DNA of 47,756 nucleotides. Source: Crocinitomicaceae bacterium (GTDB lineage Bacteria; Bacteroidota; Bacteroidia; Flavobacteriales_D; Crocinitomicaceae). The stretch is taken from the NCBI GenBank assembly GCA_014762645.1, contig JABURP010000053.1:1-47756 (forward strand), in the 5' to 3' direction. How positions within the stretch are numbered: the stretch's first letter is position 1; each line of letters begins with the position of its first letter. The notes below the pieces were generated by a model. That model was given only the letters and a program-made list of their open reading frames with translations. It was not told the origin of the DNA and made no database searches. Below, in pieces: positions 1 to 47,756 of the stretch. The translations under genes were made by a program, and so were the position numbers.

Positions 1-92
1 AGGATGGTGTCTATGTATGGCAAATAGAATTCAAGTCAAATACGACAGATAAACGGTATACCCACAGAGGGCATGTTACTGTGTTGAAGTAA
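1..92 (+). CDS. C-terminal end of a T9SS type B cargo protein (partial)
   Basis: The window opens inside a reading frame whose codons begin at base 3 and end with TAA at 90-92. The last 29 residues run from DGVYVWQIEF to THRGHVTVLK. This matches the end of the gliding-motility-associated / T9SS type B sorting domain: a 'GVYvW.i' strand, a short turn, then a basic 'HRGHVTVLK' end. It resembles the ends of the proteins at 1896-3332 and 16215-19559. The function of the missing N-terminal part cannot be judged. Only the sorting domain is supported, so the product is probably exported across the outer membrane by T9SS. Confidence 0.8.
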   Translation, partial: DGVYVWQIEFKSNTTDKRYTHRGHVTVLK

Positions 93-120
93 TCCCAAGT
101 ACATCAATTACAAAAAACAA

Positions 121-153
121 AAAGTCCCATTTACCATAGGCAAATGGGACTTT
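121..153. terminator. Bidirectional intrinsic terminator
   Basis: A perfect 12-bp inverted repeat, AAAGTCCCATTT (121-132) and AAATGGGACTTT (142-153), encloses a 9-base loop. On the minus strand it lies just after the mdh stop codon and is followed by a T-rich run (complement of 109-121), so it is a good terminator for mdh. It sits 28 bases after the plus-strand stop at 92 and may serve that gene too, although the plus-side T tract is short. Confidence 0.8.
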
Positions 154-177
154 CATATATCAATTAGTGTTGTCTAG

Positions 178-1110
178 TTACGCATTTACTTCAAGTAAAC
201 CATTGGTCTTCTTAACACCTTCTGCAGATTCTGCAAGTTTTGCTTTTTCCGCATCTGTAAGCGATACTTCAACAATTTTCTCAATTCCGTTCTTTCCTAA
301 TACGCAAGGCACACCGATTGAAAGATCATTTAATCCGTATTCTCCTTCGAGCAATGCTGAGCAAGGGAACATTTTCTGTGAATCAAGCGCAATTGCTTTT
401 ACCAATTCAGACACGGCTGCTCCAGGAGCGTACCATGCAGATGTTCCTAAAAGTCCGGTAAGCGTAGCTCCACCTACTTTTGTGTCTTCCACTACTTGTT
501 GCATTCTTTCCTGAGAAAGGAATTCAGAAACGAGCACAGAATTTCTTGTTGCTTTTTCAATCAGAGGCACCATTCCTTTATCAGAATGTCCACCGATTAC
601 CATTCCGTTGACATCAGATGTTGGGCAATTCAGTGCTTCTCCCAATCTATATTTAAATCTGGCAGAATCCAATGCTCCTCCCATTCCGATAATTCGGTTT
701 TTAGGAAGGTTAGTTGTTTTATGAACCAGGTAGGTCATGGTGTCCATTGGGTTAGACACAACTATGATGATTACGTTAGGTGAGTGTTGAATAAGGTTGG
801 AAGAAACTTCCTTCACGATACCGGCGTTAATTCCGATCAATTCTTCACGTGTCATTCCTGGTTTTCTTGGAATACCAGAAGTAATTACTGCAACATCCGA
901 ATTGGCTGTTTTGCTGTAATCATTTGTAGTACCAGTGATCATTGTATCGAAACCATTGAGTGAAGATGTCTGCATCAGGTCCATTGCTTTTCCTTCCGCA
1001 TATCCTTCTTTAATATCAAGAAGAACAACTTCATCAGCAAAATTCTTCATGGCAATGTACTCTGCACAGCTTGCTCCGACTGCTCCTGCGCCAACAACTG
1101 TAACTTTCAT
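178..1110 (-). CDS. mdh: Malate dehydrogenase (NAD-dependent, LDH-like type)
   Basis: This 310-residue TCA-cycle enzyme interconverts malate and oxaloacetate with NAD. The Rossmann glycine motif GAGAVG is at residues 7-12, and Asp32 at the end of beta-2 favours NAD over NADP. Arg82 and Arg88 (loop PRKPGMTRE) and Arg151 are in the substrate-binding positions. Asp148 and His175 (in IGGHSD) form the catalytic pair, and Asn120 is in the SNPMD motif. The length and the arginine in the substrate loop fit bacterial malate dehydrogenase of the lactate-dehydrogenase-like group. It is a single gene, divergent from the sigma factor at 1322 and followed by a terminator at 121-153. The ATG start directly precedes the first beta strand, as expected. 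Confidence 0.95.
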   Translation of the reverse strand: MKVTVVGAGAVGASCAEYIAMKNFADEVVLLDIKEGYAEGKAMDLMQTSSLNGFDTMITGTTNDYSKTANSDVAVITSGIPRKPGMTREELIGINAGIVKEVSSNLIQHSPNVIIIVVSNPMDTMTYLVHKTTNLPKNRIIGMGGALDSARFKYRLGEALNCPTSDVNGMVIGGHSDKGMVPLIEKATRNSVLVSEFLSQERMQQVVEDTKVGGATLTGLLGTSAWYAPGAAVSELVKAIALDSQKMFPCSALLEGEYGLNDLSIGVPCVLGKNGIEKIVEVSLTDAEKAKLAESAEGVKKTNGLLEVNA

Positions 1111-1244
1111 AGTGGTTTAATTGTTTTAGATTAATAAGAGAACTAAATGGGATTGCTTATATTCAGCAACCAGGCAACGAATTTAAGAATTTTTCACCGT
1201 TGCTAATCGGTGTTCGGGAATTATTTAACGTTGGATTCGTGTTG

Positions 1245-1278
1245 TTTGTCGAATCCACGATAATTTTTTATAATATTG
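1245..1278 (+). promoter_or_regulatory. Candidate promoter of the sigma factor, with an inverted repeat over the -33 box
   Basis: TTTG at 1245-1248 and TAATATTG at 1271-1278 (one mismatch to TAnnTTTG) are separated by 22 bases, within the range used by the Bacteroidota primary sigma factor. A perfect 7-bp inverted repeat, GGATTCG (1233-1239) and CGAATCC (1250-1256), surrounds the -33 box and looks like an operator. The predicted leader to the GTG at 1322 is about 40 bases. This is motif-based inference only. Confidence 0.45.
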
Positions 1279-1321
1279 GCAACCCTCACATTTATCATTC
1301 GTTTATCAATCAGTAGGCACA

Positions 1322-1891
1322 GTGGAAACTAAAGAAGAACTTCGGAAAATAGTTGAAGGCTGCATAAAAGGCAAGCGGAAGTATCAGAAGAAGTTATTCG
1401 AAATGTACTACGGTAAAATGATGGCGGTCTGCATGCGTTACGCGAAAGACAAAGACGAAGCGCAGGATATGGTCCAAAATGGTTTTATCAAAATATTTAA
1501 GAAGCTGGATGTTTACAATTTTGAAGGTTCTTTGGAAGGATGGATTAGACGAATCATGGTCAACACAGCGATCGACCAAATAAGGAAAAACAAACGTGAT
1601 CCTTTTTCGATCGAAGATGACCAACGGGTTCAAAACATTGAGGAGGATGTACCATTTTCAGAGGAAGATGATTACGAAACCAAACTCAAAGCTGAAGTTG
1701 CGATAAAAGCAATCTCCAATTTGTCACCGGCCTATCGTACCGTATTTAACATGTACGTGATAGAAGGGTTTACACATAAAGAGATTGCAGAATATTTAGG
1801 CATCAGTGAGGGTACCTCAAAATCTAATCTTGCAAAAGCCAAGCAAAAATTAAAGGCAGAACTTACAGCAAAGTTTGCCGGACACGAATAG
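1322..1891 (+). CDS. RNA polymerase sigma factor, ECF subfamily
   Basis: This 189-residue protein has sigma region 2 (about residues 20-92, with the DEAQDMVQNGFIKIF core helix and the GWIRRIMVNTAID segment) and region 4 (about 134-181, LSPAYRTVFNMY... followed by the helix-turn-helix HKEIAEYLGISEGTSKSNL). An acidic linker separates them and no region 1.1 or 3 is present, so it is ECF type. The start is GTG at 1322; no in-frame ATG lies before the conserved region. It is followed after 4 bases by a membrane-spanning PKD protein (1896-3332) that is the obvious candidate for its regulator. The sigma domain is clear from sequence. The target regulon cannot be inferred. Confidence 0.93.
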   Translation: METKEELRKIVEGCIKGKRKYQKKLFEMYYGKMMAVCMRYAKDKDEAQDMVQNGFIKIFKKLDVYNFEGSLEGWIRRIMVNTAIDQIRKNKRDPFSIEDDQRVQNIEEDVPFSEEDDYETKLKAEVAIKAISNLSPAYRTVFNMYVIEGFTHKEIAEYLGISEGTSKSNLAKAKQKLKAELTAKFAGHE

Positions 1892-1895
1892 ATAA

Positions 1896-3332
1896 ATGGA
1901 TAAATTTGAGAAAATAATCAAGCAAGCTGTTGAAGGGTATGAAGCCCCTTACAACCCGCAAGCATGGGACAATGTGAGCAACGAGCTGGGAGATTCTTTC
2001 GAACAACTGATGAAAGATTCTACTTCTGGTTACGAAGCGCCATATAACCCAGCTGCATGGGAAGCAGTAAGTTCACAGCTTGGTCCTACTTACTCAGCCT
2101 GGAAATGGATTGGTGGTTCAGCTGCCGTTATCGCCATTATTGCAGGTTCATCTTACTTTATTGACACCAATGAAGTAGACGATAATCAACTCACCAATCA
2201 TCAATCTAAGGAAGTGACTGTTCATACCAATGATAACACTTCTGATGTTAGCAATACATATACTGCAGAAGAATTTGATCACAATAATACTATTGTAACT
2301 TCTGATGAAAATTCAGAAAATAATACTGATCTAAATAACGAAGACAATTCTGTAATTCACACAATTGATCCTGATCTAAATAATGATCAAATTACTGGTA
2401 TTACTAATGAAGAAGATATAGTAGATGTACAAGATAACGGTACAGGAAATGACGACGGAACTGATGAAACAGTTCAAAACAATGGCGGAAATACTATAGA
2501 TTCAGATTCTAACGTTAGTGACGTAACTATAAGTAATAACACAACACAAGCCTTTAAAGCTAGCGCTAAGTTTAATATGAGTGTGTCGGAAATCTGCCAA
2601 AATGGTAAATGTGAATTCACGCCTAAAAGAGTTAATGACAAGTTGAATTACTACTGGAATTTTGGTGATGGAGCGGCATCTGATTTAATTGAGCCTTCAC
2701 ATAAATTTAGTAAGGCCGGAGAGTTTACCATTACATTACAGGTAAAAGATCCAAGAACAAATAAGTTACTGGACAGCCATTCTGAAGTTATTACGGTACA
2801 CGCATTACCAAACGTTGATTTCAGCTGGACACAATCTGCAGAAGCTATTCCAACATACACATTTGCGAATGATTCGTATAATTCAAGTGTAGTGATGTGG
2901 AACATTAAAGGATTGAAACAATCTACAAACAATCAGTTTGAGTACACGTTCAGAAAAGCTGGAAATTACGAAGTTGAGTTAACAGCCAAAAATGAATTTG
3001 GATGTACCAATACGGCGGTTAGAAAAATTGAAGTTGAAGAAGATTATAATTTATTAGCACCAACTGCTTTCTCACCAAACGGAGATGGAAACTATGACAA
3101 GTTCATCCCATTGGCATTGACAGTTCTGGATGTTGATTTTACCATGACCATATTTGATAAATCAGGTAAACAAGTTTATTGGACTCAGAATGCTTATGAG
3201 CCATGGGACGGTAAGTTTACTGAAGATAATGTACTTGCTCCGAATGAATCTTCATACATCTGGAGAGTTGAATTGATCAACAGCAACGGAGAAAAAGAAT
3301 TCTACCAGGGACAAGTATTCGTGGTCTACTAA
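1896..3332 (+). CDS. Membrane-spanning PKD-domain protein with T9SS type B-like C-terminal domain, probable anti-sigma partner
   Basis: This 478-residue protein has an unusual order. Residues 1-65 are predicted cytoplasmic and contain a duplicated motif, GYEAPYNPxAWxxVSxxLG (about 14-32 and 45-63). One hydrophobic segment lies at about 68-88. It is followed by an Asn/Asp/Glu/Thr-rich spacer (about 90-220), one clear PKD domain (about 220-300, with YYWNFGDG), a second PKD-like domain (about 302-384) and a C-terminal domain (about 387-478) beginning APTAFSPNGDGNYDKF, typical of the gliding-motility-associated/type B CTD. There is no N-terminal signal peptide. With the ECF sigma gene 4 bases upstream, the cytoplasmic repeats probably bind sigma while the PKD/CTD part faces outward. 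The anti-sigma role is inference; the domain order is visible. Confidence 0.8.
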   Translation: MDKFEKIIKQAVEGYEAPYNPQAWDNVSNELGDSFEQLMKDSTSGYEAPYNPAAWEAVSSQLGPTYSAWKWIGGSAAVIAIIAGSSYFIDTNEVDDNQLTNHQSKEVTVHTNDNTSDVSNTYTAEEFDHNNTIVTSDENSENNTDLNNEDNSVIHTIDPDLNNDQITGITNEEDIVDVQDNGTGNDDGTDETVQNNGGNTIDSDSNVSDVTISNNTTQAFKASAKFNMSVSEICQNGKCEFTPKRVNDKLNYYWNFGDGAASDLIEPSHKFSKAGEFTITLQVKDPRTNKLLDSHSEVITVHALPNVDFSWTQSAEAIPTYTFANDSYNSSVVMWNIKGLKQSTNNQFEYTFRKAGNYEVELTAKNEFGCTNTAVRKIEVEEDYNLLAPTAFSPNGDGNYDKFIPLALTVLDVDFTMTIFDKSGKQVYWTQNAYEPWDGKFTEDNVLAPNESSYIWRVELINSNGEKEFYQGQVFVVY

Positions 3333-3395
3333 TGAAAACTTTCGATAGATCAATAGGTTAATTGTTGATTTATTTTCTTTGCAAATAATAAAAAC

Positions 3396-3419
3396 CCCGG
3401 GCTGCATCCCGGGTTTTTT
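3396..3419. terminator. Bidirectional terminator between convergent genes
   Basis: CCCGGG (3396-3401), loop CTGCAT and CCCGGG (3408-3413) are followed by TTTTTT on the plus strand; the minus side also has a T-rich run (complement of AATAATAAAA). It separates the PKD protein from the convergent GSCFA gene and touches the latter's stop codon at 3418-3420. Confidence 0.85.
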
Positions 3420-4350
3420 ATTGCTCAATACCTGCAAGTTTTTGTTTGAGTTCTGCTATATACTCTTCGTGCTTTCTTACCTCTTCAATGGTTGCGTTCA
3501 AAAACAAGTGATTCTCCGCTTTACGCAATTGCTCATGCAGGAAAAACTTTTGCTCCGTCGGTTCATCAAAGTTTGATTTTCTGAAATTTTCAAACACAAA
3601 TTCAATTGCTTGTTGTGTAGGATGCACCAGGTCTTCTTTGTAAAACCTGTAATCCCTAAGTTCATCTACAACTAACTCATAGGATGGAAAGTAGTTGATT
3701 TGATCGAAAGATTCAGTCAATTGTTTACAGAACAGGTGTAAGACGCTTTTAGAGAGGTTATTCTCGTGTAAACCGTCTCTGCTATGTCTAACGGGACTCA
3801 CTGTTAACACGATCTCAAGTTTAGGGTTTAATTCAAACAACTTTGAAAACAGGCGTTCAGAAAACTCCCTTAATTTATTCAAGTCAATCAATTCTTTGGT
3901 GAACAACTGCGAAGGCATCTTATGACAATTGGCAACAACTACCCCCTGTTCTACCAGGCGATACACCCAGGCAGATCCAAATGTCAGGAATAACCTATCT
4001 CCTTCCAATAATCGTTTTTGAACCGTAAAGTGAGTGGTTTCTATTTTATCTAGAATTTCTTCACGTGTAAAACCAAATAAGGAAGAATGGTAGCCATAAT
4101 GGAAAAATTTCATGTCCCGTTCAAGCAATAAATTTTCTCTTGTCTCACCATCCAGAGCATTTTGAATGAGCTGCATTATGGAAACCGGATTAAAGATTAC
4201 ACCAAATGGATTCACTGAAATATCAAAACCAGATTCCTTTAAGCGTTTTCCAATTTCCTCAGAAAAGCATGAGCCAATGGATAATGAAACGTGTTCATAT
4301 CTCAAAAAACCTTTGTTATCAGGTACTTTTACTTCTGTTCTCCACTTCAT
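3418..4350 (-). CDS. GSCFA domain protein (SGNH-hydrolase-like)
   Basis: A 310-residue protein carrying the family's name-giving motif as IGSCFSEEIG, with Ser27 and Cys28 near the N terminus. GSCFA proteins are a mostly uncharacterised bacterial family regarded as related to SGNH/GDSL hydrolases. A block with VSPVRHSRDG near mid-protein and DDLVHPT-like text (KEDLVHPTQQAIEF) near residue 240 fit the other conserved blocks, the latter supplying a catalytic-type Asp/His. There is no signal peptide, so it is probably cytoplasmic. Its ATG overlaps the stop of the ABC ATPase gene by 4 bases, and it is the last gene of the six-gene operon. The substrate is unknown; an ester on a glycan is one possibility given the upstream glycan genes. 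Confidence 0.85.
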   Translation of the reverse strand: MKWRTEVKVPDNKGFLRYEHVSLSIGSCFSEEIGKRLKESGFDISVNPFGVIFNPVSIMQLIQNALDGETRENLLLERDMKFFHYGYHSSLFGFTREEILDKIETTHFTVQKRLLEGDRLFLTFGSAWVYRLVEQGVVVANCHKMPSQLFTKELIDLNKLREFSERLFSKLFELNPKLEIVLTVSPVRHSRDGLHENNLSKSVLHLFCKQLTESFDQINYFPSYELVVDELRDYRFYKEDLVHPTQQAIEFVFENFRKSNFDEPTEQKFFLHEQLRKAENHLFLNATIEEVRKHEEYIAELKQKLAGIEQ

Positions 4351-5063
4351 TTCGCATGATTTAGTTCAAATGCCTCATTAATATCTTTTTCAAATGTTTC
4401 TGGTTTATCGTTGTACTTCAATTTTTTATCATTGATCAGCAGCAAACCGTCACAATACTGCGAAAGGATCTCCACGTGATGCGTTGAAAAGATAATCAGC
4501 TTATTTTTTTCATCCGCTAATCTTTTCAAATGTCGTAACAAAACCGTCCGGTTGACAAGATCCAAAAATGCGGTAGGTTCATCCAAAAGCACGATTGGTG
4601 TATCCTGCACCATTGCCCGACCAACCATGATTAATTGTTTTTCCCCATCACTTAAGAGATTATAATCCCTCTTCAGTAGATTTTTTACGCCTAAACGATC
4701 ACTGATTTCATCAATTATTTCATGGTCTTCAATTGATGGAATTGAGAGCATTTTTTGATATGGTAATCTTCCTAACATCAATATATCTCCCGCGCCGTAA
4801 TCACCATATAGCAGAGGTTTAGAGCGTACAATACTTATCGTTTTCGACAATTCATTCAGTTCGAACTCATAAACATCTTTATGATTCACTTTGATCACAC
4901 CATGTTTAAGTTCATGTTCACCTTGCAAACAATTCAAAAAGGTAGATTTTCCTGAACCATTTCTTCCCACTAAAGCAAACAACCCCTTTGTTAACTGCAA
5001 ATTTTCACAGTCAAACAAATGCTTTTTACCTGCATAAATTGATATTTCTTTACACTCCAACAA
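4347..5063 (-). CDS. ABC transporter ATP-binding protein, FecE/BtuD type
   Basis: This 238-residue ATPase of a metal-chelate or cobalamin importer has Walker A GRNGSGKST (33-41), signature LSDGEKQ (137-143), Walker B IVLLDEP (157-163) and switch histidine STHH (about 194-196). The LSDGE signature differs slightly from LSGGQ. The gene overlaps the permease gene by 14 bases and the GSCFA gene by 4, which indicates translational coupling. With the permease (5050-6060) and binding protein (6085-7206) it makes a complete importer. The substrate (ferric siderophore, haem or B12) cannot be decided from sequence, and no TonB-dependent receptor gene is nearby. Confidence 0.92.
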   Translation of the reverse strand: MLECKEISIYAGKKHLFDCENLQLTKGLFALVGRNGSGKSTFLNCLQGEHELKHGVIKVNHKDVYEFELNELSKTISIVRSKPLLYGDYGAGDILMLGRLPYQKMLSIPSIEDHEIIDEISDRLGVKNLLKRDYNLLSDGEKQLIMVGRAMVQDTPIVLLDEPTAFLDLVNRTVLLRHLKRLADEKNKLIIFSTHHVEILSQYCDGLLLINDKKLKYNDKPETFEKDINEAFELNHAK

Positions 5064-6060
5064 AGCGCTTATTCATTTTAATAATTGTCCATATAATAAT
5101 TGGCGCACCGATTAAGGCAGTAACGGTATTTAGCGGTAGTGTATTATCCGCCAAGCGGACTAACAAATCTGCGAAAATACCCAGCAATCCACCCCCTAAA
5201 AAGCACATAGGAATAAGCACTGCATGGTTTCTTGATTTTCCTATCACCCGAATTAGTTGAGGCACCGCAATTCCAATAAAACTTATGGGACCACAATACA
5301 CGGTTACAACAGCTGCTAAAACACTGGTAATAATGATCATTAATACCTTTTGCACGCGAAGATTTATTCCTAATGACCGTGAATATTCCGTTCCCAGCAC
5401 CATCCCATTAAGACCCTTTATCATAAATACAGTTGCTGAAATAAAAACCAAAATTACCAAAGAAAACAGTATCACTTCAGGCGTTTCTAATCCCTCAAAA
5501 CTTCCCAGTCCCCATATTACAAACTCTCTGGTCGCGTTTTGATCGGCCCAAAGGAAAAGCATATTGACAAAGGCCGACGTAAAGTATCCCAACATCAAAC
5601 CAATAACCAGCAGGGTGACCTGGTTACGAACAAACCGGGAAATAAACAGCAATAAAAACAACACTCCAATGGCTCCAATCGTTCCTGAAAAAATCACACT
5701 GACTCCACCCAACACATTTTGCACGGATATCCCACCTAACATAACCAAAGCTACACCCAATGATGCTCCTGAAGTTATTCCCAATACTCCCGGACCTGCT
5801 AATGGATTTCTAAAAAAGACCTGTAGTAAAAGTCCGGATACAGCTAAGGCTCCACCACCCAATACCGCAACTATTGAACGGTTTAATCGATATTCAACAA
5901 TATAGGACCAGGAATCGTTCTCAGGTAGTTCACCGAATAGGATACTTATAAGATCACGCCAACTAATACTTGCGTCACCATAGGATAGGTTTATTGCGAA
6001 CAGCAGCAAAATACCTACCATTAGAACAACAATCAATATGCCGTCAATCCCCCTTTTCAA
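5050..6060 (-). CDS. FecCD/BtuC-family ABC permease
   Basis: A 336-residue polytopic membrane protein of the FecCD family, the usual length. Hydrophobic helices run through the whole sequence. Family landmarks are RLNRSIVAVLGGGALAVSG, FFRNPLAGPGVLGITSGASL and the ATPase-contacting region FLGGGLLGIFADLLVR. In the family it forms the transmembrane channel for siderophore-iron, haem or cobalamin. It is separated by 24 bases from the upstream binding-protein gene and overlaps the ATPase gene by 14 bases. Only one permease gene is present, so it should act as a homodimer. Confidence 0.94.
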   Translation of the reverse strand: MKRGIDGILIVVLMVGILLLFAINLSYGDASISWRDLISILFGELPENDSWSYIVEYRLNRSIVAVLGGGALAVSGLLLQVFFRNPLAGPGVLGITSGASLGVALVMLGGISVQNVLGGVSVIFSGTIGAIGVLFLLLFISRFVRNQVTLLVIGLMLGYFTSAFVNMLFLWADQNATREFVIWGLGSFEGLETPEVILFSLVILVFISATVFMIKGLNGMVLGTEYSRSLGINLRVQKVLMIIITSVLAAVVTVYCGPISFIGIAVPQLIRVIGKSRNHAVLIPMCFLGGGLLGIFADLLVRLADNTLPLNTVTALIGAPIIIWTIIKMNKRFVGV

Positions 6061-6084
6061 GTGTTGAATTTTGTTTAAAGGTAA

Positions 6085-7206
6085 CTATTTCAGGATTTGG
6101 AAATATTTTGCTTTCGTGTCTGTTTTTCCCTCCACCGTATTTTGGATTTCATTCAAGAGGACGTGAGGTTCGATTACGCCATACGTAAAATAATCTGTGA
6201 CCATAGTATTACAGAAGATAACTTTCCCTTCTTTTACTGATCGGAAAGTGGCATAGACTTCCTCTTCTGCCAGTAGATCTTCCAAAGTAAAGCCTTCCGG
6301 ACGATTGGCTACGATCACCCAATAAGGGACTTCCGCCCCAATTTGCCACATTTCTTCTTTGGAGTGGATAGTGTTTTCTGTTCCAGATTCATCCTGAAAG
6401 CAATAGTACAAGCCGGCATCCTGAAGCAAGGAAATAATTAATGAGTTAGTTGATGGTGCATGCCAGGAATCGCCAAATGGCAAGTTCATGATGAATTTTT
6501 TCTCTTTATCCGGTTGCGGTTTTACCAGTTGTAAATACTCTTTTTCTACTTCTTCAAAATATGCATTGGCTTTTTCAAATTCTCCGAACATCATCCCAAA
6601 CACTTTGATCCACTCTAAACGGGCCAATGGATCTAGCTCCAGGTATTCCGCAATCATAAAGGTTTTCACACCTTTTTTCTCTAAACCAATTACTTCTTCT
6701 GATTGAAACGGATAGACAAAATAGATATCCGGATTTATATCTATGATCGTTTCGGTTTGAGTTTTTTCACCCAGGCATATTTCCCTGGCATTATTGGTGT
6801 CAAGATGTGCTGCAAGCTCTTTGTTGTTCAGATATTGCTTACCACACAGTCCCTTAACTGTTTCTATTTTCCCGAGAAATTCCAAAAAAGCTAAATAAGT
6901 ACTGGATTGGCAGCATACACGGTTAATATTTACCGGTAAGAATTTAGCATTTTGAGAAAAGTTATGATCAGCTTTGTAGGGAGCCACAAATTTGTCTGAC
7001 CATTCAGAATTGCCTGAATGGCTAAACGTCTCTATAACAAAACCATCTTCCCTTTGCTGTATATCAAACCCCTTGGCATATTTACGGGTAAATGCTACAT
7101 CTTCTTTGGTTCGGTACGCCGCGTCATTTTCATTTTTATCGCCATGACGTATGCAGGACAAAAACAGGGCCGCAACACTCAGAATTACTATGCTTCTCTG
7201 CCCCAT
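6085..7206 (-). CDS. ABC transporter substrate-binding lipoprotein (siderophore/B12 type)
   Basis: A 373-residue protein with a lipoprotein signal (MGQRSIVILSVAALFLSC; acylated Cys18). The mature part fits the helical-backbone receptors for chelated metals and cobalamin: an N-terminal lobe with VNRVCCQSST, a central VYPFQSEEVIGLEKKGVKTF... segment, and a C-terminal lobe with FGDSWHAPSTNSLIISLL. The double cysteine of VCCQS is a conspicuous local feature. The start codon lies inside the end of the upstream deacetylase-like gene (19-base overlap), and the permease gene follows after 24 bases. It should deliver substrate to that permease; the ligand is unknown. Confidence 0.9.
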   Translation of the reverse strand: MGQRSIVILSVAALFLSCIRHGDKNENDAAYRTKEDVAFTRKYAKGFDIQQREDGFVIETFSHSGNSEWSDKFVAPYKADHNFSQNAKFLPVNINRVCCQSSTYLAFLEFLGKIETVKGLCGKQYLNNKELAAHLDTNNAREICLGEKTQTETIIDINPDIYFVYPFQSEEVIGLEKKGVKTFMIAEYLELDPLARLEWIKVFGMMFGEFEKANAYFEEVEKEYLQLVKPQPDKEKKFIMNLPFGDSWHAPSTNSLIISLLQDAGLYYCFQDESGTENTIHSKEEMWQIGAEVPYWVIVANRPEGFTLEDLLAEEEVYATFRSVKEGKVIFCNTMVTDYFTYGVIEPHVLLNEIQNTVEGKTDTKAKYFQILK

Positions 7207-8435
7207 TCCACTGTTTTATCAAGTACTTGAGCCCAATTTTCCCATTCACCCTTATCGTTAATACTGTGATTATGCCAGATGCACATAAATAATCCACCAA
7301 CATCTTTAACTTTTAGCATTAGCTCTTCCACCTCTTCAAGTGCCTCTTCAGGGCTTAATTTCATATAGTCTTTAAATGCACTATCCAAATAAGCAAAGGG
7401 GAATATCAGATAATCGTAGGCTTTATTCTTTTCTAAATCAAAGAAATGAAATGGAAAAGACGTTCCAGCACGAAATCCGATATGATCAGCATACCCCATG
7501 GAGTAATCTTTATTAAATCCTAAAGAGATCATTACCTGATAGGATTTTGGTAATTCCATTCGTAAAAAATGGAAGCGCGATTTATTCATTTCGTGTCCCA
7601 GGATTTCCTCAATTCTTCTTTTTTCTTCTTTAATGATTTCGGGATGGAGGTGCGATTGGTATCCGGGATGTAGTCCCATTCCCCCACTGGAATTTAACCC
7701 GCGAATTAAGGAGCGGTATGCTTCGTTTTTATGGGAGATATTTTTATCCCATTTTCCATAATCACTTACAGGGGCAAATGAAATAATGCGTTCTAACTTT
7801 GAAGACACTTCCATGATCTTACCATAGGTATCGTAAGGGTCCTTCCTTTTTTTCAAAAGAACAGCAATGCGTTCTGTAATTTTCCCTTTACTGAAAGCGC
7901 CAACTTTTCTCCAAAAAGGCCTGTGTTTATAGGCCCAGGCTACATCAATATCAAAAGAAGGTACTAGTTCAAAACGCTCCTTAACATCCTGATAATTTAA
8001 GCCTAATTTTCGCCAAAGCTTTTGTACGATTTGATCACAAACGGGGTCCTTCAATACGTTCAATATCTTTTGTGAGCTTTGTTCGGCTGTAAACCTGCCA
8101 TGTACATCTTTTTCATGTGGTTGATACTCCTCATACCTGCTGAGAATATAAAAAATCACGGATAGCGGATCTGTATCTCCTCGCAATGCCAATTTATTGC
8201 TGATTTTTTCAAGTTTTAAGAGAGGATCAATAGTGTTTTCTGTTAATAGGCCAAGCGGTTCAATAGCATAATCACAATCCAACTGAAGATCCGAATAATT
8301 AAGTGTGGATTCTTCATTTGCGGTCCAATCTTCTTCATTTGCCACGATTACATAGTCATATCCTTTCTCCTTGAAGCAGAAATCAAGAACATAGATCAAT
8401 CTTGGTGTTATATGTTTGGCAAAAACCGCTAACAT
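7188..8435 (-). CDS. Polysaccharide deacetylase-like protein (DUF7033-type)
   Basis: A 415-residue protein. Residues 1-130 resemble the extra N-terminal domain found in Bacteroidota polysaccharide-deacetylase-like proteins. PSFDIDVAW (159-167) supplies the first Asp-containing motif of a NodB-type barrel, followed by GLHPGYQSHLH, a DHIGFRAGTSFPF block and a C-terminal CIWHNHS with histidines. No signal peptide is visible, so it is probably cytoplasmic. It overlaps the UDP-GlcNAc 2-epimerase gene by 7 bases and the binding-protein gene by 19. The family link to carbohydrate deacetylases is from remembered motifs. Whether it is active, and on which sugar, is open. Confidence 0.75.
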   Translation of the reverse strand: MLAVFAKHITPRLIYVLDFCFKEKGYDYVIVANEEDWTANEESTLNYSDLQLDCDYAIEPLGLLTENTIDPLLKLEKISNKLALRGDTDPLSVIFYILSRYEEYQPHEKDVHGRFTAEQSSQKILNVLKDPVCDQIVQKLWRKLGLNYQDVKERFELVPSFDIDVAWAYKHRPFWRKVGAFSKGKITERIAVLLKKRKDPYDTYGKIMEVSSKLERIISFAPVSDYGKWDKNISHKNEAYRSLIRGLNSSGGMGLHPGYQSHLHPEIIKEEKRRIEEILGHEMNKSRFHFLRMELPKSYQVMISLGFNKDYSMGYADHIGFRAGTSFPFHFFDLEKNKAYDYLIFPFAYLDSAFKDYMKLSPEEALEEVEELMLKVKDVGGLFMCIWHNHSINDKGEWENWAQVLDKTVEWGREA

Positions 8436-9574
8436 GGAATATGTTTAAGAATTTCACTGCAAATAAATTCAGCCGCTTTACCATCACCATAAAAAGGAGG
8501 ATATGTGAAATCTGAGCGATTCAACAGTTCATCTGTAGCATGGACGATTAGCTTCTCATCTGCACCACATAGTTTGGCATTTCCGTTTTCAACCAATTCC
8601 ACCCATTCCGTTTCTTCTCGTAGTATAACACAAGGCTTCTTAAAAAAGAACGCCTCTTTCTGAACCCCTCCGCTATCTGTTAATATCAGGTCTGCATTGC
8701 TTTCCAAAGCTATAATATCCAGGTAAGATACCGGTGGAATGACTTTAAAATTAGAAGCTTGTTCTATTCGCTCCCTTAGATCTTTCGATAAGGCTGATTC
8801 GAGCTTACTCTTAGTGCGAGGATGAAGAGGAAGAACAAGCGTCCGGTCATTTCCTTCAATAAGTTGAAGTAATGCCTTGAAAATGGATTGCAATCGGTCA
8901 GGATTATCAGTATTGTGCTGTCGGTGAACAGTTGCCAGCACAAAGTTTTCATGAAGGTTGAGATCACTCAGGATGGTAGATTTTTGTTCGGCTAATTCCG
9001 CAAAGTACAAAGCATTATCCAACATGATATCACCACAATGGTAGACTTTTGGATTATCTATTGAATAGGGTGGCTGGCTGTTTAAATTAAACCCTTCTTT
9101 ATTGAGGTTTGCCAAAGCGCTATCTGTAGGACAGAACAATAATGTAGAAACATGATCACAAACAATTCTGTTGATCTCTTCCGGCATAGCTTTATTAAAA
9201 GACCTCATTCCGGCTTCAATATGAATAATCGGTACACCCAGCTTTGACGCAGCCAATCCTCCGGCTACAGTTGAGTTTGTGTCTCCGTAAACCAATACGG
9301 CATCCGGTTTTTCATGTTGAATGGCACTCTCAATTCCTTCCAGCATTTTTGCGGTTTGCAGGCCTTGAGCATCAGAACCCACATTAAGATTTAAAGCTGG
9401 TTTTGGGACATTTAATTCATCAAAAAATACCCGAGACATATTGTCGTCATAGTGCTGTCCCGTATGGAGGATGATTTCATGAATTTTACCATCAAATTTG
9501 TCAGCAATGGCGCGACTTATTGCGGCTGCTTTAATAATTTGCGGTCTGGCTCCAATAACGGTAATTATCTTCAT
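8429..9574 (-). CDS. wecB: UDP-N-acetylglucosamine 2-epimerase (non-hydrolysing)
   Basis: This 381-residue enzyme interconverts UDP-GlcNAc and UDP-ManNAc for surface polysaccharides. Visible landmarks are the start ITVIGARPQIIKAAA, TGQHYDDNMS (39-48), VYGDTNSTVAGG (95-106), HIEAGMRS (118-125), Glu132-Glu133 in MPEEINR, and the UDP-binding LTDSGGVQKEA block followed by REETEW. Length and motifs are those of the non-hydrolysing family. It is the first gene of the six-gene operon; a perfect -7 element (TACTTTTG on the minus strand, 9591-9598) lies 16 bases before its ATG. No other ManNAc-pathway gene is in the window. Confidence 0.95.
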   Translation of the reverse strand: MKIITVIGARPQIIKAAAISRAIADKFDGKIHEIILHTGQHYDDNMSRVFFDELNVPKPALNLNVGSDAQGLQTAKMLEGIESAIQHEKPDAVLVYGDTNSTVAGGLAASKLGVPIIHIEAGMRSFNKAMPEEINRIVCDHVSTLLFCPTDSALANLNKEGFNLNSQPPYSIDNPKVYHCGDIMLDNALYFAELAEQKSTILSDLNLHENFVLATVHRQHNTDNPDRLQSIFKALLQLIEGNDRTLVLPLHPRTKSKLESALSKDLRERIEQASNFKVIPPVSYLDIIALESNADLILTDSGGVQKEAFFFKKPCVILREETEWVELVENGNAKLCGADEKLIVHATDELLNRSDFTYPPFYGDGKAAEFICSEILKHIPC

Positions 9575-9590
9575 GAAAATGGCTTATCAA

Positions 9591-9598
9591 CAAAAGTA
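9591..9598 (-). promoter_or_regulatory. -7 promoter element of the wecB operon
   Basis: Read on the minus strand this is TACTTTTG, a full TAnnTTTG match, 16 bases before the wecB ATG. I do not see a clear TTG at the expected distance, so the promoter is supported by the -7 box and its position only. Confidence 0.45.
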
Positions 9599-9632
9599 GG
9601 AAATTCGTGCTACTTCTGTTGTAACTATATAA

Positions 9633-10310
9633 TTACTTGTCTTTAACAGGAACAGACACTTCCTTCCGCCAATCCAAATAGAACTTTTTAAACTTTCTCC
9701 ATCCTTTTCGGGTATTTAATTTTTGCGCTTTAAAGGCTTCTTTTTGGTAAACAATAGCTTGTTCAGGACTCATTTTAAAAACCCGTTTAGCCTCTCCGTG
9801 GATTCCTTCTACCACTACCCATTGTTTATTAATGAACATCATTGTATGAGCTGCATACTCTTCATTCGTAGGGCTTTGTAGATACACATGTACATGATTT
9901 TCAATATTGGCCAATTTCATTTGACAAGATTTATTCATCATGGGGTGTTTTAAAGCGGCTTTTACAAAAGGTGTGAATAAAACACTCATAATCTTGTATG
10001 ATTCATATTCACCAATTTTGCCATCTTCACCATGTTTAGCCATATTCGAGATGTTTTCCTCCTTAAGAAACACATTATAGTCAACGTTATCTTCGTCCAC
10101 CCCTTTCTTGAGATCAAAATGATCTCCCTGATGAAGGACAGTGATTTTCTCTCCGGTTTCTTTCACATTGATTCCGAGTGATTCCCACATGCCGGAAAAA
10201 TAAGTTGCCAGTTTATCGTGTTTTAAAATAGGCTTCCACATATCTTCAACAGACTGCGAAAAACTAGTCATTGAAGTGAATACAAATAATGAAAATAGTA
10301 AGTGTCTCAT
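9633..10310 (-). CDS. Secreted protein of unknown function
   Basis: A 225-residue protein with a signal peptide (MRHLLFSLFVFTSMTSFSQS; cleavage probably near residue 19), then a mixed alpha/beta sequence. The segment DVDYNVFLKEEN followed by a hydrophobic stretch, SVLFTPFVKAAL, is loosely reminiscent of sterol-carrier-protein-2-like folds, but I do not trust this enough to name it. The C terminus is very basic and aromatic (RKGWRKFKKFYLDWRKE). It is a single gene on the minus strand between radC and wecB, 58 bases before the wecB start, and may be cotranscribed with either or neither. Confidence 0.75.
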   Translation of the reverse strand: MRHLLFSLFVFTSMTSFSQSVEDMWKPILKHDKLATYFSGMWESLGINVKETGEKITVLHQGDHFDLKKGVDEDNVDYNVFLKEENISNMAKHGEDGKIGEYESYKIMSVLFTPFVKAALKHPMMNKSCQMKLANIENHVHVYLQSPTNEEYAAHTMMFINKQWVVVEGIHGEAKRVFKMSPEQAIVYQKEAFKAQKLNTRKGWRKFKKFYLDWRKEVSVPVKDK

Positions 10311-10394
10311 GATTTTCGTTTGCTTTTTTTATTTAGCGAAGTTAATGGATAATCACTTATGGTCGAATGATTAATATCAGATATCCTACCGAAT

Positions 10395-11084
10395 TTAAAT
10401 CAGTCCTTCATCCGCAAAACTGAAGTAGTCACCATTCGTAATAATTAGATGGTCAAGTACTTTTAGGTCTATTAATCGTCCAAAATCACTCAGCTTTTTA
10501 GTGAGATCAAGATCGGATTGGCTCGGTTTAAGATTTCCGGAAGGATGATTGTGACATAATATTATGGCTGAAGCTGTCTGCTCCAATGCTTTCTTAAAAA
10601 TGATCTTGCCATCTGCTACGGTTCCACTAACACCTCCTTTAGAGATAAGTTCAATCGCTTTAATTTGATTGGACCTGCTCAATAGAACAGCATAAAACTC
10701 TTCATGCTCTTTGTCCTGAAACAACGACACAACAGCATTGTAAACATCTTTAGAACTTTTTATAGCATTATTTTTATCGTAATTCTCTGGTTTCCTTCTT
10801 CTGCCCACCTCTAATGCAGCCGCTATCGAAATTGCTTTAGCTTCACCAATACCTTTAAATTTCATAAGATCTTTGACGGATAGCTTAGCCAGTTTATTAA
10901 GGTCATTATTTACATACAATAAAATTTCCTGACATAGTTGAACGGCCGACTTATCGGATGTACCAGAACCAATTAAAATGGCGAGCAGCTCAGCATTGGA
11001 AAGCGCATCTTTACCTTTACCCAACATTTTTTCTCTTGGGCGATCATCCGGAGCTAACTGCTTTATGGATATTGATTTACGCAT
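10395..11084 (-). CDS. radC: RadC family protein (JAMM/MPN+ domain)
   Basis: A 229-residue protein with an N-terminal UPF0758 region, a helix-hairpin-helix segment FKGIGEAKA (about 76-84) and a C-terminal JAMM metalloprotease-like domain: Glu129, His178 and His180 in HNHPSG, and Asp191 in PSQSD. RadC's role in DNA repair has been questioned, and the JAMM residues suggest a zinc-dependent hydrolase. It is full length. A near-consensus -7 box (TACCTTTA, minus strand, 11089-11096) ends only 4 bases before the ATG, suggesting an almost leaderless message. Confidence 0.95.
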   Translation of the reverse strand: MRKSISIKQLAPDDRPREKMLGKGKDALSNAELLAILIGSGTSDKSAVQLCQEILLYVNNDLNKLAKLSVKDLMKFKGIGEAKAISIAAALEVGRRRKPENYDKNNAIKSSKDVYNAVVSLFQDKEHEEFYAVLLSRSNQIKAIELISKGGVSGTVADGKIIFKKALEQTASAIILCHNHPSGNLKPSQSDLDLTKKLSDFGRLIDLKVLDHLIITNGDYFSFADEGLI

Positions 11085-11105
11085 TGACTAAAGGTAAATA
11101 AAAAC

Positions 11106-11138
11106 AAAAAAGCTCCCCGCAATGCGGAGAGCTTTTTT
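11106..11138 (-). terminator. Intrinsic terminator of the beta-barrel gene
   Basis: AAAAAAGCTC (11106-11115), one mismatched base, CCGC (11117-11120), loop AAT, GCGG (11124-11127), one mismatched base, then GAGCTTTTTT. On the minus strand the stem is followed by a T-rich run. It lies between the end of the gene at 11162 and the start of radC, so radC probably needs its own promoter. Confidence 0.85.
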
Positions 11139-11161
11139 TAAGTATTTAATAATTTATAGTG

Positions 11162-11785
11162 TTATATCTTCACTGAGATACCTGCTTCCATTATCTGGCC
11201 ACCACCGATACCTAGTTCGAGGTGAAGACCTAACATTGGAATAAAGTAATATCTCATACCTAAAGCAGCTCTAAATGCTACAGGAATTAAGCTTGGATAT
11301 GAATAACTTGCATCAACATCTCCGTCAATGTAAGCTGTTCTCTTTACATATTTGTATCCAACTCCTACTCCTGTGTAAACATCTACTGCTTCAGTTTGTA
11401 CAAAGTGATAATTCAATCTTATCATGATTCTCAGCTTATTCGCTTCGTATCCGATTGTTTCATCTGTGTACATTTGAGTTGTAGTGTCCCAATCTCCACA
11501 TTGCTCACAAGTATATTCATAACCTGTTTTCGCAAAGTTGACATCTAAACCTACCCCAAAGTTATCAGCTACCATGTACTCAAGTCTTCCACCATAACCT
11601 ACAGGACCACCAACGGCTCTAAAATCAGTTTCGTTCTCAAAACTTTTCCACCAGACGTTGGCAGTTGGAGCTCCTACATAAGGGTCTATAATAAAAGTAC
11701 CCTCTTCAACTTGTGCTGTGGCATTTGTTTGGGCTCCGAAAATCATTCCAAAAGCAGCTACTGCTGCAAAAATTGTTCTTTTCAT
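11162..11785 (-). CDS. Outer-membrane beta-barrel protein
   Basis: A 207-residue protein with a signal peptide (about residues 1-25, ending NATAQ). The mature part has alternating amphipathic beta strands (for example FGVGLDVNFAKTGYEY, LRIMIRLNYHF, VYTGVGVGYKYV) and glycine-rich turns, as in small Bacteroidota outer-membrane barrels of about eight strands. CEQC near residue 90 could form a loop disulfide. The ligand or role is unknown. A -7 element (TATATTTG, minus strand, 11805-11812) lies 19 bases before its ATG and a terminator follows at 11106-11138, so it looks monocistronic. Confidence 0.85.
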   Translation of the reverse strand: MKRTIFAAVAAFGMIFGAQTNATAQVEEGTFIIDPYVGAPTANVWWKSFENETDFRAVGGPVGYGGRLEYMVADNFGVGLDVNFAKTGYEYTCEQCGDWDTTTQMYTDETIGYEANKLRIMIRLNYHFVQTEAVDVYTGVGVGYKYVKRTAYIDGDVDASYSYPSLIPVAFRAALGMRYYFIPMLGLHLELGIGGGQIMEAGISVKI

Positions 11786-11804
11786 AATTTAATTCGTTTG
11801 TAAT

Positions 11805-11812
11805 CAAATATA
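11805..11812 (-). promoter_or_regulatory. -7 promoter element of the beta-barrel gene
   Basis: On the minus strand this reads TATATTTG, a full TAnnTTTG match, 19 bases before the ATG at 11785. A -33 TTG is not obvious. Confidence 0.5.
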
Positions 11813-11877
11813 CTCTTTTATTTGATTAAAAGTTACATTGCACGCTTTTCGCAAAGGTCATGCCAAAAAAGTTAAAT

Positions 11878-11906
11878 TTTGTTAAATCAATAATTCCGTA
11901 CATTTG
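11878..11906 (+). promoter_or_regulatory. Consensus promoter ending 4 bases before the start codon
   Basis: TTTG (11878-11881), 17 bases, then TACATTTG (11899-11906): a full match to the Bacteroidota -33/-7 consensus. The ATG at 11911 follows the -7 box after 4 bases, which puts the predicted transcription start at or next to the start codon. The signal peptide encoded right after the ATG makes a later start unlikely. Confidence 0.75.
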
Positions 11907-11910
11907 AGAC

Positions 11911-12549
11911 ATGAAAATAGGGACATTTTTTTTGTTGATTTTATTAAATTTTTTCTGTTTGGCGCAACCGTATAATAGAATGATTAAGGTCAACATGGGA
12001 ATGAGTAGAGAAATGATTGATCACTACCGCATTCAAAAATCCATTAATGATACTGGTGATGTCAAATTAGATTTTTTATCCTGGAGCCCAACTGTTTCGT
12101 ATTCTCACGAATTTATATTTGGGCAGGTAATTTCAGCTTCAGGAACAGTTGGTTTTCAGTATATGAACTTGTATTATGGATCCCGACATTATGGGGCACC
12201 GTTTTTTTACATTTCAGCTAATCCGCAGTTATCTATTTTTTATCGCAAAAATTTTGAATACTACATTAAATTGCAGATTGGAGGAACGTTTTACATTCAT
12301 AACCCTGAAGTGATTCCCGAGCCTACACGAAGGCTATTACCCAAAAAGGCCAACTTGTTTACTGGTGTAACGCTGGGTGGATTTAATTTTTTCTTAACGG
12401 ATAAGCTTGGATTGAATCTTGAGTTGTCGTTTTGGTCAGCCGAAATGGTTACATTTGGATTAACTTATCGTTTTTTCAGCGGAGATTTACCTGAAATACA
12501 AAACGGAGGTGAAGGAGTTAATGACCAATTACAAGATAAAGTACCATAA
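11911..12549 (+). CDS. Secreted protein of unknown function, probable outer-membrane beta-barrel
   Basis: A 212-residue protein with signal peptide MKIGTFFLLILLNFFCLAQ, then strands rich in aromatic residues (for example SYSHEFIFGQVI, GFQYMNLYYGSRHYG, FFYISANPQLSIFYRKNFEYYIKL) and a terminal TFGLTYRFFSG strand of the kind seen in barrel proteins. The polar tail after that strand is unusual for a barrel end. The promoter at 11878-11906 predicts an almost leaderless mRNA. A rhodanese lipoprotein gene follows after 3 bases, so the two are probably cotranscribed. No family is recognised with confidence. Confidence 0.8.
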   Translation: MKIGTFFLLILLNFFCLAQPYNRMIKVNMGMSREMIDHYRIQKSINDTGDVKLDFLSWSPTVSYSHEFIFGQVISASGTVGFQYMNLYYGSRHYGAPFFYISANPQLSIFYRKNFEYYIKLQIGGTFYIHNPEVIPEPTRRLLPKKANLFTGVTLGGFNFFLTDKLGLNLELSFWSAEMVTFGLTYRFFSGDLPEIQNGGEGVNDQLQDKVP

Positions 12550-12552
12550 ACA

Positions 12553-12996
12553 ATGAAGAAATCTAAATTATTACTGGCGGCAATTTGCGTTTCCTTTCTA
12601 TTTATTTCATGCAATAATTCTGAATCTACCGAAGATACTAATTCATCTACCGAAATTTCAGAAGAAGAGGAAGTTGTTGAGAACAATGAAGTGCAACAAA
12701 TAGCAGAAGATTTGGACAATGCTACTTTTCAGAAGTATCTGGATGAAAAAGGGGGACTTCTTATTGATGTCAGAACACCCGAAGAAGTTGAAAACGGATC
12801 AATAGAAGGTGCCGTCAACATCAATTTCACGAATGGTGATTTTGAAACGGCTGTTGATACACTGGACAAATCAGTGCCCACATTTGTATACTGTCAAAGC
12901 GGAGGACGAAGTGGAAAAGCAAAAGACCTCTTGATAGAAAACGGTTTTCTGGAAGTCTATAATCTAGAAAACGGTTACGGTAACTGGGAAAAATAA
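12553..12996 (+). CDS. Rhodanese-domain lipoprotein
   Basis: A 147-residue protein with a lipoprotein signal (MKKSKLLLAAICVSFLFISC; Cys20), an acidic/serine spacer (about 21-48) and one rhodanese domain (about 55-147) with LIDVRTPEEVENGSIEGAVNI and the active-site loop VYCQSGGRSG (Cys114). The catalytic Cys and the six-residue loop are intact, so sulfur transfer or binding is plausible. The protein should face the periplasm or the surface. It follows the gene at 11911 by 3 bases and precedes priA by 30. Confidence 0.92.
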   Translation: MKKSKLLLAAICVSFLFISCNNSESTEDTNSSTEISEEEEVVENNEVQQIAEDLDNATFQKYLDEKGGLLIDVRTPEEVENGSIEGAVNINFTNGDFETAVDTLDKSVPTFVYCQSGGRSGKAKDLLIENGFLEVYNLENGYGNWEK

Positions 12997-13026
12997 TTCT
13001 AACCCGACATAAAAAACATTTCTCGG

Positions 13027-15510
13027 ATGTCCGATCGGATAACCTATTTTGTGGATGTGATTTTGCCGTTAAGTATTCCAAATACTTATACGTACAGGGT
13101 TCCGTATGAACTAAACGACGAAATAGATATTGGTAAACGGGTTATCGTTCCGTTTGGAAAAGCAAAGTATTACACGGCCATTGTTAAAGATGTGCACGAA
13201 GAAGTGCCACAAAATTATCAGGTTAAATACATAGAAACCATACTGGATGATCACCGAATAGTAACAGACAAACAACTACAGCTGTGGGATTGGATATCAG
13301 AGTACTATTTGGCCGATCTGGGGGATGTGATGAATGCGGCACTGCCGTCTAATTTTAAATTGGCCAGTGAAACAAAATTATCCCTTCATCCTGAATATGA
13401 CCGTACCTCCGAAGGGCTCTCGGATAAAGAATTCTTAGTCCTTGAAGCATTACAGGTACAGGAAGAGTTAACATTAAAAGAAGTCTCTGAAATAGTTGGC
13501 ATTAAGACCATTCAGCCCCTGATCAAATCCATGATCGAAAAGCGACTTGCTATTGTATCAGAAGAACTTCAGTTAAAATACACGCCTAAACACGCCACTT
13601 TTGTGGGCATTGATGAATCCATTAAAACGGAAGAAGAACTCAGTGAGATACTGAACGAACTGGAGAACCAACCGCGCACAGAGAAACAAGTGGCGGCTTT
13701 ATTAAAAGCTGTTGAATTAACACGGTGGAATAACGGAGCGCAAAACCCCTTGATGAAAAAAGACCTGGTGGCGGAAGGAGCATCTGAGTCCTCTATCAAC
13801 TCATTAGCGAAAAAAAACATTCTGGATGTTTACTCTGCAGAGATATCACGATTAGAATCTAATGAAGATGACATTACTTCGGTTAAAGAATTTTCAGATT
13901 TTCAGGAGGAAGCCTACCAGGACATTCAGGCACAGTTCAAAGAAAAAGATGTTGTACTTCTCCATGGCGTTACGTCATCCGGTAAAACAGAACTGTACGT
14001 AAAGAAGATTCAGGAAACGATTGATAACGGACATCAGGTATTGTTTTTATTACCGGAAATCGCCTTGACGACTCAGCTCATCAATCGGCTTAAAAAATAT
14101 TTTGGCGACCTGGTTGGTGTTTATCACAGTAAATTCAATCAGAACGAACGCATTGAGATTTGGAACAAGGTTTTACAAAACGACCCGCAGCAATTTCGAA
14201 TAATACTCGGAGCACGCTCCAGTATTTTCCTGCCCTTTCAGGACCTGGGATTGATCATAGTAGATGAGGAACACGAAAATTCGTTTAAGCAATATGATCC
14301 GGCTCCCCGTTACAATGCCCGGGACCTGGCCATAATATTGGCAAGATTACATAAATCCAATGTTTTGTTGGGGTCCGCTACTCCTTCAATTGAATCCTAC
14401 TTTAATGCTCAGGAAGGTAGATATGGTCTGGTGGAAATGACCGAGCGATATGGCGGTGTGCAAATGCCGGAAATTCAATGTGCCGATCTGGAGAAAGAGA
14501 CAAAACAGAGGACCATGAAATCGCACTTCTCCTCTTTTCTTATTTCAGAAATGGAAGAAGCTTTAAAAAGAGAAGAGCAGATTATTTTATTTCAGAACAG
14601 ACGGGGCTACACCCCTATTTGGACCTGCGAAATGTGTGGATGGACGCCGCATTGTAAGAACTGTGATGTTTCCCTGACTTACCACAAATCTTCTAATGTT
14701 CTCAAGTGCCACTATTGTGGGTACTACATTTCTCCCCCATCCTCTTGTGGGGCATGTGGCAGTAGAAAATTAAAGATGTTAGGTTTTGGTACAGAGAAAA
14801 TAGAAGATGAACTTAGCCTGTTCTTTCCTAAAGCGCGTTTGCAACGAATGGACCTGGATACCACCAGAGCCAAACATGCGTACTCCAAAATTATCTCTGA
14901 TTTTGAAGATAGAGAGGTGGATATTCTTATCGGAACGCAAATGGTGACCAAAGGACTGGATTTTGACAATGTAGGACTCGTTGGCATATTAAGTGCTGAT
15001 CAACTCCTCAATTTCCCGGATTTCAGATCTTTTGAACGATCATATCACCTGATGTCGCAAGTAGCAGGACGAGCTGGAAGGAAGAAAAAAAGAGGTAAAG
15101 TAATCGTTCAGACTTTTGAGCCAAATCACTGGATCATTCAAAAAGTAATGGCTCATGATTTTGAGGGATTTTATCGCCAGGAAATAGTAGAACGCCGGAA
15201 CTTTAATTACCCTCCATTTTTCCGAATTATTGTTTTAAAACTGAAACACCGAAAGAGAGAGACACTGGAGGTGGGTGCAGCTGCACTTGCTAAATCATTA
15301 CAGGCAGTATTTAAAGACCGGGTTTTAGGACCCGAAGCACCTATTGTTGGTAGGGTAAGGAATATGTATCTCAAAAACATCACTTTAAAATTTGAACGGA
15401 ATGCCTCACCAAAAAAAGTAAAAGACATCATTAAAGAGAAAATTGACCTATTTTTGGCCGATCACGACTTTCGATCGATTCGAATTGATATAGATGTTGA
15501 TCCACAATGA
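13027..15510 (+). CDS. priA: Primosomal protein N' (PriA helicase)
   Basis: An 827-residue DNA helicase that reloads the replisome at stalled forks. An N-terminal 3'-binding domain is followed by the helicase core with Walker A GVTSSGKTE (about 315-323), the DEEH box IVDEEH (about 410-415), the zinc-binding insertion with paired cysteines (CEMCGWTPHCKNC, CHYCGY, CGACG; about 534-585), and the motifs IGTQMVTKGLDF and QVAGRAGR. It is slightly longer than the E. coli protein, as is common in Bacteroidota. Its stop overlaps the plsC start by 4 bases. Confidence 0.97.
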   Translation: MSDRITYFVDVILPLSIPNTYTYRVPYELNDEIDIGKRVIVPFGKAKYYTAIVKDVHEEVPQNYQVKYIETILDDHRIVTDKQLQLWDWISEYYLADLGDVMNAALPSNFKLASETKLSLHPEYDRTSEGLSDKEFLVLEALQVQEELTLKEVSEIVGIKTIQPLIKSMIEKRLAIVSEELQLKYTPKHATFVGIDESIKTEEELSEILNELENQPRTEKQVAALLKAVELTRWNNGAQNPLMKKDLVAEGASESSINSLAKKNILDVYSAEISRLESNEDDITSVKEFSDFQEEAYQDIQAQFKEKDVVLLHGVTSSGKTELYVKKIQETIDNGHQVLFLLPEIALTTQLINRLKKYFGDLVGVYHSKFNQNERIEIWNKVLQNDPQQFRIILGARSSIFLPFQDLGLIIVDEEHENSFKQYDPAPRYNARDLAIILARLHKSNVLLGSATPSIESYFNAQEGRYGLVEMTERYGGVQMPEIQCADLEKETKQRTMKSHFSSFLISEMEEALKREEQIILFQNRRGYTPIWTCEMCGWTPHCKNCDVSLTYHKSSNVLKCHYCGYYISPPSSCGACGSRKLKMLGFGTEKIEDELSLFFPKARLQRMDLDTTRAKHAYSKIISDFEDREVDILIGTQMVTKGLDFDNVGLVGILSADQLLNFPDFRSFERSYHLMSQVAGRAGRKKKRGKVIVQTFEPNHWIIQKVMAHDFEGFYRQEIVERRNFNYPPFFRIIVLKLKHRKRETLEVGAAALAKSLQAVFKDRVLGPEAPIVGRVRNMYLKNITLKFERNASPKKVKDIIKEKIDLFLADHDFRSIRIDIDVDPQ

Positions 15511-16214
15511 TGCTGACCATTCTTTCCATAATCAAATTAATATTCATCCTGATATGGTCATTATTTGCAATCGTTGTGGCGACCATCACTTATGTATTTA
15601 CGTGGAGCCCAAAAATCCCGGTTATTTTAGCAAAACACCTCTGGTCAAGGATTATGCTATTTTTTCTCGGCGCCAGGGTTCAGGTGACAGGGAAAGAAAA
15701 TATTGACAAGGGAAAACATTATGTCATAATTGCTAATCACTCTTCATATGCCGATATTCCGACACTCTTTAGAACATTACCGCTATACCTGAGATTTATT
15801 GGGAAGGACGAACTTCGTAAAGTTCCATTTTTAGGGTTCTACATGAAATTGTCCGGTATGATTTTTATTAATCGACGGAATCCGCGGAAGGCCAGAGAGA
15901 GTATTATTGAAGCGGCAAAGATTGCCAAAAGCGGAGAAAATGTGGTGATATTTCCAGAGGGAACCACCATTGAGGAAGATACAATTGCTCCGTTTAAACG
16001 CGGAACCACCATCCTGGCCATGGAAGCAGAATCTGCCATTTTACCGGTAAGAATAAGAGGAACACATAAAGCGTGGCCTGGTACATCTAACCTAAAGATA
16101 AGAGGAGGCAGAATCAAGGTCAATATTGGGAAACCCATCCCTTTTGATCAGTTTAAGGATAAAAACAATACGGAATTGTTAAAAGAACTTCGAGAAACGA
16201 TTGAAGCACTGTAA
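15507..16214 (+). CDS. plsC: 1-acyl-sn-glycerol-3-phosphate acyltransferase
   Basis: A 235-residue membrane-bound acyltransferase of phospholipid synthesis that makes phosphatidic acid. An N-terminal hydrophobic anchor (about 5-32) is followed by the catalytic NHSSYAD (HX4D, near residue 78), the GKDEL block, INRRNPRKA and the substrate-binding FPEGTT (about 149-154). It is translationally coupled to priA (ATGA overlap). Its stop codon directly abuts the stop of the convergent gene at 16215. Confidence 0.93.
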   Translation: MMLTILSIIKLIFILIWSLFAIVVATITYVFTWSPKIPVILAKHLWSRIMLFFLGARVQVTGKENIDKGKHYVIIANHSSYADIPTLFRTLPLYLRFIGKDELRKVPFLGFYMKLSGMIFINRRNPRKARESIIEAAKIAKSGENVVIFPEGTTIEEDTIAPFKRGTTILAMEAESAILPVRIRGTHKAWPGTSNLKIRGGRIKVNIGKPIPFDQFKDKNNTELLKELRETIEAL

Positions 16215-19200
16215 TTAATAATTATCGATCAACATGGTGACAGAACCTCGGTAGACATGTTTCTTGGCGTCCCGGTCTTCAAAAGTGACCATATAGATAT
16301 AGACCCCTTCCGAAACCAGACCGTTCCCTACTCCGGTACCGTTCCAACCTTCGTCCTTATCATTGGTGGTGAAAATCACTTGTCCCCAACGGTCATATAT
16401 ATCCAGCTGATAGGAATCAAACTCAAACAAGGAGATGACCGGTAAAAAAATCGGATTCTCACCGTTTACAATGAAAGCATTTGGAATGTATACCAATGGA
16501 TCAAGTGTAGCGCATACGGTATTTGAAAAAGCACTTTCGGCAAAACCATAACTATTTACCGATTCGACGGCTTCTACCCGGTAACAAAATTGGCCTTCCG
16601 ATTCCATTTGATCCGTTACATTATCTACGAATGATCTAACTCCCGGAAGTGTCGTAGCATAAGGTGTAGAAGGAAAAACACCATCAATGCCGCGGTAAAT
16701 ATTATACTGTACAATATTTCCGTCAAATCCGACATAGGATGACCAGCTTAATATTGTCTGCATACCTGCCTGATCAATCTCTACCTCTAAAAAGACTGTC
16801 CTGGCTACATTAGAAACCTGACCGATATTTCCACAAGAATCAATTAAAGATACTTTGTATTGATAAGGCCCTACATCTGGTTGAACATCTGTATCGGTGT
16901 ACAGTATCCAGTCCGTTCCGTTGGGTTGTAGAATCTCTGCTAAATCAAACTGATTATCCAATGGTCCTTTTACTTCTAATTCATACGAATTCACTGCGGC
17001 CGATCCATCTGTATATGTTAAGACCTCAATTTCATTGGACAAATTATATGAAGCGGTGGCCAAATAATGGAAATTGGCCTCACTTGGACGATCTATAACC
17101 CTACAATCCCTGTTAGAATAACTAATCGAGTCATTTTCACCCACAGCTCGGACATAGTAACAATAATTCACGTCATACATGAGGTTGGTATGTACCCATG
17201 AGCTTGCGTTACCATCTACGGTGGCAATAACATCATAGGGTGAAGCTCCCACACTTACAATTATGTCGTAGTGATCCACGGGCCAACCTTCGTATGGCGT
17301 CCAATTCAAGGTAATATCCCGATCACAAATATTAATTACATCTTCAACGTATACAGTTGTATGTGGAGAACTCAATGCAGAGGTTTGAAATGTCGGTGGA
17401 ACTGTCGCGGTTGCGCATGAATCAAATGCAGTAATCCTAAACGATTCCGGTTCATTCATTGAGTTGGTCAACATGTATTCATAACAGGTCGTTCCAATTC
17501 CCCAAACAGTATCTAACTCTATCCAAAAACCATTCACTAGTCCATAAATCACGTAGCCATAGGTATCTTCAGCTGCATTTTGATTCCAGCAAATATCTAC
17601 ATAATCTGTTACTGTATCAACCGAAACCCAGTGTATTACGGGAATATATGGATTGATGATATCCTGTAACATAGCTCCGTTATCGTTTGAAGTAGAAGTA
17701 CATCCCTTACTATTCGGAATACGGATTTCGTAGGTGAGAAAATCATTGCAAACATCAATGGTATCAATTAATTCATTGGTGCCGTAGGGTACCGTTCCTC
17801 TCAAGGTCCAGGTTCCTGCAGGGTATTCTCGCCACACCTCTTCCATATTGTTGTCTCCTCCGTTGATTGGTGTGTGCATACTGTTCCAGGTTAGATGTAC
17901 ACGGCCATCTCCCAGGTCATTGACATTGAGAAAAATAGAGGATAATGTATCCGAAGAGGCCAGGTTATTTCCACCACAACCGTAGCGTGTTTGAATGTAA
18001 TAGTCTTTTGAAGCGATATCTGCATTGGCCCCTACCACCGTAAAGTTCTCTGTTGTGATACCTGGAACCGAAGCAATAAATCCACTTTGCAATGACCACA
18101 CTTGATATTCAACAAATGATCCACCAATATCTGTTGTTTGCGTCCAGGTCAGGTCAACGTCCCCATTGGGAAGCACATCCACGCAATGCAGATCCACCGG
18201 ATCTATGGTAGGTTGGTTTTTTAAGGTAATGTTGATGGTTTCGTACGTCCTGCCCGGAACTGAACAGTAATCATCTTGAGCATTCAGTACAAAACTATAA
18301 GTCTGCTCATCTTGTTGTACGCCATTTGCATCCAGTAAATGATCACAGGACGTTTGCCAGTCAAAATTAACTGTAACACCCTGTACCCCCGAAATAACAG
18401 GTGATTGATCCAATGTTGCACAAGGAAGATAATCACATCCTGAATTGGCATCCGTAAGATTACTTCCGAAATAATTTCCTGTAGGCATCAAGGTAACTGT
18501 TTGCGGAGATCCATCCTGCAACAGTTCCATATCCGAAATGATAATGTCAAAGTTGATCAGGTCACCGGCAAATATTGTTGTATCAAAACTGGTATTAGCG
18601 TCAAAAGGTGGTGTAATACTCGGCGCAGTATTGTTGTACCCCGGACATGGAATCACAATCATTTGAAATTCCCTGTGGATGGTAGATATGAGTTGTCCAT
18701 TTCGGTACGAATCAATTTTTTGAACAATACCAAAATTGCCTAAAGTGTTTGAAAGAAAGGTAATGTTACCGGTAGATGCATCCATTGATGCAGGAATATT
18801 TCCGGGATCAAAATTGGTATCAGGAGTAGGATTATTGTACGCAAAACCTGCCGCGAAAGGCACTGGTGCAGGATTGGTTGGTGGATCAAATGTCCCAGTC
18901 GGAAAATGATCCAAAGGAACGCCCCAACTATAAACCAGGGAATCATTATCCGGGTCAAAGGCATTGGCATTGTACTGAACATTTGTACCCTCACAAACCA
19001 GCATATAGGGGTCCTGCTCAAATTGAGGTGAAGAATCTGTACATGGATTTGCGTTTCCAGACGGTGTAGCAAACATATAAGCCGACAAGGTTATCCCGTA
19101 GGATTGTGGCGTCTGAATATTGGTGAGCCCCCAATTTCTGGAGAAAGAATCATAGGTAAAAGCCCAGCCACCTGCCGGTGGGGTTCCGGATAAAAGTACT

Positions 19201-19559
19201 GGAGCAGAGCGGTATGTGTATTTCTGAACTGCTCCGGGTCCATTACCACCTTGTGATCCTGCTCCACAATCCAACTCTGAGGGGCCTCCCGCAACTTCTG
19301 TACAGTTGGGTGATAGATCATCCGTCGTCAACAAATCACATTGAATAGTGGTTACTGTTGGGTGTCCCCAAACTTCTAAATCCAGTGATGGATCTACAAT
19401 ATCAAGGCCATTACAATCCCGGTAAAGTACCAGATCAAACTCATACATCCCAGAACCCAAACAGGTCCACGTGATTTCACCTCCCATAATATGAGAAGCC
19501 CTCCCGATATTGGAAAACATCAGGCTACAGAGCAGTATGAGTACTAAATATGTGCGCAC
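16215..19559 (-). CDS. Large T9SS type B cargo protein with fibronectin-III-like repeats
   Basis: A 1114-residue protein. A signal peptide (about 1-21) is followed by ASHIMGGEITWTC and a YRDCNG block, a hallmark of large Bacteroidota adhesin-like proteins. The middle holds repeated fibronectin-type-III-like modules of about 90-100 residues (for example near DLTWTQTTDIGG, VHLTWNSMHT, LNWTPYEGWPV, TILSWSSYVG), several with paired cysteines. The end (about 1025-1114, IPNAFIVNGENPIFLP to RGSVTMLIDNY) is the gliding-motility-associated/type B sorting domain. It should be exported by T9SS and act at the surface, perhaps in adhesion. The start is set by the signal peptide. A promoter lies about 110 bases upstream. 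Confidence 0.9.
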   Translation of the reverse strand: MRTYLVLILLCSLMFSNIGRASHIMGGEITWTCLGSGMYEFDLVLYRDCNGLDIVDPSLDLEVWGHPTVTTIQCDLLTTDDLSPNCTEVAGGPSELDCGAGSQGGNGPGAVQKYTYRSAPVLLSGTPPAGGWAFTYDSFSRNWGLTNIQTPQSYGITLSAYMFATPSGNANPCTDSSPQFEQDPYMLVCEGTNVQYNANAFDPDNDSLVYSWGVPLDHFPTGTFDPPTNPAPVPFAAGFAYNNPTPDTNFDPGNIPASMDASTGNITFLSNTLGNFGIVQKIDSYRNGQLISTIHREFQMIVIPCPGYNNTAPSITPPFDANTSFDTTIFAGDLINFDIIISDMELLQDGSPQTVTLMPTGNYFGSNLTDANSGCDYLPCATLDQSPVISGVQGVTVNFDWQTSCDHLLDANGVQQDEQTYSFVLNAQDDYCSVPGRTYETINITLKNQPTIDPVDLHCVDVLPNGDVDLTWTQTTDIGGSFVEYQVWSLQSGFIASVPGITTENFTVVGANADIASKDYYIQTRYGCGGNNLASSDTLSSIFLNVNDLGDGRVHLTWNSMHTPINGGDNNMEEVWREYPAGTWTLRGTVPYGTNELIDTIDVCNDFLTYEIRIPNSKGCTSTSNDNGAMLQDIINPYIPVIHWVSVDTVTDYVDICWNQNAAEDTYGYVIYGLVNGFWIELDTVWGIGTTCYEYMLTNSMNEPESFRITAFDSCATATVPPTFQTSALSSPHTTVYVEDVINICDRDITLNWTPYEGWPVDHYDIIVSVGASPYDVIATVDGNASSWVHTNLMYDVNYCYYVRAVGENDSISYSNRDCRVIDRPSEANFHYLATASYNLSNEIEVLTYTDGSAAVNSYELEVKGPLDNQFDLAEILQPNGTDWILYTDTDVQPDVGPYQYKVSLIDSCGNIGQVSNVARTVFLEVEIDQAGMQTILSWSSYVGFDGNIVQYNIYRGIDGVFPSTPYATTLPGVRSFVDNVTDQMESEGQFCYRVEAVESVNSYGFAESAFSNTVCATLDPLVYIPNAFIVNGENPIFLPVISLFEFDSYQLDIYDRWGQVIFTTNDKDEGWNGTGVGNGLVSEGVYIYMVTFEDRDAKKHVYRGSVTMLIDNY

Positions 19560-19564
19560 TTATA

Positions 19565-19616
19565 GTATTAACGCAAAAAAAGCGTTTTTATTTAATACGT
19601 TAATACGTAGTATTAA
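19565..19616. repeat. Cluster of four TTAATAC heptamers upstream of the adhesin gene
   Basis: GTATTAA at 19565-19571, TTAATAC at 19592-19598 and 19600-19606 (an 8-bp tandem repeat TTAATACG), and GTATTAA at 19610-19616. The last two form an inverted repeat with a 3-base spacer. The cluster lies between the predicted promoter and the start codon at 19559, so it could be a regulator-binding array or a structured mRNA leader. Confidence 0.55.
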
Positions 19617-19670
19617 GTTGCCATTTTCTCAGTGTTTTTCGGCGTTTTGGGATTATTGACCGGATTAAGG

Positions 19671-19704
19671 CAAACTTATGAAGGATCTAATGAGAAAATC
19701 GCAA
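19671..19704 (-). promoter_or_regulatory. Candidate promoter of the 1114-residue cargo gene
   Basis: On the minus strand TTG (19702-19704), 23 bases, then TAAGTTTG (19671-19678, full TAnnTTTG match). The spacing is at the long end of the usual range. It predicts an mRNA leader of about 105 bases containing the TTAATAC cluster. Confidence 0.5.
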
Positions 19705-19770
19705 TTTTAAAGACACCATTATTGCAGTAAAGGTTGGTTTGAACAATCCTTATCATATTATCGATATTCC

Positions 19771-19819
19771 TTTGCGTCTTTGCGTGCAACATTATCTCGC
19801 AAAGCCATAGAAACGCAAA
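19771..19819. repeat. TTTGCG/CGCAAA inverted-repeat cluster
   Basis: TTTGCG occurs twice in direct orientation (19771-19776, 19779-19784) and is matched by CGCAAAG (19798-19804) and ACGCAAA (19813-19819) in inverse orientation. It could fold into a stem. It lies just after the stop codon of the decayed T9SS tail when read on the minus strand, so it could be a terminator-like or dispersed intergenic repeat. Confidence 0.5.
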
Positions 19820-19823
19820 ACTG

Positions 19824-19940
19824 TTACTCTATCACCAAACGTTTGACCAAATAATGATCATTCAATTCAATGCGCAGTAAATACATTCCTGCATCTAAAT
19901 TGGACTGAATACTGTTCATTCCACCCATCCCCTGCCTGAT
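19824..19940 (-). pseudogene. Remnant of a T9SS type A C-terminal sorting domain
   Basis: On the minus strand, 38 open codons end in TAA (19824-19826) and are preceded directly by an in-frame TAG (19941-19943). The translation contains SNLDAGMYLLRIELND and ends HYLVKRLVIE. This is the closing part of the type A ('Por secretion tail') sorting domain: L..G.Y.L.I, then K-hydrophobic-hydrophobic. No start, signal peptide or passenger domain precedes it, so it is best read as the surviving 3' end of a lost cargo gene. It is too short for standard gene calling. Confidence 0.7.
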
Positions 19941-19947
19941 CTACAAT

Positions 19948-20454
19948 TTACAACATCTTTTTATAGAGATACAACTCACACCCAAATTCCTCATCCATCA
20001 TCTCTTTAAAGGGTTTAAAACCAAGTTTTAACGCAAGGTTTTTGGAGGCTGTATGACCCGCTTCAAATATCCAGTGGACCTCTTTTAGTTGCCTTACCTG
20101 TACGGCATAGTCCAATATTTTTTGGCATAATTCATAACCATAGCCCTGCCCCCAATATTTTACAGTTAAATGGAGTCCGAGCTGATCAATATCGGTGCTT
20201 GCAAACTTGTTGAGATTTAATGTTCCTACAAAATCACCGTTTTCCAGGTGGTAAACTGACCAAATCTGAAGTAATTGTTGATTCTTGAATATGTTGCTAC
20301 GCAATCGTTGCTCCCATTCCTGGGGTGTTTTGCCTTGCAAAGGACGAATAAATTTGTTGGAATCCGGCTCTTGAAACATCCTGATAATATCCGGAATGTG
20401 TTCTTCAGAATACGGTACAATTCGCGTGCGTTCGGTTAACATTTCATGCATCAC
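19948..20454 (-). CDS. GNAT-family N-acetyltransferase
   Basis: A 168-residue protein of the RimJ/RimL-like branch of acetyltransferases: TERTRIVPYSEEHIPDI near the start, GTLNLNKFA, the acetyl-CoA loop region KYWGQGYGYELCQKILDYA (about 114-132) and ASKNLALKLGFKP near the end. The first ATG overlaps the upstream lipoprotein gene's stop by 4 bases, so it is translationally coupled; a second Met at residue 2 or 5 is also possible. It is the last gene of a run of minus-strand genes. The acetyl acceptor is unknown. Confidence 0.88.
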   Translation of the reverse strand: MMHEMLTERTRIVPYSEEHIPDIIRMFQEPDSNKFIRPLQGKTPQEWEQRLRSNIFKNQQLLQIWSVYHLENGDFVGTLNLNKFASTDIDQLGLHLTVKYWGQGYGYELCQKILDYAVQVRQLKEVHWIFEAGHTASKNLALKLGFKPFKEMMDEEFGCELYLYKKML

Positions 20455-21050
20455 TCCTTGCGTATAGCACGCACTTGTTTGGGTTCTGTTTTATCAATAG
20501 CCGTCCAGGTACTGTCCGAAAAATCAAAATGATATGCCTGATTCTCATCCACTTCAGTAGATGACCATAAATCATCTGAACTATTGAAGTTTCCGTATCC
20601 TTTTTGGTAAAGGTTTAAATGCATAAAATACACCTCTTCTGCTGAGGGTAGGAACCAATCCGTTCGTCCGCCTTCATTGGAATAAAAACACATACCAGCT
20701 GCCCCGTTCGGATCTCCACACTCGGCTATTATAGCATCTGTATTACTACTGCCGAACCCAACTCCTACATCATCTGCGCCAAGTATTTCATTTCCCGGGC
20801 AACTCCAATCTACTGAAGATCCTAAGGTGTTCGGAGATACGACCAGTGCCGATTCCTCGGTTTGATTGACGTAAAAAATATAGCCTCCGGCGTACATCTT
20901 TCCGTATAAACTATCTACTGGGTTATCAGCTAGAATGTCTGAAACTGAAGCCCCTTTATCCAATCGGTCCTGAACCGTCGGGTTATCATTCTTCTTACAG
21001 GAAAAGAATATTAGACCTAAAACGAATGGTATACTGATAAACTGCTTCAT
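20451..21050 (-). CDS. Lipoprotein with a DUF1566/Lcl-C-like domain
   Basis: A 199-residue protein with a lipoprotein signal (MKQFISIPFVLGLIFFSC; Cys18). After about 35 residues comes a domain with GGYIFYVNQ, WSCPGN, GAAGMCFYSNEGG, TDWFLPSAEEVYFM and LWSSTEVDENQAYHF, ending VRAIRKE. This order matches DUF1566 / C-terminal domains of Lcl-type proteins, which are surface-exposed and carbohydrate- or matrix-related in some bacteria. Its start overlaps the stop of the preceding lipoprotein gene (TAATG) and its stop overlaps the GNAT start by 4 bases. Its function here is unknown. Confidence 0.8.
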   Translation of the reverse strand: MKQFISIPFVLGLIFFSCKKNDNPTVQDRLDKGASVSDILADNPVDSLYGKMYAGGYIFYVNQTEESALVVSPNTLGSSVDWSCPGNEILGADDVGVGFGSSNTDAIIAECGDPNGAAGMCFYSNEGGRTDWFLPSAEEVYFMHLNLYQKGYGNFNSSDDLWSSTEVDENQAYHFDFSDSTWTAIDKTEPKQVRAIRKE

Positions 21051-21721
21051 TATCCGCCAAAATCAATTGCTGTATAATACAATTCCACACCTTTTTGTAC
21101 GTCCAGGGTGTCTTCGTTATCAATCTCCAGGTCTTTGTACACCATTTGGATGCGGCCAACATTAGCAGCATAAACATCATAAGACCTTTTGTATTCTATG
21201 AAGGAGAGAAAATCATTGCTCTCTACCACTACTGTTGAATCGTAATTTATTGTACCCACCAATTTGGGTTTGTAAATATCGCGGTAATAACATTGTTCGG
21301 GGTCATCACTGTTAAACGCATTACAATCCCAGTACTGATCATAAGATATAGAAAATGCCATTCGGATTACACGTTTATTTTCCTCCACCACTTCAACGGA
21401 TGAGTTCGATTTTTTAACTACCCAGACATCTTTTAGCTGCCAAAGTAAGGTGTCTGATTCCCGTTTGTAACGGTACAGTTTATGAAAAGGCTCTCCTTCC
21501 AGATCGATATCTTCTTCTCCCATTACCTCCTTAATCTGGTAATAATCTGTGTCGTGTACCCCTGAAATATCATCATGTAAAATATCGATCACATCATAGA
21601 CAACATACTTTCCTGTATCTACAGGGAAATATTGATACCCATAGATAATGGAAGTGTCCTGATCCTTGTTACATGCAACAAGCGTAATAACACTAATAAA
21701 GATGAAAGCAAGCTTTCTCAT
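21050..21721 (-). CDS. Lipoprotein of unknown function
   Basis: A 223-residue protein with a lipoprotein signal (MRKLAFIFISVITLVAC; Cys17). The mature part begins near YFPVDTGKYVVYDVIDI, a pattern common in Bacteroidota lipoproteins of unknown function, and is rich in beta strands and acidic residues; it ends VQKGVELYYTAIDFGG. A pair of cysteines (CNAFNSDDPEQC) could form a disulfide. It is coupled to the next lipoprotein gene by a one-base overlap. I recognise no catalytic motif. A surface or periplasmic location is inferred from the lipobox. Confidence 0.8.
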   Translation of the reverse strand: MRKLAFIFISVITLVACNKDQDTSIIYGYQYFPVDTGKYVVYDVIDILHDDISGVHDTDYYQIKEVMGEEDIDLEGEPFHKLYRYKRESDTLLWQLKDVWVVKKSNSSVEVVEENKRVIRMAFSISYDQYWDCNAFNSDDPEQCYYRDIYKPKLVGTINYDSTVVVESNDFLSFIEYKRSYDVYAANVGRIQMVYKDLEIDNEDTLDVQKGVELYYTAIDFGG

Positions 21722-21758
21722 ATCTAGTTAAACGAAAGACGGAGGTTTATCGTTTGCC

Positions 21759-22301
21759 TTACTCCATTCTTTTAAGTTGAACACCGTAAAGTACTAAAAA
21801 TAGTATGGAGAAGAAACCTATGAAAAATGAAACGAATTTTGCGATTAAATTTCCCGGGAAAAGCGTGAGTTGCATAACAATGGGTAAAATGGAATAGGCA
21901 ACATAGATGTAATATCCCGTTTTGTTTAATTTGTACATCATATACACCCCTAAAAAGCCAATAGCTGCAATTAACAGGGACAAACCATTTAATAAGAAGA
22001 ACTTTTCATTTGCAAGCACGGCATATTCCATACTATCCATAACTATATCTACCGCCATTTGCGGCATATCTTCTTCCAGACTATCCATAGCCTGTACTCT
22101 TATTTCATCTACTTCAGCAGCAGATAATTTCCCTCTTGCAAACGCAAAAATTGAATTTATCGCCGTATAACCAATTGACACATATGAAAGTACACAAAGT
22201 ACAGGGAGTGTTTTACCTCTTTTCTCTTTCATTTCAGCTTTTGGATCAACCAACTGTTCATCAAGTGGGTTGTAAAATGAGTCCTCTCTGTCGTGGTCCA
22301 T
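21759..22301 (-). CDS. Small integral membrane protein of unknown function
   Basis: A 180-residue protein. A charged N-terminal cytoplasmic segment (about 1-28) is followed by about four hydrophobic helices: LPVLCVLSYVSIGYTAINSI, FFLLNGLSLLIAAIGFLGVY, YYIYVAYSILPIVMQLTL and FVSFFIGFFSILFLVLYG. An amphipathic acidic loop with regular Met/Val (EIRVQAMDSLEEDMPQMAVD) sits between helices 1 and 2. It starts 2 bases after the hutH stop, so it is cotranscribed with hisS-hutH. No family is recognised. Confidence 0.8.
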   Translation of the reverse strand: MDHDREDSFYNPLDEQLVDPKAEMKEKRGKTLPVLCVLSYVSIGYTAINSIFAFARGKLSAAEVDEIRVQAMDSLEEDMPQMAVDIVMDSMEYAVLANEKFFLLNGLSLLIAAIGFLGVYMMYKLNKTGYYIYVAYSILPIVMQLTLFPGNLIAKFVSFFIGFFSILFLVLYGVQLKRME

Positions 22302-22303
22302 AA

Positions 22304-23785
22304 TTATAGATTTTGAATAAAAGTAATGGATTTTTCCATCTCAGGATGCATGTAGATGTCATCTTCTACAAACGGAATTTCAGCCCTATAAGCGGAAAGA
22401 ATCTGCTCTACCTGCACGGAACTCTTTAATGGTCTGCGAAACTCCATTGCCTGTGCAGCACAGAATAGCTCTGTTCCAATAACTTTTTCAACATTTTCAA
22501 CAATTCGGTATAGCTTGGTTGCAGCATTAGCCCCCATACTTACATGATCTTCCTGGCTGTTGGATGATTCAATTGAATCAATCGAAGCCGGTGTTGCTAA
22601 TTGTTTATTCTGAGATACAACTGCCGCAGCAGCATACTGAACGATCATCAATCCTGAGTTCAACCCCGGATTACCGGATAAAAATGGTGGGAGTCCTCTT
22701 TTACCATTTATGAGCTGATAAATTCTGCGTTCGGAGATGTTTGCCAGTTCCGCTAATGCGATTCCCAAATGATCCAGAGTGATCGCTAAAGGTTGTCCGT
22801 GAAAATTACCTGCTGAAATAATCTCATCCGTATCCGGAAAAATTGTTGGATTATCTGTTACGGCGTTGATCTCCCGCTCAAAGATTTCTATGGCATAATG
22901 TACCGCATCTTTTGTTGCTCCGTGCACCTGCGGTATACACCTAAATGAATACGGATCCTGCACGTAGTTTTTATCTTGTTTCGCTATTTGGCTCCCTTCT
23001 AAAAATCCGCGAATAAATGCAGCCGTTTCAATTTGTCCTTTTTGATTTCTAATCTCATTAACATTCGCAAAAAATGGATTCAATCTTGCATCAAAAGCGT
23101 CTACCGAAATGGCTCCTACTTTATCCGCCGCTGACAACAAGTGTTTTGCTTTAATTAAACACCACACGCCATAGGCACTCATAAACTGCGTACCGTTGAG
23201 CAGTGCTAAGCCTTCCTTGGATTGAAGTTCAAGTGGCTCCCATCCCATTTCTTTGTGCATGTCTGCCGCAGACATAAGTTCACCTGCTACCCTAACCTCT
23301 CCTTCTCCTATCAACGCCAGTGACATGTGTGCCAATGGAGCTAAATCTCCGGAAGCACCAAGCGAGCCTTGTTGATACACAACAGGTAATACGTCATTGT
23401 TGTAAAAATCCAGTAACCGTTGAGCAGTGTTAAGGTGAATACCCGAATGTCCGTAGGACAGTCCCTGGACTTTTAAGAATAACATCAACTTCACGATTTC
23501 AGCCGGAACTTCTTCTCCTAAACCACATGCGTGTGATTTAACCAGGTTATGTTGCAAGGTTCTCAGGTCGGCTTTTGAAATTACTGTATCACAGAGCGAA
23601 CCAAAACCAGTATTGATGCCATAAAAAACTTCATCTCCACCACTTAGTTTTTCATCCAGATATGCTCTGCATTTATTGATGCGTCCAATAGCATCATCTG
23701 ATAACTTCAACTTGACATTCGTATCCAGGATTTCCTGAATTCGGTCAATGCTCAAATGTTCTGAACTTATTAAATGCTCACTCAT
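22304..23785 (-). CDS. hutH: Histidine ammonia-lyase
   Basis: This 493-residue enzyme removes ammonia from histidine to give urocanate. The Ala144-Ser145-Gly146 triplet in GSLGASGDLAPLAH forms the MIO cofactor. Tyr55 in YGINTGFG and His85 in SHACG are at family positions, and the SHACG segment favours histidine over tyrosine as substrate. NFHGQPLA and QEDHVSMGANAA are also present. It lies 6 bases after hisS and 2 bases before the membrane-protein gene. No hutU, hutI or hutG lies in the window, so the rest of the degradation pathway must be elsewhere or absent. Confidence 0.94.
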   Translation of the reverse strand: MSEHLISSEHLSIDRIQEILDTNVKLKLSDDAIGRINKCRAYLDEKLSGGDEVFYGINTGFGSLCDTVISKADLRTLQHNLVKSHACGLGEEVPAEIVKLMLFLKVQGLSYGHSGIHLNTAQRLLDFYNNDVLPVVYQQGSLGASGDLAPLAHMSLALIGEGEVRVAGELMSAADMHKEMGWEPLELQSKEGLALLNGTQFMSAYGVWCLIKAKHLLSAADKVGAISVDAFDARLNPFFANVNEIRNQKGQIETAAFIRGFLEGSQIAKQDKNYVQDPYSFRCIPQVHGATKDAVHYAIEIFEREINAVTDNPTIFPDTDEIISAGNFHGQPLAITLDHLGIALAELANISERRIYQLINGKRGLPPFLSGNPGLNSGLMIVQYAAAAVVSQNKQLATPASIDSIESSNSQEDHVSMGANAATKLYRIVENVEKVIGTELFCAAQAMEFRRPLKSSVQVEQILSAYRAEIPFVEDDIYMHPEMEKSITFIQNL

Positions 23786-23791
23786 GTACTT

Positions 23792-25159
23792 TTATTTAAA
23801 CTGCGTCAGCAATTGCTTCAGGTCTCCTTCTTTTTGTTCACCTGAAACCATATTTTTAAATGTAATCCGACCTTCCTGTAACTCCTTTGAACCGATCATT
23901 ACAACAAAAGGAATATTGCGGTCATTGGCGTATTTCATCTGTTTCTTCATCTTGGCATCTGTTGGGTACACTTCACAAGAAATGCCGTTTGATCTCAATT
24001 CTTTTGCGTAGATCATGGATTGTTTTTGCTCTTTCTCACCGAAATTGATGAACAACACCTGAGTAGCCGTTAAAGCCGATTCAGGAAAGAGGTTTAGTTC
24101 TGTCATCACATCAAAAATTCGGTCTGCTCCAAAAGATATTCCAACGCCTGACATTCCATCAAGGCCAAACAAAGAGGTCAGGTCATCATAGCGTCCACCG
24201 CCACAAATACTGCCAATTTTCACATTGTTGGCTGCAACTTCAAAAATAGCACCGGTATAGTAATTTAAACCTCTTGCCAGGGTAACTTCAAACTCGAGTT
24301 TGGCCTGACTTAATCCAAGATCTGTAGCTTCTTCAATCACATATTCCAACTCTTCAATTCCTGTCAATCCCACCTCTGATTCCTTCAAAAAATCCTTTAA
24401 CTGATCTAATTTTTGCTGGTTTGATCCATTGAGTTGAAAAAGTGGATCAATTTTTTCGATTGCTGCTGAGGAAATACCTCTTTCCTTTAATTCACTGACA
24501 ACACCGTCTTTGCCTATTTTATCCAATTTATCTATGGCTACAGTTATCGGGACAATCTTTTCAGATTCCCCACAAACCTCAGCAATTCCACTCAGTATTT
24601 TTCGGTTATTGATCTTAATGGAAAAATCTGTTAACCCTAAATTTGATAGTGCTTCATCAAATATCTGCACCAGTTCCACTTCATACAACAAAGAATCACT
24701 TCCTACCACATCAGCATCACATTGATAAAATTCACGATACCTCCCCTTTTGTGGTCGATCTGCACGCCAAACCGGTTGAATTTGATAGCGTTTAAACGGG
24801 AAAGACAAATCATTTTGGTTCATCACTACGAACCTTGCAAAGGGCACTGTCAAATCGTAACGAAGCGCTTTATCTGAAATTGAATTGGCAAACTTTGCCA
24901 GATTATCTTCCTTCAGTGCTGCCGCATCTGCTTTTCCAAGTTTATCTCCTGAATTTAAAATGCGAAAAATCAACCTGTCTCCTTCTTCACCATATTTCCC
25001 CATAAGCGTTTCTGTCGTCTCCATGGATGGCGTTTCTATAGGCAGGAAACCATATTTTTCGAATACAGATTTGATTGTACCGAAAATATAATTACGCTTT
25101 GCCATGACATCTGGAAGGAAGTCACGAGTACCTTTAACGATAGATGGTTTTTTACTCAT
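23792..25159 (-). CDS. hisS: Histidyl-tRNA synthetase
   Basis: A 455-residue class II synthetase. Motif 1 is around [15 protein letters not shown], motif 2 is [20 protein letters not shown], the histidine-specific segment is [14 protein letters not shown], and motif 3 is [11 protein letters not shown]. The C-terminal anticodon-binding domain (about 360-455) ends [16 protein letters not shown]. It is somewhat longer than the E. coli enzyme, as is usual in Bacteroidota. It is the first gene of the run down to 19948; a -7 box (TAAATTTG, minus strand, 25182-25189) lies 22 bases before the ATG. Confidence 0.97.
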
Positions 25160-25181
25160 AGGTTATCTACTTGGAGAGGCA

Positions 25182-25189
25182 CAAATTTA
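25182..25189 (-). promoter_or_regulatory. -7 promoter element of hisS
   Basis: TAAATTTG on the minus strand, a full TAnnTTTG match, 22 bases before the hisS ATG. No convincing -33 TTG is seen. Confidence 0.45.
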
Positions 25190-25296
25190 ATGTTTTGGCT
25201 GGGTTTATTGTGTGATTTAATCGCTATTCAATAAAATGTGCTGATTGTATAAATTTTTTAATTCCGAAGTATCTTATATATTTACTTTGCAACTCA

Positions 25297-25569
25297 ATGG
25301 AAAAGAAACCCAAAAAGAAACCGAACCCTGCAACCCCATACATTGTAGCTGGCACTGCCGGCATATATGTTTTAGTTATGATCATCTTATATGGCCCTAA
25401 GAAAAGGCTAAATTATGGTTCAATCAATGATGTTTTTAGTGCAGAAAGTTTAGAAGCACCCTGGGACGTGTTAGCATATATCATATCGATAATAGTTGCT
25501 GGTTTTACTTTTTTCCTTACCTATAATTATGTAAACAGAAACAGAGATGATATAGACGATATCGAATAA
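25297..25569 (+). CDS. Small two-helix membrane protein of unknown function
   Basis: A 90-residue protein: a lysine/proline-rich N terminus (MEKKPKKKPNPATP), helix 1 (about 15-32, YIVAGTAGIYVLVMIILYG), a short loop, helix 2 (about 57-78, WDVLAYIISIIVAGFTFFLTY) and an acidic tail (RNRDDIDDIE). It has the charge pattern of an inner-membrane hairpin with both ends in the cytoplasm. The near-consensus box TTACTTTG at 25282-25289 ends 7 bases before the ATG. No family is recognised. Confidence 0.75.
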   Translation: MEKKPKKKPNPATPYIVAGTAGIYVLVMIILYGPKKRLNYGSINDVFSAESLEAPWDVLAYIISIIVAGFTFFLTYNYVNRNRDDIDDIE

Positions 25570-25592
25570 GTCAATGTTACTTTTAAAATCAG

Positions 25593-25600
25593 TAATTTTG
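25593..25600 (+). promoter_or_regulatory. -7 promoter element of the DUF4258-like gene
   Basis: TAATTTTG, a full TAnnTTTG match, 16 bases before the ATG at 25617, in the 47-base gap after the small membrane protein gene. It suggests that the second gene has its own promoter. Confidence 0.45.
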
Positions 25601-25616
25601 CCAACAAATTTCATCC

Positions 25617-26330
25617 ATGTCCAAATTTAAGACGCGTCTACGGTATTACATGATTGGTTTTGGTTTAGGCCTCGTATTTATGTTCATGATCTTTGGTAAC
25701 CGGGCCTGTTCATGGCTCCCCGAAAATCGTGTAAAAAATATGATCGCAGAAAAACAACTGATCGTTGGTGACAGTGTATGGGATTTAATGCAATGTCAGG
25801 GTGTTGATAGTGAGGATATCTATCGTTTTTTAAATGAGGATGGTGATGTTGATTTCAGTGACAGTAAAACAAGAAGTTATCCAAAAGAATATCTGTTCAA
25901 GGGGGATAAAAACAATGAGGATCTAAGTATAACATTTGCTTTGTATGATGAGTATTCTGAAGTGATTGATTTTGATTTTTCACAAAAGAACTGTGCTACA
26001 GATAAATCAAATACGGATAAAATGCCCGTACCGCTTCCCGCTTCTCAGGTAAGAAAGATAATTGAAGCCAAAGAAATGCGGATAAAGGAAAAAGCGCAGT
26101 GTGAGATGAAGTGTTACGGTTTAACTGAAAAACAAGTTTTGGCATTTCATACAGGTGCGGATGTCGTGATGGCTGAAACAAATCCTCATGCGGACCCCAA
26201 CGGTTATTATACCATGAGAGGAAAAATAGCCGGGAAAGTTTATAGTGTCACCTACATAGATGGGGAAAACAGGACCCGTATATCTAGGATTAAAGGATCT
26301 ACCGAATGTGATTGTAATGTAGAAGATTGA
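25617..26330 (+). CDS. Membrane-anchored protein with a duplicated DUF4258-like domain
   Basis: A 237-residue protein with a basic N terminus and one transmembrane anchor (about 11-28, MIGFGLGLVFMFMIFG), followed by a conserved-looking ACSWLPENRV segment. Two related units follow: about 37-120 (VKNMIAEKQLIVGDSV... DVDFSDSKTRS) and about 143-235 (VRKIIEAKEMRIKEKAQ... ADVVMAETNPH). Both have the order basic helix, cysteine-containing strand, then an aspartate-rich 'GDVDF/GADVVM' strand. I recall similar Flavobacteria proteins annotated DUF4258. Their function is unknown. Confidence 0.7.
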   Translation: MSKFKTRLRYYMIGFGLGLVFMFMIFGNRACSWLPENRVKNMIAEKQLIVGDSVWDLMQCQGVDSEDIYRFLNEDGDVDFSDSKTRSYPKEYLFKGDKNNEDLSITFALYDEYSEVIDFDFSQKNCATDKSNTDKMPVPLPASQVRKIIEAKEMRIKEKAQCEMKCYGLTEKQVLAFHTGADVVMAETNPHADPNGYYTMRGKIAGKVYSVTYIDGENRTRISRIKGSTECDCNVED

Positions 26331-26372
26331 TTGGTATTCTGAACCAAACCATAAGTAGTAAACAGATACCCT

Positions 26373-26912
26373 CTAGTGCTCTGTAGATTTTTGATCCGAT
26401 AGAACAAGTATCAAATCCTTAAGCAGTTCTAATTTCTCAGATTTCACGTCAGAACTTTCAAAAATCAATTTTGATTGCAAGTAAAACTTTTCACGCTCCG
26501 CTACTTTTTCATTCACGAAGTTTCGCATCTTCTCCGGGTCATTTTTAAACGGAGCAATAAGCGGACGCACGGTTTTAGATTGCATTAATCTGGTAGTCAG
26601 AATACCGTTATCAACCTTTAAATATACCGGTACTCCTTTCTGTCTCAAAACCTTCATAACATCCTCCTGGCAGGGTGTTCCGCCACCTAGGGAGATAACG
26701 GCCTGCTTATCGTTTATTTTTTTGATCCAGTTCTTCTCTAATTCTCTGAAATAGTCTTCTCCTTTTTGCGCAAAAATTTCTTCCACACGCATTTTTTCCT
26801 CCTCTTCAATTGCCTTATCCATATCAACAAAAGTAGTGTCTAAACGTCCTGCTAAACGTTTGCCTAAAGTTGTTTTTCCGGCCCCCATAAATCCAATCAG
26901 GTACACTTGCAT
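26373..26912 (-). CDS. aroK: Shikimate kinase
   Basis: This 179-residue enzyme phosphorylates shikimate in aromatic amino acid synthesis. Walker A is GFMGAGKTT (about 7-15), the shikimate-binding DMDKAIEE follows at about 31-38, then RELEKNWI, GGGTP (about 76-80) and the lid arginines in SKTVRPLI. Length and motifs are standard. A perfect -7 element (TAGATTTG, minus strand, 26917-26924) ends 4 bases before the ATG, so the mRNA is probably leaderless. It converges with the gene at 25617, leaving 42 bases with no strong terminator. Confidence 0.95.
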   Translation of the reverse strand: MQVYLIGFMGAGKTTLGKRLAGRLDTTFVDMDKAIEEEEKMRVEEIFAQKGEDYFRELEKNWIKKINDKQAVISLGGGTPCQEDVMKVLRQKGVPVYLKVDNGILTTRLMQSKTVRPLIAPFKNDPEKMRNFVNEKVAEREKFYLQSKLIFESSDVKSEKLELLKDLILVLSDQKSTEH

Positions 26913-26916
26913 AGGG

Positions 26917-26951
26917 CAAATCTATTGAGATTTAACTGATCTCGTGACAAA
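26917..26951 (-). promoter_or_regulatory. aroK promoter, directly against the start codon
   Basis: On the minus strand TTTG (26948-26951), 23 bases, then TAGATTTG (26917-26924). The ATG at 26912 follows after 4 bases, placing the predicted transcription start at the start codon. Confidence 0.6.
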
Positions 26952-26974
26952 TACAAGAAAATTAAAATATTTAC

Positions 26975-27004
26975 TTGTGGAATTAAATAAAGCCGCTATA
27001 TTTG
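26975..27004 (+). promoter_or_regulatory. tRNA-Lys promoter
   Basis: TTG (26975-26977), 19 bases, then TATATTTG (26997-27004), a full match to the Bacteroidota consensus, about 41 bases before the mature tRNA-Lys 5' end. Confidence 0.75.
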
Positions 27005-27045
27005 CACCCGCAAACGGGGAAAAAGTTCTCCAGGTATGCAAACTA

Positions 27046-27118
27046 GATCTGATAGCTCAGTTGGTAGAGCATCTCCCTTTTAAGGAGAGGGTCCTGGGTT
27101 CGAGCCCCAGTCAGATCA
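27046..27118 (+). tRNA. tRNA-Lys, anticodon TTT
   Basis: A complete 73-base cloverleaf. Acceptor GATCTGA pairs with TCAGATC. The D arm is GCTC...GAGC. The anticodon stem TCTCC/GGAGA encloses the loop CTTTTAA with anticodon TTT. The T arm is CTGGG-TTCGAGC-CCCAG. Discriminator A73 is followed by CAG, so CCA is not encoded and must be added enzymatically. A hairpin terminator follows at 27122-27148. Confidence 0.97.
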
Positions 27119-27121
27119 CAG

Positions 27122-27148
27122 AAAGGTGACAGAGATGTCACCTTTTTT
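27122..27148 (+). terminator. Intrinsic terminator after tRNA-Lys
   Basis: AAAGGTGACA (27122-27131), loop GAGA, TGTCACCTTT (27136-27145), then further T to 27148. It is a strong stem with a U tract, 3 bases after the tRNA. Confidence 0.9.
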
Positions 27149-27162
27149 GTTCAAATGAGTAG

Positions 27163-27170
27163 TATATTTG
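27163..27170 (+). promoter_or_regulatory. -7 promoter element of tRNA-Leu
   Basis: TATATTTG, a full TAnnTTTG match, ending 6 bases before the mature tRNA-Leu 5' end at 27177. The nearest TTG (27147-27149) is at only 13 bases spacing and lies in the T tract of the preceding terminator. Confidence 0.6.
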
Positions 27171-27176
27171 GACAAA

Positions 27177-27263
27177 GCCCAGGTGCTGGAATTGGTAGAC
27201 AGGCATGGTTGAGGGCCATGTGTCCGTTTGGGCGTGCGGGTTCGACTCCCGCTCTGGGCACCA
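27177..27263 (+). tRNA. tRNA-Leu, anticodon GAG
   Basis: A class II tRNA of 87 bases including an encoded CCA (27261-27263). Acceptor GCCCAGG pairs with TCTGGGC (one G-T). The anticodon stem CATGG/CCATG encloses the loop TTGAGGG with anticodon GAG. The variable arm is long (TGTCCGTTTGGGCG), and the T arm is GCGGG-TTCGACT-CCCGC. Together the long variable arm and GAG anticodon identify leucine. Confidence 0.96.
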
Positions 27264-27272
27264 GGAAATGAG

Positions 27273-27304
27273 AAACCGATATGCAATTGCAGGTCGGTTT
27301 TTTT
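27273..27304 (+). terminator. Intrinsic terminator after tRNA-Leu
   Basis: AAACCGA (27273-27279) pairs with TCGGTTT (27294-27300), with a self-complementary TGCAATTGCA in the loop, followed by TTTT. Confidence 0.75.
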
Positions 27305-27380
27305 CATAGTAGGTTCTGCCTGTAATTAATTATCACTCCTCCACCTGTTCCAAATCATATTTTCTCCAGGCCTGTCTGCC

Positions 27381-27388
27381 TAACTTTG
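27381..27388 (+). promoter_or_regulatory. -7 promoter element of the cytochrome c peroxidase gene
   Basis: TAACTTTG, a full TAnnTTTG match, ending 7 bases before the ATG at 27396, so only a very short leader is expected. No clear TTG is found upstream. Confidence 0.55.
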
Positions 27389-27395
27389 TGAGATT

Positions 27396-28460
27396 ATGGT
27401 TTACAGATATTTGATCAGTTTTACGGCATTGTTCATCCTGGCCGTTTCTTGCCAAAAAGAAGAGCCGGAACCTACCGTAGAAGACGGTCCTACACCCTAT
27501 AATTTGCCGAACCCATTTAACAGTATCCCTGCAATGGAAGAGCCTGATTATAACCCAACCACGGTGGAGGGTGTCAAACTGGGTAGAAAACTATACTACG
27601 ACAATATCCTTTCCATGAATGGCTTGTCTTGTTCCAGTTGTCATCTTCAGGGTTCATCCTTTACAAACTATGGAACAAGTCCGAACGGGTTGGAAATTCC
27701 ACCACATGTTAATTTAGGCTGGAACAAGGCGTACGGTTGGACCGGTTCCGTAACGGCTTTGGATAGCGTTGCCCTGGCGGATCTTGAAGAAGGAAACATC
27801 TTTCTAAATGCCAACAACGACACGATCAAAGCCAGGTTATTAGCACATCCTGAATACCCGCAACTTTTTGAAGCAGCTTTTGGAGTAGATATAGCAGCTA
27901 TTAGTGAAGATGAAAGAAAAATCTGTATCAGCTTTGCACTGGCACAATTCATCCGTACCTTGATTTCTTCTGATTCAAAGTTTGACAAATACTTGAGGGG
28001 AGAAACCACATTAACCGCTCAGGAACTGGGTGGCTTTGATATTTTCATGCAGGAAGATAAAGGTGATTGTTTCCATTGCCACGGTGATGTTTATAATCCA
28101 CTCTGGACAGATGGTTTATTTCATAATAACGGTTTAAAAAGTACCCATACGGGAGATGACATGGGGCGTTATCTCGTTACTAATAACCCCGCAGATATTG
28201 GAAAATTCAAAACCCCTACCCTCAGAAATATTGAACTGACAGCTCCCTATATGCATGATGGTAGTTTGGGTACGTTAGAAGAGGTTGTTGCCTTTTACAG
28301 TTTTGGCCTACAGGATTCGCCAACAATTGATCCCCTGATGAAAAAAGTTCACAGTGGTGGAGCTCAGCTAAACCCTACCGAACAGGCTGCACTGGTTGCC
28401 TTCTTGAAAACATTAACAGATTACACTTTTATTTCCAACCCAGATCTGGGACCGCCATAA
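27396..28460 (+). CDS. Di-haem cytochrome c peroxidase (MauG/CcpA family) lipoprotein
   Basis: A 354-residue protein with a lipoprotein signal (ending LAVSC; Cys19) and two haem c sites: CSSCH (Cys79-His83) and CFHCH (Cys225-His229). Family blocks include KLGRKLYYDNILSMNG, FKTPTLRNIELTAPYMHDGS (with the distal Met/His region) and LVAFLKTLTD near the end. It probably reduces hydrogen peroxide in the periplasm using cytochrome electrons; MauG-type oxidation of another substrate is possible. It is monocistronic, with a promoter at 27381 and a terminator at 28467. Confidence 0.93.
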   Translation: MVYRYLISFTALFILAVSCQKEEPEPTVEDGPTPYNLPNPFNSIPAMEEPDYNPTTVEGVKLGRKLYYDNILSMNGLSCSSCHLQGSSFTNYGTSPNGLEIPPHVNLGWNKAYGWTGSVTALDSVALADLEEGNIFLNANNDTIKARLLAHPEYPQLFEAAFGVDIAAISEDERKICISFALAQFIRTLISSDSKFDKYLRGETTLTAQELGGFDIFMQEDKGDCFHCHGDVYNPLWTDGLFHNNGLKSTHTGDDMGRYLVTNNPADIGKFKTPTLRNIELTAPYMHDGSLGTLEEVVAFYSFGLQDSPTIDPLMKKVHSGGAQLNPTEQAALVAFLKTLTDYTFISNPDLGPP

Positions 28461-28466
28461 AATAAA

Positions 28467-28494
28467 AAGAGCGGAACAAGTTAGTTCCGCTCTT
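28467..28494. terminator. Terminator between convergent genes
   Basis: A perfect 11-bp stem, AAGAGCGGAAC (28467-28477) and GTTCCGCTCTT (28484-28494), with loop AAGTTA. A-rich bases on the left and T-rich bases on the right let it serve both the peroxidase gene and the convergent gene at 28502. Confidence 0.88.
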
Positions 28495-28501
28495 ACTTTA
28501 T

Positions 28502-30121
28502 TTAGTAGGTTAATTTTTCTAACCTAAAGTCTAATTTTTTCTCTTTCTTATAATACTCACCAATGGTCACAAAACCAGGTTTAGCTGCTTCAAACCAAAA
28601 CCGTTTTGCGTCTGTATTTATAGGAATTCTCTGTGTTTCTATTTTACCATTTTCAATTTGAATGACACCAAGCATAACATCTGATTTTTCTTTTGCTTTG
28701 TCATCTTTTTCTTCTTTTCTGTTGGCATCAACATAGACAACGGTATGTTTGTTTTTCTCTTTGTCATTTGAAGTAAAGGAGTAATCAAACCCACCTGTGG
28801 ATTTCACATAGTATCCTAAAAAGGCACTACTATAAAGCCCCATACCTTTTTGAAGGTAAACAGAAGTACGTTTTTTCTTCACAACCTTAAAATCAATTAG
28901 TTCATTGCTTTCATCTAACTCCATAACAATCATATTTGAAACGCGAATTTCAAAGGCAGCAGCATCTGAACTTCCTCCTGTGGCACCAGCCAATACGTTC
29001 ATTGCAACTCCTCCGGCACTTACTTGTTTTCTAAATTGCTCTCCAATTAAAAAGTAATGTCCGTCAGATTTAATCACATCATGAAAGAAAATAGAAAAGC
29101 CGTCTTTTGCTTCTTTCTTATCTTCTTCTGTAAGATTTTCGTTTTTGAATTTTGCAATATCACCATCCCATGAAAATTTCTTCATGTCTTTTTCATTTCC
29201 AGACATATCAATTTCACGCACAAATAACCCCTGACTTTTATCTTTCAAGAAGTCGTCACCAGGCTTAAAGTACTCACCTATCAATATGATTTTATCAGAC
29301 CCTTTGGCGAGGTATGTTTTTAACACGGTTAGTTTACCTTCTGAACCATTTCCCATTGGCACTTCCTTGATTAAAGTACCATCTTTTGGATTGATCAAGT
29401 GGAAAAAGGCATCCATTTTCTTTGACATAGCTCCCTTACGCTTGTATATTGTTGCTGTTATTACCTCATCAGAAATATTTGAAATTTCAGCTGATTCATA
29501 TAGCTTAGAATCTTCAGCGGATCCATATCTCCACAACTCGTTCATTTTATTATCAAACGCAATCAGGTTATAACCGGTCTTTTTATTTTTGGTATAGGAT
29601 GAACGTACAAACCCTTTAGATCCCAAAGGAAAAATAGTGACATTTTCAGTGCCTGAATTCAATGAACTCGCAGATAACGCCAAATCAGCCCGTGGAATTT
29701 CCTTTCTATCAACTTTGTGATTACCTAGTTGTTTTCCGTTTCTATCATAGGTAATAAACTCATACCCTGTTTTGCTGTCATAAAAGAAAAGAATAAATGC
29801 CTTTTCATTATAGACAATCTCCAAAAGATATGACCTCTTGGGTCTCGTAATTGCAATTTCTTTTACTGCATTAAGATTGTCATCAAAAATTTGAATTTCA
29901 TAAGTTGAGTTTTTTCTGTCTTCCTTCTCTTTAAAGAAGAAAACGTAATACCCAACGAGTTTATCATTTTCAATTATTGCTCCTGAAGATTTTGCACTCC
30001 GAAGCTTAAGGACGTTTGGTATTGAGGTTGATTGACAAATGCCAATATTCGCCCACATGAACAAGGCAACAATTGCCAGCGGCATTTTAATTAAACGGTT
30101 ACTTTTTGATGTATTCTTCAT
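28502..30121 (-). CDS. Secreted protein of unknown function, possible beta-propeller
   Basis: A 539-residue protein with a signal peptide (about 1-30, ending IGICQS). The body has repeated strand-turn-strand units such as YEIQIFDDNLNAVKEI, YEFITYDRNGKQLGNHKV and YNLIAFDNKMNELWRY, which suggests a propeller-like fold. A Gly/Ala/Ser segment (GGVAMNVLAGATGGSSDAA) and a lysine/glutamate-rich stretch lie in the second half. The start overlaps the end of the M48 protease gene by 23 bases; a later Met (residue 13) would remove the overlap but lacks the basic n-region. No family is recognised. Confidence 0.75.
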   Translation of the reverse strand: MKNTSKSNRLIKMPLAIVALFMWANIGICQSTSIPNVLKLRSAKSSGAIIENDKLVGYYVFFFKEKEDRKNSTYEIQIFDDNLNAVKEIAITRPKRSYLLEIVYNEKAFILFFYDSKTGYEFITYDRNGKQLGNHKVDRKEIPRADLALSASSLNSGTENVTIFPLGSKGFVRSSYTKNKKTGYNLIAFDNKMNELWRYGSAEDSKLYESAEISNISDEVITATIYKRKGAMSKKMDAFFHLINPKDGTLIKEVPMGNGSEGKLTVLKTYLAKGSDKIILIGEYFKPGDDFLKDKSQGLFVREIDMSGNEKDMKKFSWDGDIAKFKNENLTEEDKKEAKDGFSIFFHDVIKSDGHYFLIGEQFRKQVSAGGVAMNVLAGATGGSSDAAAFEIRVSNMIVMELDESNELIDFKVVKKKRTSVYLQKGMGLYSSAFLGYYVKSTGGFDYSFTSNDKEKNKHTVVYVDANRKEEKDDKAKEKSDVMLGVIQIENGKIETQRIPINTDAKRFWFEAAKPGFVTIGEYYKKEKKLDFRLEKLTY

Positions 30122-31628
30122 CTTTTATTTGATTTATAATTAACATGACATAATAATTCCTTGATCGCTCTCTTTCAATGTGATATCTGATCCAAAAATC
30201 GTCGTATCGTTCATTATAAACATCCATCATTATCATGGATGCGTTTGCTAAATCTAGGTTTGTTAAATCAGGATGGTTTTTATTCCAAACTTGTGCAATA
30301 CTGAAACATTGATCTGGGCTTATTTCCCTAAGAAAGTACAGCATATAATTATAGAGGGAGTCGTAGTAGGGGCTTTGATTGGCAATTCTTTTACCAGCTC
30401 TCCGCTTCTTTTTTTCATACCCCAGATAAGCGAAACTGAATGGTATAGTTTTTCTGACAAACAGGTTTTCAGGCTCCCGTTCGTATAGCCTCAAAGAATA
30501 GAATATAGCTCGATCAAGGTTGCCTTTATACAGGGCGTTTACGATCAGCTCTCCTTCTGCCAATGAACGATACTTTAAAAAACGTTCCTCATTTTTATCT
30601 TCATTCGTTTTTGGAATTTCACTGATTCTTTCCAGAAATGCCGCTTTTCGTTCTTCATTGTGCGGATGAGTTCGTAGCAAATCTTCCAACGTATCTTTCT
30701 CTTCCTTGAAAATACCTAATGACGACTCAACTACTGTATCCAGTGCTTCTGAAAAATCCAGACCCGTTTGCTCAAGGTTTAATAAGTTAACCAAGTCCAG
30801 TGCTGTTGTATCCCTTTCTTTTAAGCTATTTTCAAAAATATCAAAAAGACCTGTTGCGCGCCACGGACTATATCCGCATTTCTCAAGTACATTGAAACCA
30901 TAATCGTCTGCTTCCCGCTCCTGTAATCTCGATTTTTCTTTACTGGATAATAACCACGGGAGCATAATTTCATTTAGGGTAGATACAGTTCGATACTCCT
31001 GGTATTTGATTGCTTTGATACGCCTTTGTATAGAGTCATTCGTTACTAAATCCGCGTATCGTGTTATCGTACTGTCATAATGATTTAACTCATTGTGCCC
31101 TAATTCATGTGCTATTACAAAAACTAACTGGTCCTCATTCTCAACTCTGTATATTAGTCCTAAATGAATGTATAGTTGATCATCTCCAATGTTAAATGCA
31201 TTAGGAGAATCGTCTCTAACGAGATAGAGTTTACGTTTTTCATTAATTTGAAGTGAATTTACTACAAGGTCTACCAAACTCTGCACATAGTCGTACAGTT
31301 CTCCATCTATAATCAGGTCTCCCGCTTCAAGCATAGAGAGAAAATGTCTCTCGCGCGCTTCATACTTCTCTTTTAGAGCCCTATAATATTTTCCAGAATA
31401 ATGCTGCTTTGCCGCTTTACAAGAATTAGTGCAGATAAGCTTTGCCCGCTCTTCCAATCCTTCATGTTCAACAACTAGTCGGGATGGTTCAAAACAACGC
31501 ACTTCTTCCTGCGCAATTAGTACTGAGAAGGAATTAATGCATACAAAGAATAAAAGGTAAAATATGCGTGAAGTCAGTCTGATGTCATAAGTTTTGGTAC
31601 GCGCAAGATAATAAATTTTGTGTTTCAC
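30099..31628 (-). CDS. M48-family zinc metalloprotease with C-terminal helical extension
   Basis: A 509-residue protein with a signal peptide after a basic n-region (hydrophobic core about 21-38, ending LIAQ). The M48 motif HELGH is at 174-178, and the downstream zinc ligand is probably Glu239 in READDYG. After the protease domain comes a helical, TPR-like part (about 330-509). Periplasmic M48 proteases of this layout (BepA-like) serve outer-membrane quality control; that role here is inference. It is coupled to the secreted protein at 28502 by a 23-base overlap. A -7-like box (TTGATTTG) ends 5 bases before the ATG. Confidence 0.88.
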   Translation of the reverse strand: MKHKIYYLARTKTYDIRLTSRIFYLLFFVCINSFSVLIAQEEVRCFEPSRLVVEHEGLEERAKLICTNSCKAAKQHYSGKYYRALKEKYEARERHFLSMLEAGDLIIDGELYDYVQSLVDLVVNSLQINEKRKLYLVRDDSPNAFNIGDDQLYIHLGLIYRVENEDQLVFVIAHELGHNELNHYDSTITRYADLVTNDSIQRRIKAIKYQEYRTVSTLNEIMLPWLLSSKEKSRLQEREADDYGFNVLEKCGYSPWRATGLFDIFENSLKERDTTALDLVNLLNLEQTGLDFSEALDTVVESSLGIFKEEKDTLEDLLRTHPHNEERKAAFLERISEIPKTNEDKNEERFLKYRSLAEGELIVNALYKGNLDRAIFYSLRLYEREPENLFVRKTIPFSFAYLGYEKKKRRAGKRIANQSPYYDSLYNYMLYFLREISPDQCFSIAQVWNKNHPDLTNLDLANASMIMMDVYNERYDDFWIRYHIERERSRNYYVMLIINQIKDEEYIKK

Positions 31629-31644
31629 ATATACAAATCAATTA

Positions 31645-31666
31645 AACTATTTAGTTAATCGATTAA
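31645..31666. promoter_or_regulatory. Palindromic operator candidate between divergent genes
   Basis: AACTA-TT-TAGTT (31645-31656) overlaps a perfect 12-bp palindrome, TTAATCGATTAA (31655-31666). It lies 14 bases upstream of the putative -7 box of the M48 gene, about where its -33 box would be, in the 117-base gap between the divergent genes at 31628 and 31746. Confidence 0.45.
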
Positions 31667-31745
31667 ATAAATTATACACACATTCTATCTTTCAAAACTG
31701 CCTTGAAATAATATCTTTATAGCTTCCTAAACAATTTTCGATTGA

Positions 31746-33581
31746 ATGAAGTATTTACTCACTTTTTGCTTTAGTCTACTACTTATAACAGCCTATGGTA
31801 AACGTATCAAGCTATCTACCATAGCGTTAGACCTACCCGAAAAGGTAACCGTGGGCAACAAAACAACCAAAGCTGTTGATGGTTTTAGTACGTATTCCTT
31901 CACACGACTCAGAGCTGACAGTACGGCGTATTTCTATTATTACTCATTCAAATACGACAAAGCACTCTACGAATTCAGAGAAACTTGCAAGGCAGATATT
32001 TGGGAGTGGTTGGAAAACACCTACAAACCCAAGCGCTTCAGAAAAAAGGAATTCAAACATTATAAAATTGAAAATTTTGAAAACCTGGAAAATGATCTGC
32101 TCGATATGAAACTACAGAAGTTTCAAATCAAGTATGAAGATGGCAGGCGAAAGCTAACCTTGATCTATAAACTTGATGAAACTCGACAATTCATGGCTTC
32201 GGTTAAATCTGCGTTCCCGGCTAAGGATTTCATGGCGGCCCAGGATACACTGGTGAAGTTTCTGGAGTCCGCAACACAAGAAGTTCCGGAAATAAAAGAG
32301 CATGCAAAAATTGAGCAGGAAGGAGAAATTAAAGATCACATTAAGCACCACCTCGTTCAACTGCCCTTTGCTCTTTCAAATGACTTTGACAATCCGGTAG
32401 TGGCGGTTACAAAAAATGATGAGATCATTATTGCCTATGCCCACGCAGATGGGTCAGAGGTAATGATACTGGATAAAAATTTCAAGCTTAAAAAGACATT
32501 TCACTACGGCAGATTAATTCATGATATAGTCACTACCAGTAACGGCTTTTTCGCTATTTCATCTGACGATTATAACCTCCTGCGGTATGACATCTACCCG
32601 GCACTTTACCTCACCAAACACAAAGCCAACGGTGAACTGATCTTTACTCAAAGCTTCTTTAAAAAAGACAACACCACCTTCCCAGGGAACCAAACCTTTG
32701 ATTATTACTCGAGAGACGGAGCCTGTCTGGAGATTGCTGATTCTATCGGAATCGTTTACACCACAGCTGAAAAACGCGTAGGAATGGCCAACGTTGTGCA
32801 ACAAGGCGCCTACAAAACCTTCTCCGTTCAAACCGGCTTTCTCAAAAAAGGAAAAAAAGACCTTTGGCACGTAAGCCACTGCTTTGCCATGCAATCCGTA
32901 AGTCATAAAGATGATGCGTACCTGTTCAGTATTGGAGATAACGCACCAAGAGGATTAACACTTTCAAAGGTAGATCTGACCATTCACAAAGATTCAACCG
33001 ACAGTACTTCGTTTTGGCATGAGGTGCTGGTTCCGTTTAAAGGAATTTTGGGTGATAATTACACGGCTGATAGTCATATATCCGATCCAATTGTTTGGAA
33101 CGGCAATCTTTATATCGCACTGGAAACAGAAGAGAATGCAAAAACCAACCATGATCCAAATCCTTACTCTGCCAATCGCGGAATGAATGATATTTTCATT
33201 GTGAAATGTAATTTGGAGGGAGAAGAACAAGATGTCATTCAAATCACAAAAACCAAATATATTGAAGAGGCTAATCCAAAAATAGCGGTGGTAAATGGGC
33301 GTATGCTTATGATCTATAATGAAATTAATTACAACAACAACGGTTTGGTTACAGGCATAGATGAAAAGTACGTCTATCTTAACGAAAGGGGAATGCGGGA
33401 AACAAAAGCGGCTAAATTAAACACCTATTATGGCAGCTTGCCTCCGGAAGAATGGAAAATGCCTGATTCAGGTGTTAATAGAGATGGAAATGAATTTGTT
33501 CAACTGTCTAACGGAAACATTATTTGGGTGAGGCTGATGGGGAACACCAGGGAGTTGGAAGTGATTGAGATTGATGGGTGA
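31746..33581 (+). CDS. Secreted protein of unknown function, probable beta-propeller
   Basis: A 611-residue protein with signal peptide MKYLLTFCFSLLLITAYG. An N-terminal domain (about 20-175) is rich in Lys/Glu and aromatic residues. From about 205 onward repeated short strands (for example VVAVTKNDEIIIAYAHADG, GFFAISSDDYNLLRYDI) and Asp/Gly/Asn turns suggest a propeller. No catalytic motif or sorting domain is visible, and it ends VIEIDG. It is divergent from the M48 protease gene, with a palindrome between them. A possible -7 box, TATCTTTA, is at 31712-31719. Confidence 0.75.
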   Translation: MKYLLTFCFSLLLITAYGKRIKLSTIALDLPEKVTVGNKTTKAVDGFSTYSFTRLRADSTAYFYYYSFKYDKALYEFRETCKADIWEWLENTYKPKRFRKKEFKHYKIENFENLENDLLDMKLQKFQIKYEDGRRKLTLIYKLDETRQFMASVKSAFPAKDFMAAQDTLVKFLESATQEVPEIKEHAKIEQEGEIKDHIKHHLVQLPFALSNDFDNPVVAVTKNDEIIIAYAHADGSEVMILDKNFKLKKTFHYGRLIHDIVTTSNGFFAISSDDYNLLRYDIYPALYLTKHKANGELIFTQSFFKKDNTTFPGNQTFDYYSRDGACLEIADSIGIVYTTAEKRVGMANVVQQGAYKTFSVQTGFLKKGKKDLWHVSHCFAMQSVSHKDDAYLFSIGDNAPRGLTLSKVDLTIHKDSTDSTSFWHEVLVPFKGILGDNYTADSHISDPIVWNGNLYIALETEENAKTNHDPNPYSANRGMNDIFIVKCNLEGEEQDVIQITKTKYIEEANPKIAVVNGRMLMIYNEINYNNNGLVTGIDEKYVYLNERGMRETKAAKLNTYYGSLPPEEWKMPDSGVNRDGNEFVQLSNGNIIWVRLMGNTRELEVIEIDG

Positions 33582-33585
33582 TTAG

Positions 33586-33693
33586 CGGTGAGTGAGGAGT
33601 TGTGAGTTATGAGTTGTGAGTGCAGTGTGAGCGGTGAGTGGTGAGTTATGAGTTATGAGTTATGAGTTATGAGTTGTGAGTTGTCAGTGAAGT
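33586..33693. repeat. Degenerate tandem heptamer tract (GAGTTAT / GAGTTGT)
   Basis: About 108 bases built mainly of 7-base units GAGTTAT and GAGTTGT, with GAGTGA/GAGCGG variants near the start. The best part (about 33641-33682) holds at least four successive GAGTTAT units. It begins just after the stop codon at 33579-33581. It is strongly G-rich/C-poor on the plus strand. It does not look coding and is not a CRISPR array. Confidence 0.75.
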
Positions 33694-33723
33694 GTTAGAA
33701 GTTGGTGCAATTTTATTCAGTGG

Positions 33724-33823
33724 GGCTTCTTCACCGCCTGGTTGCAGAGCAACTGCGGCTTGTGAAGCCGGGCTTTCATTAGTCGTGAAATAAAATAACG
33801 TCGCAACGCTCCGTATTTTATTT
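33724..33823. repeat. Two imperfect hairpins in the intergenic region, possible dispersed element
   Basis: Hairpin 1: GGCTTC (33724-33729), CCGC (33734-33737), GTTGC (33741-33745), loop AGA, GCAAC (33749-33753), GCGG (33755-33758), GAAGCC (33764-33769). Hairpin 2: AAATAAAATAACG (33788-33800) with CGTATTTTATTT (33812-33823), one bulged base. The stretch between 33582 and menB (33881) holds this and the heptamer tract but no gene. Confidence 0.6.
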
Positions 33824-33880
33824 GCACTCCAACAGGCCATTCAATCCCTAAGCCAATTTAGCGGGCATCAAAGTAAATAA

Positions 33881-34723
33881 TCAGGGAATATACTTCTTAT
33901 CAAAATTTGGTTTTCGTTTTTCCAGGAAGGCATCTCTGCCCTCTTTTGCTTCATCAGTCATGTATGCCAGGCGGGTTGCTTCACCAGCAAATACCTGTTG
34001 TCCAACCATTCCGTCATCTGTCAGGTTCATGGCAAACTTGAGCATTTTAATTGAAATCGGAGATTTAGCCAGAATTTCCAGTGCCCATTGGTAAGCAGTA
34101 TCTTCTAATTCGTCATGTGGAATTACTGCGTTCACCATACCCATTTGGAATGCTTCATCTGCCGAATAATTTCTTCCTAAAAAGAAAATCTCACGGGCCT
34201 TTTTTTGACCTACCATTTTTGCCAGATATGCAGAACCATATCCACCATCAAAGCTTGTCACGTCGGCATCTGTTTGTTTGAAAATGGCATGTTCCTTACT
34301 GGCTAAAGTCAAATCACAGACAACGTGCAAAGAGTGACCTCCGCCAACGGCCCATCCGGGAACCACTGCAATTACTGCTTTTGGCATAAATCTTATTTGC
34401 CGTTGTACATCCAATATATTCAAGCGGTGATAACCATCTTCTCCAACATAACCTTCTTTGCCTCTTGCTTTTTGATCACCTCCTGAACAAAATGACCAAA
34501 CGCCATCTTTAGCTGAAGGGCCTTCAGCAGAAAGTAAAATAACTCCTATTGAAGTATCCTCCTGTGCATCATGAAACGCCTTAAGTAACTCACTGGTAGT
34601 ATGTGGTCTGAATGCATTTCGAACCTCCGGTCGGTTGAAAGCAATTCGCGCTACGCCATCCTTTGATTTCTTATAAGTAATGTCTTCAAATTCTATTGCG
34701 GTGGTCCATCTGTTGTCTGACAT
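33881..34723 (-). CDS. menB: 1,4-dihydroxy-2-naphthoyl-CoA synthase
   Basis: A 280-residue crotonase-fold enzyme that closes the second ring of menaquinone. The start is typical of MenB (FEDITYKKSKDGVARIAFNRPEVRNAFRPHT). It has FCSGGDQKARG, VPGWAVGGGHSLHVVCDLT (oxyanion region), TDADVTSFDGGYGS and a C terminus ending EKRKPNFDKKYIP. The SFDGGYGS segment with its aspartate separates MenB from ordinary enoyl-CoA hydratases. The promoter is at 34744-34770. No other men genes are in the window. Confidence 0.97.
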   Translation of the reverse strand: MSDNRWTTAIEFEDITYKKSKDGVARIAFNRPEVRNAFRPHTTSELLKAFHDAQEDTSIGVILLSAEGPSAKDGVWSFCSGGDQKARGKEGYVGEDGYHRLNILDVQRQIRFMPKAVIAVVPGWAVGGGHSLHVVCDLTLASKEHAIFKQTDADVTSFDGGYGSAYLAKMVGQKKAREIFFLGRNYSADEAFQMGMVNAVIPHDELEDTAYQWALEILAKSPISIKMLKFAMNLTDDGMVGQQVFAGEATRLAYMTDEAKEGRDAFLEKRKPNFDKKYIP

Positions 34724-34743
34724 ACAATCCTTTTTGGTTCAGA

Positions 34744-34770
34744 CAAAGTTAGCATTATCCCTGTTTCCAA
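34744..34770 (-). promoter_or_regulatory. menB: menB promoter
   Basis: On the minus strand TTG (34768-34770), 16 bases, then TAACTTTG (34744-34751), a full -7 match. The -33 box lies inside the last codons of the upstream gene (34755-37049), so menB has its own promoter although the gap is only 31 bases. The purine stretch AAAAAGGA before the ATG may act as a ribosome binding site. Confidence 0.6.
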
Positions 34771-37049
34771 GCATTGGAATAGAACTCAAAATGATCACAG
34801 TTCAACAGTTTTTTGGCGTGGTTCGGGTATTTATTGGCAAATAATTTCCAATCCTTTTCAACTTTTTCGCTCCAGGAATCCAACTTATAATATGAGTCCC
34901 GTTTGCACTTTAACTGCATGCGGTGACAAAAAGCAGCATACGCCTCATTCGGAGCGAGTTCTTCCGCCAGCTTATAGTATTTCAAGGCGCGTTCAGACGT
35001 GTAATAGTACGATTGATCTCTCGGGTAATCATCCGATTCATAGGAGCTCCAAGAATACTCGGTGTAGTAATACGAATTCCCGTGATAACTCATGTTGTAA
35101 TACGCATTCCCAAGTAAAAGTGCATTATACGCCTTATCCTTGTCTGAATTCTCCAGCAAATCTCTTAACCGAATTATCTCCGTCACAAATTCAGGTTTTG
35201 TATACGTTCTACCCCAGTTGCTATCATAACTTCTGCCATAAAGATTTGTCTCAAACGGGTCATTGGTCAGTTCATAATCGTAGAAATAATGTAATTCTGA
35301 ATTACCTATGTGCCATATACTATCTGGAATCGTTTCATAAATCTCCAGGGCTTTTTCAAGATTATCTTCTCTGAAATAGGCAGTTGCCCAAAGGTCTGTC
35401 ATGCGCCACTTCCATTTACCCATATCAGAGAACAACCATTTTTCCAAATCTGTTTTGTCTGATTTGTTCCACCAGGTAAAAAACTCGTCCATATCCGCTG
35501 AGCTAGCATTTTCGTTCAGTAAATCAAATGCCTGGTATCCGGAGTTTGAGGGCTCCCAGCCACTGTATGTTTCATAAACATCCGAACTTTTTACTTTGGT
35601 TTCAAAAAGAGCGGCCAACGTCAGGTTTTCTTCTTCAAGATATTTTCTTGAAACGGCCAGCATCAATTGTGAGTGGAAACGATCGTACCGGTATACATGC
35701 TCCCTAAACGTCTCCACAACCTTTACACCGGTCATAAGTTTCTTCTGAAACTTTTCACTCCATTCGTTTTCATGTTTTACAAGATGGAGCAACTCTATGA
35801 CTGCCAATTGACCTTTGACTTCTTCTCTGTCCGCAAATTTGTCAGCGAGTTTCAGGTATTTATCGGTTTCTTTTTCGTCATCCAGCATATACGCCATATA
35901 TGCTATTGATGTATACCATAATCCTTTGTTTGAAATCTCTTGTTTTTTGACAATACCTTCACACATTGACTTAAAATCCTTGAGGTAGGCCTTATCCGAC
36001 TGAAAATTCTTCTCTTTGATAAAATCGAACAGCCCTTCATCACTCCACCAATTGCCAATGGCTGTTCCGTATCCCGTGTAACGATCTGTAAAGTACCAAT
36101 CTTCCATTTTGTTAATTTCCCGGATCAACAGAATGTCCATTAGCTCATCATTCGGATTTAAAGCAGCAATTTCTTTGATCTGTTTTTGGGCCCTGCCTGG
36201 ATTTTTAAAAGCAAGTATGCTGAGTATCGCACCTTTTTCCGCATCATTTTTACAGAGGTTTAAGGCGCCCTCTACCTCACTTTTATCTGAGGGATAATGC
36301 TGATAAATAAATTTACATTTAGACTTTGATTCATCAAAAACGCGCGACCATTCATAAAATTTTTCATCCTTTGAAGCCAGTGAAGCAGCATAGTAGAACT
36401 GACTCCAGGATTTTAGCACACTATTTACAGGAGAGGTCACAACGTGCTCTTTGTAACAATACGCCACTTTTTCTGGCCTGCGCAGATAATAAGACATCAC
36501 CACCAGTTGATAAGCATAGCGTAGTTTAATATACTCATCTTTTACCTGATCCATTTTTTTTGCTGCATAACCCAGGGACTTTTCCACTTCATCATAATTA
36601 ATGTCCTTATCTCCCCAAACATCTCTTTGCAAGTGTTCTTCCAGTTGAATAGCAAACTTGAGGTATTCCGCAGCTTCCGGGTTTTTTCCGTTTTTGAGAT
36701 GAATCATCAGCCGGTTTTTTGAAAGATCAATTTTTGACTTTTCAGTTGATCCCCAGGAGTATTTAGGATAGTTATAACGATAAATGACCTGATCAATCTC
36801 GTCGATTGTAAACTCGCCACCAAAATAATTGTACCATTCGGTAAGGTTTTCCATGGGGCCGTTATACTCATCTACTTCATACGTATTAAATAAGTGAGCA
36901 CTATAGAAAAGTGGACTAATGTCATCCCCTTCAGCAAGGTGAGATGAAAACAGGGAGAAACGAATCTCTTCGCCCATGGGCCACCAGCTACATGCTATTA
37001 AACGGTTGGTGCTAATTAAAAGCGCTAAAAACAGCATCCAATTTTTCAT
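34755..37049 (-). CDS. Large exported protein of unknown function (helical repeats)
   Basis: About 764 residues from the start I prefer. The longest frame opens at 37079, but MKNWMLFLALL at 37049 begins the export signal and lessens the overlap with the preceding gene to 38 bases. A lipobox-like LIAC ends at Cys20, although an Arg nearby (TNRLIAC) is atypical. The rest is very rich in Tyr, Trp, Lys and Glu, with helical TPR-like segments (for example YTSIAYMAYMLDDEKETDKYLKLAD, LEKALEIYETIPDSI, RALKYYKLAEELAPNEAYAAF). It is probably a tetratricopeptide-like scaffold, cotranscribed with the lipoprotein at 37012. No family is recognised. Confidence 0.75.
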   Translation of the reverse strand: MKNWMLFLALLISTNRLIACSWWPMGEEIRFSLFSSHLAEGDDISPLFYSAHLFNTYEVDEYNGPMENLTEWYNYFGGEFTIDEIDQVIYRYNYPKYSWGSTEKSKIDLSKNRLMIHLKNGKNPEAAEYLKFAIQLEEHLQRDVWGDKDINYDEVEKSLGYAAKKMDQVKDEYIKLRYAYQLVVMSYYLRRPEKVAYCYKEHVVTSPVNSVLKSWSQFYYAASLASKDEKFYEWSRVFDESKSKCKFIYQHYPSDKSEVEGALNLCKNDAEKGAILSILAFKNPGRAQKQIKEIAALNPNDELMDILLIREINKMEDWYFTDRYTGYGTAIGNWWSDEGLFDFIKEKNFQSDKAYLKDFKSMCEGIVKKQEISNKGLWYTSIAYMAYMLDDEKETDKYLKLADKFADREEVKGQLAVIELLHLVKHENEWSEKFQKKLMTGVKVVETFREHVYRYDRFHSQLMLAVSRKYLEEENLTLAALFETKVKSSDVYETYSGWEPSNSGYQAFDLLNENASSADMDEFFTWWNKSDKTDLEKWLFSDMGKWKWRMTDLWATAYFREDNLEKALEIYETIPDSIWHIGNSELHYFYDYELTNDPFETNLYGRSYDSNWGRTYTKPEFVTEIIRLRDLLENSDKDKAYNALLLGNAYYNMSYHGNSYYYTEYSWSSYESDDYPRDQSYYYTSERALKYYKLAEELAPNEAYAAFCHRMQLKCKRDSYYKLDSWSEKVEKDWKLFANKYPNHAKKLLNCDHFEFYSNAWKQG

Positions 37050-38016
37050 AATCTTTCGGTGTGTCAGGTTGTAAATCATAAATTAAAACGCGTGTATTTT
37101 CCTGATTTATTTCTTCTTTCAACAACTCCGCCGCCTTTAACAATTCATCTTCAGAGCAATACTCAAAACGCAATTCATCTCCAAATCTAAAATAAGTATT
37201 ATTCAAAACAGTATCTTTTTTAAATGCATACCAATTACCTCTTGTATTTGTAAACAACTCCTTGTTTTTCAATTGTTCAAGAGTGATATTTGGACAAATC
37301 TGTTCAAAATTTCCTTGCCTGAATAACAAGGTCCATTTAAAATTTGGTATAGCGATATCCAATGGTAAGGAGTACTCATTAAAACCTAAAAATTGTCGGC
37401 CAATATCATTATTCAAAATTGAATTGGATTCGTCATACATGCGCAGGTTTCCCATATTATAATACATCAGTAACCCTTTATCTACCGGTGGTACACCTGT
37501 AATATCAGGATATTTGTACTGGTATAATCTGATGGTTGCAGAAATTGTCGTTTCAGGAAAATGTTCTTTGATCACTTCTAAGAAAGAGAAATAACTGCCT
37601 TGAATATCCCTGTTCCAGTCACAATCAAATTGCAGTTCTGTTATTTTCTTATTTAGAGGATGAATAGCTTTAATCTTGGTGGCAACATTTTCTGCCAACA
37701 CCCTGATTGAATAACCGTCCAAATTGTAGAAAACATTTGGTGTAATGTACACCACCGGAACTATCGGTATATCGGTATCAGAAATGTAATCTAGTTCTGC
37801 TGTTGGGAAATAAGAATACGACCACCTTGTTTTGATCACATCAAAGTACTTTATATACAGAACTTGTGCATCTATGTCATCCAAAAATTTGTTCTGATTA
37901 TCATTCAGTTGAAAATCACTCTTCCAGTAATATAACCCACGTTGAATGGAATTCTCAGAACCCGACGAACAGGAATACAACAGTATGAATATGAAAGCAA
38001 TTAAAAGGTAGCGCAT
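37012..38016 (-). CDS. Lipoprotein of unknown function, possible TIM-barrel fold
   Basis: 334 residues from the preferred ATG at 38016. A start at 38037 is possible by frame but would lie upstream of the -7 box at 38026-38033. The signal ends LLYSC (Cys16). The mature part begins RGLYYWKSDF and has alternating strands and helices (AQVLYIKYFDV, IPIVPVVYITP, ELQFDCDWNRD, TISATIRLYQ, KGLLMYYNMGN) in a spacing that suggests a glycosidase-like barrel. The FDCDW segment has acidic residues at a strand end. It is the upstream partner of the 764-residue protein, with a 38-base overlap. Confidence 0.78.
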   Translation of the reverse strand: MRYLLIAFIFILLYSCSSGSENSIQRGLYYWKSDFQLNDNQNKFLDDIDAQVLYIKYFDVIKTRWSYSYFPTAELDYISDTDIPIVPVVYITPNVFYNLDGYSIRVLAENVATKIKAIHPLNKKITELQFDCDWNRDIQGSYFSFLEVIKEHFPETTISATIRLYQYKYPDITGVPPVDKGLLMYYNMGNLRMYDESNSILNNDIGRQFLGFNEYSLPLDIAIPNFKWTLLFRQGNFEQICPNITLEQLKNKELFTNTRGNWYAFKKDTVLNNTYFRFGDELRFEYCSEDELLKAAELLKEEINQENTRVLIYDLQPDTPKDYEKLDAVFSAFN

Positions 38017-38025
38017 AAGTGCTTC

Positions 38026-38055
38026 CAATAGTACCAATTTTTTGCATCAGTCAAA
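38026..38055 (-). promoter_or_regulatory. Promoter of the lipoprotein pair
   Basis: On the minus strand TTTTG (about 38052-38056), about 18 bases, then TACTATTG (38026-38033, one mismatch to TAnnTTTG). It ends 9 bases before the ATG at 38016 and supports that start over 38037. Confidence 0.5.
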
Positions 38056-38112
38056 ATGAAAAAAAGATGAGATTTAAATGGCCTTTATTATTCGTGAATA
38101 ATGGGGAATTAT

Positions 38113-38871
38113 TTAATCTATTACGTAATAATCGCCACTAGCATCAATACCAATTCTTGGTTGAGATCTCGAGTCTTCAAACTTTTTTTCGATCTCGTAA
38201 ATATTGGTCCAAAATTCTTCGTGCTCTGGATACAACTTAATCGCCGAATTAAACTTTGATTCCGAATACTCAAAGGGAAAAATATGTATTGGAATTTTTC
38301 CCTGGCCATTATTCTTTGCCAGAACGGAAAGCACATAAACTTCCTTTATGGGTTCATCTTCAATAGGGATACAACCAATAGATGCACAGCCACCATGCAT
38401 ATATATTGCCCCACCCTTCTTTGCCGCAGTGCTTTTAATCTTATCTGCTTTGTTGGGATATGACACACCGAGGGACAAGTGAAATGTACTGTAGGGATTA
38501 AAATGATTGACGTGGTAATACCCTTCTGGAATCTGAAAATCGCCTTCTTGTCTTTTAGGACCGAGATCACCACTTGTGCAATTAAAAGGGAATTCTTTGT
38601 ACACCCTCCAGGTAGTCTCATCTTTTGATTTCACATAAATTCTGACATTTTGTTCATATTTATAAGCCTTGATCATGACGTTAACATTTTTTAACGACAG
38701 GTCCATAGAAGTGAGCTTTTCAGTGATAACCGGTTTTTTGGCTTTGTAAGCTGCTCTCACCCGTGAATACTGGAGCTGTTCATCCAGAAAAGAGGCATAA
38801 TTATTGAGGTTGCTCAACAAGAAAAAGGAAAAAAATCCTAATTTTATGAGTAGTTTCGTCGTTACTGTCAT
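38113..38871 (-). CDS. L,D-transpeptidase family protein (YkuD domain)
   Basis: A 252-residue protein with an N-terminal signal or anchor (about 8-27). The catalytic-type motif YMHGGCASIGCIPI has His159 and Cys167, the conserved pair of YkuD enzymes (HGxx...S/TxGC), and is preceded by the VNHFNPYSTFHLSLGVSYPN block typical of the Bacteroidota/ErfK-like branch. It should act on peptidoglycan or attach proteins to it in the periplasm. It lies 97 bases upstream of the lipoprotein pair on the same strand and is divergent from the S41 protease. Confidence 0.9.
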   Translation of the reverse strand: MTVTTKLLIKLGFFSFFLLSNLNNYASFLDEQLQYSRVRAAYKAKKPVITEKLTSMDLSLKNVNVMIKAYKYEQNVRIYVKSKDETTWRVYKEFPFNCTSGDLGPKRQEGDFQIPEGYYHVNHFNPYSTFHLSLGVSYPNKADKIKSTAAKKGGAIYMHGGCASIGCIPIEDEPIKEVYVLSVLAKNNGQGKIPIHIFPFEYSESKFNSAIKLYPEHEEFWTNIYEIEKKFEDSRSQPRIGIDASGDYYVID

Positions 38872-38935
38872 AGCAATGATTTTAAAGGGTAACCGACTAC
38901 ATTAATACAACAATTTAATAAAAGTAACACACAAA

Positions 38936-40558
38936 ATGAAGAAAGTATTTTTAGCACTCCTGGTGGCAACGTCTTTTACGGTTTTTGGTCAACATACCGA
39001 AGAGGAAACTACCGGGAAATTTGAAGAGGTGTTTGGATATCTAGATTCTTATTATGTAGATGAGTTTGATGGCGCTAAAATTTCTGATGCAGCAATTGTG
39101 GCAATGCTCAAAGAGCTTGATCCGCATACTTATCTCATTCCAAAAGAAGAAGTTCAACGTTCAAATGAACGCATAAACGGAAGCTTTGTTGGGGTAGGAA
39201 TTCGGTTTCAAATTATGAATGATACGCTGACAGTGGTGAATACGATTGAAGGTGGACCATGTGAAAAAGTGGGGGTGCAAGCCGGAGATAAAATTGTTGT
39301 TATTGATGGTGAAAATGTCGCTGGCATTGGCCTGCAAAACTCAGGTGTTAGAAAGCGACTTTTAGGTGACAAAGGAAGCCTTGTTGTGTTGGGTATTAAG
39401 CGAAGAAAAGAGAAAGAAATTCTTTCTTTTGATGTAAGAAGAGATAAGATTCCCCTGTTTAGTGTAGCAGCATCCTATATGGCTACTAAAAAAACGGGGT
39501 ACATTAAAGTAACAAGTTTTGCAAGAACCACTCCGGAAGAACTTTCAAAGGCAATTGATGAATTGAAGGCACAAGGGATGAAAAACCTGATTTTGGACTT
39601 GCAAGGAAACGGTGGTGGATTATTGCACGTAGCTAAGCAAATGGCAGATGAATTTTTGGACGAATCTAAGCTTATTGTTTATTCAGAGGGCCGGTCTCAA
39701 CCCCGAAGAGATTTAATTGCTGATGATAAGGACAGTTATGGAAGATACTATCACAATTCTAAGAAAGGTGAATTTGAAAAGGGTAAACTCGTAGTACTGG
39801 TAGATGAAAATTCGGCTTCTGCATCTGAAATTGTATCAGGAGCATTGCAGGATTGGGATCGCGCACTAATTGTGGGTAGAAGAACTTTTGGTAAAGGACT
39901 GGTACAACGACCTTATAATTTGTCGGATGGATCCATTATCCGAATTACTATTGCCAGATATTATACTCCTTGCGGAAGATTTATCCAAAAACCTTACACG
40001 GAGGGATATGATGCATACCGAGATGATTATTTAAACAGGTATTTGCACGGAGAATTCATGCACCAGGACAGTATTAAACTACCCGATTCATTACAATTTA
40101 AAACACTAAAACTCGGAAGAACTGTATATGGTGGTGGCGGAATCATGCCGGATGTGTTTGTTCCTCTGGATACCACTGAACTTTCTGATATGTACAGAAA
40201 AATAAGCCGAAAAGGTATCTTCAATACATTTACCTTTCATTATGTAGATGAAAACAGAGAGGCTCTGAATAAAGCTTATCCTGATTTTGAAACTTTTGAA
40301 AGTGAATTTGATGTGGAAGAAGAAATCCTTGATGATTTTATGGCTGCCATAAAGGATGAAGACATTGAATTTGTTGAAGAGGATTATCAAACTTCTAAAA
40401 AACTTATCCACACTATTCTCAAAGCAAGAATTGCTTCCAACTTGTGGGATTTCTCTAAGTTCTACAAGATCTACAATGAAAAAGAGAATGAAATTTTCAT
40501 CAAAGGTCTGGAAATTATTGAGGGTAAAACCATTAATGATTTAGGATTAGATTATTAA
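38936..40558 (+). CDS. S41-family C-terminal processing peptidase
   Basis: A 540-residue secreted serine protease with signal peptide MKKVFLALLVATSFTVFG. A PDZ domain (about 80-165, SFVGVGIRFQ... GGPCEKVGVQAGDKIVVIDGENV) is followed by the S41 core with NSASASEIVSGALQDW and RRTFGKGLVQ. Ser295 and Lys320, 25 residues apart as in E. coli Prc, form the catalytic dyad. The C-terminal 150 residues are acidic and helical. In the family it trims C termini of periplasmic proteins. It is followed after 22 bases by the DUF1573 lipoprotein gene. Confidence 0.94.
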   Translation: MKKVFLALLVATSFTVFGQHTEEETTGKFEEVFGYLDSYYVDEFDGAKISDAAIVAMLKELDPHTYLIPKEEVQRSNERINGSFVGVGIRFQIMNDTLTVVNTIEGGPCEKVGVQAGDKIVVIDGENVAGIGLQNSGVRKRLLGDKGSLVVLGIKRRKEKEILSFDVRRDKIPLFSVAASYMATKKTGYIKVTSFARTTPEELSKAIDELKAQGMKNLILDLQGNGGGLLHVAKQMADEFLDESKLIVYSEGRSQPRRDLIADDKDSYGRYYHNSKKGEFEKGKLVVLVDENSASASEIVSGALQDWDRALIVGRRTFGKGLVQRPYNLSDGSIIRITIARYYTPCGRFIQKPYTEGYDAYRDDYLNRYLHGEFMHQDSIKLPDSLQFKTLKLGRTVYGGGGIMPDVFVPLDTTELSDMYRKISRKGIFNTFTFHYVDENREALNKAYPDFETFESEFDVEEEILDDFMAAIKDEDIEFVEEDYQTSKKLIHTILKARIASNLWDFSKFYKIYNEKENEIFIKGLEIIEGKTINDLGLDY

Positions 40559-40580
40559 TTTTAACAACAAACTTATTGCA

Positions 40581-41072
40581 ATGAAAAAAGGATTCGTTTA
40601 CATCTTTTCTGCAGCATTATTAGTAGCGTGCGGTGGAGAAGAAGACTCAACTTCTACTTCAGATAATACAGGGAATTCTATCATAGGAAACACAAACCCT
40701 AAGGATGGAAATAATATAACTACCAATTCGGAAAATAATGATTCCGAAATTGCTGCCATTGAGTTTTTTGAAATGAAGCATGACTTTGGTGATGTGTTCT
40801 ATCCAAGCGATAACAAGTATACCTTCAAATTCAAAAACACGGGTAATGTACCGTTGGTCATTGATGACGCAAAAGCATCTTGCGGATGTACTATTCCTAA
40901 CAAGCCAGAGGAGCCGATTGCTCCGGGAGGAATTGGAGAATTGGATGTGATCTTCCGTCCAAAAAGTGGTCAGGTGGGTCAACCAGTGACCAAACGAATC
41001 ACGGTTACGGCTAATACCAATCCAAAAGAGACGTATTTAGAGATTACGGCCAATGTTAAGGAAGCCATGTAG
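40581..41072 (+). CDS. DUF1573-domain lipoprotein
   Basis: A 163-residue protein with a lipoprotein signal (MKKGFVYIFSAALLVAC; Cys17), a Ser/Thr/Asn/Glu-rich spacer (about 18-55) and one DUF1573 domain (about 56-163). The domain has FFEMKHDFGDVFYPSDNKYTF, the paired cysteines ASCGCTIP and a closing KETYLEITANVK strand. This is an immunoglobulin-like fold frequent in Bacteroidota exported proteins; its role is unknown. It is cotranscribed with the S41 protease and convergent with the MutS-like gene across 6 bases. Confidence 0.92.
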   Translation: MKKGFVYIFSAALLVACGGEEDSTSTSDNTGNSIIGNTNPKDGNNITTNSENNDSEIAAIEFFEMKHDFGDVFYPSDNKYTFKFKNTGNVPLVIDDAKASCGCTIPNKPEEPIAPGGIGELDVIFRPKSGQVGQPVTKRITVTANTNPKETYLEITANVKEAM

Positions 41073-41078
41073 AAATGC

Positions 41079-42854
41079 TTAGGGATTGACGATTCCCATT
41101 TTTTTCAGTAGAAAAGAAGCATTCATATTCTGACAGACGCCTTCTTTAAACTTGTAGTCAAAGAAAAGTTCATCATCAATAATTTGTGCATCAAAATAGT
41201 GGTTTTCCACCTCATTTGATTGATCTGCAATCACACATAAACTCAAGTCGTGTGTAGCAATTAACCCCGTTGAATGCGAGGCCACCAATCGTTCAACAAA
41301 TTGTTGTGATCCTTCCGCTTTGTCCTTACTATTGGTACCTTTAAGAATCTCATCAAGAATAATGAAGTAGGTATCTTTTTCTATTTCATCTACAATAAAT
41401 TTCAGTCGTTTTAACTCAGAGAAGAAATACGATTCATCATCCTTTAAAGAATCAGAGGTACGCATACTTGATATCAACTTGATAGGTTGGTACGTAAATG
41501 TTCCTGCGCACACCGGGAGGCCGCAATTAGCCATGACCAGATTGAGTGCTACAGTCCTTAAAAAGGTACTTTTCCCGGCCATATTAGCCCCGGTGATAAT
41601 AAAAAAGCTTCCTTTATCAATTGCAATATCATTGTCTACTCTTTTCTCAGGATCGAGCAATGGGTGTCCCAGGGCTTTTGCGTGCAATACCGTATCTCCG
41701 TCGCCAATCTTTGGATACAGATATAACGGTCGTATAAATGCATAATTTGCCAGACTGTTCCAGGCATCAAATTCAGCCACTGCTTCGAACCACTTCTCAA
41801 TATTTGCTTCATTCTCTCTGATCCATTTCTCAATGCGATAAGCATACCGAAGGTCCCACAACAAAAATCCATTTGCCAGAAATGCAAAAAATATGTTGTT
41901 CCGTTGATCCAGATTATTAATTTCTTTGGATAAGGTTCTCAATACCTCAGACGCGTCTTTGTCATTGGTCACGAGCATTGCCTGAAGTGCTGTGAGTTTC
42001 TCACTTCGAAACGCTTTATTTTCAATGGCATGAATTAATTTACTGTACTGCGAAAAAGTTTCCTTCATGCGTCCGGCTTCAGCATAGAGTCCGGTTACTT
42101 TCTTGACATACAAACCGCTAATTGCAATTCCTAAAAAGAATTCCAAAAGAACCAATCTTCCCGGAACAATTCCGATACCATAAAGCACGATTATAGTCAA
42201 AGAAAGTAATCCAAAAAATAATGGTACCCATGAAAACATTTTGGGAATAACCGCTTTATGGTTTTTCATCCAATCCACCATATCTTGAGTGGCCACCTCG
42301 TTTTGAATCATAGATGCTGTCACCTGATAATGCTGGCGCCAGTCAGGATCTTCACTTAGCTCTTTGACAGCCTCCTGACGTCCGGAAATATCTTCTATAT
42401 CATTTGAATTTAATTTAGCAGCAAGCACTTCTTTACCTGCAGCCGTTCCCGTTCGATTAATAATCTGAAAAAGGGATGCTTCACCAAATAAATCAATGTC
42501 CTGATTGTAGTGATGTTGACCGGACAAGAATTCGTTTCCGGTTTCCAAACCTTCCAGATGCCCCAACATTACACGCAGCTCAAGGTCATTGATATCTTTA
42601 ATCTTCTGATGAAAATCGCGTTTTGCTTTGACATCTGTATACCTGGCCACCAGGAACAAAAAACCACCAAAACCAACAATTGCCGCGGTAGCTGTCACTG
42701 TTGTATTGCCCCAGAAAAAGTAAATAACAAGTATGGCAGCTATGAATACGATCAAGCGCGCCATTGAAAGTACCAGGGAGGTTTTTTTCAATCTGCTGAG
42801 TACGGAAGCATTTCTATCAATGGTAGATTCAAAATAACTCTTAGGGTCCATCAA
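41079..42854 (-). CDS. Membrane-anchored MutS-related ATPase
   Basis: A 591-residue protein. It has no mismatch-binding or connector domain. There are two hydrophobic hairpins (about 28-68 and 205-250), with a lever-like helical region around and after them. The C-terminal half is a MutS-type ATPase domain: Walker A GANMAGKSTFLRT (about 420), SMRTSDSLKDDESYFFSE, Walker B YFIILDEILKGTNS and the ATHD-containing SHSTGLIATHDLSL. There is no C-terminal Smr nuclease, so it is not MutS2. It forms a 4-base overlap with the SDR gene upstream. Its role is unknown; membrane-bound MutS homologues occur in Bacteroidota but are not characterised to my knowledge. Confidence 0.88.
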   Translation of the reverse strand: MMDPKSYFESTIDRNASVLSRLKKTSLVLSMARLIVFIAAILVIYFFWGNTTVTATAAIVGFGGFLFLVARYTDVKAKRDFHQKIKDINDLELRVMLGHLEGLETGNEFLSGQHHYNQDIDLFGEASLFQIINRTGTAAGKEVLAAKLNSNDIEDISGRQEAVKELSEDPDWRQHYQVTASMIQNEVATQDMVDWMKNHKAVIPKMFSWVPLFFGLLSLTIIVLYGIGIVPGRLVLLEFFLGIAISGLYVKKVTGLYAEAGRMKETFSQYSKLIHAIENKAFRSEKLTALQAMLVTNDKDASEVLRTLSKEINNLDQRNNIFFAFLANGFLLWDLRYAYRIEKWIRENEANIEKWFEAVAEFDAWNSLANYAFIRPLYLYPKIGDGDTVLHAKALGHPLLDPEKRVDNDIAIDKGSFFIITGANMAGKSTFLRTVALNLVMANCGLPVCAGTFTYQPIKLISSMRTSDSLKDDESYFFSELKRLKFIVDEIEKDTYFIILDEILKGTNSKDKAEGSQQFVERLVASHSTGLIATHDLSLCVIADQSNEVENHYFDAQIIDDELFFDYKFKEGVCQNMNASFLLKKMGIVNP

Positions 42855-43645
42855 ACGGGTTTCTGTTTTTTTATGATCTTCCAGAATAGACGAGGAAAGT
42901 AACGTTTTATACGAACTGCCTGAATCTCTTTATTTCCAATTAGCACGGATTTCTTCTTTTTGCGAATAGCCGTAATTAACTTCTTCACACAGTCTTCAAC
43001 CGGCATTCCGGTTGCCTGATTATGGTCCATTTTATTATGCGGTTCCCCATCTGAATTAAGTGCTGACATTGAAATTTCAGTATATATTTTACCTGGGTAG
43101 GCTATGGTCACAAAAATATTGTTCTTCGCTTCCTCAAGTAGCAAACTTTCAAAAAATCCCTGCAGAGCATGTTTTGAAGCGGAATATGCCGACCTCCAAT
43201 AAAACCCGAATTTTCCGGCAATGCTCGAAATGGCAACTATATGCCCCGATTGCTGTTTTTGCATAACAGGTAAAACAGCCTTTGTTAACGCTACCGTTCC
43301 AAAGTAGTTGATTTCCATGATACGTCTATCAATCTCAATGGGTGTAGCGTGAGCTTCCCCTCTTTGACTTAATCCACCATTATTAATGAGATAGTCTATT
43401 TTACCAAACTTTTCAACAACGGTATTAACAAGCTCACTGAAATTAGCACTATTCTCCAGGTCAAGTGGAAGTACCAGGTGCTGATCCGGATTAATTAATT
43501 GATTGCGAACTTGTTCTAACTTCTCTACGTTCCGGGCAGATAAAACAACGACCGCACCCAATTTTGAAAATTGCTTTGCCGCCTCTGCCCCAATGCCGGA
43601 AGAAGCCCCTGTAATCCATACTACCGAATCCTGAAACGAACTCAT
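42851..43645 (-). CDS. Short-chain dehydrogenase/reductase (SDR)
   Basis: A 264-residue oxidoreductase. The cofactor motif TGASSGIG is at about 12-19, the NNGG variant of the NNAG motif is at about 88-91 and the catalytic YSASK follows at about 158-162, after ISSIAG. The ARNVEKL segment after the second strand suggests NADP preference. The C-terminal part is basic (IKRYFPRLFWKIIKKQ), as in membrane-associated SDRs of the DHRS7-like group. It is translationally coupled to the MutS-like gene (4-base overlap). The substrate is unknown. Confidence 0.93.
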   Translation of the reverse strand: MSSFQDSVVWITGASSGIGAEAAKQFSKLGAVVVLSARNVEKLEQVRNQLINPDQHLVLPLDLENSANFSELVNTVVEKFGKIDYLINNGGLSQRGEAHATPIEIDRRIMEINYFGTVALTKAVLPVMQKQQSGHIVAISSIAGKFGFYWRSAYSASKHALQGFFESLLLEEAKNNIFVTIAYPGKIYTEISMSALNSDGEPHNKMDHNQATGMPVEDCVKKLITAIRKKKKSVLIGNKEIQAVRIKRYFPRLFWKIIKKQKPV

Positions 43646-43696
43646 TTTTTAATACTTTAGTGCGAAAATAGTCATTATCTACACTACTTTGATTCA

Positions 43697-44920
43697 ATGA
43701 ATCTATTTGCGCCCCCGCTATCGAAATATAAGGACCACTTCAACAGGGAGAAGTTCGCATTTACATGGACTGTTTTTATTACGCTTGTCTTTGTTTTTTC
43801 TGGTTTACTCATCTGGCATACCATACGAATGGATGAGAACATACCTGTTGCCATTTGGGCGTTGACTACTGCGCTGGCCTGTTTACTTATTCTTAAAATC
43901 ACCGGAAAATATAAAGCGGCGGCCGTGTTTGTTGGAATTGCAGGTACCTTGATTAATCAGTACGACTTGTTTTTTGTCATGACCTCATCCCGCCTTGTGA
44001 CTATGTTTTGGATAACTGCAGTAGCGCTTTATGTATTTTATTTACTCGGAGCTAAATGGGGAATTGGAACATTTGCTGTTAATATTTTTGGCGTAGCGCT
44101 TTCTACTTACTTTATGGATACCGATCGGCTTGCTGAAGTTATATCAGACAGAAATTTATCGGATACCATTTCCATCATGGTCAACTTACTCACGGTACTT
44201 TTTGTTATTTCTTATCTAATGAACAAAATCATCCAGGCAGCAACTAAAGCCGAAAGACTATCCATACAAGCGCAACAAGAGCTGAGAAAACAATATACTG
44301 TCGTAAAAACACAGAATAAAGAAAAAACAGTGATGCTTAAGGAGATTCACCACAGAGTGAAAAACAACTTACAAGTCATCACAAGTTTACTAAGATTACA
44401 ACAAAAGGAAATTAAAGATCCAAAGGTAATAGAGCACTTTGATGATGCCATTCAACGCGTACTCTCCATGGCACTTATACATGAAAGAATGTATCAAAGT
44501 AAAGATCTCTCCAAAATAGATCTTGAAGAATATTTACGGACACTTTCTCAGGAGCTAATAGACTCTTATAACATTCAAAAGCCAATAGAACTAAACGTTA
44601 GGTGTGAACTTGAATACATACAACCCAAATCACTTGTTTCATTTGCACTCATGTTTAACGAACTCATCTCAAATACACTTAAACACGCCTTTACGGATGA
44701 AGACAAGGGGGAAATTAGTATCGAAATCACCCATCCTAAAAAAGGCATGATTGAATGTATTTATCGCGATTCAGGAACATGGAAACCTATTAAAAGAGAA
44801 GGATCTTTTGGTACGGAACTCATTGAAGTTTTATGTGAAGAACTGGATGGTGAGTACGAGCGAATCATTAAAAACGGAACTACATACAAGTTCAAATTTG
44901 AGTATTCAAATTTGGAGTAA
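43697..44920 (+). CDS. Sensor histidine kinase (HisKA_2 type), orphan
   Basis: A 407-residue protein. The N-terminal half (about 20-180) has about six hydrophobic helices and no evident extracellular sensor domain. A coiled linker (about 188-213) leads to the HisKA_2 box LKEIHHRVKNNLQVITSLLRLQ with His218/His219, then the ATPase domain with N box NELISNTLKHAF. The G1 region reads YRDSGTWKP in place of DxGxG, followed by GSFGTELIEVL. No response regulator gene is adjacent. The near-consensus TACTTTG (43685-43691) ends 5 bases before the ATG. Confidence 0.9.
   Translation: MNLFAPPLSKYKDHFNREKFAFTWTVFITLVFVFSGLLIWHTIRMDENIPVAIWALTTALACLLILKITGKYKAAAVFVGIAGTLINQYDLFFVMTSSRLVTMFWITAVALYVFYLLGAKWGIGTFAVNIFGVALSTYFMDTDRLAEVISDRNLSDTISIMVNLLTVLFVISYLMNKIIQAATKAERLSIQAQQELRKQYTVVKTQNKEKTVMLKEIHHRVKNNLQVITSLLRLQQKEIKDPKVIEHFDDAIQRVLSMALIHERMYQSKDLSKIDLEEYLRTLSQELIDSYNIQKPIELNVRCELEYIQPKSLVSFALMFNELISNTLKHAFTDEDKGEISIEITHPKKGMIECIYRDSGTWKPIKREGSFGTELIEVLCEELDGEYERIIKNGTTYKFKFEYSNLE
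44891..44914. repeat. Direct repeat of the palindrome TTCAAATTTG
   Basis: TTCAAATTTG-like decamers occur at 44891-44900 and 44905-44914, 4 bases apart, within the last codons of the kinase gene and just upstream of the cmk -7 box. They may be an operator or simply reflect the coded residues. Confidence 0.35.
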
Positions 44921-44924
44921 TTCG

Positions 44925-44932
44925 TAACTTTG
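44925..44932 (+). promoter_or_regulatory. cmk: cmk -7 element next to the start codon
   Basis: TAACTTTG, a full TAnnTTTG match, ends 5 bases before the GTG at 44938. TTTG boxes upstream lie at spacing 10 or 24, neither ideal. The predicted transcription start falls on the start codon. Confidence 0.55.
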
Positions 44933-44937
44933 CATTA

Positions 44938-45645
44938 GTGTCTGAAATAACCATAGCAATAGATGGATATTCTTCCTGCGGGAAGAGTACACTGGCCAAA
45001 GCTTTGGCAAATCACCTTAATTATATTTATGTGGATAGTGGTGCTATGTATCGTGCTGTGACCTTACATTTAATGAATACTGGTCTATTAAAGGATGGAC
45101 ACTTCATTCATCAGCAGGTAATTGATGAGTTATCCCGCGTAGATATACGTTTTCAGTATAACAAAGAACAGGGAAAATCAGAAACATATCTCAACGGCGA
45201 AAATGTAGAGAAAGATATTCGAACACTTGAAATCTCCAGACAGGTAAGTGCCATTTCAGCCATTAAAGAAGTGCGTGACAAACTGGTTTCAATTCAACAG
45301 GAAATGGGTGCGCAAGGTGGCGTTGTTATGGATGGTAGAGATATTGGAACGGTTGTGTTTCCCAATGCTGAAGTCAAACTTTTTATGGTGGCCGGTAAAA
45401 CCATAAGAGCGAAACGCAGATACATGGAGTTGAAGGAGAAAGGTGAAAATTTAACCCTGGAAGAAGTTAAAAAAAGTATTGCCAGAAGAGATAATCTGGA
45501 TATGAATCGGGAAATCAGCCCACTGCAAAAGGCTCAAGATGCTGTTGAGATCGACAATACAGAACTTGACGAGAAAGAACAATTTGAGCTTGCGCTTAAA
45601 ATCATTAATGAAAAAGTGAGGTCACTACAAACGACCAATACATAA
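44938..45645 (+). CDS. cmk: Cytidylate kinase
   Basis: A 235-residue enzyme that phosphorylates CMP and dCMP. The P-loop DGYSSCGKSTLAK is near residues 9-21. VDSGAMYRAVT follows at about 32-42, then VVMDGRDIGTVVFP (about 137-150), RAKRRYMELKEKGE and RRDNLDMNREISPLQKAQDA. The start is GTG, because the protein family begins two or three residues before ITIAIDG. The kinase gene ends 17 bases upstream. Confidence 0.96.
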   Translation: MSEITIAIDGYSSCGKSTLAKALANHLNYIYVDSGAMYRAVTLHLMNTGLLKDGHFIHQQVIDELSRVDIRFQYNKEQGKSETYLNGENVEKDIRTLEISRQVSAISAIKEVRDKLVSIQQEMGAQGGVVMDGRDIGTVVFPNAEVKLFMVAGKTIRAKRRYMELKEKGENLTLEEVKKSIARRDNLDMNREISPLQKAQDAVEIDNTELDEKEQFELALKIINEKVRSLQTTNT

Positions 45646-45670
45646 GACTGTTTTAAACCGAAAGTTTTAT

Positions 45671-45678
45671 TAATTTTG
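45671..45678 (+). promoter_or_regulatory. fbaB: -7 promoter element of the aldolase gene
   Basis: TAATTTTG, a full TAnnTTTG match, 24 bases before the ATG at 45703. It excludes an upstream TTG start at 45676, which lies inside the promoter box. Confidence 0.55.
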
Positions 45679-45702
45679 GCCTCCCATTACAATCTAGCAA
45701 AT

Positions 45703-46773
45703 ATGCCAACAATGACAAGTAAAATACAGGAGTTATTGGGTGCTGAGGCGGATAGCCTAATGAACCACACCTGTAACACTATTTCAAAAGACATGCTTCA
45801 CCTTCCGGGTGCAGATTTTGTCGATAGGAGTTTCGGAAGTACAAACCGCAGCCCACAAGTGTTAAGAAATCTTCAGGCCCTTTATGGTCACGGCCGTTTA
45901 GGAGGAACCGGATATATTTCAATCCTTCCGGTTGATCAGGGAATTGAGCACTCTGCGGGAGCTTCGTTTGCACCAAATCCTATTTATATGGATCCTGAAA
46001 ACATTATTAAGCTTGCAGTAGAAGCTGATTGTAATGGTGTTGCAACAACATTTGGAGTGTTGGCAGCAAATTCAAGGAAATACGCTCACAAAATTCCGTT
46101 CATTGTAAAGATTAATCACAATGAACTTCTCTCCTACCCAAATAGTTTTAATCAAATTCCTTTTGGGACAGTTGAAGAGGCCTGGAATCTAGGTGCGGCT
46201 GCCGTTGGTGCTACTATTTATTTCGGATCACCTGAGTCTGAAAGACAAATTGTGGAGATAGCAGAAGCATTTGAAAGAGCACACGAATTAGGGATGGCTA
46301 CAATTCTTTGGTGCTATTTGAGAAATAATGATTTTAAAAAAGATGGGGTTGATTATCACACTTCAACGGATATGTCATCTCAAGCTACACACATTGGAGT
46401 CACCATTCAGGCTGACATTATCAAACAAAAGCTACCAACCTTAAATGGTGGCTATAAAGCACTTTCATTTGGGAAAACGCACGAAAAAGTGTATACTGAA
46501 TTAACAACGGATAATCCAATCGACCTCACAAGGTACATGGTAGCAAATTGCTATATGGGTAGAAATGGATTAATCAATTCCGGAGGTGCTTCTACAGGTT
46601 CAGGTTCTTCTGACTTGTCAGATGCTGTACGAACTGCGGTTATCAATAAAAGAGCCGGAGGACACGGATTGATCTTAGGAAGAAAAGCCTTCCAGAAAGA
46701 AATGAGCGAAGGAGTTGCGTTGATCCAGTCAGTTCAGGATGTTTATCTTGATGAGTCGATCACAATTGCTTAA
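45703..46773 (+). CDS. fbaB: Class I fructose-bisphosphate aldolase (DhnA/FbaB type)
   Basis: A 356-residue glycolysis/gluconeogenesis enzyme of the archaeal-type class I family. Landmarks are [14 protein letters not shown] near the start, [15 protein letters not shown], the [13 protein letters not shown] strand, [12 protein letters not shown], Schiff-base-type lysines ([16 protein letters not shown]) and the phosphate loop [12 protein letters not shown] chose ATG 45703 ([10 protein letters not shown]) over a longer TTG frame from 45676, because that codon overlaps the -7 box. accD follows after 49 bases. Confidence 0.93.
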
Positions 46774-46822
46774 CAACAAAGAGAGATCAGAATATTGATC
46801 CTGAAAATAAAAGAGATTTAAG

Positions 46823-47668
46823 ATGGGATGGTTTAAAAGGCAAAAAGAGGGTATTACAACCTCAACGACCGAGAAGAAAGAAACACCAGAAGGTTTATGG
46901 TATCAGTGTCCTAAATGTAAGACAGTGGCATCTTCAGAAGATCACAAAGCCAACTTATGGGTTTGTGGAACCTGTGCGCATCATGAGCGAATTGCTGCCA
47001 AAGATTATTTCGAGATACTTTTTGACAGTAAAAAAGGTACTGAATTTGCTCGTGGAATTGAATCGGCGGATCCACTTAAGTTTGTAGACACAAAAAAATA
47101 TACGGACAGGATAAAAGCCATGCAAAAGAAAACAGGTAACAAAGATGCTATCCGTACGGCCTATGGTAAAATGAATGGTGAACAAATCGTAATTGCTGCC
47201 ATGGACTTTGCTTTTATTGGCGGATCAATGGGTTCTGTAGTTGGTGAAAAAATTGCGAGAGCCGTTGACAAAGCAATCGAATTGCAATGTCCATTGATGA
47301 TTATCTCTAAATCAGGAGGTGCCCGAATGATGGAAGCAGGGCTATCCTTAATGCAAATGGCCAAAACATCTGCGAAGCTGAATCAATTATCTGAAGCAAA
47401 ACTTCCGTATATATCTTTCCTTACAGACCCAACAACTGGAGGTGTAACTGCTTCTTTTGCCATGTTAGGTGATGTGAACATTGCTGAACCGGATGCCTTA
47501 ATTGCATTTGCCGGACCACGGGTTGTTAAAGAAACAATTGGACGTGATCTTCCGGAAGGTTTCCAACGCTCAGAGTTTGTTCTGGAGCATGGCTTCCTTG
47601 ATATGATCGTGGAACGCAAAGACTTAAAAAATAAGTTAGAGCAATTAATTGGGATGTTTAAGAACTAG
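46823..47668 (+). CDS. accD: Acetyl-CoA carboxylase carboxyltransferase, beta subunit
   Basis: A 281-residue subunit that works with AccA to transfer the carboxyl group to acetyl-CoA in fatty acid synthesis. The N-terminal zinc ribbon has Cys29, Cys32, Cys48 and Cys51 (CPKC and CGTC). The crotonase-fold domain has [33 protein letters not shown] and [16 protein letters not shown], ending in the family block [12 protein letters not shown]. It is full length and starts at ATG. It is probably read with fbaB or from its own leader. Confidence 0.97.
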
Positions 47669-47697
47669 TATTTTTTTGAAGGATTAGAAAAGATATG

Positions 47698-47713
47698 GCA
47701 TTTTTTAAAATGC
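47698..47713. repeat. Short inverted repeat after accD
   Basis: GCATTTTTTAAAATGC, 7-bp arms with 2 bases between, 30 bases after the accD stop. The loop is too small and no T run follows the stem, so it is a weak terminator candidate; it may instead be a binding site close to the next promoter. Confidence 0.35.
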
Positions 47714-47730
47714 ATGTCTAATAAATATAC

Positions 47731-47738
47731 TATCTTTG
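47731..47738 (+). promoter_or_regulatory. -7 promoter element of the next gene beyond the window
   Basis: TATCTTTG followed by CA, a full TAnnTTTG match in the form often seen at highly expressed genes. The gene itself is outside the window. rpsO is my guess from recollection that accD and rpsO are neighbours in several Flavobacteriia; nothing here proves it. Confidence 0.55.
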
Positions 47739-47756
47739 CAGCGTCCAACGAGGGAC

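Follow-up and report, generated by a model that had tools for sequence, protein, structure and literature searches.

Leaderless mRNAs are already known, as a minority, in three members of the Bacteroidota, according to the accessible text of the studies concerned; Flavobacterium psychrophilum, Bacteroides thetaiotaomicron and F. johnsoniae belong to the same phylum and use the same TAnnTTTG promoter box as the organism described here, with definitions of a leaderless message that differ from one study to another. For F. psychrophilum a leaderless share of 5.5% comes from the transcription start sites before 890 coding sequences (PMC9723704), in B. thetaiotaomicron about 3.7% of the 5′ UTRs are shorter than 10 nt (PMC7366714) and in F. 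johnsoniae 87% of the leaders are longer than 10 nt and 13% are not (PMC6847099). The −7 box of F. johnsoniae spans positions −12 to −5, and in probable promoters the start site lies 4–5 nt further on (PMC6847099). In these three organisms the leaderless messages were measured by RNA-seq, whereas those considered here are predicted from sequence. Zheng et al. (2011; PMC3160421) similarly took a −10-like signal ∼10–12 bases before the start, found in their TA-led genes, as the mark of a leaderless message, but they sought a Pribnow-like box, and the available part of their paper names the Bacteroidetes as rich in atypical rather than TA-led genes. Nakagawa et al. (2017; PMC5397173) likewise suggested that an AT-rich bias at −20 to −10 in Bacteroidetes may reflect leaderless promoters, but the available part of that work deals in gene averages and not in box spacing, and holds that the bias does not simply reflect such promoters. 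We found no description of a spacing spike, an initiator bias or a GUG excess for the Bacteroidota in the accessible text of the open-licence literature, a scope outside which most subscription journals lie.

The window, by which we mean the whole stretch of 47 756 nucleotides that was analysed, is contig 50 of the 4.23 Mb genome of a Crocinitomicaceae bacterium. The distance d counts the bases that separate the last G of a TAnnTTTG box from the start codon. A preliminary description had listed eight genes of the window with such a box, or a near match to it, ending a few bases before the start codon. Four of these eight cases have an exact TAnnTTTG box (of the form TAHHTTTG, G being rare at nn genome-wide); all four, before the gene at 11911, aroK, cmk and the cytochrome peroxidase gene, were located again with the same coordinates and the same d (Table 1). 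Five further genes of the window (starts 9574, 11785, 25159, 25617 and 34723) have TAnnTTTG at d = 16–22. What is enriched is the position of the motif; the motif itself, with 50 matches in the window against a shuffle mean of 56, is not. The Pfam results agree with the identities given to the aroK, cmk, peroxidase, radC, histidine kinase and M48 protease products, and the same scan found no family for the 11911 and 25297 proteins.

Table 1. Boxes, genes and other features of the window, with d as defined in the text.
Feature	Position	Strand	Remarks
Near-match box TACCTTTA	11089..11096	−	d = 4 to radC ATG 11084; probable
Terminator-like hairpin with T-rich tail	11096..11138 (stem 11138–11106)	−	Directly upstream of radC
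−7 box TACATTTG	11899..11906	+	d = 4 to ATG 11911
Gene without Pfam family, predicted leaderless	11911..12549	+	Start at ATG 11911
Near match TTACTTTG	25282..25289	+	d = 7 to gene 25297; box status unsupported
aroK (shikimate kinase), predicted leaderless	26373..26912	−	Pfam SKI, 1.7e-38
−7 box TAGATTTG	26917..26924	−	d = 4 to aroK ATG 26912
−7 box TAACTTTG	27381..27388	+	d = 7 to ATG 27396 of di-haem cytochrome c peroxidase gene; predicted leader 2–3 nt
Near match TTGATTTG	31634..31641	−	d = 5 to M48 protease gene (GTG); box status unsupported
Leadered comparison box TAACTTTG	34744..34751	−	d = 20 to enoyl-CoA hydratase gene start 34723
Near match TACTTTG (7-mer)	43685..43691	+	d = 5 to histidine kinase gene; box status unsupported
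−7 box TAACTTTG	44925..44932	+	d = 5 to cmk GTG 44938
cmk (cytidylate kinase), GTG start, predicted leaderless (0–1 nt leader)	44938..45645	+	Pfam Cytidylate_kin, 7.4e-66

The spacing was examined before 1020 gene starts, called with a home-made simple coding model, in a sample of 1.45 Mb of the genome that includes the window. TAnnTTTG precedes 46 of these starts at d = 4–7, compared with a mean of 3.6 and a maximum of 9 in 200 dinucleotide shuffles; three permuted motifs average 1.7 at these distances, and none of them spikes. The peak at 4–7 bases that the preliminary description had named as support, if a genome-wide count should show it, is present in this third of the genome, and it is sharpest at d = 4. 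There are only two boxes at d = 0–3, which would put +1 within the gene, then 21 at d = 4, 11 at d = 5, five at d = 6, nine at d = 7, 21 at d = 8–15 (shuffle mean 6.9, maximum 15) and 106 at d = 16–30 (shuffle mean 12.8, maximum 22). The distribution is bimodal, with the spike at d = 4, a trough near 9–15 and a hump at 16–30. The start-proximal boxes (d = 4–7) are a minority, 46 against the 106 at d = 16–30, and leadered promoters are the majority. With the permuted motifs subtracted as background, d = 4–7 accounts for about 22% of the boxes within d = 4–60, a different measure from the published leaderless shares that implies no higher share here. The sample holds 31 TAnnTTTGN4ATG sites against 30.8 expected from the 90 in the whole genome and is thus not enriched for them, and 20 contigs without a d = 4 ATG match still have five boxes at d = 5–7 before 139 starts. 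Counted over the whole genome without a filter, TANNTTTGN4ATG shows a modest contrast to its reversed control (90 sites against 70), because many sites of the pattern are not gene starts; for TAHHTTTGN4ATG the counts are 75 and 44.

The other four of the eight cases are near matches, and for these we tabulated variant boxes by distance in the same sample, as plain counts without a shuffle test. The TA..TTTA variant occurs 22 times at d = 4–7, 15 times at d = 8–15 (eight distances) and 57 times at d = 16–30, and is denser at d = 4–7 than at d = 8–15 in this tabulation without shuffles. AA..TTTG is found six times at d = 4, TA..TTAG five times and TA..TTCG three times. TA.TTTG (three at d = 4–7) and TT..TTTG (two) show no peak near the 1020 starts of the sample, and TG..TTTG and TC..TTTG occur once each at d = 4–7. 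Of the four, only the radC near match has a form that is over-represented close to starts; those of the M48 protease gene and gene 25297 were dropped as examples because TT..TTTG lacks a start-proximal peak, and that of the histidine kinase gene because TA.TTTG lacks one. The count of eight thus reduces to the four exact boxes, with radC as a probable fifth. Like the consensus, variants with TTCG or TTAG at their end are seen at d = 4, both in the sample and upstream of orthologues of the 11911 gene (L105 and L106), so that the −7 consensus of this family may be broader.

Even with the boxes taken as real promoters, translation could proceed mainly from longer messages begun at upstream promoters, the leaderless form being minor. 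Among the alternatives this one survives best, and we consider it unlikely. In its favour, 26 of the 46 start-proximal genes are codirectional with their neighbour and 13 have an upstream gap of less than 40, cmk among them; the gap between the histidine kinase gene and cmk is 17 nt, so that read-through or a polycistronic message is also possible for cmk. Against it are the 20 genes whose upstream neighbour does not share their direction, including aroK and the peroxidase gene, and also radC, which sits after a terminator-like hairpin. aroK and the peroxidase gene diverge from a 483 bp gap (26913–27395) with a start-proximal box at both ends (d = 4 and d = 7); within it TATATTTG occurs at two further places of the + strand, 26997 and 27163. 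At radC the hairpin stem ends ∼9 bases before the TACCTTTA box, so that the terminator tail overlaps the promoter, and a radC message begun after the stem would have at most about 21 nt ahead of the ATG.

Orthologues of cmk and aroK were compared in a clade consisting of the own genome and G001, G002, G003, G010, G013 and G022, which rank next for both genes; the limit of the clade was set post hoc, where the cmk identity drops from 66% to below 60%. In all seven genomes cmk starts with GTG and has a box before it, at d = 5, 4, 4, 7, 4, 4 and 4 (L140–L146), of the TTTG type except for TTTA in G001 and G022. A stop codon lies 0–12 codons upstream of this GTG, the P-loop follows directly and the nearest alternative in-frame start is at least 17 codons downstream or absent, the exception being G003 with an ATG two codons on. 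Of the 30 cmk loci compared, 23 lie outside the clade, and four of these carry a start-proximal box, in two cases TTTG at d = 6 and in the others TTTA at d = 5 and d = 7. Among 21 named cmk loci, read by eye, two from Mangrovimonas carry TAGATTTG at d = 5 and a single Maribacter locus carries TATCTTTA at d = 4. In the more distant loci cmk is more often called with an ATG or TTG start.

aroK has TTTG boxes in the same seven genomes, at d = 4, 3, 4, 3, 4, 4 and 3 (L170–L176). The three at d = 3 are a misfit with a start at box+5, since +1 would fall inside the codon unless only 3 nt separated it from the box. Upstream of aroK the frame is open for 78 codons in G010, where the start is GTG, and for 31 codons in G022, which makes these two starts less sure. 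Among the other 23 of the 30 aroK loci, six show start-proximal boxes, of the TTTG type in four (d = 4–5) and of the TTTA type in two (d = 6–7). For the 11911 gene nine loci were available, two of which (L109 and L110) were set aside as more distant paralogues; in five of the other seven, the window included, a TA..TT.G box stands at d = 4, ending in TTTG in two cases, in TTCG in two and in TTAG in one, and the remaining two orthologues are leadered (d = 27 in G010 and d = 16 in G013).

These comparisons bear on whether the start codons were called too far upstream, with the true starts lying downstream behind normal leaders. Our starts rest on a simple coding model, and in the case of 11911 the caller itself preferred position 11980, 69 bases downstream; the alignment of the G003 orthologue from residue 2 of the protein favours 11911. 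Random miscalls would not yield a spike at exactly d = 4. The cmk start is held in place by the P-loop directly after the GTG and by the lack of another close start in six of the seven genomes, and the ATG eight codons into aroK encodes a conserved residue within the P-loop segment LIGFMGxGK. We therefore regard general miscalling as very unlikely.

The start-proximal boxes share with the leadered ones a G-poor nn and A-rich upstream bases. No clear −33 element (TTTG) was seen upstream of either set, judged by base composition; this element is hard to see in F. johnsoniae too, in the accessible part of that study (PMC6847099). The start-proximal genes are without the A-rich signal of leadered genes: A has a frequency of 0.30 at −3 and 0.15 at −2, compared with 0.47 and 0.40 in leadered genes, positions −13 to −10 being occupied by the box and hence not comparable. 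Counting from the box, base four is a pyrimidine in 34 of the 46 start-proximal cases, compared with 51 of 105 leadered boxes (p = 0.004), and in the d = 5 set the base two before the codon is a pyrimidine in 11 of 11. A pyrimidine at a fixed distance from the box fits a predicted +1 at box+5 and the need for a precise start.

A signal for translation, such as a U-rich element, might stand at the same place in the absence of any promoter, and the 13 boxes at d = 4–7 among the 301 codirectional genes with a gap of less than 40 speak for this. Against it, the TA is required, TT..TTTG, TG..TTTG and TC..TTTG having the low counts given above; like leadered promoters, these boxes avoid G at nn and have A-rich sequence before them; and the distance of the pyrimidine is fixed to the box and not to the codon, as the d = 5 set shows. 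We hold the translational reading to be highly improbable.

The spacing is not a peculiarity of this organism, an idea that we rejected on comparison with the 37 genomes of the same class among 148: TAHHTTTG-N4-ATG is more frequent than TAHHTTTG-N10-ATG in all 37 (2899 against 1446 sites), with N4/N10 ratios from 1.3 to 4.4, and N4 exceeds N20 in 30 of them. The N4/N10/N20 counts are 75/38/49 in the own genome, 108/25/43 in G079, 101/28/43 in G031 and 61/14/14 in G152. Called starts in stretches of G152 (400 kb, 273 starts) have 19 boxes at d = 4–7, eight at d = 8–15 and 24 at d = 16–30; contig 1 of G079 (163 kb, 94 starts) has four, two and 11, which is less striking than the whole-genome counts of G079. 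The 111 genomes of other classes were kept out of the N10 comparison and set against the reversed control, which N4 exceeds in 68 of them (2782 against 2176 sites; 2899 against 1638 in the same class). Among these other classes, family f32 (eight genomes) has a strong excess at d = 4, 202 sites against 43 reversed, and family f25 (30 genomes) lies below its control, 194 against 247. In the 37 same-class genomes a pyrimidine precedes the ATG at 1728 of the 2899 d = 4 sites and at 588 of the 1446 d = 10 sites, an imperfect control because ordinary called starts already have 54–58% pyrimidine at this position, so that part of the gap merely reflects more real starts at d = 4; for the excess d = 4 sites the figure is 78%.

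We give almost no credence to a mechanical artefact in which the TA is in frame at d = 4 and a TAA or TAG within the box truncates the open frame so that starts cluster after it. In its favour, 22 of the 46 boxes do begin with TAA or TAG, and the TA is in frame at d = 7 as it is at d = 4. However, 24 begin with TAT or TAC, d = 10 and d = 13 in the same frame have one case each in the sample, permuted motifs that contain TA do not spike and N4 and N10 share a frame yet differ twofold in whole genomes, in-frame controls by which this reading is already contradicted. The suggestion of a regular class rather than chance is upheld by the spacing spike, by the 37 of 37 genomes and by the retention of the cmk and aroK boxes; as a class defined by sequence, these promoters are real and regular and are kept before some orthologues.

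Mycobacterial leaderless mRNAs start with GUG beside AUG, in another phylum, with another box and with a larger leaderless share. In our sample GTG is the start of eight of the 46 start-proximal genes and of 36 of the other 974 (p = 0.0005). Over the 37 genomes TAHHTTTGN4GTG is more frequent than the N10 form in 27, tied in three and lower in seven (826 against 638 sites), so that the excess is absent or reversed in ten, ties counted; the own genome, with 39 against 19, and G031, with 37 against 15, show it strongly.

A Pfam family was assigned to 37 of the 40 start-proximal genes of the own genome that were scanned, several of them repair, RNA-modification, nucleotide or cofactor enzymes; the 40 are the 46 less three window genes, which were scanned separately, and three genes at d = 7 (L084, L086 and L090). 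The leadered control covers 20 of 30 drawn genes, without four long ones and the final six, and we therefore claim no functional enrichment. For G152, Pfam families of mixed function were assigned to 17 of the 19 start-proximal genes. Start-proximal and leadered genes were also compared for hydrophobic N-termini, and a difference was not retained (12 of 46 against 41 of 104, p = 0.14).

The boxes would be ordinary promoters of the primary sigma factor of the Bacteroidota (σABfr type, −7 box TAHHTTTG), with RNA polymerase starting about five bases after the box. With d = 4 the +1 would then be the first base of the AUG or GUG, as the F. johnsoniae geometry also implies, and the mRNA would be leaderless; with d = 5–7 a leader of about 1–3 nt would result. 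The expectation that these messages begin at or beside the start codon thus applies to d = 4 if the published geometry holds, while d = 7 would leave 2–3 nt. The ribosome would presumably begin on the 5′-terminal codon in the absence of the A-rich signals that lie upstream of leadered genes, following the established leaderless pathway. This pathway uses initiator tRNA and IF2. This route is summarised in the accessible text of PMC10783764. The trough in d may mean that leaders of about 4–11 nt suit neither mode of initiation. That the mRNAs predicted from these boxes are leaderless or nearly so is well supported by sequence; the actual start of transcription at box+5 and translation from the 5′-terminal codon are what we infer from the spacing. 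Taken together, σABfr promoters spaced for leaderless or nearly leaderless mRNAs, beside a leadered majority, are very probably the explanation of the pattern.

Shine–Dalgarno sites are mostly absent from the Bacteroidota, which raises the question of how the ribosomes of this phylum choose their start sites. The proposed link between this class and weak Shine–Dalgarno use is doubtful and was not kept, since leaderless translation cannot explain the missing Shine–Dalgarno sites in F. johnsoniae according to the available part of that study (PMC6847099). A broader proposition, for and against which we see the balance as even, is that the Bacteroidia have a second, evolutionarily stable mode of initiation: leaderless mRNAs with a sharp promoter-to-codon spacing and a pyrimidine–purine initiator, for many housekeeping, nucleic-acid and cofactor enzymes, with GUG accepted as a 5′-terminal start, cmk as a clade-wide leaderless GUG gene and this spacing (N4) far more frequent than the other two, N10 and N20, in G079, G031 and G152. 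Should a definite minority of genes be leaderless by design, the spacing of the box would suffice to predict which. Start-codon annotation, including that of GUG starts, would then be corrected, with cmk and aroK among the test genes, and the trough between leaderless and leadered messages would make the smallest useful leader length testable.
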